From: Natrinema gari JCM 14663
GTDB taxonomy: Archaea; Halobacteriota; Halobacteria; Halobacteriales; Natrialbaceae
Assembly (NCBI RefSeq): GCF_000337175.1
Contig: NZ_AOIJ01000079.1
Span: forward strand, 12,188-76,187
DNA length: 64,000 nt
Reading direction: 5' to 3'
Shown: piece by piece, positions 1-64,000 of the stretch
Position numbering within the stretch: the stretch's first letter is position 1
Layout of the letters: each line of letters starts with the position of its first letter
Notes under the pieces: generated by a model
Told to the model about the DNA's origin: nothing
The model's input: the letters and a program-made list of their open reading frames with translations, nothing else
Databases searched by the model: none
Program-made: the position numbers and the translations under genes

Positions 1-86
1 CGGCTGCTCACTCGTCGGTGCCGGCGTTTCGCACGACGAACACCGGCTGCTCACTCGTCGGTGCCGGCGTTTCGCACGACGAACAC
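1..86. repeat. 43-bp exact tandem duplication at the window edge
   Basis: Bases 1-43 and 44-86 are identical, so a 43-bp unit occurs twice head to tail. The second copy carries the last codons of the universal stress protein gene, including its stop codon (51-53 on the minus strand). The first copy lies just downstream of that stop and is not needed for the gene. Because it sits exactly at base 1, it may be an assembly or contig-end artefact rather than a real duplication. Confidence 0.9.
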
Positions 87-494
87 CGGAACGGAAGCGT
101 TGTCGACGACGCGCTCCGAGACGCTTCCCAACGACGTGACTTTTTCCCGTGGGCTCTTGCCGCGCGTCCCGATCACGATCAGGTCGATTCCCGCCTCGTC
201 GGCGTACTCGAGGATCGTCTTCGCGGGCGTCCCGTGGCGGACTTCGCTGACGGTCTCGAGGTCCGCCGCTGCCGCCCGCTCCTCGACGTCGGCGACCGCG
301 TTCCGACCCTCCGCCTCGAGCGAGCGCTCGAGATCGGCAGCGGTCTCGTCGTCGGCCGCGGCGGTGACGCGGCTATCGACGACGTACAGCGAGTGGATCG
401 TTGCATCGTTGTCCGCGGCGATCGGCAGTCCATGGGCGAGCGTCTCGGGAACGGTATCGCTTCCGTCCGTTGGAATGAGAACATCGTCGTACAT
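51..494 (-). CDS. Universal stress protein (UspA family)
   Basis: A 147-residue single-domain Usp, the usual family length. The start was chosen at the ATG giving MYDDVLIPTDGSD, the typical beta-1/P-loop opening. An upstream in-frame ATG would add 12 non-conserved residues. The C-terminal half has the nucleotide-binding signature GTRG followed by GS (about residues 112-127). The spacer between GTRG and GS is ten residues, where ATP-binding Usps usually have nine, so ATP binding is likely but not certain. Usps are soluble stress proteins and haloarchaea carry many copies. The gene ends inside the 43-bp tandem repeat. The exact role is unknown. Confidence 0.9.
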   Translation of the reverse strand: MYDDVLIPTDGSDTVPETLAHGLPIAADNDATIHSLYVVDSRVTAAADDETAADLERSLEAEGRNAVADVEERAAAADLETVSEVRHGTPAKTILEYADEAGIDLIVIGTRGKSPREKVTSLGSVSERVVDNASVPVFVVRNAGTDE

Positions 495-574
495 CTGTCG
501 ACTGACTGCGCATTGAACCGGGGACAGCATAAATCACCCCCACAATACCGAGCGGAAGGAAACGCCGGCCGCCG

Positions 575-1576
575 TCACTGATCCGTCGGGTCCGCGGGAG
601 GCTCGCCCGTCGGCCCCGGCGACCGGGACGCGTTTGCGTGCGGTTGCTCGAAGCCGGAGTCGTCGACGGACACGCGGGCGACACCGCTGCTGCCGTCGAA
701 AACGTGATGACGGCGCGGGTAGGCGAACTCCGCATCGATATCGGCAAAGCGCTCGTTGATGGCGTCTTGAACCGCCGACCGGACGACGGTCTGCTTGTAG
801 GGATGGTTCATCCAGAAGAACAGCTCGAGGGCGATCCCGTGATCCCCGTACTCGGCGATGTAACAGGAGGGAGCGGCGGCGTAGCGGGCGCTGCCGATCC
901 GGATGTCGGGGCCGCCCGAGATGACCTCGTCGACGCTCCTGGCTGCTCGTTCCGCGGCCTGTCGTGCCGCCTCGAGGTCGCTGTCGTAGGTGATCTCGAG
1001 CCCGATAGAGATTCGCGTTCGTTCGTCCTCCGCGGAGAAGTTGACGACGTCGCGCGCGTGGATTTCGGAGTTGGGGATGACGATGAAGGTGTTCTGGAGC
1101 GTGAAGATCTTGGTGTAACGGATCGTGATGTCCTCGACGAATCCGCGGTGGCCGGCGTCGGTGACTTCGATCATGTCGCCGATCTCGTAGGGGCGATCCG
1201 CGAGGATGTAGAGGCCGTTGATCAGGCTCCCGACCAGCGGCGCGAGCACGATCGCGATCACGGCCGAGATGACGGTCACCGAGAGGAGGATCTGCGTGTC
1301 GCCGACGCCGAGGATGCCGGCCGCGATGCCGATCGCCCAGAGCAACACGGCGAGTCTGACGCCACGGAGCACGGTCCGCGTGACGCTCGGTCGTTCGATC
1401 CTGCGAGCGACCGTGCGACCGGCGATCCGAACGGCGAGTTTCGAGAGGTACCAGCCGACGGCGAGGACGAGGAGGGCCAGCGCGATTTTGATCGCGAGTT
1501 CGGGTGTCTCGTTCGGCAACGTAGCCTGCGCCGCCTCGACAACCGAACTCGCATCTCTCCGAAGGACCTCGCGCAT
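575..1576 (-). CDS. MscS-type mechanosensitive ion channel
   Basis: A 333-residue membrane protein. Three hydrophobic segments lie at about residues 25-50, 70-90 and 95-125. They are followed by the MscS beta-domain signature ([13 protein letters not shown]) and the PNSEI region, then a C-terminal alpha/beta domain and an acidic disordered tail. MscS channels open under membrane tension and release solutes during osmotic downshock. The start used is MREVLRR; an upstream ATG at 1645 would run into the shared promoter region with the divergent TrmB-like gene. The third segment is Gly/Ala-rich, as expected for a pore-lining helix. Confidence 0.93.
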
Positions 1577-1632
1577 ACCAAGACGCTCAGGCCCGTTGTG
1601 GTTAAGCGTTCTGACCGTCAGCTTTGGGGGAC

Positions 1633-1684
1633 CGAAATCGGACAACCCGATTTCGAAAACGCGTGCTACTCGAAGTATAATAAA
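1633..1684. promoter_or_regulatory. Divergent promoter with inverted repeats, mscS / TrmB-like gene
   Basis: Between the two divergent genes is a perfect 9-bp inverted repeat, cgaaatcgg / ccgatttcg (1633-1641 and 1647-1655), with a 5-nt spacer. It is followed by tact-cga-agta (1667-1677), a short inverted repeat with a 3-nt spacer, and an AT-rich TATA-like stretch (about 1674-1684) some 35 nt before the TrmB-like start. TrmB of Halobacterium is known to bind TACT-N7/8-GAGTA-type sites. The short repeat here only partly resembles that, so autoregulation is an inference. Confidence 0.55.
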
Positions 1685-1715
1685 TCATTTAGCGGTCGGG
1701 ATCGTAGTGTCCGAT

Positions 1716-2780
1716 ATGGCACCAGACGAACTTCGCTCGACCGTCGAGCGCGTCGGCGACCGCTTTAACCTCGGCGAGTACGAGATCGACGCCTACCTCA
1801 CCGTCCTCGAGCAGGGCCAGCTCACGGCGAGCGAGATCGCGGACCGAACGGAGATTCCCCAGCCCCGCGTCTACGACACCGTCCGCAGTCTCAGCGACCG
1901 CGGACTGGTCGAACTGCGGGAGTCCCGCCCGATGAAGGTCGTCGCGATCGATCCCGGCGAGGCCTTCGACGACGTCCAGACATCCTTCGAGCAGATGATC
2001 TCGGAACTCGAGGCCCGCTACACCGCGCCGGCCCGCGATACGGAGGCCGTCTCGCTCGTGAAATCGCGCTCGACGATCCTGCGCTATCTCGAGGAGGTCA
2101 TCGACGCCGCGGAGTACGAACTCTCCCTGTCGCTGACGCCGGACCTGTTGACGCGGTTCGAGGCGGAGTTGCGCACGGCGATCGAGGCCGGCGTGAGCGT
2201 CGACCTGATCGTGACGCCCGCGAGCGAAGCGCCCGATCCCGCGGAGTTCGAATACGGCGCGGTCGCGTCGACGGCCCGCGCTCGGCGCGGGATCACGACG
2301 CCGGTCGTTGCCGTCGCCGACGGCAACTACTCGGTCTATGCCACCCAGGACGCCCTACGCGACGACCAGGATCGGTACGGCGTCATCTTCAACCGCTCCG
2401 CGCTCGGCTTCCTGATCTCCGGGTTCTTCGGGACGGTCCTCTGGACGACCGCCGAACGGGTGCTCGGCGAGGACGGAACCGACCGAACGTACCCCCGGAA
2501 GTACGCCTCAATCCGCCGGTGTGTAAAGGACCTCATCGAGGAGGGCGGCGAGTTCTACGCGACCGTCGAGGGCCGAGATGTCGAGGTCGGCGGCCAGCGG
2601 ATCGTCCGCGGTCGCATCCGAGACATTTCCTTCGAGGTCAGCGAAGAGGTCGCCAGTCTCACGATCGACACCGACGACGGCGACGTCTCCGTCGGTGGCC
2701 GTGTCGCCGCTCTCGAGGACATCGAGGCCCACGAGATCCACATCGGCCGGGACGAACCGCCGATGCTCGAGGACCGCTGA
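1716..2780 (+). CDS. TrmB-family sugar-responsive transcriptional regulator
   Basis: A 354-residue protein. An N-terminal winged helix (about 15-75) has a recognition segment around [14 protein letters not shown] short coiled region follows, then a PLD-like/sugar-binding region (about 110-260) and a small C-terminal beta domain, the layout of full-length TrmB. TrmB proteins bind sugars and switch transport or central sugar metabolism genes. The gene lies directly upstream of a CUT1 sugar importer on the same strand, which points to local regulation. The ATG at 1716 was chosen; a GTG at 1707 would add three residues. The long in-frame extension further upstream overlaps mscS and is not coding. 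Confidence 0.9.
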
Positions 2781-3098
2781 TCCTGCCGCTGGGACCGACC
2801 GCGCCGGGAGCCGACGGTCGTCGCGCCGACCCGGCCGGGGACGCCGAACCGGGGCGGTGAATGTGCCGTGCGCCGTACGGCGAGCAGCCACGTAGCCCAT
2901 CGGCCGGCAGCTGCCGACCGCTGTCGACCAATCGGTGATTAGCGTTCTCGAGGCGAGTCCGCCCGGCAGCGGGCCGACGCCCGTTCCGTGGGCGCTCGAC
3001 GAGCGGAAGCCGTAACCGAAACGAGATCCGAACACTCAGCCCTTATTACAGCATTTATAGCTAACAATTAAGATGGAGAACGTGGTCCGTTGCTTCTC
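2781..3098. other. Intergenic region upstream of the sugar ABC operon
   Basis: No gene is seen. The last 50 bases are AT-rich, with a TATA-like tttata at 3054-3059 about 40 nt before the lipoprotein ATG. This is the likely promoter of the four-gene importer operon. No TACT-N-GAGTA TrmB-type site was recognised by eye. Confidence 0.5.
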
Positions 3099-4562
3099 AT
3101 GGGTCGCGATACCACCGGACAGTGTGACCGTGCCCGTCTGAGACGGCGGTCGTTCCTGGCGGCTGCATCGGCATCGACGGCGGGAGCGGTCGCCGTCACC
3201 GGCTGTCTCGGTCGGGGTCGCAGCCCGAACACCGTCGTGATGACCGCCGACTCGGGTGTCGCGGGGATCATCCACAGCGGCGACGACCCCTCGGTTCAGC
3301 AGGCGCTCTGGGATGCTGGTCTCGACGAGGACATCCGGATCGAGATCCAGACCGTCGTCAGCGACTCCGCGTCGCGGATGCAGACGGCTCAGTCGGCGCT
3401 CGAAGCGGGTCGTGCTCCGCCCGATATCCACATGATGGACAGCGGCTGGACGATTCCGTTCGTCCTTCGAAACCAGACGGTCAACCTGACCGACGAGCTC
3501 TCGGACGGCGTGCTCGAGCGCGTGAACACGCAGTACCTCGATGCGATCCTCGAAACGGCGCGCCATCCTGCAACCGGAGAGCTCCATGCCCTGCCGTTCT
3601 TTCCGGATCTGGGGTTCACGCTGTACCGCGAGGATCTGATCGAAGACGCCGGCTACGACACCAGCAACTGGCCCTCGGAGCCACCGTCTTGGGAGGAGTT
3701 CTCGGCGGCGGTCCGCGATGCCCGCGACCAGGCCGCCCTCAACTACGGGTTCACGACGCAGGCGGCCGCCTACGAGGGATTGTCCTGCTGTACGTTCAAC
3801 GAAGTGATGACGTCCTGGGGCGGGGCGTACTTCGGTGGCGTGAACAACCTCTTCACCGCGGGCGACCGGCCGATCACCGTCGACGAGGAGCGGTGCATCG
3901 ACGCGATCCGGATGATGCGCTCGTTCATCGAGGGTGAGGAGGAAAACACCATGGATGGTTACGCCCAGATCTGTCCGTCGGCGATCGTCCAGTGGACCGA
4001 ACAGCAGTCGCTCAACCCGTTTGCCGGCGGCGAGGCCGTCTCGAACCGCAACTGGTCGTACGCGATCGCAGAGACAGGGACCGAAGACGCATTCGGCGAG
4101 AACCTCGGGGTCATGACGCGACCGTACGCGGTCTCCCAGCAGGAAGCCGCGTACGATGGCACCGGCGGCACCATCGCGGCACTAGGTGGCTGGAACCTCG
4201 CCGTGAGTCCGTTTTCCGAGCGGCAAGAGCAAGCGCTGCAGGTCCTCGAGGCGTTCGCCACCGAGGACGTCATGCTCACGGTCTTCGAAGTCGGGGGCTA
4301 CTTGCCGCCGAACCTCGATCTGGTCGCGGAAGCGAGTCCGGATGAGGTCGGGCCCGTCGCTCGCTACGGCGACGTGGTCCAGCAGGCCAGCGAGAACGCG
4401 GTCCCACGACCGGCGACCGACCTCTGGCCGGAACAGTCAGCGCTGATCTATCAATCCGTCAACGCGGCGTATCGTGGCAAGCAATCCCCCGAAGTGGCGA
4501 TGAACGACCTCGCAGACGAACTCGAGCAGAGCGAAGCGGAGGTGGAGACAAATGGCAACTGA
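3099..4562 (+). CDS. CUT1 sugar ABC transporter substrate-binding lipoprotein
   Basis: A 487-residue extracellular solute-binding protein (family 1, MalE-like). The N-terminus has a twin-arginine signal (RRRSFLAAA) ending in a lipobox (VTGC), so it should be Tat-exported and lipid-anchored on the outer face. Downstream features include an ILETARHPATGELHALPFF-type segment and an aromatic-rich C-terminal lobe typical of sugar binding. It binds a carbohydrate and hands it to the two permeases. The start is the ATG at 3099; a TTG at 3090 would add three residues. It overlaps the next gene by 11 bp. The sugar cannot be told from sequence. Confidence 0.92.
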   Translation: MGRDTTGQCDRARLRRRSFLAAASASTAGAVAVTGCLGRGRSPNTVVMTADSGVAGIIHSGDDPSVQQALWDAGLDEDIRIEIQTVVSDSASRMQTAQSALEAGRAPPDIHMMDSGWTIPFVLRNQTVNLTDELSDGVLERVNTQYLDAILETARHPATGELHALPFFPDLGFTLYREDLIEDAGYDTSNWPSEPPSWEEFSAAVRDARDQAALNYGFTTQAAAYEGLSCCTFNEVMTSWGGAYFGGVNNLFTAGDRPITVDEERCIDAIRMMRSFIEGEEENTMDGYAQICPSAIVQWTEQQSLNPFAGGEAVSNRNWSYAIAETGTEDAFGENLGVMTRPYAVSQQEAAYDGTGGTIAALGGWNLAVSPFSERQEQALQVLEAFATEDVMLTVFEVGGYLPPNLDLVAEASPDEVGPVARYGDVVQQASENAVPRPATDLWPEQSALIYQSVNAAYRGKQSPEVAMNDLADELEQSEAEVETNGN

Positions 4563-5595
4563 CACCGACAGTGACGGGGTGCTCGGCGGCGAATCCGGAC
4601 GGGAACAAGACCGTGACCGGACCGGTACCGCCGTCGTCAACTGGATGGAGGGGCTGAGCGAGGCGGCATACGCGTACCTGTTATTACTGCCGGCGTTCGC
4701 ATTGCTGACGCTGATCGCGTTCTACCCGATGCTCCGGACGTTCGTCATCTCGCTTCGCGCCAACGAAACGCGAGGACTCGACCCGCTTGGCGGCTTCGTC
4801 GGTATCGAGAACTACGTCGACATCCTCACCGGGAACGCGCGACTGGCCCGGCAGTTCCTCGATGTCGGACTGACCTCGTCGTTTCCGTTTATCGAACTCG
4901 GGACCCCGTTCTTCCAGCAGGCACTGTTCGTCACGCTCGCCTTTGCAGTCATCAGCGTCATCTTCGAGACGGTGATCGGGTTCGGCCAGGCGTACGTGCT
5001 CGACCAGGAGTTTACGGGCCGTCGCTGGGTCCGCGTGGCGATCATTCTCCCGTGGGCGGTGCCGATCGTCATTCAGGGGATGATCTTCTTCCTGCTGTTC
5101 CAGCCGACGGTCGGGTTCGGCTCCGACCTCATGCAGAGCATCGGTATCTTCAGCGGGACGCCACTGGCCAACAGCCGGGACGCGTTCATCATCATCCTCG
5201 TGGCGGACATCTGGAAGTCGTCGGCGTTCATGGCCCTGCTGATCCTCGCGGGACTCCAGAGCGTCGACCGGAGCCTCTACGATGTCGCCCGCGTGGCCGG
5301 GGCCTCGCCATGGCAGCGATTCAAGATGATTACGCTGCCGCTCGTGATGCCGGCACTGCTGGTCGCGATGCTGTTCCGAACCATGGACGCGATGCGCGTC
5401 TTCGGGCTGATCGAGTCGACTGCCGGCTGTACGACCGTTCCCTCGCTGAGTTGTCTCGTCGTCGAAGCGATGTTCGGCGGGACTCGCATCTACGCGACGG
5501 CCGCCGCCGTGGCCTTCGCCACGGCACTCGCGATCGGCCTGATCATCGGCGGCTACGTGCTCCTCTTCCGTGACACCGAAGGAGGGATGTACTGA
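4552..5595 (+). CDS. Sugar ABC transporter permease (MalF/UgpA type)
   Basis: A 347-residue inner-membrane permease. A hydrophilic N-terminus of about 35 residues is followed by six predicted transmembrane helices. The EAA loop that contacts the ATPase is visible as ARVAGASPWQRFKMITLPL (about 245-265). It pairs with the next gene to form the channel of a CUT1 importer. It overlaps the binding-protein gene by 11 bp and the next permease by 1 bp (stop/start tgatg), indicating translational coupling in one operon. Confidence 0.93.
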   Translation: MATDTDSDGVLGGESGREQDRDRTGTAVVNWMEGLSEAAYAYLLLLPAFALLTLIAFYPMLRTFVISLRANETRGLDPLGGFVGIENYVDILTGNARLARQFLDVGLTSSFPFIELGTPFFQQALFVTLAFAVISVIFETVIGFGQAYVLDQEFTGRRWVRVAIILPWAVPIVIQGMIFFLLFQPTVGFGSDLMQSIGIFSGTPLANSRDAFIIILVADIWKSSAFMALLILAGLQSVDRSLYDVARVAGASPWQRFKMITLPLVMPALLVAMLFRTMDAMRVFGLIESTAGCTTVPSLSCLVVEAMFGGTRIYATAAAVAFATALAIGLIIGGYVLLFRDTEGGMY

Positions 5596-6629
5596 TGTCC
5601 GATTCCACTGATCCGAACGACACCGGAGGCATCGACACCGCCGGCGGCGGACCGCCGAGAGACCCGACCCTCCGCCGACCCGACGGCGGCACGACGGCCC
5701 TCGAGGACGACCGCGACGCCGAACTCGATCGCGGCCCGTTCCAGCGGTGGGTGGCGAACTCCATCTCCCACCCCGAGCGGGTGTACCGGGCGATGTTCTA
5801 CGTCGCAGCGATCTTCTTCCTCGTGACGACGCTGTTCCCGTTCTACTGGCTGCTCATGGTGGCCCTGACGCCGGAAGGACAGCTTCAGGACATCGTCGTC
5901 ACGCCCAACGGCTTCAATCCGGGCGCGTTCATCGAGGTCTTCGAGGTCATCCCCTTCCACGTCTACATGTTCAACAGCTTCGTGATCGCGCTCGCCTCGA
6001 CAGTCGTCGTCCTCGTCATCGCCAGCCTCGCCGGCTACGCCTTCGGCCGCCTCGAGTTCCCCGGCCGAACGCCGCTCATGCTGCTGGTGTTGATCATTTC
6101 GTTCTTCCCGCCGGCCGCGTTCTTCATCCCGCTGAACGACCTCTTCAACACCTCGTTCGTGTTCCTCGAACCGATCACCGGCGACGGCACGCTCTACAAC
6201 ACGCCGTTTGCCCTCGTGACCCCGCTGTCGGCGATCTTCATGCCGCTCGCGATCTTCATTCTCACGACGTTCTACGGACAGATCCCGGACGGCCTGGAGG
6301 ACGCGGCTCGCGTCGAGGGGACGACTCGCCTCGGCGCGCTGTTCCGGGTCATCATCCCGCTGTCGGCACCGGGCGTCGCCACGGCCGGCGTGTTGACCTT
6401 CATCGCCGTCTACAACGAGTTCTTCTTCTCGTTCCTGATGACGGATGGCCAGCCCGACAACTGGGCACCGATCCTCGACGGAATCCTCGCTTATCAGGGA
6501 CAGTACGAGGTGTTGTACAATCTCATGGCCGCCGCGAGCATCCTCGGGGTGATCCCCGTCGCGATCCTCGTGGTGATCGCACAGGAAAAGATCGTCAGCG
6601 GGCTGACTGCAGGCGCACTCAAAGAGTAA
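5595..6629 (+). CDS. Sugar ABC transporter permease (MalG/UgpE type)
   Basis: A 344-residue membrane protein with a long acidic, proline- and glycine-containing N-terminal tail (about 1-60) before the first helix. The binding-protein-dependent permease domain follows. Its EAA motif reads EDAARVEGTTRLGALFRVI (about 232-252), the site that docks on the ATPase. It is the second half of the channel begun by the preceding gene and is coupled to it by a 1-bp overlap. The ATPase gene follows after 4 bp. Confidence 0.93.
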   Translation: MSDSTDPNDTGGIDTAGGGPPRDPTLRRPDGGTTALEDDRDAELDRGPFQRWVANSISHPERVYRAMFYVAAIFFLVTTLFPFYWLLMVALTPEGQLQDIVVTPNGFNPGAFIEVFEVIPFHVYMFNSFVIALASTVVVLVIASLAGYAFGRLEFPGRTPLMLLVLIISFFPPAAFFIPLNDLFNTSFVFLEPITGDGTLYNTPFALVTPLSAIFMPLAIFILTTFYGQIPDGLEDAARVEGTTRLGALFRVIIPLSAPGVATAGVLTFIAVYNEFFFSFLMTDGQPDNWAPILDGILAYQGQYEVLYNLMAAASILGVIPVAILVVIAQEKIVSGLTAGALKE

Positions 6630-6633
6630 GACA

Positions 6634-7821
6634 ATGGCACGAGTCCGACTCGAGAACGTTACGAAACGGTACGGAGACGAAACGGCGGTCGACGATATCA
6701 GCCTCGAAGTGCAAGACGGCGAGTTCGTTACCTTCGTCGGCCCCTCGGGCTGTGGGAAGTCGACGACGATGGAGACGGTCGCGGGGTTGACCCAGCCGAC
6801 AGCGGGACGGGTCTCCATCGGCGACGACGACGTTACCGATCTCGCCCCGAAGGACCGGGGCGTCGCGATGGTCTTCCAAAACATCGCGCTGTTCCCGCAC
6901 ATGGACGTCTACGAGAACATCTCCTTCGGGCTGCGGCTACGGAAGTACGACGACGAGGAGGTCCGGCGGCGCGTCGAGGAGGCCGCCGATATCGTCCAAC
7001 TCGAGGGCATGCTCGATCGGATGCCGGCGGAGATGTCCGGCGGCCAGCAACAGCGGGTCGGGATCGCCCGCGCGATCGTTCGCAACCCCGACGTGTTCCT
7101 GATGGACGAGCCGCTGGCCAATTTGGACGCAAAGCTGCGCGTCCATATGCGGACCGAACTCCAGCGGCTCCATCGGGAGTTGGATGCGACGGTGATCTAC
7201 GTCACCCACGACCAGGCCGAGGCGATGACGATGTCAAATCGGATCGCCGTGCTGAACGACGGCCGGCTCCAGCAGATCGGCCCGCCGCTTACCTGTTACA
7301 ACGAACCCACGAACCTGTTCGTCGCCGGCTTCATCGGCTCGCCGTCGATGAACTTCGTCGAGGGGACGCTCGTCGAGGGCGGCCTCGAGACGAACAACTT
7401 CACCGTCGCCCTCGATCCGTCTCAGCTGCCGGACGTAGGGGTCGGCGACGCCGTCACGCTCGGGATCAGACCGGAAGACGTCCATCTGTCGTCGTACGCG
7501 GAGTCGCTCGCATCGCCGACCGACCGGATCGACGCCCGAACCGACGTCTTGGAACCGATGGGCGATGAGGTCTTCGTCTACCTGCTGCTCTCCGAGGCCG
7601 CCACGGGCTCGATGGAACAAGACCCCGCAGCGTCACCGAACCAGTTGCTGATGAGCGTCACGCCCGACACGGACATCGAGGCGGACCAGGACGTCGATGT
7701 CGTTCTGGACCGGTCGAAGATCCATCTCTTCGAAACCGCAACCGGCGACGCGCTGGTTCACGGTATCACCGACCTCCCCGAACGAGAGCCCGGGACGACG
7801 CCGACCGAAGCCGACAGCTGA
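6634..7821 (+). CDS. Sugar ABC transporter ATPase (MalK/UgpC/MsmX type)
   Basis: A 395-residue ATPase. Walker A is GPSGCGKST (36-44), the signature MSGGQ (134-138), Walker B VFLMDEP (154-160), and the switch histidine lies in YVTHDQAEAM. After about residue 240 there is a C-terminal OB-fold (TOBE/MalK) regulatory domain. It energises the importer encoded just upstream. This is the last gene of the operon; a TATA-like element after it indicates that the following dehydrogenase has its own promoter. Confidence 0.95.
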   Translation: MARVRLENVTKRYGDETAVDDISLEVQDGEFVTFVGPSGCGKSTTMETVAGLTQPTAGRVSIGDDDVTDLAPKDRGVAMVFQNIALFPHMDVYENISFGLRLRKYDDEEVRRRVEEAADIVQLEGMLDRMPAEMSGGQQQRVGIARAIVRNPDVFLMDEPLANLDAKLRVHMRTELQRLHRELDATVIYVTHDQAEAMTMSNRIAVLNDGRLQQIGPPLTCYNEPTNLFVAGFIGSPSMNFVEGTLVEGGLETNNFTVALDPSQLPDVGVGDAVTLGIRPEDVHLSSYAESLASPTDRIDARTDVLEPMGDEVFVYLLLSEAATGSMEQDPAASPNQLLMSVTPDTDIEADQDVDVVLDRSKIHLFETATGDALVHGITDLPEREPGTTPTEADS

Positions 7822-7910
7822 CCGCCCGTCGCGCCGGGAGTGCTCTCGAGCGAGGTCCCCATTGCGGACCGCTCGGCGTGTGGCGACGGACGGAAGTTCC
7901 TCGAGCCGAA

Positions 7911-7930
7911 GTATTCTATATAGCGGATAT
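7911..7930 (+). promoter_or_regulatory. Probable promoter of the Gfo/Idh/MocA dehydrogenase
   Basis: The stretch tattctatatagc (7912-7924) is a clear AT-rich TATA-like element in a GC-rich intergenic region. It lies 60-70 nt before the dehydrogenase ATG at 7985. It separates the transport operon from the two enzyme genes. Confidence 0.5.
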
Positions 7931-7984
7931 GGGTGTATATGTCCGACAGAAGACGAACGCTGGCAGTGCCAGAACACCAGGGAA

Positions 7985-9052
7985 ATGATAGAAGATCGAT
8001 CGGAACTCGAAACCGGGATCGTCGGCCTCGGCAATATCGGCCAGTATCACGCCGAGCGACTCGTCGACCTCGGCGTGACGCTCGCTGGGGGGATGGATAT
8101 CGCTCCCGAAGCGCGAACGCGTTTTGCACGACGGTACGACGCCGACGTCTACGACGACCACCACGAACTGTACGACAGCATCGACGCGGTCATCATCACG
8201 ACGCCGAACAAGTACCACGAGAAGTACGCCATCGACGCCTTCGAACGGAACCTCCACGTCCTGTTGGAAAAGCCCCTCGGCCACTCGACGGAAAGCGCCG
8301 AACGAATCGCCACCGCGGCAGCAGCGTCGGACGGCTACGCGATGGTGGGGTTCAACAACCGCTTTGCGAACACGGTCCAAATCGTGAAAAACCGGATCGA
8401 TCGGGGCGAACTCGGCGACGTGTCCCACATCGAAGCGAACTACGTCCGACGGCGCGGCATCCCGGGCCGGGGCTCGTGGTTCACCCAGCGGCGGATCGCC
8501 GGTGGCGGCGCGCTGATCGATCTCGGCGTTCACGCGATTGATCTCGCACTCTACCTGCTCGGCTATCCCGCGGTCGAGGAAGTAAGCGGTATCGCCCGCA
8601 GCGAGTTCGGCTCCCGCGAGGAGTACGCCTACCTCGACATGTGGGCCGACGACGCGGGTCCTGACGGGTTCGACGTCGACGATTCCGCTAGCGCCTTCAT
8701 CCGCTGTGCGGGAAATCGAACGATTTCGCTCGAGGTCGCGTGGGCGACCAACCGGCCGGCGACCCACGAATTCGTCGCCCGCGGGACTGAATCCGCGGCC
8801 CGCTTCGACCTCCTCGACGGTGACCTCACGTTCCATTCGGCGAGCAAGGTCGGGCCGGACCATCTCGAGGACACGACCATCGAGACGCGCCAGAACGATA
8901 CCCACTCCGACGAACAGCGGGAGTTCTTCGATCGGATCGTCAGCGAGGGCACGCGCGGAAACAGTATCGAAGAGGCCCTCACGGTCCAGCGAGTCATCAA
9001 CGGCATCTATCGCTCGAGCGACGCCGGCCACACGGTTCCGATCGAGGAGTGA
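7985..9052 (+). CDS. Gfo/Idh/MocA-family sugar dehydrogenase
   Basis: A 355-residue NAD(P)-dependent oxidoreductase. The N-terminal Rossmann fold carries GLGNIG (14-19). The family motif EKPLGHS (about 95-101) supplies the conserved lysine. The C-terminal alpha/beta domain contains GGGALIDLGVHAIDLALYL with the catalytic-region His and Asp. Members oxidise sugars, inositols or sugar acids. The start is the first ATG of the conserved fold; no upstream in-frame ATG exists close by. With the importer upstream and the isomerase-like gene downstream it suggests a catabolic route for an unidentified sugar or polyol. Confidence 0.92.
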   Translation: MIEDRSELETGIVGLGNIGQYHAERLVDLGVTLAGGMDIAPEARTRFARRYDADVYDDHHELYDSIDAVIITTPNKYHEKYAIDAFERNLHVLLEKPLGHSTESAERIATAAAASDGYAMVGFNNRFANTVQIVKNRIDRGELGDVSHIEANYVRRRGIPGRGSWFTQRRIAGGGALIDLGVHAIDLALYLLGYPAVEEVSGIARSEFGSREEYAYLDMWADDAGPDGFDVDDSASAFIRCAGNRTISLEVAWATNRPATHEFVARGTESAARFDLLDGDLTFHSASKVGPDHLEDTTIETRQNDTHSDEQREFFDRIVSEGTRGNSIEEALTVQRVINGIYRSSDAGHTVPIEE

Positions 9053-9128
9053 ACCGCGGGCGACCGGTCGACACCACCGAGTGCCTGCCAGCCTTCGTTT
9101 TATCGTTCCGGCCGTGCTGGCACGCCTC

Positions 9129-10094
9129 ATGGAGATCGGCGTGCATACCCCACCACTGGCCGACGAACCACTCGAGAGCGCGCTGCCCTATCTCGACGGA
9201 CTCGGCGTCGGGGCGATCGAACCGGGCGTCGGCGGGCATCCGGGCCAGGACCACCTCGAGCGGGCCGCATACCTCGACGACGAGAGCGAACAGGCGGAGC
9301 TCCGCAGTCTGCTCGCGGAGTACGATATGCGGATCAGCGCGCTCGCGACTCACAACAACCCCCTCCATCCCGACGAGCAGCGGGCCGAGAAAGCCGACAC
9401 CGAACTCCGCGAGGCGATCCGACTGGCCGCCCAACTCGAGGTCGGGACCGTCACCTGCTTCTCGGGACTCCCGGCCGGCGGGCCGAACGACGAGGTGCCA
9501 AACTGGATCACGGCCCCGTGGCCGCCCGAACACGCCGACGCGCTCGAGTACCAGTGGGAGCGGGCCGTCGACTACTGGGGTGAGATCGCGGCCCTGGCCG
9601 CCGATCACGAGGTCGATATCGCGATCGAGATGCATCCGAACATGCTGGTCTACGAGCCCCATGGACTGGCGCGGCTGCGCGAGGCGACCGGCGAGCGGAT
9701 CGGCGCGAACGTCGACCCCTCGCATCTCTACTGGCAGGGGATCACGATCACCGACGCGATCCGCTATCTGGGCGAGCGCGACGCGATCCACCACGTCCAC
9801 GCCAAGGATACCAAGATCTACGACGCACAGGCCCGCGAAAAGGGAGTGCTAGACACGACCGCCTACGACGACGAGCCCAACCGCTCGTGGCTCTTCCGAT
9901 CGGTCGGGTACGGCCACGACGAAATCCACTGGAAGGACATCGTCTCGACGCTCCGGCTGGTCGACTACGACGGCGCGCTGAGCATCGAACACGAGGACTC
10001 CCTGACCAGTTCGCGGGAAGGGCTCGAGAAGGCGATCGACCTCCTCGAGCGGGCGATCTTCGAGACCCAGCCCGGAGACGCCTACTGGGCGTAG
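9129..10094 (+). CDS. Sugar phosphate isomerase/epimerase (AP endonuclease 2-like TIM barrel)
   Basis: A 321-residue single TIM-barrel domain of the xylose isomerase-like family. Likely metal ligands are in the strand ends IAIEMHPNM, NVDPSHLYWQ, HHVHAKDTK and LSIEHED. Relatives include inosose isomerases, keto-sugar epimerases and tagatose epimerases, so the reaction cannot be named. It follows the dehydrogenase by 76 bp on the same strand, a pairing common in inositol and sugar catabolic clusters. The ATG was chosen because the conserved first strand (MEIGVHT) begins there. Confidence 0.88.
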   Translation: MEIGVHTPPLADEPLESALPYLDGLGVGAIEPGVGGHPGQDHLERAAYLDDESEQAELRSLLAEYDMRISALATHNNPLHPDEQRAEKADTELREAIRLAAQLEVGTVTCFSGLPAGGPNDEVPNWITAPWPPEHADALEYQWERAVDYWGEIAALAADHEVDIAIEMHPNMLVYEPHGLARLREATGERIGANVDPSHLYWQGITITDAIRYLGERDAIHHVHAKDTKIYDAQAREKGVLDTTAYDDEPNRSWLFRSVGYGHDEIHWKDIVSTLRLVDYDGALSIEHEDSLTSSREGLEKAIDLLERAIFETQPGDAYWA

Positions 10095-10114
10095 GTCGAT
10101 CTCGGCGGCGCGAC

Positions 10115-11524
10115 CTACTCCGACGCCTCGCCGCGCGCCCGTTCGAAGAGGGCGATGGCTCGGTCCCGACGCTCGGCGTGGTCGACGATCGGTCCCGGAT
10201 AGTCGGGGGCGATCCGCTCGCGCTCGGGCGGCTCGAGGTCGTGCCAGCCGTGGATTTCCTCGGCGGTCGCGTCCGCGAGTTCGGGGACGTACTCGCGGAT
10301 GTACTCGGCGTCGGGATCGTACTCGCGGCCCTGTTTCATCGGGTTGAACACCCGGAAGTACGGCTGGGCGTCGGTCCCGGTTGAGCCCGCCCACTGCCAC
10401 CCCCCGACGTCGTTTGCGGTGTCGTGGTCCGCCAGTTTCTCCCGGAACCAGGCGTACCCCGCGCGCCAGTCGGTCAAGAGGTCCTTCGTCAGGAAGGAGG
10501 CAACGAGCATCCGCACGCGGTTGTGCATCCACCCGTCCGCGCGGAGTTGGCGCATCCCCGCGTCGACGATCGGATACCCCGTCGTGCCGGCTTTCCAGGC
10601 CTCGAGCGCGTCGGGATCGTCGTGCCAGTCGATCTCGTTGTCGTAGCCGCTGAAATCCTCGGTGACCGTGTTCGGATTGAACGCGAGGACGTGGGCGTAG
10701 AACTCCCGCCAGGCGAGTTGACGCTGGAACTCGCGGACGCTCTCGCGGTCCCCGTCGCTCGCGGCTCGTTCGGCGGCCCGCTCGGTGGCGGCGTACAGTT
10801 CCCGTGGCCCGATCGTTCCCCACTTGAGGTGGGGCGAGAGTCGGGAGGTCCCGCTTTCGGCGGGATAGTCGCGCAGCGCGGCGTACTCGTAGATCGGGCC
10901 CGAACAGAAGTCGGCCACCCGCTCCCGGGCCGCCGCCGTCGTCACCGTCGGCGGCGTCGCCTCGGGGTCATCGAAGCCGACCTCGTCAAGCGACGGGATC
11001 GGGTCACCCGAGACGGCCGCGAGGTCGCTCGCCTCGGGTTCGTCGGCCGGTGGTCGCTTGTCGCGGTCGCGCCACTTCTTCCAGAAGTACGAAAAGACCG
11101 AGTAGTGGTCGCCCTGATTCGGCGTAATCGATCCCGGTTCGTGGTGGATCGCATCGTGGACCGACTCGGCCGCGATACCCTCGTCCGTGAGTGCCGTCCG
11201 GACGGCCTGATCGCGTTTCCGGGCGAGTCCGCTGTAGTCCTCGTTCCAGACGACCGTCGCGGCGTCGTGTGCCGTCGCGACCCGGGGCACGGCCGTGCTC
11301 GCCTCGCCTCGCACCACGAGCAAGTCACTCCCGTGTGCTCTGTACCACGACCGAAGGCTCTCGAGGGCCTCGAGCAGACATGCGACCCGGATCGGCGAGG
11401 CGTGTTCGAGGACGGACGGGTCGAGCACGAACAGCGGGACGACCGGCTCGTCGGTCGAGGCGGCGCGTGCGAGTCCGCGATTGTCACCCGGGCGGAGATC
11501 CCGCCGGTGCCAGTGTACGATCAT
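10115..11524 (-). CDS. phr: Deoxyribodipyrimidine photolyase (class I CPD photolyase)
   Basis: A 469-residue flavoprotein that repairs UV-induced cyclobutane pyrimidine dimers with light energy. The N-terminal antenna-binding domain begins MIVHWHRRDLRPGDN. The C-terminal FAD domain has TSRLSPHLKWGTIG, WREFYAHVL, GYPIVDAGMRQL and the Trp-rich NDVGGWQWAGSTGTDA segments conserved in DNA photolyases. Length is normal. Haloarchaea live in bright light and usually carry this gene. A cryptochrome/6-4 enzyme is less likely given the class I FAD-domain motifs. Confidence 0.93.
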   Translation of the reverse strand: MIVHWHRRDLRPGDNRGLARAASTDEPVVPLFVLDPSVLEHASPIRVACLLEALESLRSWYRAHGSDLLVVRGEASTAVPRVATAHDAATVVWNEDYSGLARKRDQAVRTALTDEGIAAESVHDAIHHEPGSITPNQGDHYSVFSYFWKKWRDRDKRPPADEPEASDLAAVSGDPIPSLDEVGFDDPEATPPTVTTAAARERVADFCSGPIYEYAALRDYPAESGTSRLSPHLKWGTIGPRELYAATERAAERAASDGDRESVREFQRQLAWREFYAHVLAFNPNTVTEDFSGYDNEIDWHDDPDALEAWKAGTTGYPIVDAGMRQLRADGWMHNRVRMLVASFLTKDLLTDWRAGYAWFREKLADHDTANDVGGWQWAGSTGTDAQPYFRVFNPMKQGREYDPDAEYIREYVPELADATAEEIHGWHDLEPPERERIAPDYPGPIVDHAERRDRAIALFERARGEASE

Positions 11525-11838
11525 ACCCGGATCTGACGGGCGGAGAACGGAAAACGTGGGGGTATCGACGCGCCACGACTGACGACTCGCTCGAGGTGTG
11601 ACCGCACCGCCATGTCGTCGATGACTCGGCCGATGCGGAAGGTGCTAGCACTCGGTGAGAGTCAGTATTTACAGAGAGTAATGAGTTCGTGAGTATATTT
11701 TCTTCGAGTATATGCGGCTCATAACAATGCCTGCGTCCGCGGAACCACGGGGCGTGGAACCCGTTCCGGTCCCGGTCGATCCGTCCGGAGACGCTGCTCG
11801 GTCGCGGTCGCGCCGGGGAACGGCCACGTCAGACAGCT
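11525..11838. other. Divergent intergenic region, phr / cetZ
   Basis: No gene is seen. The segment 11665-11715 is AT-rich, contains several gagta units and a TATA-like gagtatatg near 11700. It probably holds the cetZ promoter, leaving a leader of roughly 100 nt before the cetZ ATG, which is long for a haloarchaeon. Confidence 0.45.
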
Positions 11839-12999
11839 ATGAAACTCGCACTCATCGGCTTCGGTCAGGCAGGCGGGAAGGTCGTCGACGAGTTCCTCGC
11901 GTTCGACGACGCGATCGACGGCGGCTTCGTCGAATCGGCGATCGCGATCAACTCGGCGACGACGGACCTCAAAGGCCTCGACCGCGTCTCCGTGGAGAAC
12001 CGAGTCCTCATCGGACAGGCACGCGTGAAAGGCCACGGCGTCGGCGCTGACAACGAACTCGGCGCGGAAATCGCCGAGGCGAACATCGACGAACTACAGG
12101 GCGCGATCGATCGGATTCCGGTCCACGAAATCGATGCGTTCCTCGTCGTCGCGGGCATGGGTGGCGGCACCGGGAGCGGCGGCGCGCCGGTCCTCGCGAA
12201 ACACCTCCAGCGGGTCTACACCCAACCCGTCTACGGGCTGGGTATCCTCCCCGGCACGGACGAGGGTGGCATCTACACGCTCAACGCGGCCCGCTCGTTC
12301 CGGACGTTCGTCGACCAGGTCGACAACCTGCTGGTCTTCGACAACGACGCCTGGCGCAGCGCCGGCGAGTCCGTTGAAGGCGGCTACGACCGCATCAACC
12401 GCGAAATCGTCGAGCGGTTCGGCCTCCTCTTCGCCGCCGGCGAGGTCAGGGAGGGCGATCACGTCGCCGAGAGCGTCGTCGACTCGAGCGAGATCATCAA
12501 CACGCTCTCGAACAGCGGCGTCTCCACGGTCGGCTACGCCAGCGAGACGGTCGAGATCGACGACGGCCTCCTGTCCTCGCTGACCGACGACGACGAGTTC
12601 GACGAAGGAGCGGCGACGAACCGACTGACCAGCCTCGTCCGCAAAGCAACCCTCGGCCGCCTCACGCTCCCCTGCGACGTCGCCAGCGCCGACCGCGGCC
12701 TGGTCGTCGCGAGCGGGCCGCCGAGCTACCTCAATCGCAAGGGCGTCGAACGCGGCCGCCAGTGGCTCGAGGACGAGACCGGCAGCATGGAGATCCGCGG
12801 CGGGGATTACCCGATCACGGTTCGGGATGAGGTGGGGACGGTCGTCCTGCTGTCGGGCGTGACCGACGTGCCCCGGATCGACCAACTGCAAGAGGTCGCG
12901 ATCGAGGCGCAGGAGACGACCGCGGACGTGCAGGCGACCGCCGACGAGGACTTCGCGTCGCTGATGGACACCGGCGATGAACTCGACGCGCTGTTTTAA
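11839..12999 (+). CDS. cetZ: CetZ, tubulin/FtsZ-family cytoskeletal GTPase
   Basis: A 386-residue protein with the tubulin-superfamily GTP-binding loops: T1 GFGQAGGK (7-14) and the T4 signature GGGTGSG (108-114). The C-terminal half is the tubulin/FtsZ 2-layer sandwich followed by a short acidic tail ending DALF. CetZ proteins are haloarchaeal tubulin-like polymers; in Haloferax CetZ1 controls rod shape and motility, while cell division relies on FtsZ1/2. The absence of an FtsZ-like long N-terminal extension and the overall length favour CetZ. Which CetZ paralogue this is cannot be settled from the window. It stands alone with its own promoter. Confidence 0.93.
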   Translation: MKLALIGFGQAGGKVVDEFLAFDDAIDGGFVESAIAINSATTDLKGLDRVSVENRVLIGQARVKGHGVGADNELGAEIAEANIDELQGAIDRIPVHEIDAFLVVAGMGGGTGSGGAPVLAKHLQRVYTQPVYGLGILPGTDEGGIYTLNAARSFRTFVDQVDNLLVFDNDAWRSAGESVEGGYDRINREIVERFGLLFAAGEVREGDHVAESVVDSSEIINTLSNSGVSTVGYASETVEIDDGLLSSLTDDDEFDEGAATNRLTSLVRKATLGRLTLPCDVASADRGLVVASGPPSYLNRKGVERGRQWLEDETGSMEIRGGDYPITVRDEVGTVVLLSGVTDVPRIDQLQEVAIEAQETTADVQATADEDFASLMDTGDELDALF

Positions 13000-13094
13000 C
13001 ATCCGCGATTAGGACCGAATTACCACGCGACGGAGCGAGCGGCGGTCAGTATATCGAGACAATAACGAACGGTGATATTCTCGACGGGCCGCTC

Positions 13095-13283
13095 ATGAGG
13101 GGACAGGAGAACGGGCCCACGATACGATCGAGGCTGCGAAGAGCACTCAAGGCGGCGTTGCGCCCGAGAGGCGACGGAACAGTCATCGAGGAGTGTCGTC
13201 GGTGTGGGACGACGCTCGAGTCGACGCTCGCGCACTGTCCGGCCTGTGGCTGTCGCGATACCGCCGAGTATCGGATTCAGTGA
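13095..13283 (+). CDS. Small zinc-finger protein
   Basis: A 62-residue basic protein with two CxxC pairs (CRRCG and CPACGC, residues about 34-52), the pattern of haloarchaeal small zinc-binding micro-proteins. The N-terminal 30 residues are Arg-rich and could bind nucleic acid. No function can be given. The spacing of the cysteines makes a chance reading frame unlikely. Confidence 0.6.
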   Translation: MRGQENGPTIRSRLRRALKAALRPRGDGTVIEECRRCGTTLESTLAHCPACGCRDTAEYRIQ

Positions 13284-13376
13284 GCGGCGGTCGTCCGGTC
13301 GCCGAGCCCGAAGTCAGCGGCGTCGGTCACGGCGGGAGTCGGGAGCCGGAGTCGAATCGAGGCCCGACGGGTCTCG

Positions 13377-14078
13377 TTACGGGATCGGAAGCGCGGTCGT
13401 CTCGATGGCGTCCCGGCGGCCGTCGAGCACCGCGAATCGCTCGTCACGGCGCGCCTCGAGCCAGAAGAGGAGGCGCTCGGCCCACTCGAGTTTGCGCGCT
13501 TTCGGTGGGTCGACCGCGGGATCGTCGAAGTCCCAGCCGACGAAGACGAGTCGAGCGGCTCCGGCGTGATCGGCGAGAAACGCGGCCCGATCGCCGTCGG
13601 TAAAGCCGCCGAAGTTCCGGACCGGGCCCTGCGGTGCGGCCTGTGTCGTCGGCAGAACGTAGTCGTGGTCACAGTTCGGAACGACCGTCCGGATCGAATC
13701 GAGATTGTCGCCGTGACCGTGAACCGCGACCGGGACGCCCCGCGCGGTGAGTCGCTCGACGGTCGCCGGATTCTTGTCGAGATCCGTCACCATGCAGTCG
13801 GTGGCAATACCGTGGCTCGCGAGCGTTTCGACGGCCGTCGACGCGGCGACGACGACATCGGCCTCGCGTGCTCGCTTGAGGGCCCGGTTGGTCTCGAGGG
13901 ACGGCCCTGCTCCCGCCACGGCGACGGTCGTTTCGGGGCCGATCGGCAAGTCGGCGGGGTCGAACGACGCCTCGAGAAGGGACGCGAGGCGATCGCGCCC
14001 TCGCTCATCGCCGGCGCGATCGTAGCCGAAATCGCGGCAGATCGCCTCGTAGACTGGTTCCCAATCGTCGAACTCCAT
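13377..14078 (-). CDS. mptE: 6-hydroxymethyl-7,8-dihydropterin pyrophosphokinase (MptE, DUF115)
   Basis: A 233-residue protein of the DUF115/MptE family, the archaeal enzyme that transfers pyrophosphate to 6-hydroxymethyl-dihydropterin, replacing bacterial FolK. Supporting segments are VAVAGAGPSLE (about 48-58), DCMVTDLDKNP, VHGHGDN and FVGWDFDD. The start MEFDDWEP is conserved-looking; longer frames run through the hairpin-rich leader. Its product feeds dihydropteroate synthase, and folP lies upstream on the same strand, so the two genes form a pterin/folate unit. Confidence 0.9.
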   Translation of the reverse strand: MEFDDWEPVYEAICRDFGYDRAGDERGRDRLASLLEASFDPADLPIGPETTVAVAGAGPSLETNRALKRAREADVVVAASTAVETLASHGIATDCMVTDLDKNPATVERLTARGVPVAVHGHGDNLDSIRTVVPNCDHDYVLPTTQAAPQGPVRNFGGFTDGDRAAFLADHAGAARLVFVGWDFDDPAVDPPKARKLEWAERLLFWLEARRDERFAVLDGRRDAIETTALPIP

Positions 14079-14184
14079 GTGACCGTTTTCGACGCTCGAC
14101 CCGTTTGTGTGTTCGGTCTCGGGAGGCCGAGAGCAGGTTCCGATAGCAGCAACGATCACCGAGGCCAAAGTGACAAATAACTGC

Positions 14185-14330
14185 CAACACTCCGTAGCTG
14201 GACCCAGTTCGCACTGGGCAATGTAGCAGCGCAATAATTCCGTGTTATGGGCCGGGGGTCGCCTCCAAAGTACCCCTACCCGGGAGGCTGCCCCGGCGTC
14301 CACTCCCTCCTTTCGAAGCATACGTCATAA
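14185..14330 (-). ncRNA. Candidate structured RNA or leader element between folP and mptE
   Basis: On the minus strand two strong hairpins can be drawn in the 260-bp gap before mptE. The larger has a 7-bp stem (14251-14257 with 14291-14297), a small internal loop, and a 6-bp stem (14261-14266 with 14283-14288). The smaller is a perfect 6-bp stem (14203-14208 with 14213-14218) closed by gcga, a GNRA tetraloop. The reading frame across this stretch has no conserved protein features. It may be an mptE 5' leader with a regulatory fold, or an independent sRNA. It matches no RNA family I recognise. Confidence 0.4.
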
Positions 14331-14338
14331 GCTTTCTC

Positions 14339-15532
14339 TTAACGCAGCAGCCTTGACAGCTTCTCTCCGAGGGCCGCGATGTCGTCGCTTTTTGTGGCGA
14401 GACGACCTGAAACATCGGAAACTGCCGTCGTCGATCCCATAAGAAGGAGCGCGCCGTCGTCCGACGGCTGGACGACCGCACCGTGTTCCGCTGCGATCGC
14501 CGTCAGCCGCTCGCTCGCGTCGTCGTCGAGGCCCTCGATCTCGAGCAGTTGGGTCCCCCAGTCGTCCGCGAACGCGGGATCGATCCCGCGCTCTCTGAGC
14601 TGGGTCCGAAACGCGCGGGTCGAGTCCACGTCCAGTTGCGAGATGGAGACCCCGTCGACACTGGCGCTTGCACGCTCGGTAAACGCCTTCCCGATCAGCG
14701 CCGCGTCCCGCGTTTCGGCCACGTCGTGGGTCCGGATCACGTGTGCGCCGCGCTCGACGGCCATCGAAGTCGCCGCCAGGCTCACCGGTAACCGCTCGTC
14801 GGTCGTGCGGTCCGCGAGCTCGCCGAGGAAGTTCTTCCGATTGATCGAGACCAGCATCGGCCGGTCGAGCGCACGGAACTCGCGGAGCCGGCGGAAGACA
14901 GCGCGGTCGTCGGCGAGCGTCTGAGCCTCGCTCCACCCGCCGAACGCGGGATCGATGATCGTCTTGTCGGTCAGTCCGTTCTGTTTCAGCGCCTCGTATA
15001 CTTGCTCGACGTAGTCGGCGTCGGCCGCCCAGTCCGGGGACTTCCGTGCTGCCCAGTCGGTCTCCTCGACGGCACCCGGCCGCTCGAGGTCGGGCGGACT
15101 CGCCATCTTGGCGACGGCGGCGTCGTAGTCCGCACAGACGGTCGGCATCTCGGGATCGGCGAACCCACAGATGTCGTTGACCATATCGAACCCCTGCGAA
15201 AGGGCCTCGTCGGCCACCTCGGCGTACCGCGTCTCGATCGAGAAGATCGCGTCCCCGGACACGCTCTCGATCGTCTCGAGGGCGACGGACAGCCGCTCGA
15301 GTTCCTCCTCGGCCGAGAGCACGTCGAAGCGCTTGTTCGCCGACTCGAGGCCGATATCGACGATGTCGGCCCCCTCGTCGATCAGTTCCTCGTCGACGTA
15401 ACGGGCCGCCTGTCCGGGGTCGTCGAAGACGCTCGGATCGTACGGCGATTCCTCGCTGACGTTCAACACGCCCATGATTCGGGGCGGATACTCGTCACCG
15501 ATCCCGAGGCCGGCGGCGTCGACGCTGTCCAT
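14339..15532 (-). CDS. folP: Dihydropteroate synthase (haloarchaeal type)
   Basis: A 397-residue protein. The first 275 residues form the pterin-binding TIM barrel: MGVLNVSEESPYD (about 20-32), GADIVDIGLES, DMVNDICG, IDPAFGG, SINRKNFL and VIRTHDVAETRDA. The two substrate loops differ from bacterial NVTPDSFSDGG and GGESTRPG but keep their positions, which I believe is usual in haloarchaea. About 120 extra C-terminal residues form a separate small domain of unknown role. The enzyme joins the pterin pyrophosphate made by MptE to p-aminobenzoate. The start is the ATG at 15532; the longer upstream frame is Arg-rich and non-conserved. Confidence 0.92.
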   Translation of the reverse strand: MDSVDAAGLGIGDEYPPRIMGVLNVSEESPYDPSVFDDPGQAARYVDEELIDEGADIVDIGLESANKRFDVLSAEEELERLSVALETIESVSGDAIFSIETRYAEVADEALSQGFDMVNDICGFADPEMPTVCADYDAAVAKMASPPDLERPGAVEETDWAARKSPDWAADADYVEQVYEALKQNGLTDKTIIDPAFGGWSEAQTLADDRAVFRRLREFRALDRPMLVSINRKNFLGELADRTTDERLPVSLAATSMAVERGAHVIRTHDVAETRDAALIGKAFTERASASVDGVSISQLDVDSTRAFRTQLRERGIDPAFADDWGTQLLEIEGLDDDASERLTAIAAEHGAVVQPSDDGALLLMGSTTAVSDVSGRLATKSDDIAALGEKLSRLLR

Positions 15533-15729
15533 ACTCGGTCTGTGGAAGCGAGGCAAAAAGGCATCGTGGTTCCGGCGAATCGGGACCGCCTTCCTACGTG
15601 ACTGCCTGACGGGCGAGCGGGTGCCGAATCGATCCCGAAGACGACCGCGTCGGGCAGTGGGCCGCCGGACCGCCGGTCCTGATCCGGCGGGTCCCATCGA
15701 TCGTCACGGTCGTCTCATCGGACGGACCG

Positions 15730-16959
15730 TCACTCCCCGTCCTCGAGGACGGCCAGCCGCGAATCCCGCAGGAGGACCTTCTTGACGATCGAGGGATTCT
15801 CGAGCAGACGGTGTTTCGCGTGTGCGCCGCGGCCGCGACCCCGGCCCTCGCGTTCGGACTGGATCACGTTGAGGAAGTTCTGTTCCTGGAGGATCTCCTG
15901 GACGCGCCGTTCGGAGAGCACGTCGAAGTCGAGTCGATGTGCGACCTCCTTGTACTGATTGTAGATGATCTTCGTCGGGAACTCCTTTTCCGAACTGTTC
16001 TCGGTCAGCAAGGTCAACGAGTAGAGGATCGCCTTCGCCTGCTGGGGCGAGCCCTCGATCAGTTCGTTGAACCGGTCGGCCTCGGTCTTCTCCTTGGCGT
16101 CGCGGACGTGATCGGCGGTGACCCGCGTGTCGTTTTGCTTCTTCGCGATCCGACCCGCGTTCCGGAGGATGTCGATCGCCTTTCGCGCGTCGCCGTGTTC
16201 CTGGGCGGCCAGTGCGGCGGTCAGCGGAATCACGTCGTCGGAGAGCACCCCGTCGTGAAAGGCGTCGCGCCGTTTCTCGAGGATTTCGACGAGTTGGTTG
16301 GCGTCGTACGGCGAGAAAACGAGTTCGTCCCGCGAAAGGCTCGACTTGACGCGTTCGGAGAGGTGATCGGGGAAGTCGATCTTGTTCGAGATGCCGATGA
16401 TCCCGATACTCGAGTCCGAGATCCGGCGGTTTTCGCCGGCCCGGGAGAGTTTGCGCAGTACTTCGTCGTCCTCGAGCATGTCGATCTCGTCTAAGATGAC
16501 GATGGTCACGTCGGTACAGTGATCGATGGCCTGCCAGAGGCGCTTGTAGTAGTCGCCGGTACCGAGCCCGCGGTCGGGGACGGTGACCCCGCTCGCGTCG
16601 GGTTCGTTGACGATCTGGGCGATCGTCTTGACGATAGAGGCTTCCGTGTTCTGTTCGCCACAGTCGATGAAGGCGTACTTGACCGTGATGTCGTCGTGCT
16701 CGGCCTCGGTGATCACGCGCTGGGTGACCGACCGCGAGATGAGCGATTTACCGGTTCCGGTCTTGCCGAAAATAAACAGGTGGTTGGGTTCGCTCCCGAA
16801 GATAGCCGGGTTCAGGGCGTCCGCAACCCGTTGCATCTGCTCGTCACGACCGACGATCCGATCCGGACCGGGCAGGTGCGTGATCTCGAGCAGGCGCTCG
16901 TCGGCGAAGACCGGATCGTCGTACCGAAAGAGCGGGTCTCGATCGTCGTTGGCGGACAT
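15730..16959 (-). CDS. Orc1/Cdc6-family replication initiator
   Basis: A 409-residue AAA+ protein. Walker A is GKTGTGKS (65-72), Walker B ILDEID (155-160), sensor 1 GISNK (189-193), with an arginine-rich lid and a C-terminal winged helix (about 310-400) that binds origin recognition boxes. It opens the origin and helps load MCM. The N-terminal motif DPLFRYDDPVFADERLLEI is typical of the main haloarchaeal Orc1 group. Upstream lies an 890-bp repeat-bearing intergenic region, the classic orc1/cdc6-origin arrangement. Haloarchaea have several paralogues, so the number is not assigned. Confidence 0.95.
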   Translation of the reverse strand: MSANDDRDPLFRYDDPVFADERLLEITHLPGPDRIVGRDEQMQRVADALNPAIFGSEPNHLFIFGKTGTGKSLISRSVTQRVITEAEHDDITVKYAFIDCGEQNTEASIVKTIAQIVNEPDASGVTVPDRGLGTGDYYKRLWQAIDHCTDVTIVILDEIDMLEDDEVLRKLSRAGENRRISDSSIGIIGISNKIDFPDHLSERVKSSLSRDELVFSPYDANQLVEILEKRRDAFHDGVLSDDVIPLTAALAAQEHGDARKAIDILRNAGRIAKKQNDTRVTADHVRDAKEKTEADRFNELIEGSPQQAKAILYSLTLLTENSSEKEFPTKIIYNQYKEVAHRLDFDVLSERRVQEILQEQNFLNVIQSEREGRGRGRGAHAKHRLLENPSIVKKVLLRDSRLAVLEDGE

Positions 16960-17010
16960 TGCGATATCCGGCCCCTTCCAACTGGATTGAAATAAAGCTA
17001 TGGAGATCGA

Positions 17011-17460
17011 TCGCGGATGTAAATAACCCGTATGAGTGGTTCGAATCGGGGGATAACAGCGGTATATCGGAACTGCTGTTCCAGGGCCACCCTCGCGCTT
17101 CTAACCGAAGCGCGACGGGACCGTCGGCGGACACCCCCATCGCGGATGTAAGGCTCGCACGAACGAGTCAGTGTGAGCGCCACTCGATCCGATTCTGGGA
17201 ATCCGATCGCGTTCTTTTCATGAGGACGGAATGACAGCGAATGCACCGGAGCCGGCCCGAAAAGACCGGAAACGAGCGGGTAGCTGGGTCCAATCGGGGG
17301 ACACACCCCCCTCGCGTTTGTAACGGCAATAGTGTAGGGGTGGGAGCAGCTGATCCCGGAATACCTGGACCTGGACCCCGTCTTTGGGCCGAATTTACAT
17401 CCGCGGCGAAGGTGTGTTCTCGAACAGGGACCCCCCACGGAATTCCCGTTACAAACGCGA
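17011..17460. repeat. ORB-like repeat family in the origin region
   Basis: The exact 12-mer TCGCGGATGTAA occurs at 17011-17022 and 17140-17151. TCGCGTTTGTAA is at 17312-17323, and a weaker copy tcgcgcttctaac at 17093-17105. Inverted copies are TTACATCCGCGG (17395-17406) and TTACAAACGCGA (17449-17460). The block ggttcgaatcggggga (about 17038-17053) resembles gggtccaatcggggga (about 17286-17301), extending the similarity of two copies. This order and spacing are those of initiator binding boxes. Confidence 0.75.
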
Positions 17461-17474
17461 GGGGGGTGTGTCCC
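17298..17474. repeat. Long inverted repeat, arms 17298-17330 and 17442-17474
   Basis: Two 33-bp arms are inverted copies of each other with a single mismatch and are separated by about 110 bp. Each arm contains one ORB-like core plus a run of six C (left) or six G (right). This is the strongest repeat in the window and matches the reported design of two oppositely oriented origin boxes with G-strings. Confidence 0.9.
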
Positions 17475-17564
17475 TCTCCCACTGTGTACGATGTCGGACT
17501 TACAGTTCAAAAACACGCCCATATGCGAGGGAAAACGCGTCTCCCTCCCTTCCCTGTCACAACT

Positions 17565-17598
17565 AGTTACTAGACCAGTCCAGTTACTAGACTAGTCA
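17565..17598. repeat. Two tandem 17-bp repeats, AT-richer
   Basis: The unit agttactagaccagtcc (17565-17581) is followed directly by agttactagactagtca (17582-17598), with two mismatches. Short palindromes (actagt, ctagac/gactag) overlap it. It lies between the inverted repeat and the methyltransferase gene and could be part of an unwinding element or a regulator site. Confidence 0.7.
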
Positions 17599-17852
17599 AA
17601 CGAATCAAGAAAGAGGAGAAAAGAAGAGGAACTCGGATCGTGAGGGGCGCGAACTGCGAGGAACACGGACACTCGAGTGTGCGTGGCGAACCCGACCGAA
17701 ACGCCGAACGCGTTTCTTTTTGCGTTCCCGGTCAGTACTCCAGGTATGCACACGCTCATCGCGACGACGGGACCATTGGACGCGATCACGTCCCATCGTC
17801 TCCGAACCGGTACGGTCACCTATCGTCTCGAGTCCATCGCACCGACGACCCA

Positions 17853-18614
17853 ATGAGTGACAACGCTCCCGAGACCCGAACGGATGTGGATCGGACGCCG
17901 CCGGCCGTCGCCGTGGTCGACGCACAGTCACCGGGTAACGTCGGCACGATCGCTCGCGCGATGAAGAACTTCGGTTTCGAGGACCTTCTGCTGGTCGATC
18001 CGCCCGAACTGGATCCCGACGGCGAGGCCTACGGCTTCGCGGGACACGCTCGCGAGGACATCCTTCCCGACGCCGACGAGATCACGTTCGACCAACTCGC
18101 CGAGACCTACCACACGATCGGCTGTACGGCGGTGACGAACGAAGACGACCGTAGCCACACGCGGTTTCCCTACTCGACGCCGGCGGCGTTGGCCGAACGG
18201 TTACCGACGGTCGAGGGACCGACCGCGCTCGTCTTCGGCCGCGAACGCGTTGGCCTGACGAACGAGGAACTCGCCCGCATCGACGAGATCTGCTCGATCC
18301 CCGCCAGCGCCGAGTACCCCGTGCTCAATCTCGGGCAGGCTGCCACGGTAACCCTCTACGAACTCCGTTCGCTCACGCTCGAGGAAACGCAGTTGCCCGA
18401 TCTCGAGCGCGTCCGCGCGCCCGAGCAGACGATCGATCGGCTCTACGACCAGTGGGCGGCGCTGCTCGAGGAGATCAACCACCCGGCGGAGAAACGCGAC
18501 AAGACGATGCGGATGCTACGTCGGGTGTACGGACGGGCCGACCTGACCGAACGCGAGGCGACCACGTTGGTGGGCCTCCTTCGGCGGGCGACCGACCGGC
18601 CGGCCGAGAACTGA
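17853..18614 (+). CDS. RNA 2'-O-methyltransferase, SpoU/TrmJ type
   Basis: A 253-residue SPOUT-fold methyltransferase. The three SpoU motifs are visible: QSPGNVGTIARAMKNFG (about 29-45), ALVFGRERVGLTNEEL (about 124-139) and PVLNLGQAATVTLYEL (about 155-170), forming the knotted S-adenosylmethionine site. A helical C-terminal extension with RRVYGRADLTEREA is as in TrmJ, which methylates position 32 of tRNA. The ATG at 17853 begins just before the conserved domain; the longer frame runs into the origin region. The tRNA target is inferred from the family. Confidence 0.85.
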   Translation: MSDNAPETRTDVDRTPPAVAVVDAQSPGNVGTIARAMKNFGFEDLLLVDPPELDPDGEAYGFAGHAREDILPDADEITFDQLAETYHTIGCTAVTNEDDRSHTRFPYSTPAALAERLPTVEGPTALVFGRERVGLTNEELARIDEICSIPASAEYPVLNLGQAATVTLYELRSLTLEETQLPDLERVRAPEQTIDRLYDQWAALLEEINHPAEKRDKTMRMLRRVYGRADLTEREATTLVGLLRRATDRPAEN

Positions 18615-18723
18615 CCCTCGGGCAGCGGATGTCGCCTCATCGGGCGGAAGGTGTCAAATCGATCAACACAGCCGCTCTCGATGGCCATTACAGTAATACG
18701 GTCCCGGTAACCACGACTACTGG

Positions 18724-19779
18724 ATGACCGACTTACGTCGACGGAACGCGTTGCAGTTGCTCGGCGGTGGCATGGCGTTTCTGGCCGGTTGTTCGGAGAC
18801 ATCCGACGGAAACGGTACCGGACCCGACGACGCCGCCTCGACCGATTCGAACGACCAGACCGACACGACTGATTCCATCGAGGGCGACCTCCCATCGTAT
18901 GCCTCGGTACTCCCGACGACCGATCGCTCGGCGTACTTCTACGGCGCGATCGATGTCGAGACGATGAGTACGCTGCTCGAGGACGAGGGTGCCGAAGCCG
19001 GCGCGGAACCGACGGACCCGCTCGTCGGCAACCCGGTCGTCGTCGCACTCCTCTGTTCGTTCGGCCTGCAACAACTGGGGACCTCCGCCGGACGCGATGC
19101 GTACACCGAGCACAACGAGACGGCCGACGGCGAGGAGCAGTTCGTCTACGCCGACGGCGTCTACACCCTCGTCGGCTCGTATGATCGCGACGGCCTCGCG
19201 ACGGCGCTCGAGGCGGCGGGCTACACCGCCGAGAGCGAGGCGGACGCCTACGCCGTCTATACCCACGACGAGAGCGACGAGGTCGTCGGGGTCTCGGCCG
19301 GCGTGTACGCGTACTCGTATCCCAACGGCAGCGAGTCCGCGTTCGATCCGGTCGCCGCGGTCGAGCGGACGGTCGCGACGGCGACCGGCGACCGCCCGCC
19401 GAAACACGAGGTCGACGACGGCTTCGACCGCCTGCTCCGGGCCGGCGAGAACGGTGGAATCACGAGCTGTCTGTACACCGATGCCGACGAGTTCGACGCG
19501 GCGTCGCTCTCGAGCGATCGGGCGACCGACGAGGACAGCCTGCAGTTCGCGTTCGACGCCTTCGAGGGGGCAAACGGCGTCTCCCAGCACCTCGTGGTGA
19601 CCGACACCGATGCGGCCGCGACCGCAAGCGCTGTCGTCACCTATCGTAGCGAAGACCGCGTCGACGAGGGCCGTCTCGAGTCGGCGCTGGGGACGGAAGC
19701 GGAGACCGTCGAGTTCACCACTGTCGGCTCGCGGATCGAAATCGACGCCGAGTACGGTGGGGAGTTCGCCCGCGAGTAA
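18724..19779 (+). CDS. Secreted lipoprotein of unknown function
   Basis: A 351-residue protein starting with a twin-arginine-like segment (RRRNALQLLGGG) and a lipobox ending LAGC at about residue 23. An acidic Asp/Thr-rich linker (about 24-60) follows, then a folded domain of about 280 residues with alternating strands. It should be exported and anchored outside the cell. I do not recognise the domain. The gene stands alone, with the zinc-ribbon gene converging from the other side. Confidence 0.8.
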   Translation: MTDLRRRNALQLLGGGMAFLAGCSETSDGNGTGPDDAASTDSNDQTDTTDSIEGDLPSYASVLPTTDRSAYFYGAIDVETMSTLLEDEGAEAGAEPTDPLVGNPVVVALLCSFGLQQLGTSAGRDAYTEHNETADGEEQFVYADGVYTLVGSYDRDGLATALEAAGYTAESEADAYAVYTHDESDEVVGVSAGVYAYSYPNGSESAFDPVAAVERTVATATGDRPPKHEVDDGFDRLLRAGENGGITSCLYTDADEFDAASLSSDRATDEDSLQFAFDAFEGANGVSQHLVVTDTDAAATASAVVTYRSEDRVDEGRLESALGTEAETVEFTTVGSRIEIDAEYGGEFARE

Positions 19780-19898
19780 CCGCGCCGTCGGTCGCCGACT
19801 CGAGCCCGGATGGGTCAGACGGGAAAGACAGTTCCCTGCGCCGAAACGAGCCCGACGGGGCAGGCAGGTCCCCGAACCCGGTCCCCGCCTTCCGGTTG

Positions 19899-20555
19899 CT
19901 ACTGCGACTTGACGATCGACGGCTCCTGCTCCCGTGTCCGTCGTGCCGACTCCGACTCGTGGCGGCCGGACTCGGCGACGGTACCGATCCACCCACAGTC
20001 GCTACACGCGAATAGCCCTTGGCCGTCGATCAACGACCCGCCGCAGTCGGGGCACGTGTCCCCCGTCGCCGACTCGAGACCCTCGTCCGGATCGGCGAGC
20101 GGCGTCGGGAGACCGCCGGTTCGAAGCGTCGCGATCGCCTCGTCGGTGGTGTAGGTGTCCGCGGTCACCTCGTCGGAGTGTGGGAAAACGCCGAGCAGTT
20201 CGTCGCCGGCGTAGAGTTCGAGACACAACAGCGGCGTCACGAGTCGCTCCCGGGTCTCGCCGGTCACCTGTGACGTCGTCGTGCGCTTTCGGAACGGCGG
20301 CCGGATCGTCACGCCTCGCTCGTCGGCCCACGCCGAGAACCGGTCGTAGCGCTCGAGGACTTCCTGGTGGGGGCTCTCCTCGGACAGTGCGACCTCCTTG
20401 GGCCAACTCCGAAGCAACAGGTCGTCGATCGCGCCTTCCGACTCGCAGGCCTGTATCGTCTCGATCTGTTCGTCCACTGGCTCGAGCAGCAACGGCGCTC
20501 GGACGTGACACACCACGGTCAGTGCCGGTTGGTCGGGTTCGCTCGTCGAGGTCAT
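19899..20555 (-). CDS. Haloarchaeal HTH-like protein with C-terminal zinc ribbon
   Basis: A 218-residue protein. The first 130 residues resemble a haloarchaea-specific family often labelled HTH domain protein (pattern: ETIQACESEGAIDDLLLRSWPKEV, then FSAWADERGVTIRPPF). The C-terminal part carries CPDCGG and CSDCGW (about 166-190), a two-CxxC zinc ribbon. A DNA- or protein-binding role is possible but not shown. No operon partner: the DMT transporter upstream on the same strand is 120 bp away. Confidence 0.75.
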   Translation of the reverse strand: MTSTSEPDQPALTVVCHVRAPLLLEPVDEQIETIQACESEGAIDDLLLRSWPKEVALSEESPHQEVLERYDRFSAWADERGVTIRPPFRKRTTTSQVTGETRERLVTPLLCLELYAGDELLGVFPHSDEVTADTYTTDEAIATLRTGGLPTPLADPDEGLESATGDTCPDCGGSLIDGQGLFACSDCGWIGTVAESGRHESESARRTREQEPSIVKSQ

Positions 20556-20675
20556 CAGTCAGGTGGTCGGGCAACGTGTGTGCTAATAAATGTTTTCGAC
20601 GGGACGGATATGACCTGCCAGCCCGACCGTTCGTCGCGAGCGGGGAACTGCCGCGATCGCCCGCGACAGGGACGG

Positions 20676-21623
20676 TCACGGCGTCGTGGTGGCTCCGTCG
20701 ACGGCCGAGCGAAGCAGGGATCGCAGCGCCTCCCGTTTGATCACGACGAAACCGGCGAGGATCGTCATCAGACCGACGAGCGTGAGCGAATCGACGAGGT
20801 ATCCCAGCGTGACCCAACTCACGCCCATCGCGACCACCGGCTCGGCGTAGCTGACGAGGATGACCTGCGTCGCTCCGCTTCGCTCGAGCAGGTGGAAGTA
20901 GAGGAAGAACGCGAACACGCCGGAGACGAGCGTCAGGTAGGCAAACGAGAGCACCATCCCCGCCGTCAGTTCGATCGCCGCGACCGATTCCCCGCGCAGG
21001 AACGCCCAGCCGAGCAACACGCCGGCCCCGATGAGCATCGCCCACGCCTGGAGCGTCTCGATCGGGAGCGCCGAGTCGATCGGACGGACGAGTACGCTTC
21101 CGAGTGCGAACGCGATGGCCGACCCGAACACGAGGGTCGCGCCGACCGTGACATCGCTGCCGAGTGCGGCTGACGACGGCTGGACGACGGCGATCACACC
21201 CACCAGACCGAGCACGAAGCCCACCACTCCGGCGGGTGCCAGCCGCTCCTCTGGGAGTACCACGCCGGCGAACGCTGCCGTCAGGATCGGTGCCGTGCTG
21301 ACGATGGTCGCCGCCACCGCACCCGACACGTACAGTTCGCCGAGATACAACAGGCCGTGATAGAGCGCGATGACGAACATGCCGGCGATGGCAACGGCCG
21401 CCCATTCGCCCCACCCCGCCGGTCGAACCCGATCGTTCGCCACGGCGGCGTATCCGAAGACGATCGCGCCCGCGATCGCGTACCGAAAGCCGGCGAACAG
21501 AAGCGGCGGGACGTACTCGAGTCCGATCTCGATCGCGACGAACGAACTCCCCCAACACAGTGCGAGTATCGAAAAGAGCACCGCTTCGCGGTACCCGTCT
21601 GGAATTGAATCGACTAATCTCAT
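20676..21623 (-). CDS. DMT-superfamily transporter (EamA type)
   Basis: A 315-residue membrane protein with about ten hydrophobic segments in two repeated halves, each of EamA type (CWGSSFVAIEIGL near the start, and GSAIAFALGSVLVRP opening the second half). These carriers export amino acids or other metabolites. It is divergent from an Lrp/AsnC regulator, and amino-acid exporters are often controlled by such a neighbour, so an amino-acid or related substrate is a reasonable guess. Confidence 0.9.
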   Translation of the reverse strand: MRLVDSIPDGYREAVLFSILALCWGSSFVAIEIGLEYVPPLLFAGFRYAIAGAIVFGYAAVANDRVRPAGWGEWAAVAIAGMFVIALYHGLLYLGELYVSGAVAATIVSTAPILTAAFAGVVLPEERLAPAGVVGFVLGLVGVIAVVQPSSAALGSDVTVGATLVFGSAIAFALGSVLVRPIDSALPIETLQAWAMLIGAGVLLGWAFLRGESVAAIELTAGMVLSFAYLTLVSGVFAFFLYFHLLERSGATQVILVSYAEPVVAMGVSWVTLGYLVDSLTLVGLMTILAGFVVIKREALRSLLRSAVDGATTTP

Positions 21624-21776
21624 ATTCCATTCGGAAATCGCGACCGTATTTAGACCCTTCTACAAGCACGCCGATTTTTGAGAACCAAAGACCACACATA
21701 TGAATGTATTTCGAATCGGGCGCCACTAGATGGGGTATTATTGTAGAAACCTCCAATCACCTCGGTCGGAAAACAC
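21624..21776. promoter_or_regulatory. Divergent promoter region, DMT transporter / Lrp regulator
   Basis: A 153-bp AT-richer region between the divergent starts. It contains accgtatttagacc (about 21643-21656) toward the transporter and ggggtattattgtag (about 21733-21747) toward the regulator as likely TATA elements. A short symmetrical atatgaatgtat lies near 21700. It probably holds the regulator's own binding site, though no clear operator could be fixed. Confidence 0.4.
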
Positions 21777-22286
21777 ATGTCGGTCGGCGTCGAACGTCGT
21801 CCTATGGACGAACGCGACGTGCGCCTCCTCAAGGCGATCGCCGAACTCGAGACCGGGAGCCCCGAACGACTCCACGAGGCGACCGACATCCCGATCTCGA
21901 CGATCCACTATCGGCTCAACAACCTCCGGGACGAGGGCGTCATCGAGAACGACCGCTACGATATCGATCTCGAGGAACTCGGCCTGGGCGTCACCGTGCT
22001 GATCGAGGTTCACGCGGACTATCAGGGCTCCTACGAGACGTTCGCGGATCGGCTCCTGACCGTCGAGGGGGTCACGAACGTCTACTTCACGATGGGTGAG
22101 ACGGACTTCATCGTCGTCGCGCGCCTGAGCGATAGCGGCATGGTCGAACGCCTGATCGCCGAGTTCGAACGACTCGAGGGCGTCGAACGGACCGACTCGA
22201 CGTTCGTCATCTCGGCGATCGAAGAACGGGACGCGCTGCAGAGCTATAGCCTCGAGACGCTGCTCGAGGAACTCGTCGGCGAGTAA
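21777..22286 (+). CDS. Lrp/AsnC-family transcriptional regulator
   Basis: A 169-residue protein. An N-terminal winged helix (about 12-60) has the recognition helix in ISTIHYRLNNLRDEG. It is joined to an AsnC/RAM ligand-binding domain (about 75-150) with the GVTNVYFTMGETDFIVVARL pattern. Such regulators form octamers and respond to amino acids. It faces the DMT transporter and may control it. The first ATG (21777) is used; an ATG nine codons later (21804, MDERDV) is an equally good start. Confidence 0.9.
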   Translation: MSVGVERRPMDERDVRLLKAIAELETGSPERLHEATDIPISTIHYRLNNLRDEGVIENDRYDIDLEELGLGVTVLIEVHADYQGSYETFADRLLTVEGVTNVYFTMGETDFIVVARLSDSGMVERLIAEFERLEGVERTDSTFVISAIEERDALQSYSLETLLEELVGE

Positions 22287-22319
22287 CGACCGCGGGAAAA
22301 CGGGATGCCAGCTAGCGGG

Positions 22320-24188
22320 CTACGTTCGTTTCTGAATCTCCTCGCGGAGGAGTTCGCTGACGAGGTCGCCGTCGGCCTTCCCGCGGAGCGCACCCATACA
22401 CTCGCCCATGAGTCCCGAGAAGGCCTGCATCCCCTCTTCTTCGATCTGTCCCGCGTTGCGTTCGACGACCTCGACGACGGCCTCGCGGACCTCGTCCTCC
22501 TCGGCTCCGCCGAGTCCGGCTTCCTCGGCCGCTTTTTCGGCCGTCCGGTCCGGATCCTCGGCCAGCGCCGCGAGCAGGTCCGGCACGCCCTCGTTGGGCA
22601 GTTCGCCGTCCTCGACCAGCCGGAGGACACCCTCGAGGTGGTCGTGGGTCAGGTTCTCGACGGGCACGTCGTCTCGGCGGACTTCCGTCAGCGTCGATTC
22701 CAGCGTCGTTGCGGCCAGCGTCGGATCGATCCCGTCGGCCACGACGTCCTCGAACAGGGGCATGTACTCGCCGAAGGCGACCTGCTCGGCCAGCCCCTCG
22801 CTGAGGTCGTACTCCTCCTGATAGCGGTCGACCTTCTCCGTCAGGAGTTCGGGTTCGGGGACGTCGCTCGGGTCGGGTTCGACCGGCGGCACGTCCGTTT
22901 CGGGATACATCCGCGCCGCGCCGGGCAGGGGACGGAGATAGCGGGTCGTCCCGTCGTCGTTCGCGCCCCGCGTTTCTTCGGGCACGCCCTCGAGCGCGGT
23001 CTCGGCGCGCTCGGCGGCGGCCTCGATGGCGGCCTCGGCCACGCCCGTTTCCGCGGCGACGATCGCGACGGCATCCTCGGGACCGGCACCGACCGCCTCG
23101 CGCAGGGCCGTCATCTCGTCCTCCGTGACCCCGTACGCAGGCAGTTCGTCGGTGTGGAAGATCCCGCCCGCGCCGTGGCGCTTCGCATGATCCGAGAGTT
23201 CGGTCCCGAGCCGGCGGTCGGGGGCGATCTCCCGGCCGACGATCCCGTCGAAGCCATACAGCGGGACCGCCGTGACGGCCCCATCGGAGTTCAGTGCCCC
23301 CGCGATGACGCCGCTGTCGGTGTCCTCGAAGACCTCGGTCACGTCCTGTCCGTCACCGACCGACGCGTCGCGATCCGCGAGTTCGTCCCGGATCTCGACC
23401 AGTTCGGCCTGTCGGGCGACCTCGTTGTGGACGATGTCGTCGATATCGTCGAGGCTCTGGACGCCCTTGATCTCGACGCGAGCGCCCTCCTCGATGGAGA
23501 CGTTGACGTCCTGGCGGATCGTCCCCAGACCGCGTTTGACCTTGCCCGTCGAGCGCAACAGCATGCCGATCCGCTCGGCCGCCTCGAGCGCCTGCTCGGG
23601 GCTCGAAATGTCCGGCTGCGTTCCGATCTCGACCAGCGGAATGCCGAGCCGGTCGAGGCTGTAGCGCACCCCGTCGTCGGTCTCCGCGACGCGCTGTGCG
23701 CTCTCTTCCTCGAGCATGAGGTCTTCGATACCGACGGTACCCTCATTGGTCTCGATCGCGCCGCCGGTGGCGATCAGCGACGAGCGCTGGAAGCCGGTCG
23801 TGTTCGAACCGTCGACGACGATCTTGCGCATGACGTGGGCCTGATCGACCGGCGTCATGTCCATCAGTTGGGCGACCTCGAGTGTCGTCTCGAGGGCCTC
23901 CGCGTCGAGTTCGTGGGGCGGTTCGTCGTCCTCCTCGACGAGACAGGTCGTGTCGTAGGCGAGGTACTCGAACTCGCGGTCGACCTTGCTCTCCTCGACG
24001 GCGGCGTCGTCGAGTTCGCCCAGTTCGCTCCGGGTCGGGTGGAGGTAGCGCGTGAAGCTGCGTGTCGACTCCTCGGGCTCCCGGCGGTCGGTCGGACACT
24101 GACAGAACAGCTTCGTCGCCGTGTCGAGTTGCTGGTGGATCTCCAGCCCGGCGACGAGGCCAAGCGCCTCGTAATCGTAGTCAGTCAT
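22320..24188 (-). CDS. gatE: Glu-tRNA(Gln) amidotransferase subunit E
   Basis: A 622-residue GatB/GatE-family protein. The kinase/amidase-docking core begins VAGLEIHQQLDTATKLFC and contains IRQDVNVSI and EIKGVQ. A GAD insertion domain (about 260-400), which marks archaeal GatE, is followed by the helical YqeY-like tail (about 480-622). With GatD it converts Glu-tRNA(Gln) to Gln-tRNA(Gln), the archaeal route to glutaminyl-tRNA. gatD is not in the window. Length is normal for GatE. Confidence 0.96.
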   Translation of the reverse strand: MTDYDYEALGLVAGLEIHQQLDTATKLFCQCPTDRREPEESTRSFTRYLHPTRSELGELDDAAVEESKVDREFEYLAYDTTCLVEEDDEPPHELDAEALETTLEVAQLMDMTPVDQAHVMRKIVVDGSNTTGFQRSSLIATGGAIETNEGTVGIEDLMLEEESAQRVAETDDGVRYSLDRLGIPLVEIGTQPDISSPEQALEAAERIGMLLRSTGKVKRGLGTIRQDVNVSIEEGARVEIKGVQSLDDIDDIVHNEVARQAELVEIRDELADRDASVGDGQDVTEVFEDTDSGVIAGALNSDGAVTAVPLYGFDGIVGREIAPDRRLGTELSDHAKRHGAGGIFHTDELPAYGVTEDEMTALREAVGAGPEDAVAIVAAETGVAEAAIEAAAERAETALEGVPEETRGANDDGTTRYLRPLPGAARMYPETDVPPVEPDPSDVPEPELLTEKVDRYQEEYDLSEGLAEQVAFGEYMPLFEDVVADGIDPTLAATTLESTLTEVRRDDVPVENLTHDHLEGVLRLVEDGELPNEGVPDLLAALAEDPDRTAEKAAEEAGLGGAEEDEVREAVVEVVERNAGQIEEEGMQAFSGLMGECMGALRGKADGDLVSELLREEIQKRT

Positions 24189-24331
24189 TGGCGGCCATTC
24201 GGTGGCGGAGGGGTAAAAAACCGTCCAGTCCGCGCCGTCACGGCGGACCAGCCAATACCCGGTCCCGTCGTCTCCCGTCTCGCTCTTCGATTCCTCCTCG
24301 GTCTCGGCCCCTGCTCGTCGTGCCCGGTCGA

Positions 24332-24787
24332 TTAGAGGTCGAACCCGCCGCCGAACTCGACGTCACCGCGCATCGACTCGGGATGGAACGCACAGTAATA
24401 CTCGACGGCGTCCTCGTTCGCCTCGAACGTCACCGACACTGTCTCGCCCGCCGTCTCCGACGAGTCGGATTCTTCGAGTTCCTCCCCGTCGCTGCTCTCG
24501 AGGACCAGTTCGTGCTCGGCGCCGTCGGCGTTGATCCAGACGAGCTCGTACGCCTCTCCGTCCTCGAGATCCAGCGTCGGGTTCTCTTCGCCTTCGATCT
24601 CCTCGGGTGCGATGCCGTACCAGTGGTCGATTCGGCCAGCGAGGATGATCGGACGCCGATCGGTTTCCGCCTCCTCCTCCTCGTTCCCGTTCTCCTGAGC
24701 AGTCACCACGCCCGTTACACCGGTGGCCGCAGCCGTCGCACCGATGAGTTCGAGTGCCGTTCGCCGCGTCCGTTCGGAGCGGGTCAT
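24332..24787 (-). CDS. Cupredoxin-domain exported protein
   Basis: A 151-residue protein. The N-terminus (about 1-32, RTRRTALELIGATAAATG) looks like a twin-arginine or Sec signal. The rest is a blue-copper-like beta barrel with the ligand pattern EH (in DGAEHELVLE) and YYCAFHPESM, i.e. His, Cys, His and Met in the order of type 1 copper sites. This suggests an extracytoplasmic electron carrier or copper-binding protein. The start used is the ATG directly before the twin Arg; an upstream ATG adds 28 residues lacking signal features. Confidence 0.85.
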   Translation of the reverse strand: MTRSERTRRTALELIGATAAATGVTGVVTAQENGNEEEEAETDRRPIILAGRIDHWYGIAPEEIEGEENPTLDLEDGEAYELVWINADGAEHELVLESSDGEELEESDSSETAGETVSVTFEANEDAVEYYCAFHPESMRGDVEFGGGFDL

Positions 24788-25036
24788 ACATCGCGTCGAC
24801 TCCGACGACGATGAAAAAAGCGTGCTCCCGTTTCTCGAGACAGAGTGTGATTTGACGGGGGAAGCGGGCATTGATTCGCTTCCCGATCAACGAAACGGAT
24901 ACCGGCTCCCGTTGCGAGCCGAGCGGGTTCTGCCCGCTGTACTGGTGTCGATCTCGATCGGACGTCTCGGTCTCGGAACGCGTTTCGATCGCGTAATACC
25001 CGCTTGACCACGCTCACCGTCGACAGCCGGCAGTCG

Positions 25037-26374
25037 TCATTCGTCGGTCGACTCGATCGACGGCGACGGCTGGGACTGTGACCGATTCTTGCCAACCGCT
25101 GTGACCGCATCGAGCACGCGACGCCGTGGGACCTCGATCGCACGCTCTCGATAGCTCTCGTACCGGTTTCGGGCGGCACTGCCGGCGAAGTTCCGCTCCT
25201 CGAATGGCCGCGTTTCGATCAGGACGAGCGATTCGGCATCGTCGACCACCTCGAGGAGCGCTCGGTTTCCGGGCCCGACCACGAAATCGGCGAGTACCGT
25301 CACGCCGGCATCACGAATCAGCGTCTCGGCACCCTCCAGTTCCGCGGGGGAGAGCGTCGCGAACGGCTCGGTCTCGAGGCACTCGATGCCGATCGACCGC
25401 GCCGTTTCGGCAGCGGCATCGCCGCTCGAGACCGGACCGAGTGTCACGTCGATTCCCGCGGTGCTCAACCGAGCGACGACGCCGGCAGCGGCGGCTCCAC
25501 TCCCCACCACGTGGACGCGCTCCGGGTGGGGATCGGCGTGGCGGTCGGCCCTGAAGGCGGTCACCGTTTCGGTTCCCGTCACCGGGTTGGGCATGACGAC
25601 CGCGTTCGCGTCGAACGACGCCGCGAGGGCATCGCCGGTCAGAACGCTCGCGGGAGGTCCGTCCCGAGCGACCGCGCCGTCGGCGAGCAACACGAGCCGA
25701 TCGCAGTATCGCGCGGCCAGGTTCAGATCGTGAATCGCCGCGACCACGGTCCGTCCCTCCGCGACCAGGTCGCGGACGAGTTCGAGCGTCTCGATCTGAT
25801 GATTGACGTCGAGACTCGCCGTCGGTTCGTCGAGCACCATGACCGGCGTTTCCTGAGCGATCGCCTGTGCCAGGACGACACGCTGGCGCTGGCCGCCGCT
25901 GACCTCGTCGATCGGCCGATCGGCCAACTCGGCCGTGCGCGTCCGCTCGAGGGCGCGCTCGACCGCGGCGCGATCTTCGGGGTCCGGCGACGAAAACCGC
26001 GACCGGTGTGGCTGTCGCCCCATCTCGACGACGTCGCGAACCGGGAAGGAAAACGAGAGCGTCGTGTCCTGGGGGACGACCGAGACGAGGCGGCTCGAGG
26101 CCCGCGAGGAGAGGTCGTGAACGTCGATGCCGTCGATCGTGACCGAGCCGGTGTCGGGCGTGAGCGCGCCGCTGATCGCCCGCAACAGCGTGGTCTTCCC
26201 GGCCCCGTTGGGTCCGATGATACCGACGAACTCGCCGGGCTCGATCGTGAGGGAGATCCCCTCGAGCACCGAGAGATCGCCGAACGCCAGGGAACAGCCG
26301 TCGACGGAGACGGTCACCGGATCGGGTCCGACCCCGGCTTCCCGGTCATCGTCGCGGTGATCAGCGTCTGTCAT
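25037..26374 (-). CDS. btuD: Cobalamin ABC importer ATPase BtuD with C-terminal extension
   Basis: A 445-residue protein. The ATPase domain (about 20-265) has Walker A GPNGAGKT (54-61), signature VSGGQ (158-162), Walker B VMVLDEP (178-184) and the switch His in AAIHDLN. After residue 285 comes an extra domain of about 160 residues opening [14 protein letters not shown], Rossmann-like in pattern, absent from bacterial BtuD. Haloarchaeal BtuD proteins are known to be long. It overlaps btuC by 4 bp. The start is the ATG at 26374; the longer frame reads through btuC in another phase. A haem or siderophore substrate is the main alternative. Confidence 0.88.
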
Positions 26375-27468
26375 ACCGAATGCACCTCCCGGCGGGTGAG
26401 TAGAAACAGGAAGAACGGCGCGCCGAGGGCCGCCGTGATGATCCCAACGGGGACGACGGCGGGACCGGCCCGGGCGATCGTATCGGTCGCAACCAGGAAC
26501 GACGCGCCCGCGAGCGCGCTGGTCGGCAACAGGATTCGGTGATCGGGGCCGACGACGAGCCGCATGATGTGCGGGACGACGAGCCCGACGAAGCCGATGA
26601 TGCCCGCGACCGCGACGCCGGCGGCGGTAATGACGCTCGCGAGCGCGAGCAAGAGCAGTTTGGTGCGTTCGACCTCGATGCCGAGGTGATGAGCGTCCTC
26701 CTCGCCGAGCAGGAGGACGTTCAGGTCCCGTCTGAACGCACACAACACGAGGACGCCGACCAGCGTGATCGGGAACGCAAACGCCACGTCGCCCCACTGG
26801 CTGTTGTTGAGACGCCCCATCATCCAGAAGACGGCTTCCCGCAGCGAGTCGCCGCTGTGGACGAGCATGTACGAAATCATCGCGCCGAGAAACGCCTGGA
26901 CCGCGACGCCGGCAAGCAACAGCGTCGCGACCGGCGTCCGTCCCCCGTCGGTCGCGATCGCGTAGACGAGAAACGCCGTCGCGAGCGCGCCGGCGAACGC
27001 CGAGAGGTGAAGCCCCCCGAACGGAACCAGCGCCGGAAACGCGATCGCGGCGACCGCCCCCGCGGCGGCACCGGCGGACACGCCGATGATCGACGGATCG
27101 GCCAGCGGGTTTCGGAAGAACCCCTGCATCACGGTTCCCGCAGCGGCGAGTGCGAGCCCGACCGTCGCCGCGAGCGCGATGCGGGGCAACCGAAGGTTCG
27201 CGACGATGATCTGGCGCGTCGCCGGAACGTCGAACGAAAAGACGGCGGCGTACTCGAGCCCGGGGACCGGCACGGAGAGGCCGAGAACGGGAACCGTGGC
27301 GCTGCCGACGGTTACGCCCGCGGGGACGACGATCGCGTTCAGCATCGCCATCGCGACCGTCACGAGATCGATCCTGACCGGGCCGAGGGCAGCGCTGATA
27401 AGGGAAACGACGACCAGCAGAACGACTAACCCGGCCGACCATGCCGCCGTTCGGACCGGTCGATACAT
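26371..27468 (-). CDS. btuC: Cobalamin ABC importer permease BtuC
   Basis: A 365-residue FecCD/BtuC-family permease with about ten transmembrane helices. Family landmarks are [43 protein letters not shown] (about residues 92-134, described by position) and [15 protein letters not shown] near the C-terminus, the loop that contacts the ATPase. It is co-transcribed with btuD (4-bp overlap) and divergent from the binding-protein gene btuF. The start is the ATG at 27468. Confidence 0.92.
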
Positions 27469-27526
27469 ATGGCAACCAAACTTGCAGTGGGCAAATATTT
27501 GTTGAAGTAGGGTGGAGGATCGTGCG
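27469..27526. promoter_or_regulatory. Divergent promoter, btuCD / btuF
   Basis: Only 58 bp separate the two starts. The segment gcaaatatttgttgaag (about 27491-27507) is AT-rich and contains caaatatttg, a perfect 10-bp palindrome that could act as a shared TATA/operator for both directions. No cobalamin riboswitch-like structure fits in this length. Confidence 0.5.
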
Positions 27527-28597
27527 ATGCGACGATCACTCCCCGTCTTCCTGGCCGTACTGATCGCCCTTTCGGCGTTCGCACCCGCTGTCACCGGACA
27601 ATCGACCGACAGCCCCGACTCGTCGGTCGAGTGCGAGTTCCCGCTCGAGGTCACCGACGCCACTGGTGAGACGATGACGCTCGAGGACGCACCCGGCTCC
27701 GTCGTGGCGCTCCAGCCCAGCGACGCACAGACGGTGTTCGAAATCGGTGCCGAAGATCGGCTCGTAGGTATGCCCGACAACCCGGCGACGAGCGACCTCG
27801 AGCTGGGTGATCGAACGGCCGTCACCGACGGGTATGAGATCCTTTCCGAGCGAGTGGTCGATCTCGATCCCGACCTCGTCTTGGCCGCTAACGTGACCGA
27901 CGAGGAGATCGTCGAGCAACTCCGCAATGCCGGACTCACCGTCTACCAGTTCGACGATGCCCGCTCGCTCGACGACGTTCGCGACAACGTCCTGACGACC
28001 GGCGAACTCACCGGCGAGTGCGACGGGGCCAACGCAACGGTCGACTGGATGGACGAGCAACTCGAGATCATCGACGGGGCGCTCGAGGACGAGGAGCGAC
28101 CGCTGGCGTACTACGCGATGGGCGAGGACGGGGCCACAGTCGGTACCGAGACGTTCATTCACGAAGCCATAACGACTGGTGGAGTCGACAATATCGCCGA
28201 CGATGCGGGGATCGCGTGGTATGGACAGATAAACGCCGAGACCGTCGTTGACGAGGATCCAGAGTGGATCATCTACCCGGATAACAGGGAGGAACCCCCG
28301 ATACCCGACCAGGTCAAAGCGACGGCGGCGTACCGGAACGGCAACGTTCTCGCCGTCAACGCGAACCACATCAGCCAGCCCACCCCGCAGGTCGTCTACG
28401 CGATCGTCGACATCGTCGAAACGGTCCATCCCAAGGCCTACGAGCAGGTGAGTGACGAACTCGAGGCGTCTCCTGAGAGCAGTGATGCGACCGATACCGA
28501 CGCGGCAAGCGGCGAGAGCGCCATCCCTGGATTCGGTGTCCCTGTCGCCGTCGTCGCCCTGCTGGCCGCTATCGGGGTCGCCACACGGCGTCGATAA
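27527..28597 (+). CDS. btuF: Cobalamin-binding protein BtuF with PGF-CTERM anchor
   Basis: A 356-residue class III substrate-binding protein. A Sec signal peptide (about 1-24) is followed by two lobes, including [24 protein letters not shown] and [13 protein letters not shown], typical of BtuF/FhuD. The C-terminus is [18 protein letters not shown] then arginines: a PGF-CTERM sorting signal processed by archaeosortase A, giving a lipid anchor. The ATG at 27527 is used; a GTG at 27512 would add five residues. It divergently faces btuCD, completing the importer. Confidence 0.9.
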
Positions 28598-28695
28598 TCC
28601 GGGCGACCCGTTCCCCGCCACTCCCCGGTTCAGTTCGGCATCAGTTACGTATCGTTTTGAAAAGGGTTTACTCGCCGGACCTCCCAGGGACGCGC

Positions 28696-28977
28696 ATGGT
28701 CGAGAACGTTATCTGGCCCGCCTATCTCGATGCGTCCCTCTCGCGGGCCGAGGGACGGCGCGTATCCCTGGATCTGGCGGTCGAGGAGCCGACGGTCGAC
28801 GAGATCGCGAAGGCCGTCCAGCAGATCGGGTACGACGCCACGATCGAGCGGGACAAAGCCTACTCTCGAGAACACTGGGCCGAACGGGGCCGCGTCGTCG
28901 TCCGCGGGGCCGACGACTCGACGAAAAACGACCTCGTTCAGGCCGTCGCGGCGTACGTCGTCGCGATGCGTGAGTAA
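28696..28977 (+). CDS. srp19: Signal recognition particle protein SRP19
   Basis: A 93-residue protein with the SRP19 core: [17 protein letters not shown] at the N-terminus, GRRV and [16 protein letters not shown], as in archaeal and eukaryotic SRP19. It binds 7S RNA and helps SRP54 assemble on it for membrane-protein targeting. The start at MVENVIWP is the conserved one. gar1 begins one base after its stop codon, so the two genes are coupled. Confidence 0.95.
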
Positions 28978-28978
28978 C

Positions 28979-29239
28979 ATGCATCGGGTTGGCACGGTCG
29001 TCCGTACTGCGCAGGGGCTCGCAATCCTGCGGGCGGACGCGGTCGACGGCGGCGAGCGCGCCACCGATATCGACGGCCACCGCGACGATATCGGGACGAT
29101 GGTCATCGACGACGACCTCGAGACCGTCGGCCGCGTCGTCGACGTCTTCGGACCGGTTTCGCGGCCCTACCTGGCGGTGACCCCCGACGACGGAGTCCAC
29201 CTGCCGTCGCTGGTCGGATCGACGCTATACGCCCGGTAA
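28979..29239 (+). CDS. gar1: H/ACA ribonucleoprotein subunit Gar1
   Basis: An 86-residue small beta-barrel protein of the Gar1/Naf1 family: MHRVGTVVRTAQGLAILRA, then IGTMVIDDDLETVGRVVDVFGPVSRPYLAV, the characteristic Gar1 core. It joins Cbf5, Nop10 and L7Ae in H/ACA guide complexes that make pseudouridine. It starts one base after the srp19 stop. The srp19-gar1 pairing is common in archaea and supports both calls. Confidence 0.93.
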   Translation: MHRVGTVVRTAQGLAILRADAVDGGERATDIDGHRDDIGTMVIDDDLETVGRVVDVFGPVSRPYLAVTPDDGVHLPSLVGSTLYAR

Positions 29240-29337
29240 CGGCCCGATACGACGCCGTTCGGTCCGGCATCGATCGCTCTTTTTTCGGCGACCTCGAAGT
29301 GGAAAGGCCAATAGGAGCGGGGGACAAACGCCGCGCC

Positions 29338-30408
29338 ATGAACGACCGCACTCGGGTCCTCGCCGCCGTCGGCGCGACGGTCTGCCTGTTTCTCGGCGTC
29401 CAACTCGGCGCGCTGGCGTTGGTCGACCCATTCACCGAATCGGGCCGACAGGCCGTCGAAAACCCCGACGATCCGACCAACAGCATCCTCTACGTCGGCA
29501 TCATGCTCGTCGCGACCGGGCTCATGCTCGCCGCGTTCAAGTACGATCTCGACCGCCTCATTCGGCTCCTGCTCGTCGGCGTGAGCGTGATGATCTCGTG
29601 GTACGTCTTCGCCGAACTCGTCCCCGCGATCGTCGACCCGTTCATCTCTGAAAGGGTCGCAAGCGGTCTCGCGGTCGTCGCCTCGCTGGCCGTCGGCGGC
29701 GCACTCCTGTGGTATCCCGAGTGGTACGTCATCGATGGCGCGGGGGTGGTGATGGGAGCCGGTGCCGCCGCCCTGTTCGGGATCAGCTTCGGCCTCCTTC
29801 CCGCACTGCTGTTGCTCTCGGCGCTCGCGATCTACGACGCCATCAGCGTCTACGGCACCGAACACATGCTCGATCTCGCCGAGGGCGTGATGGACCTCAA
29901 GATTCCCGTCGTGCTCGTCGTCCCGCTGACCCTCTCGTACTCCTACCGTGCGGCCGGCAGCACCGACGACGTTCTCGAGGACGGCGGCACCGAAACTGAG
30001 GCGCGCGACGATGCTGCCGGTGACGCGCCCGGCGACGCTACGAACGGTGTTGCAGCCGACCCCGACGATACCGACGCGGCTGCCGACGACGGACCGGACG
30101 CTGACGGCGCGCTCGATCGGGACGCACTGTTCATCGGCCTCGGCGACGCCGTCATTCCAACGGTTCTCGTGGCCAGCGCGGGGGCGTTCCTCGACGCCGG
30201 CACCCTCGCCGTCCCCGTCCTCGCGGTGAACCTGCCGGCCATCGGCGCGGCGGTCGGCACGATCGCCGGCCTGCTCGCGCTCATGTACATGGTTCTCGAG
30301 GGGCGGGCCCACGCCGGCCTGCCACTGCTCAACGGCGGCGCGATCGGCGGCTACCTGCTCGGCGCGCTCGCAAGCGGGCTCTCGATCGCCACCGCGATCG
30401 GCCTCTGA
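29338..30408 (+). CDS. Presenilin/SPP-like intramembrane aspartyl protease
   Basis: A 356-residue membrane protein with about nine hydrophobic segments. The two catalytic aspartates of the GxGD family are present: Asp167 in AIYDAIS and Asp270 in IGLGDAVIP. The C-terminal PAL-equivalent reads GLPLLNG (327-333). A strongly acidic loop of about 50 residues (210-260) separates the two catalytic helices, where presenilins are cleaved. The archaeal PSH family cleaves peptides inside the membrane. The start chosen is MNDRTRV at 29338, about 100 bp after gar1. Confidence 0.88.
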   Translation: MNDRTRVLAAVGATVCLFLGVQLGALALVDPFTESGRQAVENPDDPTNSILYVGIMLVATGLMLAAFKYDLDRLIRLLLVGVSVMISWYVFAELVPAIVDPFISERVASGLAVVASLAVGGALLWYPEWYVIDGAGVVMGAGAAALFGISFGLLPALLLLSALAIYDAISVYGTEHMLDLAEGVMDLKIPVVLVVPLTLSYSYRAAGSTDDVLEDGGTETEARDDAAGDAPGDATNGVAADPDDTDAAADDGPDADGALDRDALFIGLGDAVIPTVLVASAGAFLDAGTLAVPVLAVNLPAIGAAVGTIAGLLALMYMVLEGRAHAGLPLLNGGAIGGYLLGALASGLSIATAIGL

Positions 30409-30480
30409 CCGCGGCTTCGCAGTCGCCGATCGCGCCGTCGCCCTCGTCGCGACTCCCCGTGCCGTCGGTTCTCGCTGGAC

Positions 30481-31176
30481 TTACTCTTCGCCGCCGTCCC
30501 CATCGTCTTCGACGAGATCGACCTCGAGATCGTCGTAGTGCTCGAGACCGCGAACCAGCGTATCGATCCGCGCGGCCTCGCCCGGCACGATGTCAGCGGC
30601 GGGGTACATGGCGGCCACCACGATGTGGTCGTCCTCGTGGTCGCGCTGGACGATGTCGAGAACGATGTCGGCCTCGTACTCGTCCTGCAGCGTTGCAGTA
30701 CCCCCGTACGTCTGGACCGAAAAGCGCTCGCCAAGCGCCTCGAGCGCGCGACCGCCGACGGCCCGTTCGATCTCGAGGCCCGCGTAGTGGTCCTGGATGC
30801 GGTCGGCGATCTCCCTGTTCGAGAGCTCGCTCACCGGGTTGAAATCCGTGTCACCGACGCGAACCTGGGGCGTCGTGAGCACGCCGAACACGCCGGATCG
30901 AACCGGCTCGTCGCCGAACTGCTCGGCCGGCAAGTCGATCGCTCGGTCGTACGTGCTGATGTAACTCGTCGCTTCGATGTCCTCGCCGCCGACGCGTTCC
31001 TCGTCGACCCGTCGTCTCGTCCCCCGGTACTCGTAGCCGGCTTCCGCGGCCGCTTCGTCCGAGACGCGCGCCGGCGCTGCCGAAAACGTCGTCACGTCGT
31101 TGATGCCGCTGAGGCAGCCGGCCGCCGTCCCGATCACGCCGGCCGCGAGCGCGCCGATGAACTGCCGTCGATCCAT
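30481..31176 (-). CDS. Haloarchaeal lipoprotein, DUF6517-like
   Basis: A 231-residue protein. The twin-arginine-type start MDRRQFIGALAAGVIG ends in a lipobox AAGC at about residue 21. The remainder (FSAAPARVSDEAAAEAGYEYRG onward) resembles the haloarchaeal DUF6517 lipoproteins. It should sit on the outer membrane face. No function is known. An upstream ATG at 31227 would put 17 residues before the signal and is rejected. It is downstream of and convergent with the presenilin-like gene. Confidence 0.8.
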   Translation of the reverse strand: MDRRQFIGALAAGVIGTAAGCLSGINDVTTFSAAPARVSDEAAAEAGYEYRGTRRRVDEERVGGEDIEATSYISTYDRAIDLPAEQFGDEPVRSGVFGVLTTPQVRVGDTDFNPVSELSNREIADRIQDHYAGLEIERAVGGRALEALGERFSVQTYGGTATLQDEYEADIVLDIVQRDHEDDHIVVAAMYPAADIVPGEAARIDTLVRGLEHYDDLEVDLVEDDGDGGEE

Positions 31177-31265
31177 GTCACTCACTCCGACCAGTGTCGA
31201 ACGGATAAGCGACGCGGCGATCTTCACGGCGTGATGACCATGCGGCCGGCGTTGTCTCCCCTCGC

Positions 31266-32399
31266 CTACGAGCCAAGGACGGAGACGCCGCGGACGTCGA
31301 ATCTGGCACCGCCGTCACGGCCCGTCGTGACCGAAACCGACCAGCCGTGTGCGTCGGCGACGTGTCGGACGATCGCGAGCCCGAACCCCGATCCATCGGC
31401 GTTCGAATACCCGGACTCGAACACCTGCTCGCGCTGGGTGGCCGGAATCCCCGGGCCGTCGTCTTCGACGTAGAAGCCGTCGACCGCGACCGCCTCGCCC
31501 GCCCAGTCCGCATCCCCCGCGTCTTCGCGGCGAGCCTCGTCGACCGCCGGCTCGCTTCGCTCATCGGCTCCTCCCACCGCCTCGAGCGCCCCGATTTCGA
31601 TGCACGGAGCGTCGCCCGCGTGCTCCACGGCGTTTCTGAACAGGTTCTCGAACAGGTGACTCACGAGCGAGGCGTTCGCACGGATCACGATGTCGTCGCG
31701 GACCGAGACCGTCGCCGCCCCCGTCCGGACGTTGGCCCACGCAGTTTCGACCGCGGTGGCGAGCGAAAGCGGATCGGTCTCCTCGACTTCGTCGACGGTC
31801 ACGAGCACCAGCGCGTCGTCGATGATCGCTTCCATGCGCTCGAGCGACGAGCGCAGTGCGCTCCGCTCTCCGTCGTCGGCGTCGAGAGCAGCATCGTCGT
31901 CCAACTCGAGCATCTCCGCGTGGGCCAGCGCGACCGATAACGGGTTGCGAAGGTCGTGCGAGAGCAGTTTCGCGAACGACTCCATCCGGTCGGCCTGGTC
32001 TCTGGTCCGTTGCTCGAGCAGCCGTCGCTCGGTGATATCGATGTGCATGACGAGGACGTACGCTTCGTCGTCGTGTTCGTACGGCGTCGCCTGCATCATG
32101 TACCAGCCGTCCTCGTCAGGGCCGTGACAGGGGTACTCGAGGGAAAACGTGTCGCGTTCGCCGGCCGCGACGGCGCGGATGCCCCGTGCCGTCGCCGTCG
32201 CGTCGGGATCGTCGCTGGCTTCGCAGACCGCGAGGTAGTTGCTCCCGACCCCACCCGTGTCCTCGCTCAGTCCCCGTGCGTCGCCAAACGAGTGCCACGA
32301 CTCGTTCGTATAGACGATGTCACCCGCGTCGTCCAGAATGGCGATGCGCGCGGGGAGCGCGTCGAACCCGGCCACGACGAACGAGTCTGAACGTCTCAT
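31266..32399 (-). CDS. PAS-domain sensor histidine kinase
   Basis: A 377-residue soluble kinase. A PAS domain (about 8-125) is followed by a dimerisation helix with the phosphate-accepting His in LLSHDLRNPLSVA (about 145-157). The ATPase domain has N-box LFRNAVEHA, G1 VEDDGPGIP and G2 GSGFGLAIV. No transmembrane helix is seen, so it senses a cytoplasmic signal. No response regulator is adjacent, as is common for haloarchaeal orphan kinases. An Asp/Glu-rich insertion of about 30 residues lies between the N-box and G1. Confidence 0.93.
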   Translation of the reverse strand: MRRSDSFVVAGFDALPARIAILDDAGDIVYTNESWHSFGDARGLSEDTGGVGSNYLAVCEASDDPDATATARGIRAVAAGERDTFSLEYPCHGPDEDGWYMMQATPYEHDDEAYVLVMHIDITERRLLEQRTRDQADRMESFAKLLSHDLRNPLSVALAHAEMLELDDDAALDADDGERSALRSSLERMEAIIDDALVLVTVDEVEETDPLSLATAVETAWANVRTGAATVSVRDDIVIRANASLVSHLFENLFRNAVEHAGDAPCIEIGALEAVGGADERSEPAVDEARREDAGDADWAGEAVAVDGFYVEDDGPGIPATQREQVFESGYSNADGSGFGLAIVRHVADAHGWSVSVTTGRDGGARFDVRGVSVLGS

Positions 32400-32493
32400 T
32401 GTGCCCCCTTTGAACGCGACCTACTTGAGCCATCTTGCCGCTGGGCCGGCATACGACCCCGGCCGACCACGGCGGGACCGGGTCGAACCCCGC

Positions 32494-34014
32494 TTACTCC
32501 TCGGCCGGCAGCCGATACGTCGAGCCGTCGTCCGTATCCTGCACCTCGATCCCGAGCGCCGCGAGCTCGTCGCGCAACTCGTCGGCGCGCTCGTAGTTGC
32601 CGGCCTCGCGCTCCCGCTCGCGGACTTCGAGGACGAGGTCGACGACGTCGCCCGCGAGGTCCGCGGAGCCGGTCGTCTCGCCGGTAAAGCTGAGGCCGAG
32701 CACGCCGCCCAGTTCCTCGAGCGTTTCGACGGCCCCTCGAAGGCCGCGGTAGTCGTATTCGGGGCCGGCGTCGCGGTCCGTATCGCTGCGTGCGGCCTCG
32801 AGATGCCGGTTGATGGCCGTGGCGATCGACAGCAGCGCCGACTGGGCCTCCCGCGTGTTGAAGTCGTCGTTCATCGCGGTCGTAAACGCCTCGCGCGCGC
32901 CGTCGATCGCGTCGCGCAAAGCCTCGTCTTCGACTTTCGAACTCGCCGCGGGAGAGTCAAGCGCCTCGACGGCCGCCTCGTAGCCCCGCTCGAGTTGGTC
33001 CCACCGCTGCTCGGCCTCGGCGATCGTCTCGTCGGCGTAGAGCTGTTTGCTGTTGTAGGAGCCGGCGGTCAGGAACGTCCGCACGACGTTCGTTCCCCAG
33101 CGGTCGATCGCGTCGTCGACCGTGACGAAGTTACCCAGACTCGAGGACATCTTTTCGTCGTCCATCTGGAACAGTTCGCAGTGGAGCCAGTAGTTGGCGA
33201 ACGGCTGGTCCGTCGCGGCTTCGGACTGCGCGATCTCGTTTTCGTGGTGCGGGAAGACCAGATCCCGGCCGCCGACGTGGATATCCAGGGTCTCGTCTAG
33301 GTGGGTCATGCTCATCGCCGAGCACTCGATGTGCCAGCCGGGACGGCCCTCGCTCCACGGCGAGTCCCAGGTCTGCCCCTCGGGCGGGTCGCCGCCATGG
33401 TCGACACCCTCGTGACGGTGCTCTTCGACGGCGTCGGGGTCGACACCGCCGGCCTTCCAGAGCGCGAAATCCGCCGGATTGCGCTTCTCGGCGCGCTCGT
33501 CGGGCTCGCCTTGGGATTCGATCTCGTCGAGTTCCTGATTCGAGAGTTTTCCGTACTCGTCGAATCCGGTCACGTCGAAGTAGACCGAGCCGTTGGACTC
33601 GTAGGCGTAGTCCTTCTCGATCAGGGTCTCGACGAGGTCGATGATCTCGGGCACGTGTTCGGAAACGCGGGGATAGACCTCCGCACGCAGGAGGTTCAGC
33701 GAGCGCATGTCGTCGATCGTCCGCTGGATGTAGGTCTCAGCGACCGCGGCCTCGCTCCCGCCGAGGTCGTCCTCGCCGACGCGGGCGACGATCTTCTCGT
33801 TGATGTCGGTGAAGTTCTCGACGTGACGGACGTCGTAGCCGAGGTGCTCGAGCCAGCGGTGCATGACGTCGACGTGGACCCACGACCGCGCGTGGCCCAG
33901 ATGCGGCGGGTCGGAGACCGTCAGGCCACAGTAATACAGGAGCACGTCCTCGGGGTCCCGTGGCTCGAACGGCTCGCTCTCACCCGTCAGCGTGTTCGTC
34001 ACGTGCAGAGTCAT
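32494..34014 (-). CDS. cysS: Cysteinyl-tRNA synthetase
   Basis: A 506-residue class I synthetase that attaches cysteine to tRNA(Cys). The zinc/HIGH region is [19 protein letters not shown] (about 29-47, HLGH in place of HIGH). Other conserved parts are [13 protein letters not shown] and [18 protein letters not shown]. The KMSKS loop reads KMSSSLGN, with the second lysine replaced by serine. The C-terminal helical DALR-type domain is present. The start [11 protein letters not shown] at 34014 fits the family; an ATG three codons upstream (34023) is possible. Confidence 0.96.
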
Positions 34015-34162
34015 TACGCGCATTTCCCCCGGACGAAAGTTAAACGGTGTGATGACACCCGGGTGCGCCACTCGTCGGGCAGCGGGCCGAGCGCGGGCCG
34101 GACGTGACCGAGACCGGTCGGTCACGAGGAATCCGACGCCGGAGCCGAGAGCACGACCGGTG

Positions 34163-34783
34163 TCAGTCGAGCGCCTCGAGGTCGCCGAACCGCTCGCGGT
34201 TCATCGTCGTGACGACGAACCGGCGTACCGTATCGAGTAGGTCCGCCTCCGTCTCGTACGTTTCGACCCGGAGGTCCCAGCGGGTTCGCGCCGACCGGAT
34301 CATCTCGCTCGTCACGTTCGCCTCGTGGACGAAGACGATCCTGTCCCCGTGCGTTTTCGCGACGTTCTCCAGGATGCTTCCCGCTTCCTCGCCGACGCCG
34401 AAGTTGTGTCCGAGAAAGGGGACGGCGAAGACAGTCGCGTTCGCGTGGCGAGCGTACGCGATGCTCTGGGTCACCGCATCGATCTCGTCCGTATCGATAT
34501 CGATGTCGACGGCGAGGAACGCGTTTACGCCCGGGTCGGTCCGAAGCGTTCCCTGTACCCGCCGGAGCAGTGCTTTCGCCTCGTCGATCGCGTCCTCGTT
34601 CTGGAAGAGCGTTCTGAACGGGCCGGGAAGGGCGTCGATGTCTACGTCCCGTAGCTTCTCGTCGGACAGGATGTAGTTCAGATTGAAGGATTTGTACGGC
34701 CCCATCAGGTAGAGGAGGAACCGATCGTACGTGACCGCGCCGAGCCGGTCGGCGATACGATCTCGCGTGATCTCCCGGGCCAT
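34163..34783 (-). CDS. Haloarchaeal protein with nucleoside deoxyribosyltransferase-like fold
   Basis: A 206-residue protein I cannot name with certainty. FLLYLMGPYKSFNLN (about 22-36) and TVFAVPFLGHNFGVGEEAGSIL (about 117-138) follow the pattern of nucleoside 2-deoxyribosyltransferase/TIR-like Rossmann folds, with an MGPY loop and a Glu after a Gly-rich turn. Haloarchaeal homologues exist as an uncharacterised family. A base-exchange or NAD-cleaving activity is a hypothesis only. It is divergent from a winged-helix regulator, 98 bp apart, with an AT-rich shared promoter (gtataaag near 34806). Confidence 0.7.
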   Translation of the reverse strand: MAREITRDRIADRLGAVTYDRFLLYLMGPYKSFNLNYILSDEKLRDVDIDALPGPFRTLFQNEDAIDEAKALLRRVQGTLRTDPGVNAFLAVDIDIDTDEIDAVTQSIAYARHANATVFAVPFLGHNFGVGEEAGSILENVAKTHGDRIVFVHEANVTSEMIRSARTRWDLRVETYETEADLLDTVRRFVVTTMNRERFGDLEALD

Positions 34784-34881
34784 GCCCCGACCGACTCGGC
34801 GGGATAGTATAAAGACGGGTGTTTTCAGCAGATGCTGGCTTGACAAGGACTAAGAGACGAGGGCCAGTAGTACTCGCCACG

Positions 34882-35286
34882 ATGGGGACGAAACATACGC
34901 GGGTCGCCGACGACCCGGACGATCCGGACGACCTCCTCCCGGCGGAGAGCGTGCTCTCCCTCGAGGAGTACCTCGAGATGCAGGCCGCGATCGGCAACCG
35001 GACCCGTTTCGAGATCGTCTACCGGCTCTCCCGGACCGACGAACTGACCCCCACGGAACTCGAGTCGCTGATGGAGATCGACGATAGCACCCTCCACTAC
35101 CACCTCAACGAACTCCGGGACGTGGGCCTTATCGAAAAACGCGTCCGGACCGAACGGGACAGCGAGGGGCTGTATGCGTACTACAGGGCGACAATTCTCG
35201 GTGACGTCATCCTCGAGCACGGCGTCGAGGAACTCCTCCGTCGCGAATGGGCGTTCAGCGAGGCCTACGATAGCAGCGAGGACTGA
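34882..35286 (+). CDS. Winged-helix (ArsR-like) transcriptional regulator
   Basis: A 134-residue protein with an acidic N-terminus (VADDPDDPDDLL). The winged helix at about 30-105 has recognition helix DDSTLHYHLNELRDVGLIEKR. The pattern matches haloarchaeal ArsR/MarR-type regulators without a visible metal site. The start MGTKHTR at 34882 is used; a longer frame at 34819 would overlap the divergent promoter. It may regulate the divergent deoxyribosyltransferase-like gene. Confidence 0.85.
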   Translation: MGTKHTRVADDPDDPDDLLPAESVLSLEEYLEMQAAIGNRTRFEIVYRLSRTDELTPTELESLMEIDDSTLHYHLNELRDVGLIEKRVRTERDSEGLYAYYRATILGDVILEHGVEELLRREWAFSEAYDSSED

Positions 35287-35337
35287 GCACGGGCAGTTCG
35301 ACCCTCGCCGGCCGTCCGAAACCGTCTCCCCGTTTTT

Positions 35338-35862
35338 TCACGTCGTGTCACTGTCCACTCGCTCGAGCGCGTCTTCGACCGCCCGCAGCGCGTCGGCTCC
35401 CTCGAGGCGATCGACCGTGACCACCATCGTTCCGTCGGCGACGCCCGCCGCAGTCGCTGCCAGTCCGTCGGCCGAAAGCCGCGCCAGGACGTCGGCGAGT
35501 GCGGCGGCATCGACATCGCCCGTCGCGACGATTGCGGTACGATCACCGCCGCAGGGACCAACCGCCACACCGCCGACGCTAACGAGCGGAGCGGCGGGTT
35601 CACCGTCCACGTCGGCTCCGTCGGCGTCGGTCTCGAGCGGGCCGATCCCGCGTTCCATCCGGACGCGAACGGCTCGCGACTCGGTCTCGTAGGCCGGGAG
35701 TTCGTCGGCGTATCGCCGCAGTGCCGTCGCAATGGCGTCGGTCTCGCCGTCGACCGCGAGAAAGCGAGCCGCGGCGGTGTAGTTGACGACGCCGGCTCGC
35801 AGGGCGGTCCGGAGGAACGGCCGCCGATCGACCGCCCGACGGGTTTCGGCTGCCAGTGACAT
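35338..35862 (-). CDS. Haloarchaeal protein of unknown function
   Basis: A 174-residue protein. The N-terminal part (ETRRAVDRRPFLRTALRAGVVNYTAAARFLAVDGETDAIATALRR, residues about 5-50) looks like a helical DNA-binding-like unit. The C-terminal part has an ACT-like alternation (AIVATGDVDAAALADVLARLSADGLAATA). Such haloarchaeal proteins are annotated as DUF; the family number I recall (DUF7523) is uncertain. It is convergent with the winged-helix gene and divergent from the NifU-like gene. The start MSLAAETRR is used. Confidence 0.75.
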   Translation of the reverse strand: MSLAAETRRAVDRRPFLRTALRAGVVNYTAAARFLAVDGETDAIATALRRYADELPAYETESRAVRVRMERGIGPLETDADGADVDGEPAAPLVSVGGVAVGPCGGDRTAIVATGDVDAAALADVLARLSADGLAATAAGVADGTMVVTVDRLEGADALRAVEDALERVDSDTT

Positions 35863-35959
35863 ACCGTGGACGGCGTCTCGCGACGGTATAAAGTCGCCGC
35901 CATCGTGTCGGCCGGGTCGCAGTCGCGCCGTCGCCACGGTCCGGGGGAGCGGTCGCCCG

Positions 35960-35970
35960 ACAGTATATAT
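35960..35970 (+). promoter_or_regulatory. TATA box of the NifU-like gene
   Basis: acagtatatat is centred 27 nt before the ATG at 35994, the spacing expected for a leaderless haloarchaeal transcript. Confidence 0.6.
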
Positions 35971-35993
35971 CGCTCGAGTGCCTCGCCTTACCC

Positions 35994-36320
35994 ATGAGCG
36001 AGTCTGACACGGAGCAGTCCCCCGAGGACGCGGTCCGCGACGAAGTGTCGCTGTTCCTCCGACGGAACTTCCCCCAGATCGAGATGCACGGCGGCGACTC
36101 GTCGATCACTGAGATCGACCTGGACGAGCGCCGCGTCTCGATCAACCTGAGCGGTGCCTGCAGCGGCTGTGGTGTCAGCCCGATGACGACGCAGGCGATT
36201 CGACGGCGTCTCCCGTCCGAAATCGACGCGATCGACCACGTGTCGGTCAGTACCGGTCTCGAGGGGCTCGCCCAAGAGAGTTCCTCGGGTCGGGACGTGC
36301 CGCCCGACACCCCGTTCTGA
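35994..36320 (+). CDS. NifU-like iron-sulfur scaffold domain protein
   Basis: A 108-residue single-domain protein corresponding to the NifU C-terminal (Nfu) domain. The cluster-binding motif is GACSGCGVSPMTT, with cysteines at about 56 and 59. It carries Fe-S clusters for delivery to apo-enzymes. A BolA-family gene lies 180 bp downstream on the same strand; BolA proteins also act in Fe-S trafficking elsewhere, so the proximity may be functional. Confidence 0.9.
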   Translation: MSESDTEQSPEDAVRDEVSLFLRRNFPQIEMHGGDSSITEIDLDERRVSINLSGACSGCGVSPMTTQAIRRRLPSEIDAIDHVSVSTGLEGLAQESSSGRDVPPDTPF

Positions 36321-36501
36321 ACCCCCGACTCACGGTCTCGGTTCCCGCACTCGATCCGTTTCCGGGCCGGACGGGACCCGCCACGACGGGTCTGACCACG
36401 GCGAATCGGCGGTGTCTCCCGGCAGACGACACTGACGACGGACCAGTTGGCCGTTGGCCGCGACCGCGATACTTTTGCCACGAGCGATGCATGCCCTTCG
36501 T

Positions 36502-36759
36502 ATGGAACCAGCAGCCGTCGAGGACGTCATCGAATCGAATCTCGAGGACAGCGAGGCGACGGTCACGCACGCACGTGACGAACACGACGATGACCACCTC
36601 GCTGCGACGGTCGTCTCGCCGGTCTTCGATGGGCTCTCACTCGTCCAGCAACACGAACGAGTATACGACGCGCTCGGCGATCACATGACGACCGACATCC
36701 ACGCTTTGGAACTCTCGACGTACACGCCCGAGGAGTACGCCGACCTCGACGAACAGTAG
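36502..36759 (+). CDS. BolA-family protein
   Basis: An 85-residue protein with the BolA class II KH-like fold: VEDVIESNLEDSEATVTHARDEHDDDH followed by VVSPVFDGLSLVQQHERVYDALGDHM (residues 5-65 by position), including the conserved FDGLS/RVY region. BolA proteins pair with monothiol glutaredoxins and Fe-S clusters in other organisms. The start MEPAAV is used; the ATG at 36454 lies upstream of the likely TATA (atactttt at about 36469). It is near the NifU-like gene. Confidence 0.85.
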   Translation: MEPAAVEDVIESNLEDSEATVTHARDEHDDDHLAATVVSPVFDGLSLVQQHERVYDALGDHMTTDIHALELSTYTPEEYADLDEQ

Positions 36760-36840
36760 GTGCGGATCGGCTTCGCGCTGTCCTCGAGACAGCGCTTGTC
36801 GGTGGCTTCGATCACGACGCCGTCCGCCCGCTCTGAACCG

Positions 36841-36850
36841 TATCTTTATC
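36841..36850 (+). promoter_or_regulatory. TATA box of PH-domain cassette 1
   Basis: tatctttatc lies 20-28 nt before the ATG at 36869, which supports that start and a leaderless transcript for the two-gene cassette. Confidence 0.5.
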
Positions 36851-36868
36851 CGCCAGGATTGACATGAT

Positions 36869-37336
36869 ATGGGTATGGAGTCGCTTCATCCCCGCATCCG
36901 GTTGCTCTGGATCGCTCGCGGCGCGCTCGCGGCGGTCGTTCTCGCCGTCGCACTGGTCGTCCTCGACCAGTGGCGGCTCACCGTTCCCACGGTCGCGATC
37001 GGGGTCGTCGTCGCGCTCGCGCTCGTCCTCGTCGTCGCCTACGCCGTTCGCCTCTATCAGGTCTGGCGGTTCGAACTCCAGGACGACGCCCTCTACCTCG
37101 AGCGGGGTGTCGTTACCTTCGTCGAGACCGCGGTCCCGTTCGTCCGCGTCCAGCACGTCGACACGCAGTTCGGGCCGATCGAGCGTGTCCTCGGACTCTC
37201 GAGCGTCGTGGTCTACACGGCCGGCTCCCGGAACGCCGACGTTCGGATTCCGGGACTGACGCCGGATCGGGCCCGGAGCCTCCAGGAAACCCTCCGCGAA
37301 CTGGCGGTCGAGAGCGAAGCCGAGGACGCCGTTTAA
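36869..37336 (+). CDS. Bacterial-PH-domain membrane protein, YdbS type (cassette 1, small subunit)
   Basis: A 155-residue protein with two transmembrane helices (about 13-33 and 38-60) followed by one bPH2 domain: [40 protein letters not shown]. This is the YdbS arrangement. The next gene (YdbT type) starts one base after its stop codon. Function in archaea is unknown; in Bacillus the ydbST pair has been linked to resistance to antimicrobial peptides. A close paralogue is at 44417-44905. Confidence 0.88.
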   Translation: MGMESLHPRIRLLWIARGALAAVVLAVALVVLDQWRLTVPTVAIGVVVALALVLVVAYAVRLYQVWRFELQDDALYLERGVVTFVETAVPFVRVQHVDTQFGPIERVLGLSSVVVYTAGSRNADVRIPGLTPDRARSLQETLRELAVESEAEDAV

Positions 37337-37337
37337 C

Positions 37338-38942
37338 ATGAAGCGCTTACATCCACTGAGCGGAGTGATGCTGGCCCTTCAGCGCGGCGTCACCGGCTTC
37401 TCCATGCCGTTTTTCTTCGTCATGATCTCGGCGAGCGTCGTCGATTTCGTCGCTATTGACTGGATATTCTGGTTGGCTCCGATCGGCTTCGTCGCTGGCG
37501 CGGGGTACGGCATCGCCTACTACTACCGATTCGGATACGCAGTGACGGCCGATACCGTCGACGTCTCCTCGGGGGTGTTCTCCCGACGATCCCGGGAGAT
37601 CCCCTACCGGCGGATTCAAAACGTCGATGTCTCGCAGGGCCTCCTCCAGCGTGTGCTCGGTGTCGCCGTCGTCTCGATCGAGACCGCTGGCGGTGGCGAT
37701 ACCGAGGCGACGCTCCACTTCGTCAGCGAGGACGAGGCCGAACGGATTCGATCGGAGATCCGCCGGCTGACGGCTTCGACAGCGGCGTCGACCGCCGACC
37801 CCGACGCCGATCGTCCGGAGTCCGCCGACGAGTCGACTTCCCCTTCCGACCCCACCCGTCGCGACCGACCGGAAGACGGGGCCACGCCGACTCAGTTGTT
37901 CGAACTCGAGGTCGAGGAACTGCTGCTCTACGCCCTCTCGTCGTTCCGGTGGGGGGCAGCGGTCTTCCCGCTCGTACTGGTGGTGTTCCTGACCGGCTCC
38001 GATTCGGGGACGGGCCTCGTGCCCGCGTTCGTCATCGACGCCGCGCGTCCCTTCGGCGGCCCGGCAACGCTCGAGGGGGTGGCGATTGGCCCGCTGCTCG
38101 TTGTGATCGCGGTCTCGCTCGTCCAGTGGTCGGTTTTCACGTACGTCTCGAGTGCGATCTATACGGTCGCGAACTACTACGGGTTCCGACTCGGCCGCGC
38201 GGGCGAGGACTTCGTCTACGAGCGCGGACTGGTGCAGCGCTACAGCGGGTCGATCCCCGTCGAGAAGGTCCAGTCGGTCTCGGTTACCGAGAACCCGGTC
38301 CAGCGGCTGGTCGGCTACGCCGGCCTCTGGGTCGAAACGGCGGGGTACGGCCCCGACAGCGGGAGCAGTAATCAGTCGGCTGTCCCGCTTGCCGGGACCG
38401 ACCGCGTGTACCGGTTCGCCGAGAACCTCACCGGCGTCGAGACACCCGAGTTCCGGAGTCCGCCGCGGCTGGCTCGCCGCCGATACCTCGTCCGCTATTC
38501 GATCGTCGCGGCCGTGATCGTCGCCGCCGCGGTCGGTCTCACGCAGGTCTCGACGTTCGAGCGCTGGTATCTCACCGCCGTCGTCTTCGTGGCTGTTCCG
38601 CCCGCCGCACACCTGAAATACGTCAACATGGGCTATTTCGTGGGTGACGACCACCTCGTGATCCGGAGCGGGTTCTGGAACCGCCGGACGACCGTCATCC
38701 CCTACTACCGGATTCAAACGATCTCGACCCGGCGGTCGATCTTCCAGCGACGGCTCGAGTTGGCGTCGCTGACCGTTGACACCGCCAGTTCGCGGACCTT
38801 CGCCTGGGGAACGCCGACGATCTACGACATCGACCTCGAGACGGCCCGTGAGATCCACGGCACGGGCCGGGAACGACTCCAGTCGGCGCTACGCGAGCGC
38901 GCCCGCACGGACGACCTCGACCTTTCAGTGGATTTTACATGA
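37338..38942 (+). CDS. Triple bPH2-domain membrane protein, YdbT type (cassette 1, large subunit)
   Basis: A 534-residue protein containing three bPH2 domains. Each has the repeating pattern of G-x-x-x-R followed by IPYRRIQNVDVSQ, IPVEKVQSVSVTE or IPYYRIQTISTRR, then IETAGGG, VETAGYG or VDTAS. Between them are pairs of transmembrane helices and an acidic Asp/Ser-rich linker (about 155-185). The family is YdbT, partner of the YdbS protein encoded just upstream. The 3' end lies in a 27-bp segment repeated at 39562. Its paralogue is at 44902-46485. Confidence 0.88.
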   Translation: MKRLHPLSGVMLALQRGVTGFSMPFFFVMISASVVDFVAIDWIFWLAPIGFVAGAGYGIAYYYRFGYAVTADTVDVSSGVFSRRSREIPYRRIQNVDVSQGLLQRVLGVAVVSIETAGGGDTEATLHFVSEDEAERIRSEIRRLTASTAASTADPDADRPESADESTSPSDPTRRDRPEDGATPTQLFELEVEELLLYALSSFRWGAAVFPLVLVVFLTGSDSGTGLVPAFVIDAARPFGGPATLEGVAIGPLLVVIAVSLVQWSVFTYVSSAIYTVANYYGFRLGRAGEDFVYERGLVQRYSGSIPVEKVQSVSVTENPVQRLVGYAGLWVETAGYGPDSGSSNQSAVPLAGTDRVYRFAENLTGVETPEFRSPPRLARRRYLVRYSIVAAVIVAAAVGLTQVSTFERWYLTAVVFVAVPPAAHLKYVNMGYFVGDDHLVIRSGFWNRRTTVIPYYRIQTISTRRSIFQRRLELASLTVDTASSRTFAWGTPTIYDIDLETAREIHGTGRERLQSALRERARTDDLDLSVDFT

Positions 38943-39588
38943 CCCGCTTCGCTCTCCCGCGTATCCAGACGGAACCGACGGACGCGTGAGGGAAACGAGC
39001 GAGATCCCTTATTACTGCGACGGATATCGAAGAGCAGCTTTCGGTCTTCTGACGACGAGCCGACCCGTTTAACAGCCTATTGCCGACAAAAATATCGAAA
39101 ACGAGACGGGAATATTATATGCTGTGAGTGGTGTCTATTGTCGTGTGGGTTTCGAGCGTATCCAAACCGATCACGGTATCGGAGCAATAATTCTTGGAAT
39201 CCTATTGCTTTATTTGATTAGACGTGGTGCAAATACAGTTCTAGTAGCGGCCGGCTGTCTCGCCTTTGTGTACGTCTTGGCAACAACGTACGAACCGATT
39301 GCACGGTCCGTCATCGTTACGACGACGATGGTCGCAGTTCTGTCTCTGACTTCGCTGTTGATCGGCGTGATTTGGTTCGATGAATACCGTATCCTTGCCC
39401 TTTTGGCGCTACTTGTGTCGATCGGCGGGTTTCGTGTCCTTCACACGATCATCTCCGCACGGCTGTAGCGATCAAAAATCACGTTCATCCGTGGCTGGGA
39501 CCAGTGACGTCGACTCGAGCCGGTAGCCGGCGCTGCGCGAGCCCGCATGACGATCGATCGGCCTTTCGGTGGATTTTACGTGACTCGC
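38921..39588. repeat. Imperfect direct repeats flanking an AT-richer insert
   Basis: Bases 38921-38947 and 39562-39588 are 27-bp direct copies with three mismatches (cctttcRgtggattttacRtgacYcgc). Similarity continues less well for about 25 bp (ccgcgtat, agacgga). The first copy covers the stop codon of the YdbT-type gene; the second precedes fumarase. Between them lies DNA of visibly lower GC with the orphan gene at 39124. The pattern looks like a duplication created by an insertion. Confidence 0.7.
39124..39468 (+). CDS. Small membrane protein of unknown function
   Basis: A 114-residue protein starting at GTG, with three or four hydrophobic segments (about 19-38, 38-55, 60-85, 88-106). Codon use is clearly less GC-rich than in neighbouring genes (many att, aat, tta codons), suggesting recent acquisition. 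It lies between the imperfect direct repeats. An AT-rich promoter (aatattatat) precedes it. I recognise no family, and it could be a chance frame, although the consistent hydrophobic pattern argues for a real gene. Confidence 0.6.
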   Translation: MSGVYCRVGFERIQTDHGIGAIILGILLLYLIRRGANTVLVAAGCLAFVYVLATTYEPIARSVIVTTTMVAVLSLTSLLIGVIWFDEYRILALLALLVSIGGFRVLHTIISARL

Positions 39589-39603
39589 GCAGACGCTCCG
39601 CGT

Positions 39604-41019
39604 ATGGCAGACGGAGACGACTACCGACTCGAGGAGGACAGCCTCGGCGAGATGCAGGTTCCGGCCGACGCCTACTGGGGGGCACAGACTCAACGCGCGA
39701 TTCAGAACTTCCCCATCTCGGGGATCACGTTCAGCCGGCGGTTCGTCCGTGGGCTGGGCGTCGTCAAGAAGGCCGCCGCGCAGGCCAACCGCGACCTCGG
39801 ACTCGTCGACGACGACGTCGCCGAGGCGATCATCGAGGCCGCCGACGAGGTCATCGCCGGCGAACACGACGACCAGTTCCCGGTCGACATCTTCCAGACC
39901 GGGTCGGGCACGTCCTCGAACATGAACGCAAACGAGGTCATCGCCAACCGCGCCGCCGAGCTCATGGGCGCGGAGATCGGCGACCGCGTCGTCCACCCCA
40001 ACGACCACGCCAACTACGGCCAGTCGAGCAACGACGTCATCCCGACCGCGATGCACGTCGCCTCGCTCGAGGCCGTCGAGAAGGATATCATCCCGGCGCT
40101 CGACACGCTCCGCGAAGCGCTCGAGGAGAAAGAGGAGGAATTCGACGATGTCGTCAAGACCGGCCGCACGCACCTGCAGGACGCGACGCCGGTCACGCTC
40201 GGCCAGGAGTTCTCGGGCTACCGAACACAGGTTGAGAAGGGCCTGGCCCGCGTCGATCAGGTCCGCGACCACCTCGGCGAACTCGCGCTCGGCGGCACCG
40301 CGACAGGAACCGGCCTGAACACCCACGAGGAGTTCCCCGGCCGCGCAGCCGAGTACATCACGAAGGAGACCGGCGTCCAGTTCCGCGAGGCCGACAACCA
40401 CTTCGAGGCCCAGGCCGCCCACGACGCGATGAGCGAGGCCCACGGCGCGCTCCGCACGGTGGCGGGCTCGCTGAACAAGATCGCAAACGACCTGCGACTG
40501 CTCGCGTCCGGGCCGCGCAACGGCCTCGGCGAGATCGAACAGCCCGAGAACCAGCCCGGCTCCTCGATCATGCCCGGCAAGATCAACCCGGTCGTCGCCG
40601 AGGCGGTCAACCAGGTCCACAAACAGGTCGTCGGCAACGACGCCGCCGTCTCCGCCGGGGCGGCCGAGGGCCAGATCGACCTCAACCTCTACAAGCCCGT
40701 GCTCGCACACAACTTCCTCGAGTCGGCCGAGCTGATCTCGAACGCGAGTCAGGTCTTCGCCGAGCGGTTCGTCCGCGAACTCGAGGCCAACGCGGCGTAC
40801 TGCGAAGAGCGCGTCGAGCAGTCGATGGCGATGGCCACCTCGCTGAACGTCCATATCGGCTACGACAAGGCCAGCGAGGTCGCCAAGACCGCGCTCAAGG
40901 AGGACAAGACCGTCCGCGAGGTCGTCCTCGAGAAGGGCTATCTCGACGAGGCGGAGGCCGACGAGGTCCTCGATCCCCGGAAGATGGCCGAGCGCGGTAT
41001 TCTCGGACAGGACGACTGA
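39604..41019 (+). CDS. fumC: Class II fumarate hydratase
   Basis: A 471-residue enzyme of the fumarase/aspartase superfamily that interconverts fumarate and malate in the citric acid cycle. Landmarks are GSGTSSNMNANEVIANRA, HPNDHANYGQSSNDVIPTAMH, GRTHLQDATPVTLGQE and the signature GSSIMPGKINPV. Length is normal. Aspartase is less likely because fumarase-type loops are retained. The start MADGDDY at 39604 is used; an ATG at 39547 would include the repeat segment. Confidence 0.95.
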   Translation: MADGDDYRLEEDSLGEMQVPADAYWGAQTQRAIQNFPISGITFSRRFVRGLGVVKKAAAQANRDLGLVDDDVAEAIIEAADEVIAGEHDDQFPVDIFQTGSGTSSNMNANEVIANRAAELMGAEIGDRVVHPNDHANYGQSSNDVIPTAMHVASLEAVEKDIIPALDTLREALEEKEEEFDDVVKTGRTHLQDATPVTLGQEFSGYRTQVEKGLARVDQVRDHLGELALGGTATGTGLNTHEEFPGRAAEYITKETGVQFREADNHFEAQAAHDAMSEAHGALRTVAGSLNKIANDLRLLASGPRNGLGEIEQPENQPGSSIMPGKINPVVAEAVNQVHKQVVGNDAAVSAGAAEGQIDLNLYKPVLAHNFLESAELISNASQVFAERFVRELEANAAYCEERVEQSMAMATSLNVHIGYDKASEVAKTALKEDKTVREVVLEKGYLDEAEADEVLDPRKMAERGILGQDD

Positions 41020-41191
41020 AACGGCGCGGAATCTTGTTTTCAATCCGGCTTCCGGCGTCGCCGAGGGCCGACTCGGCCTTTTCCTCGAGCGTCTCGGTGA
41101 GCTGCGGGGCGATACTCCCTGACGCGCCGCGGACGAAACGCGACCGCGCGCATTCGCGGGGAGCGGTCATCCTGCCGACACCGACAGCCGA

Positions 41192-42270
41192 TCAGCGATC
41201 GACCGGCTCGAGTCGCGCGCCGTCGAGTGGGTCCTCAATGTCGCCCATCACCGCCTCGAGCAGGTCGGTTACGGTCACGAGGCCGACGACGGTGCCATCC
41301 TCGATCACCAAGGCGAGTTCCTGATTTTCGGCCTGGAACTGGTCGACCGCGTCGCTGACGTCCGCGTCGGGCGAGAGCGTCATCGGCGGCGCTGCCAACT
41401 CCTCGAAGTCGACGGTGCCGTCGGCCAATTTCTCGCGATGCCTGACGAGGATCGGCGTGTAGAGGATGCCACGGAAGTCCGTCAGTTCGCCGCCGACCAG
41501 CGGGTAGCGGGTCTGTGGCCGCTCTTCCATCTTCCGGAAGTTCTCCTCGGGGTCGGCGTCGGTCGAGAGCGCGACGATCTCCTCGGGGGCACCATCAGTT
41601 CGCTGATGGACTGTTCGCCGATCTGGAACGCGTTCATCACCTCTTCGCGACGTTCCTCGGAGAGATCGCCCTCCTCGAGGATCGAGCCCAGCCGGTTCCG
41701 CAGGTCGGCGCGGGACTCGATGACGTTTTCCTCGGTCTCGAGCCACGCGCCGGTCATCTCGACTCCGAAGAGTTTGAGCGTCAGTTTCGCAATACCGTCC
41801 CCGATCGTGATGATCGGCGAGATGATCCAGTGGAACCAGTACAGCGGCGTCGCGCCGTATCGACAGACCAGCCGCGAGCGCTCGACGCCCAGGTACGTCG
41901 GCGTCTGTTCGCCGTGAGTCAGGTGAACGAGGTTGATGATGAGGAACGCAAGGATCGACCCACTTCCGACCGTGGCCAGAAACGTGTTCTCGAAAAGCGG
42001 CTCGAAGATGGCCGCCAGTGCCGGTTCGGCGACGATCCCGACGGCAATGCTCGAGGCGGTGATCCCGACCTGGCACGTGGTCAGATAGAGTTCGAGGTCG
42101 TCGGTCATCGCCCACGCCCGCTCGAGTTTCGGGTTGTCACCGACGAACTCCGCTTCCGTGAACTGCCGAGCGCGCGTCAGCGCGAACTCGATCGCGACGA
42201 AGAAGGCGTTCGCCAGAATGAGCACGATGCCCGCGAACAGCCGGCCACCGATGACAAGCGAGTTCATCAT
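41192..42270 (-). pseudogene. CNNM/CBS-domain membrane protein (hemolysin family), frameshifted
   Basis: The N-terminal part (about 42270-41592) encodes a CNNM/DUF21 transmembrane domain (MNSLVIGGRLFAGIVLILANAFFVAIEFAL...). After ISELMVPP the frame is lost. It resumes in another frame with EEIVALSTDADPEENF, continuing through two CBS-type segments to 41192. The break falls on a run of five G at 41587-41591; one missing base would restore a 359-residue protein of normal layout. This may be a sequencing error in a homopolymer or a true mutation. The family includes Mg2+/Co2+ transport-linked proteins. Confidence 0.88.
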
Positions 42271-42519
42271 TCGGCCATTGAACCGGTGAACATAAATCAA
42301 TCGGGGAAATCGTTCGTGTCCGAATCGACCGGCTGACGGCCCCATATACCATAACTCTGACAGTCAAGTGGGTGGTGTTGTTCCGAGGCCGCCGTTCGGC
42401 TGATCCCCCAACATACGGAATACTCGAGGGCGAGTAAACTCTCCGTTCGGGCTGTCTTTTTTCCCGACCCGTCGTCGGCAAATCCGGACAGAGCCGCCGA
42501 ATCAGCCCAAAATCGGGCG

Positions 42520-42529
42520 GAATAAAAGA
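42520..42529 (+). promoter_or_regulatory. TATA element of the C2H2-like zinc-finger gene
   Basis: gaataaaaga lies about 40-48 nt before the ATG at 42569 in an otherwise GC-rich gap. Nothing else of note is seen in 42271-42568. Confidence 0.4.
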
Positions 42530-42568
42530 ACCCAAGCAGTTTTGGCGAATGCTCGCGTCAGACGAACT

Positions 42569-42802
42569 ATGCACACCTGTCGTAACTGCAACCAGTCGTT
42601 CCAGACCGAGCTCGCCCTCGAATTACACCGGGATACGTGTACAAACGGACAACTCCTCTGTGAGGTATGCGGGGAGCGATTTCAGGAAGGCGCGGCGACC
42701 GAGGACGGCTGGCACTACGAGTGTCCGAACGACGACTGCGACGGGGATGGGCTCGAGCAGGACCTCTATCGCGTCGGAGCCGTTCGCACCGCGACTCAGT
42801 AA
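42569..42802 (+). CDS. C2H2-like zinc-finger protein
   Basis: A 77-residue protein. A C2H2-type finger is visible at the start (CRNCNQSFQTELALELHRDTC), followed by a CxxC...C set (CEVCGERF and ECPNDDC). Small proteins of this kind are frequent in haloarchaea, and some influence gene expression. The start MHTCRNC was chosen; the ATG at 42542 would overlap the promoter. The function is unknown. Confidence 0.8.
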   Translation: MHTCRNCNQSFQTELALELHRDTCTNGQLLCEVCGERFQEGAATEDGWHYECPNDDCDGDGLEQDLYRVGAVRTATQ

Positions 42803-42898
42803 GCCGGGGCGTTCCGTTTCGTCCCCGCGTCCGGCCGACGATAGCAGGTCGACTATCGGGGCCGGCACGTCGAGACCGAAGCCGGATCAACGGGCGAG

Positions 42899-43630
42899 TC
42901 ACCGGCCGTCGGACGCCGCCTCGAGATAGGCGACCAGATCGCCGACGAGTATCGGGTCGTACGTCCAGAAGCCGTAGTACCGCCCTGGTTCGCGTTCTTC
43001 GGCGACCAACGCACAGCGATGTCGGTCAGTCCTGCCGCCGTCGAACACCACGAACCAGAACGCGTCGAGTTCGCCACTGGCGTCCGTGACGACCGTTACG
43101 TCGTCGGTAAGCTCCCCTTCGTACTCCCCGTCGAGGAACACAACCACGACGAGCGAGTCGCGGTCACCGAACCGCTTGTACACGTCAGTCTGTGCACGGA
43201 GCGCTGCCGGCCGCTGGAAGCCGGCGTACAGCCGCCCCGTTCCGACACGCCACGCCCGTTCTTCGATCTCCCGTGACGTGGCCACCATCTGCCGGCGGTC
43301 GTACGACGAAAACAGCGTGTTCTCGAGGAAACTGAACAGGGCCGCGCTATCGAGGTCTCGCTCGGCGAGTTCCCACGGCGGGTGGAGGTCGGGCGAGAGG
43401 ACCGCCTCGAACTGATCGAGTCCCAGCGCACCCCGGAACTCGCCGTCGCTATCCCGGACGATCACGAACCCCATCTCGTCGATCGCTCCCAGCGGTCGGT
43501 GAGTCACGTCGACGTTCCGCGTATCGAACTGCTGTCGGAACTCCGCGATGACTGACTCCTCGTCGGTGTGGATCTCGAGCGTCTTCCGTCGTCGGTCGAC
43601 GTTCTCGAACGCGTCGCGAAGCGACTGCAT
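42899..43630 (-). CDS. DICT sensory domain-containing protein
   Basis: A 243-residue protein resembling the haloarchaeal DICT sensory-domain family: LEIHTDEESVIAEFRQQF, SSYDRRQMVATSREIEERAWRVG, and DAFWFVVFDGG...CALVAEE. DICT domains are thought to sense signals in two-component and other regulatory systems. It starts five bases after the stop of a DUF7344 gene on the same strand, so the two form an operon, pairing a sensor with a winged-helix-like partner. Confidence 0.85.
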   Translation of the reverse strand: MQSLRDAFENVDRRRKTLEIHTDEESVIAEFRQQFDTRNVDVTHRPLGAIDEMGFVIVRDSDGEFRGALGLDQFEAVLSPDLHPPWELAERDLDSAALFSFLENTLFSSYDRRQMVATSREIEERAWRVGTGRLYAGFQRPAALRAQTDVYKRFGDRDSLVVVVFLDGEYEGELTDDVTVVTDASGELDAFWFVVFDGGRTDRHRCALVAEEREPGRYYGFWTYDPILVGDLVAYLEAASDGR

Positions 43631-43635
43631 GCTGA

Positions 43636-43998
43636 TCAGTCGTCGACCCGCAACGCGGCAGTGACCGCGTCCGGGATCGATGTCTCGGTCACGGTGTTCG
43701 TCTCGGTGTCGAACGTAATGAACTCCAGGTCGGCGAGTCGCGGGAGGACCGCGTGGTAGAGTCGGAGCCGAATCCGGTCGCGGTCCGATGGCGTTGCGAT
43801 CGTCTCGTCGGTACTCGCCGCCGCGGCCGCGAGTACGTCGGCGAGTTCGTCGACAGTCACTGTCGAGTGATCGGAGAGATAGACGAGCGCGTTGCGAGCG
43901 TGAAACGTCCCGAGAAGACGGATCACGTCGTCAATCGGGACGTCATCGGCCGCCGTCCGGAGGGCGAACAGATCGGGGGTGACGTGATCGTTTCCCAT
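43636..43998 (-). CDS. DUF7344 winged-helix-like protein
   Basis: A 120-residue protein of the haloarchaeal DUF7344 type: VIRLLGTFHARNALVYLSDHSTVTVDELADVL, then LYHAVLPRLADLEFITFD. This is a helix-turn-helix-like layout with a His-x-x-x-Pro-x-Leu core found in regulators near sensor genes. It is the first gene of an operon with the DICT protein. A second DUF7344 protein is at 55997-56404. Confidence 0.85.
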   Translation of the reverse strand: MGNDHVTPDLFALRTAADDVPIDDVIRLLGTFHARNALVYLSDHSTVTVDELADVLAAAAASTDETIATPSDRDRIRLRLYHAVLPRLADLEFITFDTETNTVTETSIPDAVTAALRVDD

Positions 43999-44416
43999 TG
44001 AACAGGACTATGGTAACTATGCACAAATACCTGTGGATCGCCGCTGAGACGGACGTTCACTCGACGATGGAGATCGTCGAATTTCGATCCCCCTCCCCAC
44101 GTCTCCGCTGTGACTGACGGCCGTGTCCGCTCGCTTGCCGGGCGTGTCACCAGCGACGCCTCGGTGGCTGCCGTTGACCGACTGGGACGATTGCCACCGA
44201 CGCCAGCCCGCCAGTTGCGGGCTCATCGATCGGATCAACACCAACGATTCACACACTGCTCGCACAGCTGTCGTACGACCGGGTTGCAGAACGTTCGGCG
44301 GCGACTCTCGCTGCGAGTGTCCGATCGAACCCCCTCTCGGGTCGCCTCCGTTTCACCCCCATGAGAGCGGCTGTCGCTTTCCCATCCTTTAATCCGGTCG
44401 TGCCCTCACGATACGT
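43999..44416. other. Intergenic region upstream of PH-domain cassette 2
   Basis: About 418 bp without a convincing gene. A TATA-like ctttaatcc (about 44387-44395) lies 25 nt before the ATG at 44417 and is the likely cassette promoter. The AT-rich stretch near 44005-44030 probably holds the DUF7344-DICT promoter. Confidence 0.45.
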
Positions 44417-44905
44417 ATGGAACGGCTCACTCCACGAGTGCGCGTCGTTTGGCTCCTCCTCGCGCTCGTTCGAGCCGCGATTTTCGGTGGCGTCATCGTC
44501 GGCGCGGCGTTCGGTCTCACCCGGCCGGCCGTCTGGGAGTCAGCGCCGGCCGCCCTCGTGCCAGCCGCCGCCGCCCTCGCCGTCGCGCTCGCGCTCCTTC
44601 GCATCCTCGTGGCCTGGCGGCGCTACGGCGTCTGGCGGTTCGAGCTTCGGGACGACGATCTTTACATCGAACGCGGCGTCTTTACGCGCGTCAAGACGGT
44701 CGTCCCCTACGTTCGGGTCCAGCACGTCGACTCTCGGCGGTCGCCGCTCGAGCGAACGACCGGGCTCGCGACGGTCGTAGTCTATACTGCCGGCTCCCGA
44801 AGTTCCGACGTGGCGATCCCGGGACTCACACCGACTCGAGCCGAGGACCTGCAGGAATCGCTTCGCCAACTCGCGATCGAGACGGCGGGTGAGGACGCCG
44901 TATGA
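44417..44905 (+). CDS. Bacterial-PH-domain membrane protein, YdbS type (cassette 2, small subunit)
   Basis: A 162-residue protein with two transmembrane helices (about 12-35 and 42-62) and one bPH2 domain ([28 protein letters not shown], then [12 protein letters not shown]). It closely parallels the protein at 36869-37336 in length and motif order, including the C-terminal [14 protein letters not shown]. It overlaps the next gene by 4 bp (ATGA), so the two are translated together. Confidence 0.88.
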
Positions 44906-46485
44906 CGACGCTTCATCCGGCGTCGGTCGCCGTCCGATCGCTCTCGCGGAGCCTCAACACCGGCTTCCTGTTTTTCGTCGTCGGGATCGTCGCCTCGCCC
45001 GGCGGGAACGGGACGAATCTGCTGTCCGTGGTCGGACTCGTCGCGATCGGGATCGTCCTCGGGATCGTCTACGAGTTCGCCTACTATCGGCGGTTCCGGT
45101 ACGAACTCACCGACGACACGTTCGACGTTACCTCCGGCGTACTCGCACGCAGAAATCGGGAACTTCCCCTGGGACGGGTCCAGAACGTCGACATCAGGCA
45201 GAACGTCCTCGGCCGCGTCCTCGGGATCGCCGCTGTCCACATCGAGACCGCGGGCGGCGGTCAGACCGAAGTCAGCCTGCAATACGTCGACGAAGCCGAA
45301 GCCCGCCGTCTCAGACGCCAACTCCGCGACGGTGCGAGCACCGACACAGCCGACGCGGACGAGACGGGGACCGCCGTCACCGAATCCGACGCGGCGTCGG
45401 CCGACGACGAGACGGTCCTGTTCGACATTCGACCCCACGAACTCGCGATCTTGAGCGTCTTCACGATCGATCCGGGGGCGAGTCTGCTGGGCGGTATCGC
45501 GCTCTCGTTCGCCAGCGGGTTCGACCCCGTGGCGCTGTTTCCGGCAAACCGTCTCGGCGGACTTCCCGGCCCGGAAACGGGCGTGATTGCGATCGCATGG
45601 GGTCTCCTGCTCTTCGTGCTCGCGGCCTGGCTCATCAGTGCCGTCCTCACGTTCACCCGCTACTACGGCTTCCGGCTCACCCGCGTCGGCGACGAACTCT
45701 ACTACGAACGCGGCCTCCTCCAGCGGTACAGCGGGACGATCCCCCTCGAGAAGGTCCAGACGCTGACGATCACGGAATCGATCCCCTTCCGCTGGTTCGG
45801 CTACGCCGCGTTGAGCGTCGAGACGGCCGGTTACGCGCCCGGCCAATCCGAGTCCCGCGGATCGGAGTCCGCGATCCCGCTGGCCGACGCCGACCGGGTC
45901 GCCGAACTCGCGCGTGCGATCGAACCTTTCGGCCCGGTCGACCTCGAGTCGCCGCCGCGACGCGCTCGCGAACGGTACGCGGTCCGGTACCTACTCGTCG
46001 TCGCCGCCGCCGTCGGCGTCGCGTTTCTGCTGGCGCGATACACGGGCCTCATCCGCCAGTGGTACGTGCTCGCCGCCCTCGCGGTCCTCGCCCCGATCGC
46101 GGCGCATCTGAAATGGCGGAATCGGGGCGTCCGCCTCGACGACCGATACATCCTCGCCCGGACGGGGTTCTGGCGGCGAACGACGAAGGTCGTCCCCTAC
46201 TACCGGGTGCAGGCCGTCCTCCACCAGGCGACGATCTTCCAGCGCCGACGGCGACTCGCCAGCGTCACCGCCGATACCGCCAGCTCCGCCTCGCTGCTCG
46301 GCCGAGCCGCGACCGCTCACGACGTCGATACGGACCGGGGACTCGAGCTACAGGCCGTCATCGAGGACCGGTTACAGGATCGCCTCCGGGCGCGCCAGCG
46401 CCAGCGGTCGGTCGGACGCTGGTTCCGCGACGGGATCGATCCGACGGACGAGGATTCGGCAACCGAGAGTGACGGTGAGGAGTGA
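44902..46485 (+). CDS. Triple bPH2-domain membrane protein, YdbT type (cassette 2, large subunit)
   Basis: A 527-residue protein with three bPH2 domains marked by [27 protein letters not shown] and [13 protein letters not shown], each followed by IETAGGG, VETAGYA or ADTAS. Transmembrane helix pairs lie between them and a short acidic linker is at about 145-170. The arrangement is the same as in 37338-38942, so the cassettes arose by duplication. The tail after the third domain is basic, then acidic. Confidence 0.88.
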
Positions 46486-46561
46486 CCGCCCGGCGAACAC
46501 TGCCTTGCTGCTCGAGCGGGTCGGCCACTGTCCTGTCGAGATCGGCGTTGGACATCGAGAA

Positions 46562-47437
46562 TCAGTACGTCAGGCTCATCCCGCCGTCGTGAGTCATATC
46601 CCCGCCGTTGAGGTGCTTGCTGTGCTGTGAACAGCCCATCACGAACAGGTTCGCGACCTCGTAGGGTTCCATCATCTCCGTGACGCGGGTGTGTTCTAGC
46701 ATGACGTTCTCGACGACTTCGTCGACGGTCATATCGCGGCGGTCGGCCGTCTCGGGGAGTTGTTTCGCGACGAGCGCCGTCTTGACGTAGGCAGTACTGA
46801 CGGTGAACGCCCGGACGGCCCCGTCGCCTTCGGCGGCGATCGACTGCGTGAGTCCGCGTAATCCGAACTTCGTCGTGTTGTACGCGACCTTGTCCTGGGT
46901 GACGATGTGGCCGTGGACCGAACACATGTTCCCGACGACTCCCGCGCCGTCCTCGTTGTCGCGGAAATGAGGGAGACAGTGTTTGGTGAGGACCATCGGA
47001 GCCCGCTGCATGACGTCGTGCATCAGATCGTACTTCTCGAGCGGGAACGACTCGATCGGCGCGACCGTCTGAATTCCGGCGATGTTGGCCAGATATCGAA
47101 TACTGCCGTGCTCGGCCGCTTCGTCGACGATCCGCTCGAGGTCCGAATCGATGGTCAGGTCGGCGACGACCGTCACGAGGTCGCCCGGCAGGGCCAACTC
47201 CTCGGACTGCGTTTGCGTTTCGGTGAGCCCGTCCTCGTCGCGGTCGGTTGCGACGACGGTCAGTTCGTTCGCGGCGAAGGCCAGCGCAGTTGCTCGGCCG
47301 ATCCCCGAACCCGCACCCGTTACGATCGCGACGTTCTCGGCGGTGTAGTGTGGGTCCTCGAGTTCCAGCAGGTCGTCGCGAGCGAGTTCGGACGGGCCGT
47401 ACTTCGCCAGGGCCTCGTCGACAGTCATGTCAGCCAT
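46562..47437 (-). CDS. Short-chain dehydrogenase/reductase
   Basis: A 291-residue SDR. The NAD(P)-binding TGAGSGIG (about 40-47) and NIAG motifs are present. The catalytic region has the Tyr-x-x-x-Lys pair in AYNTTKFGLRG, with a His/Ser-containing GNMCSVHGHIVT upstream, as in 3-hydroxybutyrate dehydrogenases. The C-terminus HLNGGDMTHDGGMS is typical of that branch. A roughly 30-residue N-terminal extension precedes the Rossmann fold. The exact substrate is not determined. Confidence 0.88.
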   Translation of the reverse strand: MADMTVDEALAKYGPSELARDDLLELEDPHYTAENVAIVTGAGSGIGRATALAFAANELTVVATDRDEDGLTETQTQSEELALPGDLVTVVADLTIDSDLERIVDEAAEHGSIRYLANIAGIQTVAPIESFPLEKYDLMHDVMQRAPMVLTKHCLPHFRDNEDGAGVVGNMCSVHGHIVTQDKVAYNTTKFGLRGLTQSIAAEGDGAVRAFTVSTAYVKTALVAKQLPETADRRDMTVDEVVENVMLEHTRVTEMMEPYEVANLFVMGCSQHSKHLNGGDMTHDGGMSLTY

Positions 47438-48743
47438 ATCGAGTCGGACGGCGACCAGCGTGGAATAACTACCGCCCGGAAGGGGTTTACGCTGCTACCG
47501 GTGAGTCCCTCATTCGAGTCTCGAGGGCGGAAAACGGGGGTGGTTATTCGATCGGCCCCAGTCTCGCTGACCCGCTTCCGACGAGTATCGATACGTACCG
47601 TGGGCTCTGTACTGGATATAGCGTCATATTGTTTATACAGGTTCGGACGGGTACGCCGCCTGAAGTTCGACTGACCGAAAGCACCGTCGGATATGCTCCC
47701 CGAAACTCACTCCGACTCAGTGCCGAGACGGATCGCCCAAACAGTGCCGATACCGAAGCCTGCCCCCCATCGCTGAAGCCACTCAGTGGCGTTCTGAGAG
47801 GGGGCAACCAGAGAAGGCTCAAAGGTGGCCCGATCCGGGAAACGTCGCCTTAGCGAAGTCTACGAGGAACCACGCACGACCTGGGGCCCCGGACGGGCGC
47901 GACCGCTGTGGCGGACCTCATCGAGACCGTCGCGGTCGAAGCCGGTCTTCCAACGATTCCTTCGGACGACTCGCCCACTCCCGTCGACGGTTGCAAGGAG
48001 ATGCGAGTCCACATCGCTGGCCGCTCGAAATCGAACGGAACGAACGCTGGCGAGTCACGATACCACAGCACTCCGCGTCGCCGAGACAGGGTCCGGATGG
48101 TCGTTGCAGTCGGCCGGACCCGCCGGTTGCCGATCGACGGTTGCGATGGAGATCGTGGTCGCCGCAGAATCAGGACGCTCGAGGCGGGGAGCGGCGACTC
48201 GGTGAGCGAGCGGGTACTGCATTCCCATCGGATAGCAGTCGGATCGACTCCGAGGGCTAGGTCGGGATTGATAGCCTCCGGCCCGTGCCGACGGAACGTC
48301 GCTCCGTCCGATGGAGCGACAAGTCGATTCGAGTACTAGCGATCTACCCACCACCGCCGGGAATCGACGAGTCGACGCACGGTAGCCGATCCGACCGGGA
48401 ATGGCTACGACAGGTGCGTGGAACCCGTGGTCTCTCAACACGTTCGACCTCCAGCACTCGAGGACGATATCGATCGAGAAGTGAACAGACCACACTCGCG
48501 GGCAGTAAAGTGGAGGCTGCGAATGCTGATCGGGTATCGTTTACCGGTCGTTCGGCCACAGAATGTATCTCGAACTTTGGACCCAATACGCGCTGGCTTG
48601 TATCTCGACTGTATGACCATAGTTTGAGCAAATCCCAAACTATAGCACCAGAAACCACGCAATATGGGAACCACAAATGGAGATAAGCTCATTTAGCTCG
48701 AATAATAGGCAGATTGAATATCGTCGCGTCTGATTGATGGCGT
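47438..48743. other. Gene-poor region before the recombinase locus
   Basis: About 1.3 kb without a frame that shows conserved motifs, organised start signals or normal haloarchaeal codon bias. Several frames of 90-200 codons exist but look Arg/Ser-rich or broken. GC content drops toward 48.6 kb. It may hold decayed genes of an integrated element. Two short hairpins are seen (48298-48320 and 48619-48643). Confidence 0.5.
48619..48643. repeat. Short inverted repeat (8-bp stem) upstream of the DUF5805 gene
   Basis: atagtttg (48619-48626) and caaactat (48636-48643) form a perfect 8-bp stem with a 9-nt loop in AT-rich DNA about 100 bp before the DUF5805 gene. It could be a terminator, an operator or a recombination-linked site; nothing decides between these. 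Confidence 0.5.
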
Positions 48744-49139
48744 ATGGGCGATTCGACGGACACTGAGAAGACTGCTGTCAAAACATACGTGCCGACCTAT
48801 CAAAAGGCGGAGTGGCAATCCCATGCTGACCGCCTCGACATGAGCCAGAGCGAATTCGTTCGGACGATGGTCCAGGCCGGCCGTCGGGGGTTCGAATCCG
48901 GCTCAGCGGAACCCGATTCCTCGTCCCCAGACCCTAGGGGTAACGCCCTCGAGACGCAGGTCCTCGAACTACTGTCCGCTGACACGTATTCCTGGGACGA
49001 ACTCCTCGAGGCGGTCGCCGACGACATCGAGTCGCGATTGGACGAGACGCTCGAGGAGTTGCAGTCGGCAAACCGGGTTCGGTACAGTGGACGCCACGGC
49101 GGGTACACGACCGTCGACGGTGATGGCGATGGCGACTGA
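48744..49139 (+). CDS. DUF5805 DNA-binding-like protein
   Basis: A 131-residue protein. The N-terminal KTAVKTYVPTYQKAEWQSHADRLDMSQSEFVRTMVQAGR (residues about 9-48 by position) has ribbon-helix-helix-like character. The C-terminal half (LELLSADTYSWDELLEAVADDIESRLDETLEELQSANRVRY) is a winged-helix-like unit. It matches the haloarchaeal DUF5805 family, usually found immediately upstream of a tyrosine recombinase. It overlaps the recombinase start by 17 bp and probably controls or assists it. Confidence 0.85.
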   Translation: MGDSTDTEKTAVKTYVPTYQKAEWQSHADRLDMSQSEFVRTMVQAGRRGFESGSAEPDSSSPDPRGNALETQVLELLSADTYSWDELLEAVADDIESRLDETLEELQSANRVRYSGRHGGYTTVDGDGDGD

Positions 49140-50175
49140 ATCCGGGGCCGACGCCCCGACAGACGTGGCGGATCCGATCGAGTACTTCCTCGACGATCAG
49201 CGATACCACGGCAAAAGCGAGCGGACTCTCGAGGCCTACGAACGTGTGCTCCGGCGGTTCGAGGCGTTCGTCCGGGAACGCTTTGACATTGAAGCGGTCG
49301 GTGCGGCCCAGCGTCGCGAGTGTATGGCCTGGATTCACTCGCTGCGCGGCGAGTTCGAATCCAGCACGATCGCGACCTACGCCTCGTATCTCAACCGGTT
49401 TTACGATTACATGACCCGCGTCGGCGTCTTCGACGGCAACCCGATGGGGGTGGTCATGGAAGAGATGTCCGAATCGATCGATACGAACCCGACGAGACGG
49501 GACCTCTCGGTCGGCGAAATGCGATCGTTCGTCGGCTCGATCGCCCATCCCCTCGAGCGGGCCGTCGTCGTCACCCTCTTGAAGACCGGGATGCGTGTCG
49601 GCGAGCTCTGTAACCTCGATCTGCGGGACCTCCACCTCGAGACGCCCGCACTCGATCTCGAGTGGACGCCCCGCGTCGGACTCGAGCGGCGGCCCTCGTC
49701 GCTGTTCGTCTCGGCCGAGCCCGCCCGTGGAACGACCGTCAACGGGGAGGAACGGACGGCCTCGAACAAGCGAAAGCGGGAGACGGTCGTTCCTGTCGAC
49801 GACGAACTCCGACGCGTACTGCTCGAGTGGCTGGCAATCCGTCCGGATGCGGTCTCGGGAGCGCGGCCGCTCTTTCTCGATACGCGTGACTCGTGGGGCC
49901 AGCGGCTCACGCCGTCGGACGTGCGCTATGTCGTCGAGAAGCACGCTCGAGAGCACGGGTGGTACCGGACTGGCGGCGGCACCCAGGAGAACGTGACGCC
50001 CCACTACTTCCGACACTTCTTTACCACCCATCTCCGGGATCGAACCGGGGATCGGGGGATCGTCCAGTACCTCCGCGGTGACGTCGCCGGCGACGTGATC
50101 GACACCTACACCCACAACTGGGGGGATCGAGTCCGTGAAACCTACCTCGAGTGTATCTACGGGGTGACTCGGTAG
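49123..50175 (+). CDS. Tyrosine recombinase/integrase (XerC/D-like)
   Basis: A 350-residue recombinase. The N-terminal SAM-like DNA-binding domain is at about 18-120. Catalytic residues can be read as Arg158 in KTGMRVGELCNL, His294 and Arg297 in TPHYFRHFFTTHL, and Tyr329 in DTYTHNW. It is coupled to the DUF5805 gene upstream. No tRNA gene or obvious attachment site is adjacent, so it may be a resident chromosomal recombinase rather than a mobile integrase. The start is the ATG at 49123; an alternative lies two codons on. Confidence 0.9.
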   Translation: MAMATESGADAPTDVADPIEYFLDDQRYHGKSERTLEAYERVLRRFEAFVRERFDIEAVGAAQRRECMAWIHSLRGEFESSTIATYASYLNRFYDYMTRVGVFDGNPMGVVMEEMSESIDTNPTRRDLSVGEMRSFVGSIAHPLERAVVVTLLKTGMRVGELCNLDLRDLHLETPALDLEWTPRVGLERRPSSLFVSAEPARGTTVNGEERTASNKRKRETVVPVDDELRRVLLEWLAIRPDAVSGARPLFLDTRDSWGQRLTPSDVRYVVEKHAREHGWYRTGGGTQENVTPHYFRHFFTTHLRDRTGDRGIVQYLRGDVAGDVIDTYTHNWGDRVRETYLECIYGVTR

Positions 50176-50556
50176 CGAGAACCGACCGTAGGCGATGTCC
50201 ACGTCTGCGGTGGGTCGGTGCCGCTGTTTCGGTCAGTGCCGCGGAATTCGTTCGGAGCGATCTCGTATTTACTACGTTACGACTCAATCATTCCGTCCCG
50301 AATACGACTCGTAAATCACATACTGCGATATCAATATACTGCCGGCAGATGCGACACAGTTTCGGAGGAGAGGCCAGTTTTGGATCGAATCTCCGCCGGT
50401 TCTGGATCTATCTCCCAATGAAGCACTCGATTCCTGCCCATCCTGAACGAGATAACTGACTGAGACAGGCGGAGGCCGGTGAGAATTTGGCTAAGGGGCA
50501 AAGGTCACTGAATCAGCAGCCAACTGGTTTGGCGTATCTGAACGTGCTGTCGGCCT
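50176..50556. other. Intergenic region downstream of the recombinase
   Basis: About 380 bp, AT-richer around 50260-50345. No convincing gene or attachment-site duplication was seen by eye. Confidence 0.4.
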
Positions 50557-51567
50557 CTATGCTCGATGCAGTGCCCCAATCGTTGTCCGGGTTTCCTCAA
50601 CGAGTTCCGTGACGGCTGTCTCCGCCGACTGGATCTCGTCGACGCCGCCGGCACTTTGGCCTGCGTATAGCGCCATCGCTTCCAGATCGCCTTCCATGCC
50701 ACCAACAGGAATGTCGTCCCCGTACCGCTCGACTGGCTGTCCGTTCGGATACCGGCCGACCTCCTCGCCTTCCCCCGGCCGCTCTCCAGGCACGGGACAT
50801 CCCTGCGTTTCCCACGCTTCGACCGTACTGTTCCGGAGCACTCGGTGGGGAGTCCCCTGCCAGCCGCCATCGAACAGTTCGCCGTAGAACGTCTCGGCCT
50901 CGTCGGCGTCGATCACCCGGTCGCGGTAGGCCCGAGCGACGTTGGCCTCCTCGGTGGCGACGAAGCGGGTCCCGAGCCACGCACCGTCTGCCCCCAGAGC
51001 AAGCACTGCGGCGACGCCCCGGCCGTCGGAGATACCACCGGCTGCGACGACCGGAACGTCGACCGCATCGGCCACTCGCGGGACGAGTGGCATCGTTGCG
51101 ACTTCGCTCTGGACGTGACCGCCAGCCTCCCAGCCCTGCGCAACCACGACGTCGACGCCTGCATCTTCGGCAGCGCGAGCCTCCGCAGCGGTACCGACGC
51201 TGGCTAAGAGTGTCGCGTCCGCCGCGTGGACCTGCTCGACGTGTGGTGCTGGGTCGCCGAATGACAGCGAGATGATCGGTGCCCCAGCGTCCAAACACGC
51301 CTCGAGGTGCTCGTCGGTCGGGTGGCGAATCGTCGCCTCGTCGAGGACGAGATTGACCGCGAACGGCCTATCGGTCAACTCGCGAGTCCGTTCGATGACC
51401 TGACGCGTGTTTTCGACCGAGCGCCAGGTGACCGCAAGCATTCCCAAGCCGCCGGCATTCGAGACTGTTGCGGCCAGTTCTGGACAGGACGCGCTTCCGA
51501 TAGGTGCCTGTACGATTGGATGTTCAATGCCGAGCGTCTCACATAGCGGCGTTGGAAGTACAGCCAT
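50557..51567 (-). CDS. Nitronate monooxygenase-family flavoenzyme
   Basis: A 336-residue FMN-binding TIM-barrel protein: IVQAPIGSASCPELAATVSNAGGLGML near the N-terminus, QGWEAGGHVQS (about 146-156) and VPVVAAGGISDGRGVAAVLALGADGAWLGTRF (by position, about 178-210), the 2-nitropropane dioxygenase/NMO pattern with His in GGH. It oxidises nitronates or acts on related enoyl compounds. It stands alone between the recombinase locus and the HisG-like gene. Confidence 0.92.
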   Translation of the reverse strand: MAVLPTPLCETLGIEHPIVQAPIGSASCPELAATVSNAGGLGMLAVTWRSVENTRQVIERTRELTDRPFAVNLVLDEATIRHPTDEHLEACLDAGAPIISLSFGDPAPHVEQVHAADATLLASVGTAAEARAAEDAGVDVVVAQGWEAGGHVQSEVATMPLVPRVADAVDVPVVAAGGISDGRGVAAVLALGADGAWLGTRFVATEEANVARAYRDRVIDADEAETFYGELFDGGWQGTPHRVLRNSTVEAWETQGCPVPGERPGEGEEVGRYPNGQPVERYGDDIPVGGMEGDLEAMALYAGQSAGGVDEIQSAETAVTELVEETRTTIGALHRA

Positions 51568-51841
51568 TAGACGGTACCATGCAGGCAGATAGCAAAAATC
51601 TCAGGTATCACCACGTTCCTACGGCAGATAACCGATCCAATCTCTAGATCATGAACGGAAGGCACGCATCAAAAACCATCCTCCGAGGTTGTGGATGCGA
51701 AAACGGGATGGGACCGTCGATGCGTCTCCCCACTTCTCGCGTCGCTCCTCGATGTCTTCGGAGGGACGCCGCGTCACGGAAAATCGTGGAGGATCTCGAG
51801 TCGCCGACCTCGTCAGGGCTCGAGACGAACGACCGGTACTG

Positions 51842-52768
51842 CTACTGGCTGACGGCGAGTTCCGTCTCGAGGTCGCCGCCGTTCAATAGCGACCGGACGA
51901 GCACGACCGTCTCGGTCGTCTCCGCCGCGTTTTCGAGCAACACCGTCTCGCTGGGGAACAACTGGTCGCCCAGCAAGAGCCCGTATTCGCGTGCGGTCGA
52001 GCCGGTCACCGTCAAATACACGCCCAGCCCCGCGTCGGCGATGGCCGCTTCTTCTTCGCGGCCCTCCTCGGGGTAGCGGAAGTCGATGCCGGCGAGCGCT
52101 CGCGTGCCGAGAACCGCCTGTACGAGCCGTTCGTATCTCGGTTCGATACAGAGCGATCCCTCGTAGTGCTCGAGGAAGTCGCGGTCGAGCGATCCCGCGG
52201 CCGGCGCGACCTCGGGCGTAGCCAACAGCGTGTGATAGACGGTATCGCCGAGGCCGGTGACGACCTGTACGTCGGTGTCGGCGGGATCGATCCGAGCGTT
52301 GATGTCGGCGATCCGGTCGAGCGGCTCCGGTCTGAGTTCGACGACTTCCTCGAGGACGAGGTCGGCGCTGTCGAATCCCAGCGCGAACTCGTGGGTACGC
52401 AGGGAGCGAAACGGCTCTTCGCGCCCCACGAGCTGAATCGCCGCGTCGTCGGGGACCCCTTCGACGCTAGCCAGCGGAACCGTCACACTGTCGAAGACGA
52501 TTCGGCGCGGTTTGCCGGCCCGGTCGTCCCGCACCAGCGTGTACTCGGGCTCGGTCGGATCGTCGACGGCGCTGTAGTCGGCGAGACGATGGTAGACGTC
52601 CTCCTCGTCGGGGTCTATGCTGCCCTTCGTGAGCGCCTTTTCGTGGCGAAGCGTCGACGTAATGTCGTCCGCGAGTCCGGGGACCCCAAGACGGTCAGCG
52701 AGTCGGTCGAGCACTGACTCGAGGGGTCTTCCTTTGCGCGGAACAGCGATCGGTATCGTCTCGCCCAT
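51842..52768 (-). CDS. HisG-like protein of unknown function
   Basis: A 308-residue haloarchaeal protein. The start IPIAVPRKGRPLESVLDRLADRLGV echoes ATP phosphoribosyltransferase (HisG), where a similar K-G-R-L segment opens a periplasmic-binding-like fold. Segments such as DADLVLEEVVEL and VTGLGDTVYH have no obvious catalytic identity with HisG. It is best treated as uncharacterised. Upstream on the same strand is the large acidic protein. Confidence 0.75.
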   Translation of the reverse strand: MGETIPIAVPRKGRPLESVLDRLADRLGVPGLADDITSTLRHEKALTKGSIDPDEEDVYHRLADYSAVDDPTEPEYTLVRDDRAGKPRRIVFDSVTVPLASVEGVPDDAAIQLVGREEPFRSLRTHEFALGFDSADLVLEEVVELRPEPLDRIADINARIDPADTDVQVVTGLGDTVYHTLLATPEVAPAAGSLDRDFLEHYEGSLCIEPRYERLVQAVLGTRALAGIDFRYPEEGREEEAAIADAGLGVYLTVTGSTAREYGLLLGDQLFPSETVLLENAAETTETVVLVRSLLNGGDLETELAVSQ

Positions 52769-52847
52769 CGACCGATGGTCTACTGCCGACGGATAAACGA
52801 GTTGTGTTTCCGGAATAGCCGCATTTCGGTCCGGAACCGTTGCCGAT

Positions 52848-54881
52848 TCAGTCCGAGAACATCGAGCCGAGCTGGTCGCGCCACTCCTGGATGTCCGTCA
52901 CGTCCGCCTTCACGTCCTCGAGTTCGGCCTCAACCGACTCGACGTCGGCTTCCACGTCTTCGAGGTCTTCCGCGACGGCTTCGAGCCCGTCCTCGACGTC
53001 CGCGACATCGGCCTCCACGGACTCGACGGACCCCTCGACCGAGTCGACGTCCGATTCGACGGTTTCCAGGCCGTCCTCGACGGTATCGACGGTTTCTTCG
53101 ACCGTTTCGAGCTCGCTGGCTACCGTCTCGACCTCGTCGTCGACCCCATCGAGATCGGCCGCGAGGTCGTCGACGGTCGCTTCGAGATCGTCCACGTCGT
53201 CGTCAACCGCGTTCAGATCGGCCTCGAGGTCGGCGTTCCATTCGTTGAGATCGGCGACATCGTCGTCGAGGCCGTCGACCCGTGATTCCGTTCCGCCGAG
53301 TCGCTCGTCTACCGACGCGAGGTCGGCTTCCAGCGCCTCGAGATCGGTCTGGAGGTCCTCGATGAGGTGTGCGCCCGTGCCGTTCTCCTCGAGGAACGTT
53401 TCGAGCGCGTCGGTGTAGGCGGCGACTTCCTCGACGCGGGACTGGAGGTGCTCGACTTTCGCGATGTCGGGTCCGGACGGCTCGAGGTCGAGTGCCGCCC
53501 GAACGGTCTCGAGATCGTCGTCGTCGACCGTCCCGTCGCGAATCTCGGCCGCGAGGCGGGTCGCGATCGAGCCGTCCATGGCGTCGGCTTTGGCCGCCAC
53601 ATCGTCGGACGCGGCCGTCGGTGCCGGTTCGGTCACCGTCTCAGCGGAGTCGCTCGAGGCGGTCTCGTCCGTCGCGGGAGCGTCGTCTGCGACAGCCCGG
53701 TCGCCGTCGTCGACCGATCCCTCGTCAGCAACCGGTTCGTCGTCGCTTTCGTCCGTGTCGATAGCCGGCTCGGGTTCCGCGTCATCCACGTCGGGAGTCG
53801 ATTCGGCTTCCGTCTCATCCGTGTCCGACTCGGGTTCCGAATCGTCGGCCTCGACTTCAGTTTCGAGATCGGCGTCGAGTGCCGACTCGGCGGCGTCCTC
53901 GCTTGCATCGTCCGACTCGTCGGGTTCCTCGGTGGACTCAACGGGGTCCGATTCGGGCTCCGACGCGATGTCGTCTTCGTCGGCGGTAGCAGCCGCCTCC
54001 TCGAGTCCGAGGTCGATTTCGGGCTCGGCGTTCTCGTCTGCTGCAGCGTCGTCGCCGTCGGCTACGTCGGCATCGCCGGGTCCGGTATCGTCCGTCCCCG
54101 CCTCGTCCGTATCGGTGCCGAGATCGAGTTCGACCGCGGGCTCGTCGTTCGTCTCCCCCGCCGTGACATCGAGCCCAGTATCGTCGTCGGACTCGGGTAT
54201 TTCGTCTTCCTCGAATCCGAGGTCGATGTCGGGCGTGTCCGTTTCTTCGTCGTCACCCGCATCGGGGGCGGTCGGCTCAGGGTCGGTATCGACATCACCG
54301 AAGTCGAGATCGAGCCCGTCGGACCCGTCGTCGTCCTCGCTGGTCTCGGTCTCCGTCTCGGCGGTCGCAGCGTCGGCATCGTCGTCCTCGAGCCCCGGCA
54401 CGGCGTCGGAGTCGCCGGCGATCATGTCCTTGACGGCCTGATTTCGGTCCTCGGAGACGATATTACCGATGACCTCGTCATCGACTTCGTCGGCCTCGAC
54501 CGCGTCGTCGCCGCCGGTCCCGCGTTCGACGATCGTCGGTTCGGTAAGAAACGCCGCGGCCTGACTTTCGTCGTCGATCTGGATTCCGTAGACCGTCTCG
54601 AGTCGCGCACCCGGCTCGATCGTGGCGGTGAACTCGACGTGGTGGTCCTGATAGGCCGTCCAGTCGTCGCTGTGAAAATCGGGGTGAAATCCGACCTTGT
54701 CCATCGGGAACGACTCGGGAACGTCCTCCGAGAGCTGAAACGTCACGGCATCATCACGGTTCGACTCGATTTCGAACCGAATCGCGGGGACGGGAAACTC
54801 GTCCGCCGTGAACGTCTTTCGGACGGCTATCCCGTCAGTACTGACCTCGATCACGTCATCCGTGTCGGCGGTGCTACTCAT
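52848..54881 (-). CDS. Large acidic protein with C-terminal coiled coil
   Basis: A 677-residue protein with three parts. Residues 1-140 form a beta-rich domain (IRFEIESNRDDAVTFQLSEDVPE) resembling haloarchaeal immunoglobulin-like modules. Residues 140-430 are an extremely Asp/Glu/Ala/Thr-rich low-complexity region. Residues 450-677 show heptad-like repeats of the type DLEAxVDDL / ESVEADVADVEDGL predicting a long coiled coil. No transmembrane helix or signal is seen. It has its own TATA (atttatag, minus strand, about 54906-54914), 25-30 nt before the ATG. Function unknown; a scaffolding or polar-organising role is speculative. Confidence 0.85.
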   Translation of the reverse strand: MSSTADTDDVIEVSTDGIAVRKTFTADEFPVPAIRFEIESNRDDAVTFQLSEDVPESFPMDKVGFHPDFHSDDWTAYQDHHVEFTATIEPGARLETVYGIQIDDESQAAAFLTEPTIVERGTGGDDAVEADEVDDEVIGNIVSEDRNQAVKDMIAGDSDAVPGLEDDDADAATAETETETSEDDDGSDGLDLDFGDVDTDPEPTAPDAGDDEETDTPDIDLGFEEDEIPESDDDTGLDVTAGETNDEPAVELDLGTDTDEAGTDDTGPGDADVADGDDAAADENAEPEIDLGLEEAAATADEDDIASEPESDPVESTEEPDESDDASEDAAESALDADLETEVEADDSEPESDTDETEAESTPDVDDAEPEPAIDTDESDDEPVADEGSVDDGDRAVADDAPATDETASSDSAETVTEPAPTAASDDVAAKADAMDGSIATRLAAEIRDGTVDDDDLETVRAALDLEPSGPDIAKVEHLQSRVEEVAAYTDALETFLEENGTGAHLIEDLQTDLEALEADLASVDERLGGTESRVDGLDDDVADLNEWNADLEADLNAVDDDVDDLEATVDDLAADLDGVDDEVETVASELETVEETVDTVEDGLETVESDVDSVEGSVESVEADVADVEDGLEAVAEDLEDVEADVESVEAELEDVKADVTDIQEWRDQLGSMFSD

Positions 54882-54939
54882 ATGGGCCCAACGTTACGAT
54901 ACCACTACTATAAATTGTGCGGACGGATTCAGGCTCGAT

Positions 54940-55776
54940 CTACGACAGGTCGACGCGATCACCGATCTCGACGATCTCGAGTCGTCGGGGGTGATCGAAG
55001 CTCGCCGCGTGGTGGTGCAGCGCCGCCGGATCGGCGGTGAGCCCTTTCCACATGTCCCAGTGGCTCGGCAGGAGTCGCTCGCACTCGAGGGCGGCGGCGC
55101 ACTCGACGATCTGGTTCTCGTCGTTGTACCAGCGCGTCCGCTTCGGCTCGCGGGTCTGCTTGTCCGGGATCCGCCCGACGCTGCCGAACGCGAGCGCCGC
55201 GAGATCGATCGCGTACTCGTCGCCGATCCGCTCGAACTCGTCCGTGGGTTTCGTGTCCCCACCGTGGAAGAACGTCCCCGCCTCGTGTTCGAACACGTAG
55301 CTTACGGGGTGGGTCGCATCGGGATCGTTCGCCTGCTCGACGTGGACGGTGAACTCGCCGATCTCGAGGGTGTCACCCTCGGCGACTTCGGTTAGCTGGT
55401 CGCCGGCCACGTCCCACTCGTCGGTCCACGCCTCTTCGTCGCGGGCGACCGCGACGCTGTCGTCGGGCGCGTAGAAGGTCGCTCCCGTGTTCGCGAGGAT
55501 CGGCGCTTGGCTCGGCCCGTGAACGTGGTCGGTGTGTTCGTGGGTCGCAAACACCGCGTCGGCTGCTTCGACGTCGTCCGGATCGAACGGTACCGGAATC
55601 ATGCGAATCGTCCGCGGCGGATCGCCCAGACCGAGGTACGGATCGATGTAGATCGTCGTTCCCTCGCGGCCCTTGACGACGAAACCGTTACAGCCGAGAT
55701 ACCAGATCGCGACGCCGTCCGGAGCCGCGTTCTCCACGTCGCGAACGAGCCAGTCGCCCCAATCGCTTCGGATCAT
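54940..55776 (-). CDS. Metallo-beta-lactamase-fold hydrolase (UlaG-like)
   Basis: A 278-residue protein with the zinc motif THEHTDHVHG (His79, His81, Asp83, His84), DATHPVSYVFEH and HGGDTKP. Ligands are arranged as in L-ascorbate-6-phosphate lactonase (UlaG) relatives. The N-terminus WYLGCNGFVVKGREGTTIYIDPYLG is typical. The natural substrate is unknown. Downstream, 58 bp away, is the acidic coiled-coil gene, which appears to have a separate promoter. Confidence 0.9.
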   Translation of the reverse strand: MIRSDWGDWLVRDVENAAPDGVAIWYLGCNGFVVKGREGTTIYIDPYLGLGDPPRTIRMIPVPFDPDDVEAADAVFATHEHTDHVHGPSQAPILANTGATFYAPDDSVAVARDEEAWTDEWDVAGDQLTEVAEGDTLEIGEFTVHVEQANDPDATHPVSYVFEHEAGTFFHGGDTKPTDEFERIGDEYAIDLAALAFGSVGRIPDKQTREPKRTRWYNDENQIVECAAALECERLLPSHWDMWKGLTADPAALHHHAASFDHPRRLEIVEIGDRVDLS

Positions 55777-55996
55777 ACGGGAGGATGCGGTGACCGATTG
55801 GGTAAGTGTTGTCGTCTCCGCCAGCGAGGTACCGATCCGATCTAGCGAGGACGGCCCGGCACGCTCGGAGTGCGGGATATGCAGGTGGTGACAGTAGCCG
55901 GGATCGCGCTCGTGTCGGCCTCGTGCACCGCGATATCGCGGGCAAGCGTTGGATCCTGTCGGGTATCCCTGATCCGTCTACCGCGAGCCCCGTCCG

Positions 55997-56404
55997 TCAG
56001 CGACCGTCGGCCGGAGCCTCGGAAATGGTATCGGTTCCGTCAGCATCGGTCCCCTCGCTATCGGAACACAGGGTTTCGACTCCGAGTCCGTCGATCATCC
56101 GGCGATCGACGAGCCGCAGCAGACCGTCGTCGGTCTCCTCGAGCAGCCCCGCGTCCGTCAGGCGGGGCAGGAGCCTGTGATGGAGCGCGACGAGCGCTCG
56201 ATGGTGGTCGTCGTCGGTCACCGTAGCGAGTTCTTTCTCCGCGGTGACTGCCGCGAGCCGGAGCGCAAGGTCGTCTTTCCCGATTCCCTGGGGCGTTCGG
56301 TCACGGACGAGACGGAGGACGGTTCGGCGGCGGCCGTCGGCGAGGGCGTCGAAGAGTTCGTCGCGGGTGGCCGCCGCGGACCCGCTCCGTGCTGTGTTAC
56401 TCAT
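55997..56404 (-). CDS. DUF7344 winged-helix-like protein
   Basis: A 135-residue protein of the same family as 43636-43998: DELFDALADGRRRTVLRLVRD, then ALVALHHRLLPRLTDAGLLEETDDG, followed by an acidic Ser/Asp-rich tail. Likely a haloarchaeal transcription-related regulator. It stands alone between the metallo-hydrolase and dph2. The 259-bp gap upstream (56405-56663) is AT-richer and holds no clear gene. Confidence 0.85.
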   Translation of the reverse strand: MSNTARSGSAAATRDELFDALADGRRRTVLRLVRDRTPQGIGKDDLALRLAAVTAEKELATVTDDDHHRALVALHHRLLPRLTDAGLLEETDDGLLRLVDRRMIDGLGVETLCSDSEGTDADGTDTISEAPADGR

Positions 56405-56663
56405 CGACTATCTGTCGGGGACTACCATACAAAAGATCTCCCCCAAACTGCTTTGGATGCAGTGTTCGGTTACTCATTGGTGGGAGAAAATCAACTAGAT
56501 TCGCTAGTTCTGTAGAGAACGTCCGATTTCGATTCCGTCTATTTGGCGAGCACGCAATCAGTCGCTACCGTCGTTCGCTGATGATAGTCGCTGTGTCCCG
56601 ACCGCATCGATACGAGTCGATCGGATCGGCAAACGAGCGCGGCGCGAACCTGATTGCTCGTCG

Positions 56664-57713
56664 CTACCAGGTGCCGTGGAACGTATCGAACGAGAGGCTA
56701 TCGAGCGGTTCGTCACCGACGGCGATCCGGTACTCGCCGGGGGTGAGCATCGGCTTATGGAACTGCGGGCCGTCGTCGGTCGTGATCCGCGGACAGCCGG
56801 TGTTGACGAACGCGTCCATATCGAAGTTTCGCAGGCGATCCGGCGTCACCTCGTCCATCGTGATGAGATAGGCGTTCTCGTTGTCGTCGAGGATCTCCTG
56901 GGCCATCTCCCAGCGGCCCTGGCCGATCTTGGTACAGAAGATGACGCCCCACTTCTCGGCATCCATCGCGCGGTGGATGGCTCCGTAGCGTTGTTTCATG
57001 AACTTGTCCGTGTCCGCGACGGTGACGACGTTGTTGACCGGGTCGGCGATGACGACGTGTTTGTCGGGGTGTTCCATCGCCAGCCCGAGAGGATGGAACT
57101 TCCCGCCGCCGACGTACAGCACCTGATCAGCGGGTACGTCCGCGCTCGCGTAGTTACAGCCGAGCACCTGCCCCTCGTGGGTGAGCCGATCGTCGCCGCG
57201 ACGGCTGTGGACCTCGTACCCCCGCTCCTCTAAGAACGCCGTCATCTCGTCGTAGCGGTTCATGTGCTGGGCCGTGGTAACGAGGCCGACGCCCTCCGTC
57301 TCCTCGGGGGGCTCGAGCGTCTCGAGGGACTCCTCCATGATCGGCGTGACCTCGACGTTCGAGAACAGCGGGACGTAAATCACCTTGTCCGTGTCTTTCA
57401 TCGGCGAGTGGCCGAAGTGAACGAACACGTCGGTGCGTTTCATCAGATAGGTGTCGAGATCGCAGGCACCGTAACACGGCTGGCCCGAGAGCATGAACGT
57501 CACGTCGTCGTCGGCCAGCTCGCGGAGGTCGTCCGCGACGGCCGGGCCGCGCCGCTTCAGTCCTTCGGGGAACTGGAGCCCGACCTTCGTCGCGTCCCGT
57601 TCCTCGATCGCGTCGACGATCTCTTCGAGTTCGTAGTCCCACTCCCGATCGTGCTTGAGACGCATTCCCGTGTTCCGGAGGTCCCCCTCGGTGTACTCCG
57701 ACTCCTGACTCAT
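56664..57713 (-). CDS. dph2: Diphthamide biosynthesis enzyme Dph2 (archaeal)
   Basis: A 349-residue radical-type iron-sulfur enzyme. It transfers the 3-amino-3-carboxypropyl group of S-adenosylmethionine to a histidine of elongation factor 2, the first step to diphthamide. The three cluster cysteines can be placed at Cys84 (in QPCYGACD, with Cys80 also present), Cys186 (LGCNYA) and Cys307 (NTGCPRI). Length and layout fit archaeal homodimeric Dph2. The start is MSQESEYTEG at 57713; the longer frame is Arg-rich and non-conserved. Confidence 0.95.
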   Translation of the reverse strand: MSQESEYTEGDLRNTGMRLKHDREWDYELEEIVDAIEERDATKVGLQFPEGLKRRGPAVADDLRELADDDVTFMLSGQPCYGACDLDTYLMKRTDVFVHFGHSPMKDTDKVIYVPLFSNVEVTPIMEESLETLEPPEETEGVGLVTTAQHMNRYDEMTAFLEERGYEVHSRRGDDRLTHEGQVLGCNYASADVPADQVLYVGGGKFHPLGLAMEHPDKHVVIADPVNNVVTVADTDKFMKQRYGAIHRAMDAEKWGVIFCTKIGQGRWEMAQEILDDNENAYLITMDEVTPDRLRNFDMDAFVNTGCPRITTDDGPQFHKPMLTPGEYRIAVGDEPLDSLSFDTFHGTW

Positions 57714-57944
57714 TGGCCGCCCTAACGCCCACGGACGTATATACTGCACGCTGTGCCGAAACACGCGTGTTCGCCGTGCTCGCCGTCGGGACCTGCGTGC
57801 CGGGACTGGGACGGCCGCCGATCGCTGCCGTCCGGCAATCGGAAGCTGTCGCCGCCGTCCGGCGGTCGAGGCGACGTGTGCGGCCGCTCGAGCGTTCGTT
57901 TTTCGTCCCAACAGTCATAGTACTGGAGCATAAACGGAGCGTTA

Positions 57945-58871
57945 ATGGCAGCGGAACAGGCCGCAGACGGCTATCTCTTCGACCTCTATCGTCGATACAT
58001 CGGTGAACCGGAGGACCGGACCGACGTCTACGTCGGTTTCGGTCTGTTTCTCGGCGGGATCGGGCTGGCAATCGTCGCCCTCGTACTCTTCGTCTGGGCC
58101 AACACGTTCGAAGCGCGGTCCGGGAGCTACTTCGCGTGGGTCGGGCCCGCGTACGCGCTCGCGATGATGGCCCTTCCCGTGACCATGCTCGGAATCGTCG
58201 TACTCCTGCCCTCGGAGCGCCGCATGCTGTATACCTCGGTCGCCGGCGTCGTCATCACTGCCGGCGCAGTCGTCGGCTTCCTGGTCGTCTATCCCGACCA
58301 CTGGAACGGCTACGGTGCCGATTACACCGTTTCCGTCGTCGCGGTCTACGCCCTCGGACTCGCCGGGATCACCGCCTCGACTGGCGCGGCGCTGATCGCA
58401 CACTACCTCGACATGGCACAGCAAGCCGAAGTCGTCGCAACCGACACCGACGAGGACGACGCCGAGCCCGAACTCACCGACGCGGAGGTCCAACGGGACA
58501 TCGACGACGCGATGGACGGCGTCGAACTCTCGTGGGGAGGCGTTGAACAGACCGAGCACAAACGGCTCTCCTTCTCGAGCGACGACCTCGACGACGTCAG
58601 TATCGACTCGGACGCCGGGACGACGACGACCCGCTCGTCGGGCGTCGATGCACAGGTCGCTGGCCTCAAGGGACTGAAAGGGGGCGAGACGAAAGAGACC
58701 ACCTCGAGTTCGACGGTCGACGACCAAACGGCGAAACTGCGGGAACTGCGGGAACAACAGCGCGCGGAGGAGTTGGCCACGGCCGACGACGACGGTGGTG
58801 CCGTCGAAACCGTGGCAAAGCCCTTTTCAGGGCTCATCGAGAGACTGCGGGCTCTCGTAAAACGGAATTAA
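57945..58871 (+). CDS. Membrane protein with acidic cytoplasmic tail (DUF7139-like)
   Basis: A 308-residue protein. Four hydrophobic helices lie in residues 28-150. A long charged tail with DTDEDDAEPELTDAEVQRDIDDAMDGVELSW, Ser/Asp stretches and a helical end (LRELREQQRAEELATA) follows. Haloarchaeal homologues are annotated as permease-like or DUF7139. It sits 97 bp upstream of salactin on the same strand. The adjacency suggests a functional link such as membrane anchoring, though salactin has its own TATA box. Confidence 0.8.
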   Translation: MAAEQAADGYLFDLYRRYIGEPEDRTDVYVGFGLFLGGIGLAIVALVLFVWANTFEARSGSYFAWVGPAYALAMMALPVTMLGIVVLLPSERRMLYTSVAGVVITAGAVVGFLVVYPDHWNGYGADYTVSVVAVYALGLAGITASTGAALIAHYLDMAQQAEVVATDTDEDDAEPELTDAEVQRDIDDAMDGVELSWGGVEQTEHKRLSFSSDDLDDVSIDSDAGTTTTRSSGVDAQVAGLKGLKGGETKETTSSSTVDDQTAKLRELREQQRAEELATADDDGGAVETVAKPFSGLIERLRALVKRN

Positions 58872-58935
58872 TGTCGTCTGGCTGGAGGAAATATGAAATT
58901 GTATCGTAATCTATGAAAGCGGAATTAATCCACAT

Positions 58936-58948
58936 AGATTTATAATCC
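58936..58948 (+). promoter_or_regulatory. Promoter of salactin gene
   Basis: agatttataatcc contains TTTATAA (58939-58945), centred 27 nt before the salactin ATG, the standard spacing for a leaderless transcript. A 10-bp repeat cggaattaat (58863-58872 and 58920-58929) lies just upstream and may be a regulatory site. Confidence 0.65.
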
Positions 58949-58968
58949 GTCGGTGGCCTTGCCCACGT

Positions 58969-60000
58969 ATGGCCAAAGGCCTGGACGTCGGTACGATGAA
59001 CATCCTGTCAGCACAGCAGGATGGGAACGATACGGTTTTCGTGCAACAGCGTAACTCATTCGTCGAGATCGAGTACTCAGATATGGCCGAGCAGATGCTC
59101 TCGCGAAGCGAAGTGCTCCACATTCGCAAGGACGACAAGGTCTACGTCGTCGGCGACGACGCGCTCAATTTTGCGAACATCTTCAACAAGGAGACCCGCC
59201 GCCCGATGAAACACGGGATCCTCTCGAACGACGAGCAGAGCGCGATCCCGATGATGAAACTCATTATCGAGCAGGTCGTCGGCGAACCCGCCTATCCCGA
59301 CGAGAAACTCTACTTCTCGTCCCCCGCCGACCCGATCGACTCCGATCTCTCGACGCTGTACCACCAGAAAACGATCGAGTCGTTCCTCGACGACATGGGA
59401 TACGACTCCGAACCGATCAACGAGGGCATGTCCGTCATCTACAGCGAACTCGCGGACAACAACTTCACCGGCCTGGGAATCAGCTTCGGTGCCGGGATGA
59501 CGAACGTCTGTCTCTCCTACTACGCGGTGCCCGTCATGAAGTTCTCCGTCGCCCGCGGCGGGGACTGGGTCGACGAGCAGGCCGCCCGCGCGACCGGAAC
59601 GCCCGTCGACAAGGTCACCTCGATCAAGGAGGACGACTTCGAACTCGACTTCACGACCGATGTCGGGGGCGTCGAAGGGGCGCTTTCGATCTACTACGAG
59701 AACCTCCTCGACTACGTCATCGAAAACATCGTCAAAGAGGTCGACGAGGAGGACGTCGAGGAAGGACTGGACGTTCCCGTCGTCGTCACCGGCGGTACCT
59801 CGAGCCCGAGCGGCTTCGAGGCGCTGTTCCGTGACCACCTGGCGGACGCGAACATTCCGTTCTCGATCAGCGGCGTAAGCCACGCGAACGAACCGCTGTA
59901 CAGCGTCGCCCGCGGTGGTCTCGTCGCCGCACGCTCCGACGAGGACGTCGACCACCAACAGGACGACGAGGACGCGGAAGCGGCAGCCGCAAACGAATAA
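58969..60000 (+). CDS. sal: Salactin, haloarchaeal actin-like protein
   Basis: A 343-residue actin/Hsp70-fold protein: phosphate-1 segment GLDVGTMNI (4-12), phosphate-2 segment [12 protein letters not shown] (168-179) and an adenosine motif [11 protein letters not shown] (272-282). Sequence and length match salactin of Halobacterium, a dynamically unstable actin homologue forming filaments from the cell pole. A short acidic Gln/Asp tail follows. The DUF7139-like membrane protein is encoded just upstream. The gene has a strong TATA box. Confidence 0.9.
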
Positions 60001-60060
60001 GGCTCACAACCGCGGGCCGCGATTCTTTCGGGACGCCACGGAGAGCGACGGGTCTCGAGG

Positions 60061-60243
60061 TCACTCGACGACCGACTCCTCGTAGAAGCGGTTGAACGCG
60101 TCCCGCCAGGATTCGGGCTCGTCGCCCTCCGGCTGGTGTTCGACCGGGACATCGGCGAACCCACAGTGGGGACACGCGACCGTCGACATCTCTCCGAGGG
60201 AGAGCTCTTCGACGGATCCCCCACACCGTGGACACTGCTCCAT
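60061..60243 (-). CDS. Small zinc-ribbon protein
   Basis: A 60-residue protein with CPRCGG and CPHCGF (residues 4-29), two CPxCG knuckles forming a zinc ribbon, then an acidic tail with WRDAFNRFYEESVVE. Haloarchaea carry many such short CPxCG proteins, some regulatory. It is convergent with salactin. Confidence 0.85.
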   Translation of the reverse strand: MEQCPRCGGSVEELSLGEMSTVACPHCGFADVPVEHQPEGDEPESWRDAFNRFYEESVVE

Positions 60244-60410
60244 ACGTGTAATTTTCCCGGAGCGTCCTTAACTCTATGCGAACCTGTCGCGGCGCGGAAG
60301 CGTTCCCGTCGGGCCGACTCGTCGGCTCCGCGGACGGCAGCAGGTCGTCCGGCGTATTACTACTGCGAATTCAATAACCTTTTTGTATGCAGCCTATGTA
60401 TGGTGCGGCA

Positions 60411-60806
60411 ATGAGTACGACGTCGTCCCACGGCTCCACGATCGATCGCTGTCACCCCGCAGATGCCACGCCGGTTACCATCGAGGCCGCAGCGCTCGAG
60501 TCGACGGCACCGGAGTACCTCCGCGATCTCAAGGAGCGACTGACCGATGAGGGACTGGTCCCCGCCGAACTGACCGTCGACGCGTGTTTCGACGAGGACT
60601 GCTCGCTCGCGACGCAGGCGGAAGTGGATCGCATCCGCGGCTACGTCCGTGCCGGGTCCTTCCTCGGCGTCGGCACGGTGACCGTCACCGTCGATGGCGT
60701 CGCGGACCCCGAGAAGGTCCGCCCCGCGCTGGCGGCCTGTGCGGAACGAGCCGACCGCGACGGGATCGCGTTCGCTCTCGAGGGACCCATCGCCGTCGAC
60801 GCGTGA
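60411..60806 (+). CDS. Haloarchaeal protein of unknown function
   Basis: A 131-residue protein: PVTIEAAALESTAPEYLRDLKERLTDEGLVPAELTVDACFDEDCSLATQAEVDRIRGYVRAGSFLGVGTVTVTVDG (described by position, about 20-95), with alternating helix and strand and two cysteines. I do not recognise it. Its stop is one base before the start of the METTL5-type methyltransferase, so the two genes are translationally coupled, which suggests a role in the same RNA modification. The start MSTTSSHG is used; an in-frame ATG at 60387 is possible. Confidence 0.8.
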   Translation: MSTTSSHGSTIDRCHPADATPVTIEAAALESTAPEYLRDLKERLTDEGLVPAELTVDACFDEDCSLATQAEVDRIRGYVRAGSFLGVGTVTVTVDGVADPEKVRPALAACAERADRDGIAFALEGPIAVDA

Positions 60807-60807
60807 G

Positions 60808-61455
60808 ATGACCGGACCCTCGCGACGGACGCTCGCTCGCCGTCTCGAGTCGATCGTGGACTTTGCTGACCCCGCGGCCGACCTCGAGCAGTATCTGACG
60901 CCGGCGGAGCTTGCGGCCCACATCTGTCATCTGGCCGGGTTGCACGACGACCTCGAACGGCGCGTCGTCGATCTCGGAACGGGAACCGGGATGCTCGCGA
61001 TCGCGGCGTCGCTGGCCGGTGCCCGCCGGGTGGCGGGGATCGACGTGGACTCGGGAGCCCTCGACCTGGCTCGACGAAACGAGCGGACGGTTCTGGACGG
61101 ACACGGAGCGGGCAGCGATCGCACTCTCGAGTGGCTCCGCGGGGACGTCACTCGGCATCCGTTCTCGGTGACCGACGCGACCGTGGTCTCGAACCCCCCG
61201 TTCGGTGCCCAACGCGGGAACCGACACGCGGATCGGGACTTTCTCGAGACGGCCGAAGAGATCGCGAACGTCTCCTATACGATCCACAACGAGGGGAGTC
61301 AGTCGTTCGTCGAATCCTACGCCGCGGACGCCGGTGGCGAGGTGACACACGCGTTCCGCGCCGCGTTCCCGATCGCGAAGCGGTTCGCGTTTCACACCGA
61401 AGCCGAGGCAACGCTCGAGGCCGAAGTCTTCCGGATCGAGTGGGAGACGGCTTAG
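60808..61455 (+). CDS. METTL5-family RNA N6-adenine methyltransferase
   Basis: A 215-residue Rossmann-fold methyltransferase. The AdoMet-binding VVDLGTGTGMLAIAASL (about 52-68) and acidic loop GIDVDSGAL are followed by the amino-methyltransferase motif NPPFG (about 127-131), and then NVSYTIHNEGSQSF. The set is diagnostic for METTL5, which methylates an adenine of small-subunit rRNA in eukaryotes. The archaeal substrate is inferred. It overlaps the convergent membrane gene by 4 bp. Confidence 0.9.
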   Translation: MTGPSRRTLARRLESIVDFADPAADLEQYLTPAELAAHICHLAGLHDDLERRVVDLGTGTGMLAIAASLAGARRVAGIDVDSGALDLARRNERTVLDGHGAGSDRTLEWLRGDVTRHPFSVTDATVVSNPPFGAQRGNRHADRDFLETAEEIANVSYTIHNEGSQSFVESYAADAGGEVTHAFRAAFPIAKRFAFHTEAEATLEAEVFRIEWETA

Positions 61456-61991
61456 GTTCGTTCGGGGCGAATCCCGGGGCCGGAATTACCGCGGTCGCTG
61501 TCGGCGACGCGCCGAGCGCTGACACCCACGAGATAGCTGCCCACTGCGAGCGGAAGGCCGATGACGATCGCAGCGCCCGCCCCATCGGCGAACGCTTCCG
61601 GTAGCGAGACGACCACCGTCATGTGTCCGACCGTGTATTCGATTCCGTACCGAGCGAGTCCGACGCCGAACGGGACGCTGGCGACCAGCGCGACCGTCGG
61701 GACGAACCCGCCGGTGATGGCGGCGCTTACAGCGCCGATGCCGACGACCAGACAGGTCGCGGCCACGACCTCGACGTGGAATTCGGCACCGGTCCACGTT
61801 TCGACGACGAGGTCGGCGACGCGGCTGCTCCCGATCGTCATCCCGACACCTGCTGCGACTGCGAGGGCGAGTATGGCCGCGAGGACGCCGACGGCCAGGG
61901 ATGCGACGGGACGGCGACCGATGAGCCAAGGTGAGACGACCGAGGCGAGCGACCGGCCCCGTTTGCGGAGCTGACTGGCATCAAATGGCAT
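61452..61991 (-). CDS. Small membrane protein of unknown function
   Basis: A 179-residue protein with about four or five transmembrane segments (roughly 25-50, 70-92, 95-112, 130-155). The N-terminus is basic (MPFDASQLRKRGRSL). I recognise no family. The start is the ATG at 61991, near an AT-rich stretch (actaaaaagtaactgtta) at about 62012-62029 that likely contains the promoter. Confidence 0.75.
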   Translation of the reverse strand: MPFDASQLRKRGRSLASVVSPWLIGRRPVASLAVGVLAAILALAVAAGVGMTIGSSRVADLVVETWTGAEFHVEVVAATCLVVGIGAVSAAITGGFVPTVALVASVPFGVGLARYGIEYTVGHMTVVVSLPEAFADGAGAAIVIGLPLAVGSYLVGVSARRVADSDRGNSGPGIRPERT

Positions 61992-62053
61992 GCATCTAAC
62001 TACTCCGTCCATTACTAAAAAGTAACTGTTACACGCCCACGATGGGACCGCGA

Positions 62054-63898
62054 TTATCCGACCGCGCCGTACGTCTCTTCGCTCGCGATCGCGACTCGCG
62101 TTCCGTCGGCGGCCGCGTAGATCGACTCGTCTTCGCGGTCGAAGGTGAGTCCGCCCGCCGTCGTCGTCTCGTTTGCAGCCGGCACCGTCGTCGTCGCGAC
62201 CCCATCGGTCTCGGTCGGTGTTACCTCGAGGACGAACTCCCCATCGTCGGAACTGATCGTCACGTTCCGGCCGGCGATCTGTGCCTCCGCCCGGGACTCG
62301 TTTGACTCGTGTGCGAGCCGTCGGTCCTCGCCGTCTGCCCACAGCCAGACCTGATAGACGGTCTCGTTGCCGACGGGTTCCCACCCGGTTCGCTCGACGT
62401 GGACCGCTTCGCGCCAGCCGGGACCGCCGACGTACACCGTCTCCTCGCCGGTGAAGGAGAGCCGCTGGGCGCTGACCGCCTCGAGCCAGATCTCGCGTCG
62501 CTCACTCGCGACGATCACCCCGCTCGAGTCGAGACCCGCGTCGCTCTCGATGGCTTCGACGCCGATTCCGGTCACGAGCCCGTTCGGAACGCCCTCGACG
62601 TACTCGACGGTGTAATCCTCGATCTCGACGGCCGCGTTCGATGCCGCCGTCGCGTCCTCGACGACCAGGAAATTGGCGGGGATGGCGATGCCGGCGACGA
62701 CCGCGAGGACGCCGATGACCGCGAGGAACGCGGTCCGTCTGCGGGTGAGGCCAAGCAGCGAACTCGAGTCACGGGCCCGCGATCGGGTTCCCGCGATGAT
62801 CTCGCGAATCCGGTCGACATGAGCCGCGACGACGCCGTCGCCGTCGGTGTCGCCCGCCAACTCGAGTGGCCGATCGATCGCCGACGGAGTCCCGCCGTCG
62901 GACCGGGAGGACTGTCGCTGCGCTCGCGCGAGCAGGCGTTCGAGTCGCTCGGGGATGACCGGGTTCTCCGACGCGGTCATCGAGAGGGTGACCACGAGCG
63001 CGAGTATCGAGACGACGGCGACGCCTGGACCCTGAAAGAGGACGTACGAATCGTCGCCGCCGAACCAGTAGATCGCCCACAGTCGCTTCGAGAACCCGAA
63101 GAGGAGGACGGCAAGCCAGAGTCGCAGCGGGTTCGGGCGGGTCCCCCGACGCTCGAGGAGCGCGATCCCGAGGACGAAACCGAGAAAGAGACCGAGCGCA
63201 TGGCCCTGGATGGCGATCCCGGCCCACGACGGCGGCGATGGGGGACTTGGCTGGGCGGTGTATACCCTGATCGGGTCCTGCAGCGCGTAATAGAGGCGCA
63301 ACACGACGTTCTGGACGCCGAGCATCCCGACGATCGTCGCGATCGGATAGTGGACGATGGCGAAGCCGGCGAACGCGAAGACGACGCCGGAGAAGCCGAT
63401 CACGGGACCGAGCGCGAACAGGCTCGTCACCAGACCGACGGCGACGACCGCCAGCGGAAACACCGCGACGGCACGGACTCGCGGATCGGTTCGCCACGAG
63501 CCAGCCCGTTCCGAGTCGCGCCCGTCCGGATAGTGACCCCAGGCGTATTCGGCCAGCGGTGCGACGACCACCGTTCCGGCGAGGTTCCCGACGAGGTGGC
63601 CGGGGCCGGCGTGGGAAAACGCCGCCGTGACCATCCCGAGCGGATAGAAGTACGACCAGGTCCGGTAGGGGATCGTCACCGGCTCGTCGACGTTCGTGAG
63701 CCCGTCCTGTACGAAGAGATAGACACAGACCACGAACGCGATGACCACGAGCGATCCCCACGGGACGCCGTAAACGAATCGCGACTGGAGCACGTCACGC
63801 CAGCGCCGAGCCGGCCGGTGGACCCGCCGTACGACGGCGATCGACCCCACCAGCGCCGCGGCGACGAGGACCGTCAGCAGGGCCGCAAGCGAGCGCAT
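62054..63898 (-). CDS. Rhomboid-family intramembrane serine protease, long form
   Basis: A 614-residue protein. The rhomboid domain spans about 45-310 with HLVGN (101-105), the catalytic serine in GFSG (Ser170) and the partner His233 in IQGHALGLFLGF. After a cytoplasmic linker and one more membrane helix (about 398-420), residues 425-614 form a beta-rich domain predicted outside the cell. Rhomboids cleave membrane-anchored proteins. The added C-terminal domain is unusual compared with the short bacterial enzymes and may select substrates. The start MRSLAALL begins with a hydrophobic helix. Confidence 0.9.
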   Translation of the reverse strand: MRSLAALLTVLVAAALVGSIAVVRRVHRPARRWRDVLQSRFVYGVPWGSLVVIAFVVCVYLFVQDGLTNVDEPVTIPYRTWSYFYPLGMVTAAFSHAGPGHLVGNLAGTVVVAPLAEYAWGHYPDGRDSERAGSWRTDPRVRAVAVFPLAVVAVGLVTSLFALGPVIGFSGVVFAFAGFAIVHYPIATIVGMLGVQNVVLRLYYALQDPIRVYTAQPSPPSPPSWAGIAIQGHALGLFLGFVLGIALLERRGTRPNPLRLWLAVLLFGFSKRLWAIYWFGGDDSYVLFQGPGVAVVSILALVVTLSMTASENPVIPERLERLLARAQRQSSRSDGGTPSAIDRPLELAGDTDGDGVVAAHVDRIREIIAGTRSRARDSSSLLGLTRRRTAFLAVIGVLAVVAGIAIPANFLVVEDATAASNAAVEIEDYTVEYVEGVPNGLVTGIGVEAIESDAGLDSSGVIVASERREIWLEAVSAQRLSFTGEETVYVGGPGWREAVHVERTGWEPVGNETVYQVWLWADGEDRRLAHESNESRAEAQIAGRNVTISSDDGEFVLEVTPTETDGVATTTVPAANETTTAGGLTFDREDESIYAAADGTRVAIASEETYGAVG

Positions 63899-64000
63899 GT
63901 CCCGTGGTTCGAACGGGGGCGTATAGTGATTTGCCTTCAGCGACCCGCGCGAGCGGCGGCTTCGAAAGGTACAAACAACCGACGACCGGAGTGGATGACA

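Follow-up and report, generated by a model that had tools for sequence, protein, structure and literature searches.

A conserved, covarying RNA hairpin 5′ of the pterin gene mptE in Halobacteriales

We find that the 260 nt between folP and mptE in Natrinema gari JCM 14663 hold a conserved hairpin, supported by covariation and preceded by a promoter at constant spacing, that is linked to mptE and, where it is missing, has mostly been lost together with the separate promoter region of that gene. Judging from sequence comparison, the hairpin probably forms the start of the mptE mRNA, and it may control the gene. The hairpin represents a new RNA family within a known kind of element, the structured leader RNA. 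The reading that we prefer, at a probability of about one half, is that it acts in cis in the 5′ leader of mptE, with a partner recognizing its apex.

Results

A bipartite hairpin with a near-invariant apex

The features discussed below (Table 1) lie in the window, by which we mean the whole 64,000-nucleotide stretch of DNA that was analysed. An initial annotation had described two minus-strand hairpins between folP and mptE as a possible pterin-responsive RNA; both hairpins are present in the sequence, and Pfam and NCBIfam uphold the identities it had given to the flanking genes. A CetZ-type tubulin gene (PF21011; window 11839–12999, plus strand) adjoins this folate cluster, and a photolyase/cryptochrome-like frame, recognized by eye, lies beside it (window 10115–11524, minus strand).

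Table 1. Features in and around the folP–mptE interval (positions in the window).
Feature	Position	Strand	Description
mptE (6-hydroxymethyl-7,8-dihydropterin pyrophosphokinase, 233 aa)	13377..14078	-	PF01973 MptE-like, E 4.1e-19; start at 14078
GNRA hairpin CCCAGU-GCGA-ACUGGG	14203..14218	-	6-bp stem without covariation support; overlaps the sequence-conserved CAGYGACRRC element
TATA-like GAATTATTG, possible second promoter for mptE	14232..14240	-	3′ of the hairpin; conserved in the family
Conserved hairpin (UGG...CCA), 55 nt	14248..14302	-	P1 with 2-nt bulge (AC), P2, apical stem; CM R2 and covariation
Near-invariant apical element GGGUAGGGGUAC	14270..14281	-	GUA-GGGG-UAC tetraloop stem
Core promoter A, taagagaaagcttatg (BRE and TATA box)	14326..14341	-	Overlaps the folP stop codon; nearly invariant in 63 distinct loci
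folP (dihydropteroate synthase)	14339..15532	-	PF00809, E 1e-41; TIGR01496 above cut-off; stop 14341–14339

The stem of the conserved hairpin is bipartite in the window, with 7 bp belonging to P1 (GCCGGGG/CCCCGGC, 14297–14291 with 14257–14251) and a second part of 6 bp (GCCUCC/GGAGGC, 14288–14283 with 14266–14261). Across the aligned loci these stems vary in sequence and length beneath an apical element that scarcely varies at all. In A2, a sequence-only alignment of 63 distinct hairpins, the apex is the same in all 63 rows, an invariance that is partly a selection effect because the rows were gathered in part through the apex motif and many of the 63 were located that way; among loci picked by the CM alone it is retained in 29 of 30. 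The sole exception (L108, GGGCAGGGGUGU) has GCA-GGGG-UGU at this place, in agreement with the pairing. As a whole, the 260 nt have an ordinary folding energy (z −0.84), and the case for the hairpin therefore rests on comparative evidence.

This comparative evidence supports both P1 (UGG/CCA, the 2-nt bulge and GCCG../..CGGC) and P2. Compensatory changes, on both sides of the helix, are seen in 11 of the 15 varying pairs of A2, a value that none of 500 shuffles reached, and 89.9% of the cells are paired, against 81.8% in shuffles and 32–49% in slid controls. The check for covariation in relatives that the initial annotation had proposed thus comes out in favor of its fold, for the bipartite hairpin only. 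Its GNRA hairpin does not hold up as a conserved helix: the outer pairs are no better than shuffled, only the innermost pair covaries, and the GCGA loop is confined to the window and its two closest relatives. This hairpin does not belong to the conserved structure. The CAGYGACRRC element that it overlaps is found near the mptE start codon in many haloarchaea, 15–35 nt after the hairpin, perhaps as a start-site region or translation element.

A further reading of the interval, as a conserved protein extension at the N terminus of MptE, is ruled out for most relatives: 73 of 95 loci have an in-frame stop after the hairpin and before the start codon, and single-nucleotide indels occur within the hairpin. 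A conserved structured RNA 5′ of mptE, order-wide and covarying, is strongly supported.

Distribution and linkage to mptE

Among Halobacteriales the hairpin was detected with CM R2 in 327 of the 394 genomes, including 305 of the 347 good ones, spanning 75 of 95 genera and nearly always in single copy; named carriers include species of Haloferax, Halobellus, Halogeometricum and Halorubrum. All 73 matches in a phylum-wide sample fall in Halobacteriales, with none in the sampled genomes outside this order. Plasmids gave no matches, and motif matches in viral contigs are at chance level only.

Wherever an mptE-type locus has enough contig, the hairpin is followed by mptE on the same strand. In seven mptE-type loci the available upstream sequence did not reveal folP, a count that is soft because two of the seven (L058, L096) are short. 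Genomes without the hairpin are informative as to its role: in most of them mptE abuts, or is fused to, folP or another gene and has no intergenic promoter, and these genomes contain no convincing relocated copy of the hairpin, just weak matches at chance level. Loss of the hairpin together with the separate promoter region of mptE favors a function tied to mptE. One hairpin-less genome (G045, locus L124) apparently has the gene's own promoter, and another genome carries an extra copy resembling the mptE-type element (L197, G284:C2:629672–629726; same promoter and P1) apart from its mptE-type locus.

Promoter geometry and the start of the mptE message

When the 260 nt were compared by BLAST with 61 related genomes, the alignments covered chiefly the first 70–140 nt and not the remainder. 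Across the aligned loci the conserved promoter reads taagagaaagcttat, followed by a gap of 25–28 nt and then by the bipartite hairpin; the distance from TATA box to hairpin falls within this range in 62 of 63 distinct loci (about 26 nt in the window), and promoter A is kept even where the sequence preceding it is unrelated. From this fixed spacing we infer that promoter A directs transcription from the base of the hairpin, in which case the mptE mRNA would begin with the hairpin. A trans-acting partner, either a protein or a small pterin/folate-pathway metabolite, would then recognize the near-invariant GGGUAGGGGUAC apex, and this recognition would tune the translation or stability of the mptE message. 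The start site, the regulation and the nature of the partner are the parts of the leader reading that we infer.

The strongest competing reading is an RNA that acts independently in trans, encoded by a stand-alone small RNA gene in which promoter A makes an RNA of roughly 60–80 nt and mptE uses a downstream promoter of its own. Both the constant spacing of promoter A and the TATA-like box that follows the hairpin are consistent with such a gene. This second site is present right after the hairpin in many lineages, and where leaders are short it peaks 26–32 nt before the mptE ATG in about half of the lineages (11 of 18 at −30), a spacing that suggests a leaderless mptE transcript initiated from a second promoter. 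Several lineages nevertheless lack it. In L111, L106 and the Halobellus loci L133, L140, L144 and L145 the end of the hairpin is 13–30 nt from the mptE start with no TATA box between, and promoter A must therefore give a hairpin-led mptE mRNA in these cases, unless folP reads through. The stand-alone gene is further opposed by the linkage to mptE at all mptE-type loci, by the failure of the hairpin to relocate in genomes that have lost it, and by the lack of a U-rich terminator directly 3′ of the mptE-type hairpin; we regard it as somewhat unlikely.

Leadered and leaderless mptE transcripts may both exist; in H. volcanii, genes with two starts that yield both forms have been documented (PMC4983044). 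In Haloferax, leaderless messages make up 72% of mRNAs, and control through structured leaders has been called not typical (PMC4983044). Despite its mostly leaderless mRNAs Haloferax retains the hairpin in the sampled species, and a leader RNA that is conserved across the order, covaries and has a near-invariant loop would contradict that description when it is taken as a rule. The hairpin offers a concrete, genetically tractable Haloferax test case of whether RNA elements control archaeal folate synthesis.

Relation to known RNA families

Searches of Rfam with the window and five diverse loci returned no relevant family at either gathering or permissive thresholds, and the element is absent from the openly accessible main texts searched on the motif sequence, on mptE riboswitches and on lists of archaeal structured RNAs. 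The suggestion that a conserved fold at this place would be new is borne out to that extent. Folate-pathway sensing within 5′ leaders is known from the THF-I and ZTP (pfl) riboswitches, and the mptE hairpin is likewise a candidate leader of a folate gene; those RNAs are, however, junction or pseudoknot folds, and the hairpin matches none of the Rfam families even permissively. The fluoride (crcB) riboswitch, which has been called the sole natural riboswitch of archaea to be determined experimentally (PMC8241225), is similarly a structured archaeal leader RNA but is unrelated in sequence, structure and gene.

Conserved RNA hairpins of haloarchaea also include HP1 and HP2, box H/ACA guides with targets in 23S rRNA (PMC2584109), and a guide RNA of this type would account for an ACA that some of the sequences have after the stem, the haloarchaeal H/ACA hairpins being separated by a spacer (PMC2584109). 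In the mptE family the ACA is not conserved (only 35 of 63 sequences have it 8 nt or less from the stem), and inspection of folded representatives showed no K-turn and only small internal loops, none of a size to hold a guide pocket. We have rejected this assignment as highly improbable.

Free-standing RNAs with the same apex

A second R2 match occurs in about 16 genomes. Many of these matches are the same apex carried on unrelated stems, behind a promoter composed of CACAAGA and then a TATA box, often with a U-rich end and without mptE; one second match, in G284, is instead the extra mptE-type-like copy at L197. A pattern search that included the CACAAGA promoter identified free-standing RNAs of this kind in 28 of the 394 genomes, which belong to 10 genera, and gave none in the control; the carriers include two genomes of the window's own genus (G026, G007) and one (G176) that has no mptE-type copy by R2. 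Use of the same apex on free-standing RNAs marks it as a module able to function apart from mptE and thereby favors a partner acting in trans. As paralogues under another promoter, in one genome without the mptE-type copy, these RNAs also speak for the stand-alone gene considered above, and they make a protein partner or a role in trans as plausible as pterin sensing. The probabilities that we attach to the alternatives overlap, in that a protein site and a riboswitch are two forms of the partner invoked by the leader reading.

If the partner is an RNA-binding protein, the hairpin would be its site and the free-standing RNAs would be decoys or further targets, by analogy with Csr/Rsm logic. 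A near-invariant apex on stems that differ in sequence and length would be expected of such a site, as would its recurrence on free-standing hairpins with U-rich ends; no candidate protein was identified, however, and the putative decoys occur in only a minority of genomes (28/394). We consider a protein site unlikely.

The pterin-responsive RNA of the initial annotation would correspond to a pterin/folate-binding riboswitch in which apex and bulge serve as the aptamer and ligand binding represses mptE. The association with a single pterin-pathway gene agrees with this proposal, and a possible precedent exists in the THF-II (folE motif) riboswitch, which demonstrates that a simple hairpin-like RNA 5′ of one folate gene, here folE, can be a genuine riboswitch (PMC6800512). 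All THF-II representatives come from Rhizobiales or metagenomes (PMC6800512), and the two elements are alike in being small, simple hairpin-based RNAs of restricted clades that precede one folate-pathway gene. They differ in gene, domain and architecture and share no sequence or Rfam match, and ligand binding by the mptE hairpin is putative. Neither the leader alignments nor one Haloferax leader fold reveals an apparent expression platform, and the leaders yielded neither a conserved switching partner nor a sequestered start site. This result, like the distance from hairpin to start, which ranges from 13 to about 320 nt, also weighs against the leader reading, as do the free-standing RNAs that occur without mptE. 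The hairpin also lacks the junction or pseudoknot typical of aptamers, its apex is found on RNAs that do not adjoin folate genes, and the Rfam THF, THF-II and ZTP families show no similarity to it. A further class of folate riboswitch, which would be the first natural one of haloarchaea and would have an aptamer apex that spread onto free-standing small RNAs, is in our judgment improbable.

For a leader element with a recognized apex, the loop common to the free-standing RNAs makes a shared binding partner testable by pull-down. The loop was also considered as an antisense sequence: in the genome of the window its complement has two exact 12-mer matches, namely the locus itself and one unrelated place, and the totals of antisense targets are close to those of a reversed-pattern control, with none in rRNA. 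At the unrelated place (L040, G000:C36:14310–14321) the antisense strand reads GTACCCCTACCCATGG, the loop complement standing right before a possible ATG, a position that is likely due to chance.

Seven loci, each with the motif near position 1500 in its oriented sequence (L236, L225, L226, L227, L223, L211 and L234), are free-standing small RNA genes behind the CACAAGA-TATA promoter whose hairpins have the GGGUAGGGGUAC apex; they are spread across at least four families of haloarchaea. Inspection of flanking frames revealed no common neighbor gene of the free-standing RNAs, their neighbors being different from one another. In genus g83 (L224, L225) the free-standing RNA lies upstream of, and on the same strand as, a frame that by eye only resembles 3-dehydroquinate synthase II, an enzyme of the shikimate pathway, which leads to p-aminobenzoate.

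Follow-up and report, generated by a model that had tools for sequence, protein, structure and literature searches.

A predicted half TIM barrel encoded just ahead of METTL5 in haloarchaea, and its possible role as an optional accessory

A small gene separated by a single base from the METTL5-type methyltransferase gene downstream of it in Natrinema gari encodes a protein, here called SP, that is under purifying selection within its genus and that is predicted, from a structural model, fold comparison and a collinear profile match, to be one half of a xylose-isomerase-like TIM barrel. The gene is tightly coupled to METTL5 in most of the haloarchaeal genomes that carry it, and it is absent from others where METTL5 is kept. 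METTL5 is the m6A methyltransferase common to archaeal 16S and eukaryotic 18S rRNA, and human METTL5 is stabilised by TRMT112. SP is tentatively interpreted here as an optional accessory of METTL5 or of its ribosomal substrate, coupled to METTL5 in translation, and not as a required substitute for TRMT112; that it is a passenger of the operon is nearly as likely. The window referred to throughout is the whole stretch of 64,000 nucleotides that was analysed.

The small gene and its neighbourhood

The features of the window that surround the small gene are the following.

57945-58871, plus strand: DUF7139 protein, preceding Volactin
58969-60000, plus strand: Volactin (PF25216), upstream of SP
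60061-60243, minus strand: 60-aa zinc-ribbon gene, divergent from SP
60411-60806, plus strand: SP, 131 aa, predicted stand-alone half TIM barrel, xylose-isomerase-like (from the ORF, selection, the model, and fold and profile matches)
60807-60807, plus strand: the one base that separates the SP stop codon from the METTL5 start codon
60808-61455, plus strand: METTL5/COG2263-type adenine-N6 methyltransferase, NPPF motif present
62054-63898, minus strand: rhomboid-domain protein, convergent with METTL5; serves here as a control for slowly decaying synteny

The SP reading frame runs from an ATG at 60411 to a TGA at 60804-60806 (131 codons) and that of METTL5 from an ATG at 60808 to a TAG at 61453-61455 (215 codons), which bears out the first-pass annotation of a small gene one base ahead of a METTL5-type gene. 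An upstream in-frame ATG at 60387 would lengthen the SP frame; relatives of SP start at the MST of 60411, with M1 invariant and S2 present in at least 90% of 73 aligned sequences, the starts in this alignment having been picked close to that of the window. Because long chance reading frames are common in GC-rich DNA, selection on SP was tested, and the median dN/dS over 105 pairs from 15 genomes of the genus was 0.173 for SP and 0.174 for METTL5. SP is a real gene under purifying selection within the window's genus. The nearest species-titled SP loci, at 98% identity, are those of Natrinema altunense and N. pallidum, and a public N. thermotolerans record annotates SP as a hypothetical protein; its neighbour there is a protein with a methyltransferase domain, and dph2 and a rhomboid protease lie close by. 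In N. thermotolerans A29 the neighbourhood from dph2 to RNA polymerase subunit L, SP and METTL5 included, is found on a large secondary replicon (locus L284; CP031304.1, 987 kb, titled plasmid).

The downstream gene encodes an ordinary member of the METTL5/COG2263 family (PH1948; HVO_1475), and nothing unusual was found in the enzyme itself. The window METTL5 matched PH1948 (1wy7) with an E-value of 4.9e-25 over residues 6-210, the NPPF motif being aligned, and human METTL5 (6h2u) with an E-value of 2.3e-20. In Haloferax volcanii, HVO_1475 (COG2263) has been predicted to be responsible for m6A1432 of 16S rRNA (excerpt of PMC2584109), and it is listed among deleted genes in a table that notes no growth defect for it (excerpt of PMC3017900). 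HVO_1474 is the rhomboid rho1 (excerpt of PMC11985538), in agreement with the gene order around METTL5 here, and from gene order we infer that the H. volcanii SP is HVO_1476. Literature searches found no publication on SP and none for HVO_1476. Upstream, the zinc-ribbon protein had one weak match above a Pfam cut-off (zf-FPG_IleRS), and PF03966 was not among the 25 families listed for it.

Predicted fold and origin of SP

The AlphaFold model of SP (73 relatives) had a pLDDT of 90.1 and a pTM of 0.80, and its 131 residues form four strands alternating with three helices (E-H-E-H-E-H-E), i.e., three strand-helix units plus a strand. A Foldseek search of the PDB gave a best E-value of 1.7e-4 (7vpf, a putative sugar isomerase; IolI, 1i60) and six matches with E-values of 0.001 or lower; among the 50 matches listed, most bear the name of a xylose isomerase-like protein, a sugar isomerase or an epimerase, and the remaining ones (for instance C-glucosyl deglycosidase and Dgp/Dfg complexes) presumably have the same barrel. 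VIA-align, which covered the Foldseek-ranked chains only, gave a top Z of 9.6 (3.1 A, 112 residues) and 43 chains with Z of at least 8, to be read with the tool's own remark that models lacking a clear match often reach a best Z of 7 to 8. Residues 16-131 of SP were typically placed on approximately residues 28-170 of barrels that are about 280 aa long.

Comparison with Pfam and NCBIfam gave nothing above any curated cut-off for SP. PF01261 (AP_endonuc_2) scored 15.9 bits against the window SP, below its cut-off of 31.1, and touched 37 of the 73 members with a best E-value of 1.6e-4, again below cut-off in the one displayed in full. Pilus_CpaD matched 15 of the 73 with a best E-value of 7.5e-6, a better single value than that of PF01261, and these matches are perhaps compositional. 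A profile of SP aligned with five haloarchaeal sugar isomerases over 96 collinear columns (E 2.1e-4, with an hhalign probability of just 45%), the alignment ending where the invariant isomerase Glu154 meets E124 of SP. The two controls, METTL5 and endonuclease IV, gave E-values of 0.23 and 0.089, and endonuclease IV received no support as another source of SP. Elsewhere in the window, at approximately 9204-10049 on the plus strand, there is a full-length PF01261 sugar isomerase-like stretch beside a reading frame that resembles an oxidoreductase by eye.

A Glu, Asp, His and Glu are invariant in the aligned isomerases, and we take them to be the metal ligands. Only the first of these positions exists in SP, at E124, a site occupied by E or D in 51 of the 73 members and by T, S, A, V or R in the others; the second barrel half is missing, and with it the invariant Asp, His and Glu. 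With an isomerase-like fold and profile, and the remaining ligand positions in the missing half, SP is best described as a half barrel in which catalysis has very likely been lost. It is thus similar to the xylose-isomerase-like TIM barrels (PF01261; IolI, D-tagatose/allulose 3-epimerases) in the fold of about strands 2-5 and in a collinear profile that ends at the first metal-ligand Glu, but unlike them it is a half barrel only, its metal site is incomplete and it falls below the Pfam cut-off. The invariant residues of the 73 sequences are M1, L37, F60, R76, L85, G86, A109, R113, R116 and G118; three of the nine that follow M1 are helix arginines (R76, R113, R116), which suggests that they mark a putative binding face. 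The earlier description of the small protein as unknown therefore no longer holds as to its kind, AlphaFold, Foldseek and profile comparison having all led to half of a xylose-isomerase-like TIM barrel, severed directly behind the position of the first metal-binding Glu.

Linkage to METTL5, distribution and loss

METTL5 lies downstream of SP on the same strand in 89 of 91 loci of a non-redundant set of relatives and in 67 of 68 species-genome loci, two sets that have species in common and are not independent; the single exception in the second (L221) stops at a contig end. Gaps could be computed for 88 loci of the first set, with 68 at -10 to +10 bases, 16 at 11 to 80, and outlying values of 224, 380, 534 and -220, the last a start-choice artefact. 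The species-genome set gave 56 of 66 computed gaps at -4 to +10, and in 13 of the 66, seven of them from Haloferax, the SP stop overlaps the METTL5 start (gap -1). Two genomes keep both genes on the same contig at a distance, about 136 kb in G148 (L106/L154) and about 51 kb in G252 (L113/L155). Eight frames flagged as possible SP-METTL5 gene fusions (L017, L050, L054, L079, L092, L094, L107, L119) are in another reading frame than SP, and so no fusion was seen. A read-through of SP and METTL5 as a single chain, taken from loci in which they share a frame, was modeled by AlphaFold with a mean pLDDT of 88.2, good within each domain, and a two-domain pTM of 0.66, given without an error matrix. 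The mirror-tree correlation (r 0.65, 88 loci) was uncorrected for shared ancestry and was given no weight.

Retention of the other neighbours was scored in the 66 species-genome SP loci of at least 8300 bases, where METTL5 was present in 66, the rhomboid gene in 45, volactin in 37, DUF7139 in 36 and the zinc ribbon in 32. The rhomboid gene also adjoins METTL5 in 24 of 28 loci without SP; being convergent it is unlikely to be a functional mate, yet it has long been adjacent, so that long-lived adjacency is weak evidence here. METTL5 follows directly behind dph2 in four SP-less loci (L125, L133, L246, L247), and the order dph2-SP-METTL5 is found in two SP-bearing loci (L109, L211), as if a translation-modification operon had either received SP or lost it. 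The dph2 protein of L133 matches Diphthamide_syn, which places it in the Dph2 family.

Matches to SP were obtained in 22 of 41 relatives, a number reduced to 21 because that in G017 (E 9.2e-4) falls in an unrelated reading frame. A wider draw of 243 genomes from the order found SP in 145 and did not find it in the other 98, all of which have METTL5; with METTL5 in 243 of 243, its co-occurrence with SP is uninformative. A profile search across the phylum recovered SP in 33 of 294 genomes, every one in the same order, at most 14 candidates being scored per genome, so that a strongly diverged SP may have escaped it. When 84,980 named species genomes were scanned by pattern, 68 SP loci emerged, all with haloarchaeal titles. 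In the searches made, SP occurs in haloarchaea only. The SP-bearing genomes belong to ten families (f1, f3, f5, f6, f7, f8, f10, f12, f14 and f17), and none of the 145 belongs to family f4, of which 51 genomes were counted by eye in the METTL5 listing. Weak SP-like matches in G178:C2, G017:C1 and the 260-aa frames of G004 and G014 were rejected, as they lie in unrelated reading frames.

Within the window's own genus, 10 of 25 genomes are without SP and all ten keep METTL5. The interval from the zinc ribbon to METTL5 is 115-392 bases in these SP-less congeners versus 564 in the window. One genome (G006, locus L149) has a decayed SP remnant, with the zinc ribbon on one side and an intact METTL5 on the other; the first 38 residues of SP were matched in it (E 8.8e-6) and, behind them, a later piece weakly. 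In genomes without SP, a diverged copy ahead of METTL5 was sought by profile in 21 whole loci and in the 900 bases upstream in 28 loci (8 common to both), and only this remnant turned up. A quick METTL5 tree was built from 126 rows, 88 with SP and 38 without; it requires 18 changes of the SP label, at least four of them forced by well-supported branches, and by itself it cannot separate gain from loss. No METTL5 column was near-invariant in the 88 SP-bearing rows yet variable in the 38 SP-less rows. From the absence of SP where METTL5 is kept, together with this null result, METTL5 appears to be independent of SP.

Possible roles of SP

The first-pass annotation had suggested a partner or stabiliser of METTL5 from a family other than that of TRMT112, and had named absence of the small gene beside METTL5 in related genomes as one of two findings that would speak against it. 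The tight, conserved coupling and the different family stand; a need of the archaeal enzyme for SP is not supported, and absence was found in part of the related genomes (98 of 243 in the order, 10 of 25 in the genus). SP resembles TRMT112 and archaeal Trm112 (PF03966) in being a small protein considered as the partner of a METTL5-type enzyme; unlike Trm112, it gave no match to the Trm112p profile (PF03966) at E-values up to 1 and has another predicted fold, and Trm112 is itself encoded elsewhere in the same genome. Trm112 was in fact present in 21 of 21 genomes tested, that of the window included, and the eukaryotic kind of partner is thus available. That SP is a required stabiliser in the manner of TRMT112 would parallel the stabilisation of the human enzyme and would fit the tight coupling to METTL5, but it is largely refuted and very improbable in view of the 98 genomes that keep METTL5 where SP was not found, the remnant and deletions in congeners, and the Trm112 of every genome tested. 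The deletion of HVO_1475, with a growth defect not noted in the excerpted table of PMC3017900, also argues against it, as it implies little pressure for a required helper.

The existence of related species without SP makes it probable that SP is an optional helper or a neighbour rather than a required partner. As an accessory, SP would have descended from a xylose-isomerase-like sugar isomerase or epimerase, keeping about strands 2-5 of the barrel and losing the metal site, and would no longer be an enzyme. The open face of its barrel may be covered by self-association or by a partner, and the protein, presumably made in step with METTL5, could help METTL5 or its 16S helix-44 substrate as an optional accessory and not as a required subunit. 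We hold to this interpretation at somewhat less than even chances. Counting against it are the 10 of 25 congeners that retain METTL5 but not SP, the lasting adjacency of the rhomboid gene, the two genomes with a separated pair, the METTL5 columns that do not track SP, and a read-through model whose pTM of 0.66 is insufficient to demonstrate contact. Close behind it is a passenger of the operon, a real half-barrel protein with a job of its own whose gene would share a transcript with METTL5 among translation-related genes (dph2, METTL5), without contact between the two proteins. Such a passenger would be consistent with METTL5 directly behind dph2 in some loci and dph2-SP-METTL5 in others, with the two genomes in which SP and METTL5 are separated and both kept, and with METTL5 columns that carry no trace of dependence on SP; gaps of -10 to +10 bases in 68 of 88 loci, and a link to METTL5 that outlasts those to the upstream neighbours, are in favor of the accessory instead.

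It is also conceivable, if improbable, that SP retains enzymatic activity, with two chains closing an eight-stranded barrel that binds a metal and a small sugar-like ligand. Four strands taken twice do make eight, and the first metal-ligand Glu aligns to E124, acidic in 51 of 73 members; however, the substitutions at that position in other members, the missing Asp, His and Glu of the second half, and the presence of helix arginines as three of the nine invariant residues after M1 all speak against this. The most specific form of the accessory interpretation, a natural and selected half TIM barrel derived from a sugar isomerase and re-used as a haloarchaea-specific accessory subunit of METTL5, is regarded as rather doubtful.

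The TIM barrel is held to have originated from a duplicated (beta-alpha)4 half, an idea that both computation and engineered halves have been used to test (excerpt of PMC8250049). SP is similar to the engineered HisF half barrels described there in being an independent half of a TIM barrel, and differs from them in being natural, selected and from another barrel family. A natural stand-alone half barrel, found in ten haloarchaeal families and with selection measured in one genus, would directly test the barrel-doubling idea. If SP helps METTL5, an rRNA methyltransferase common to archaea and eukaryotes would gain a helper particular to one lineage and open to study in Haloferax.
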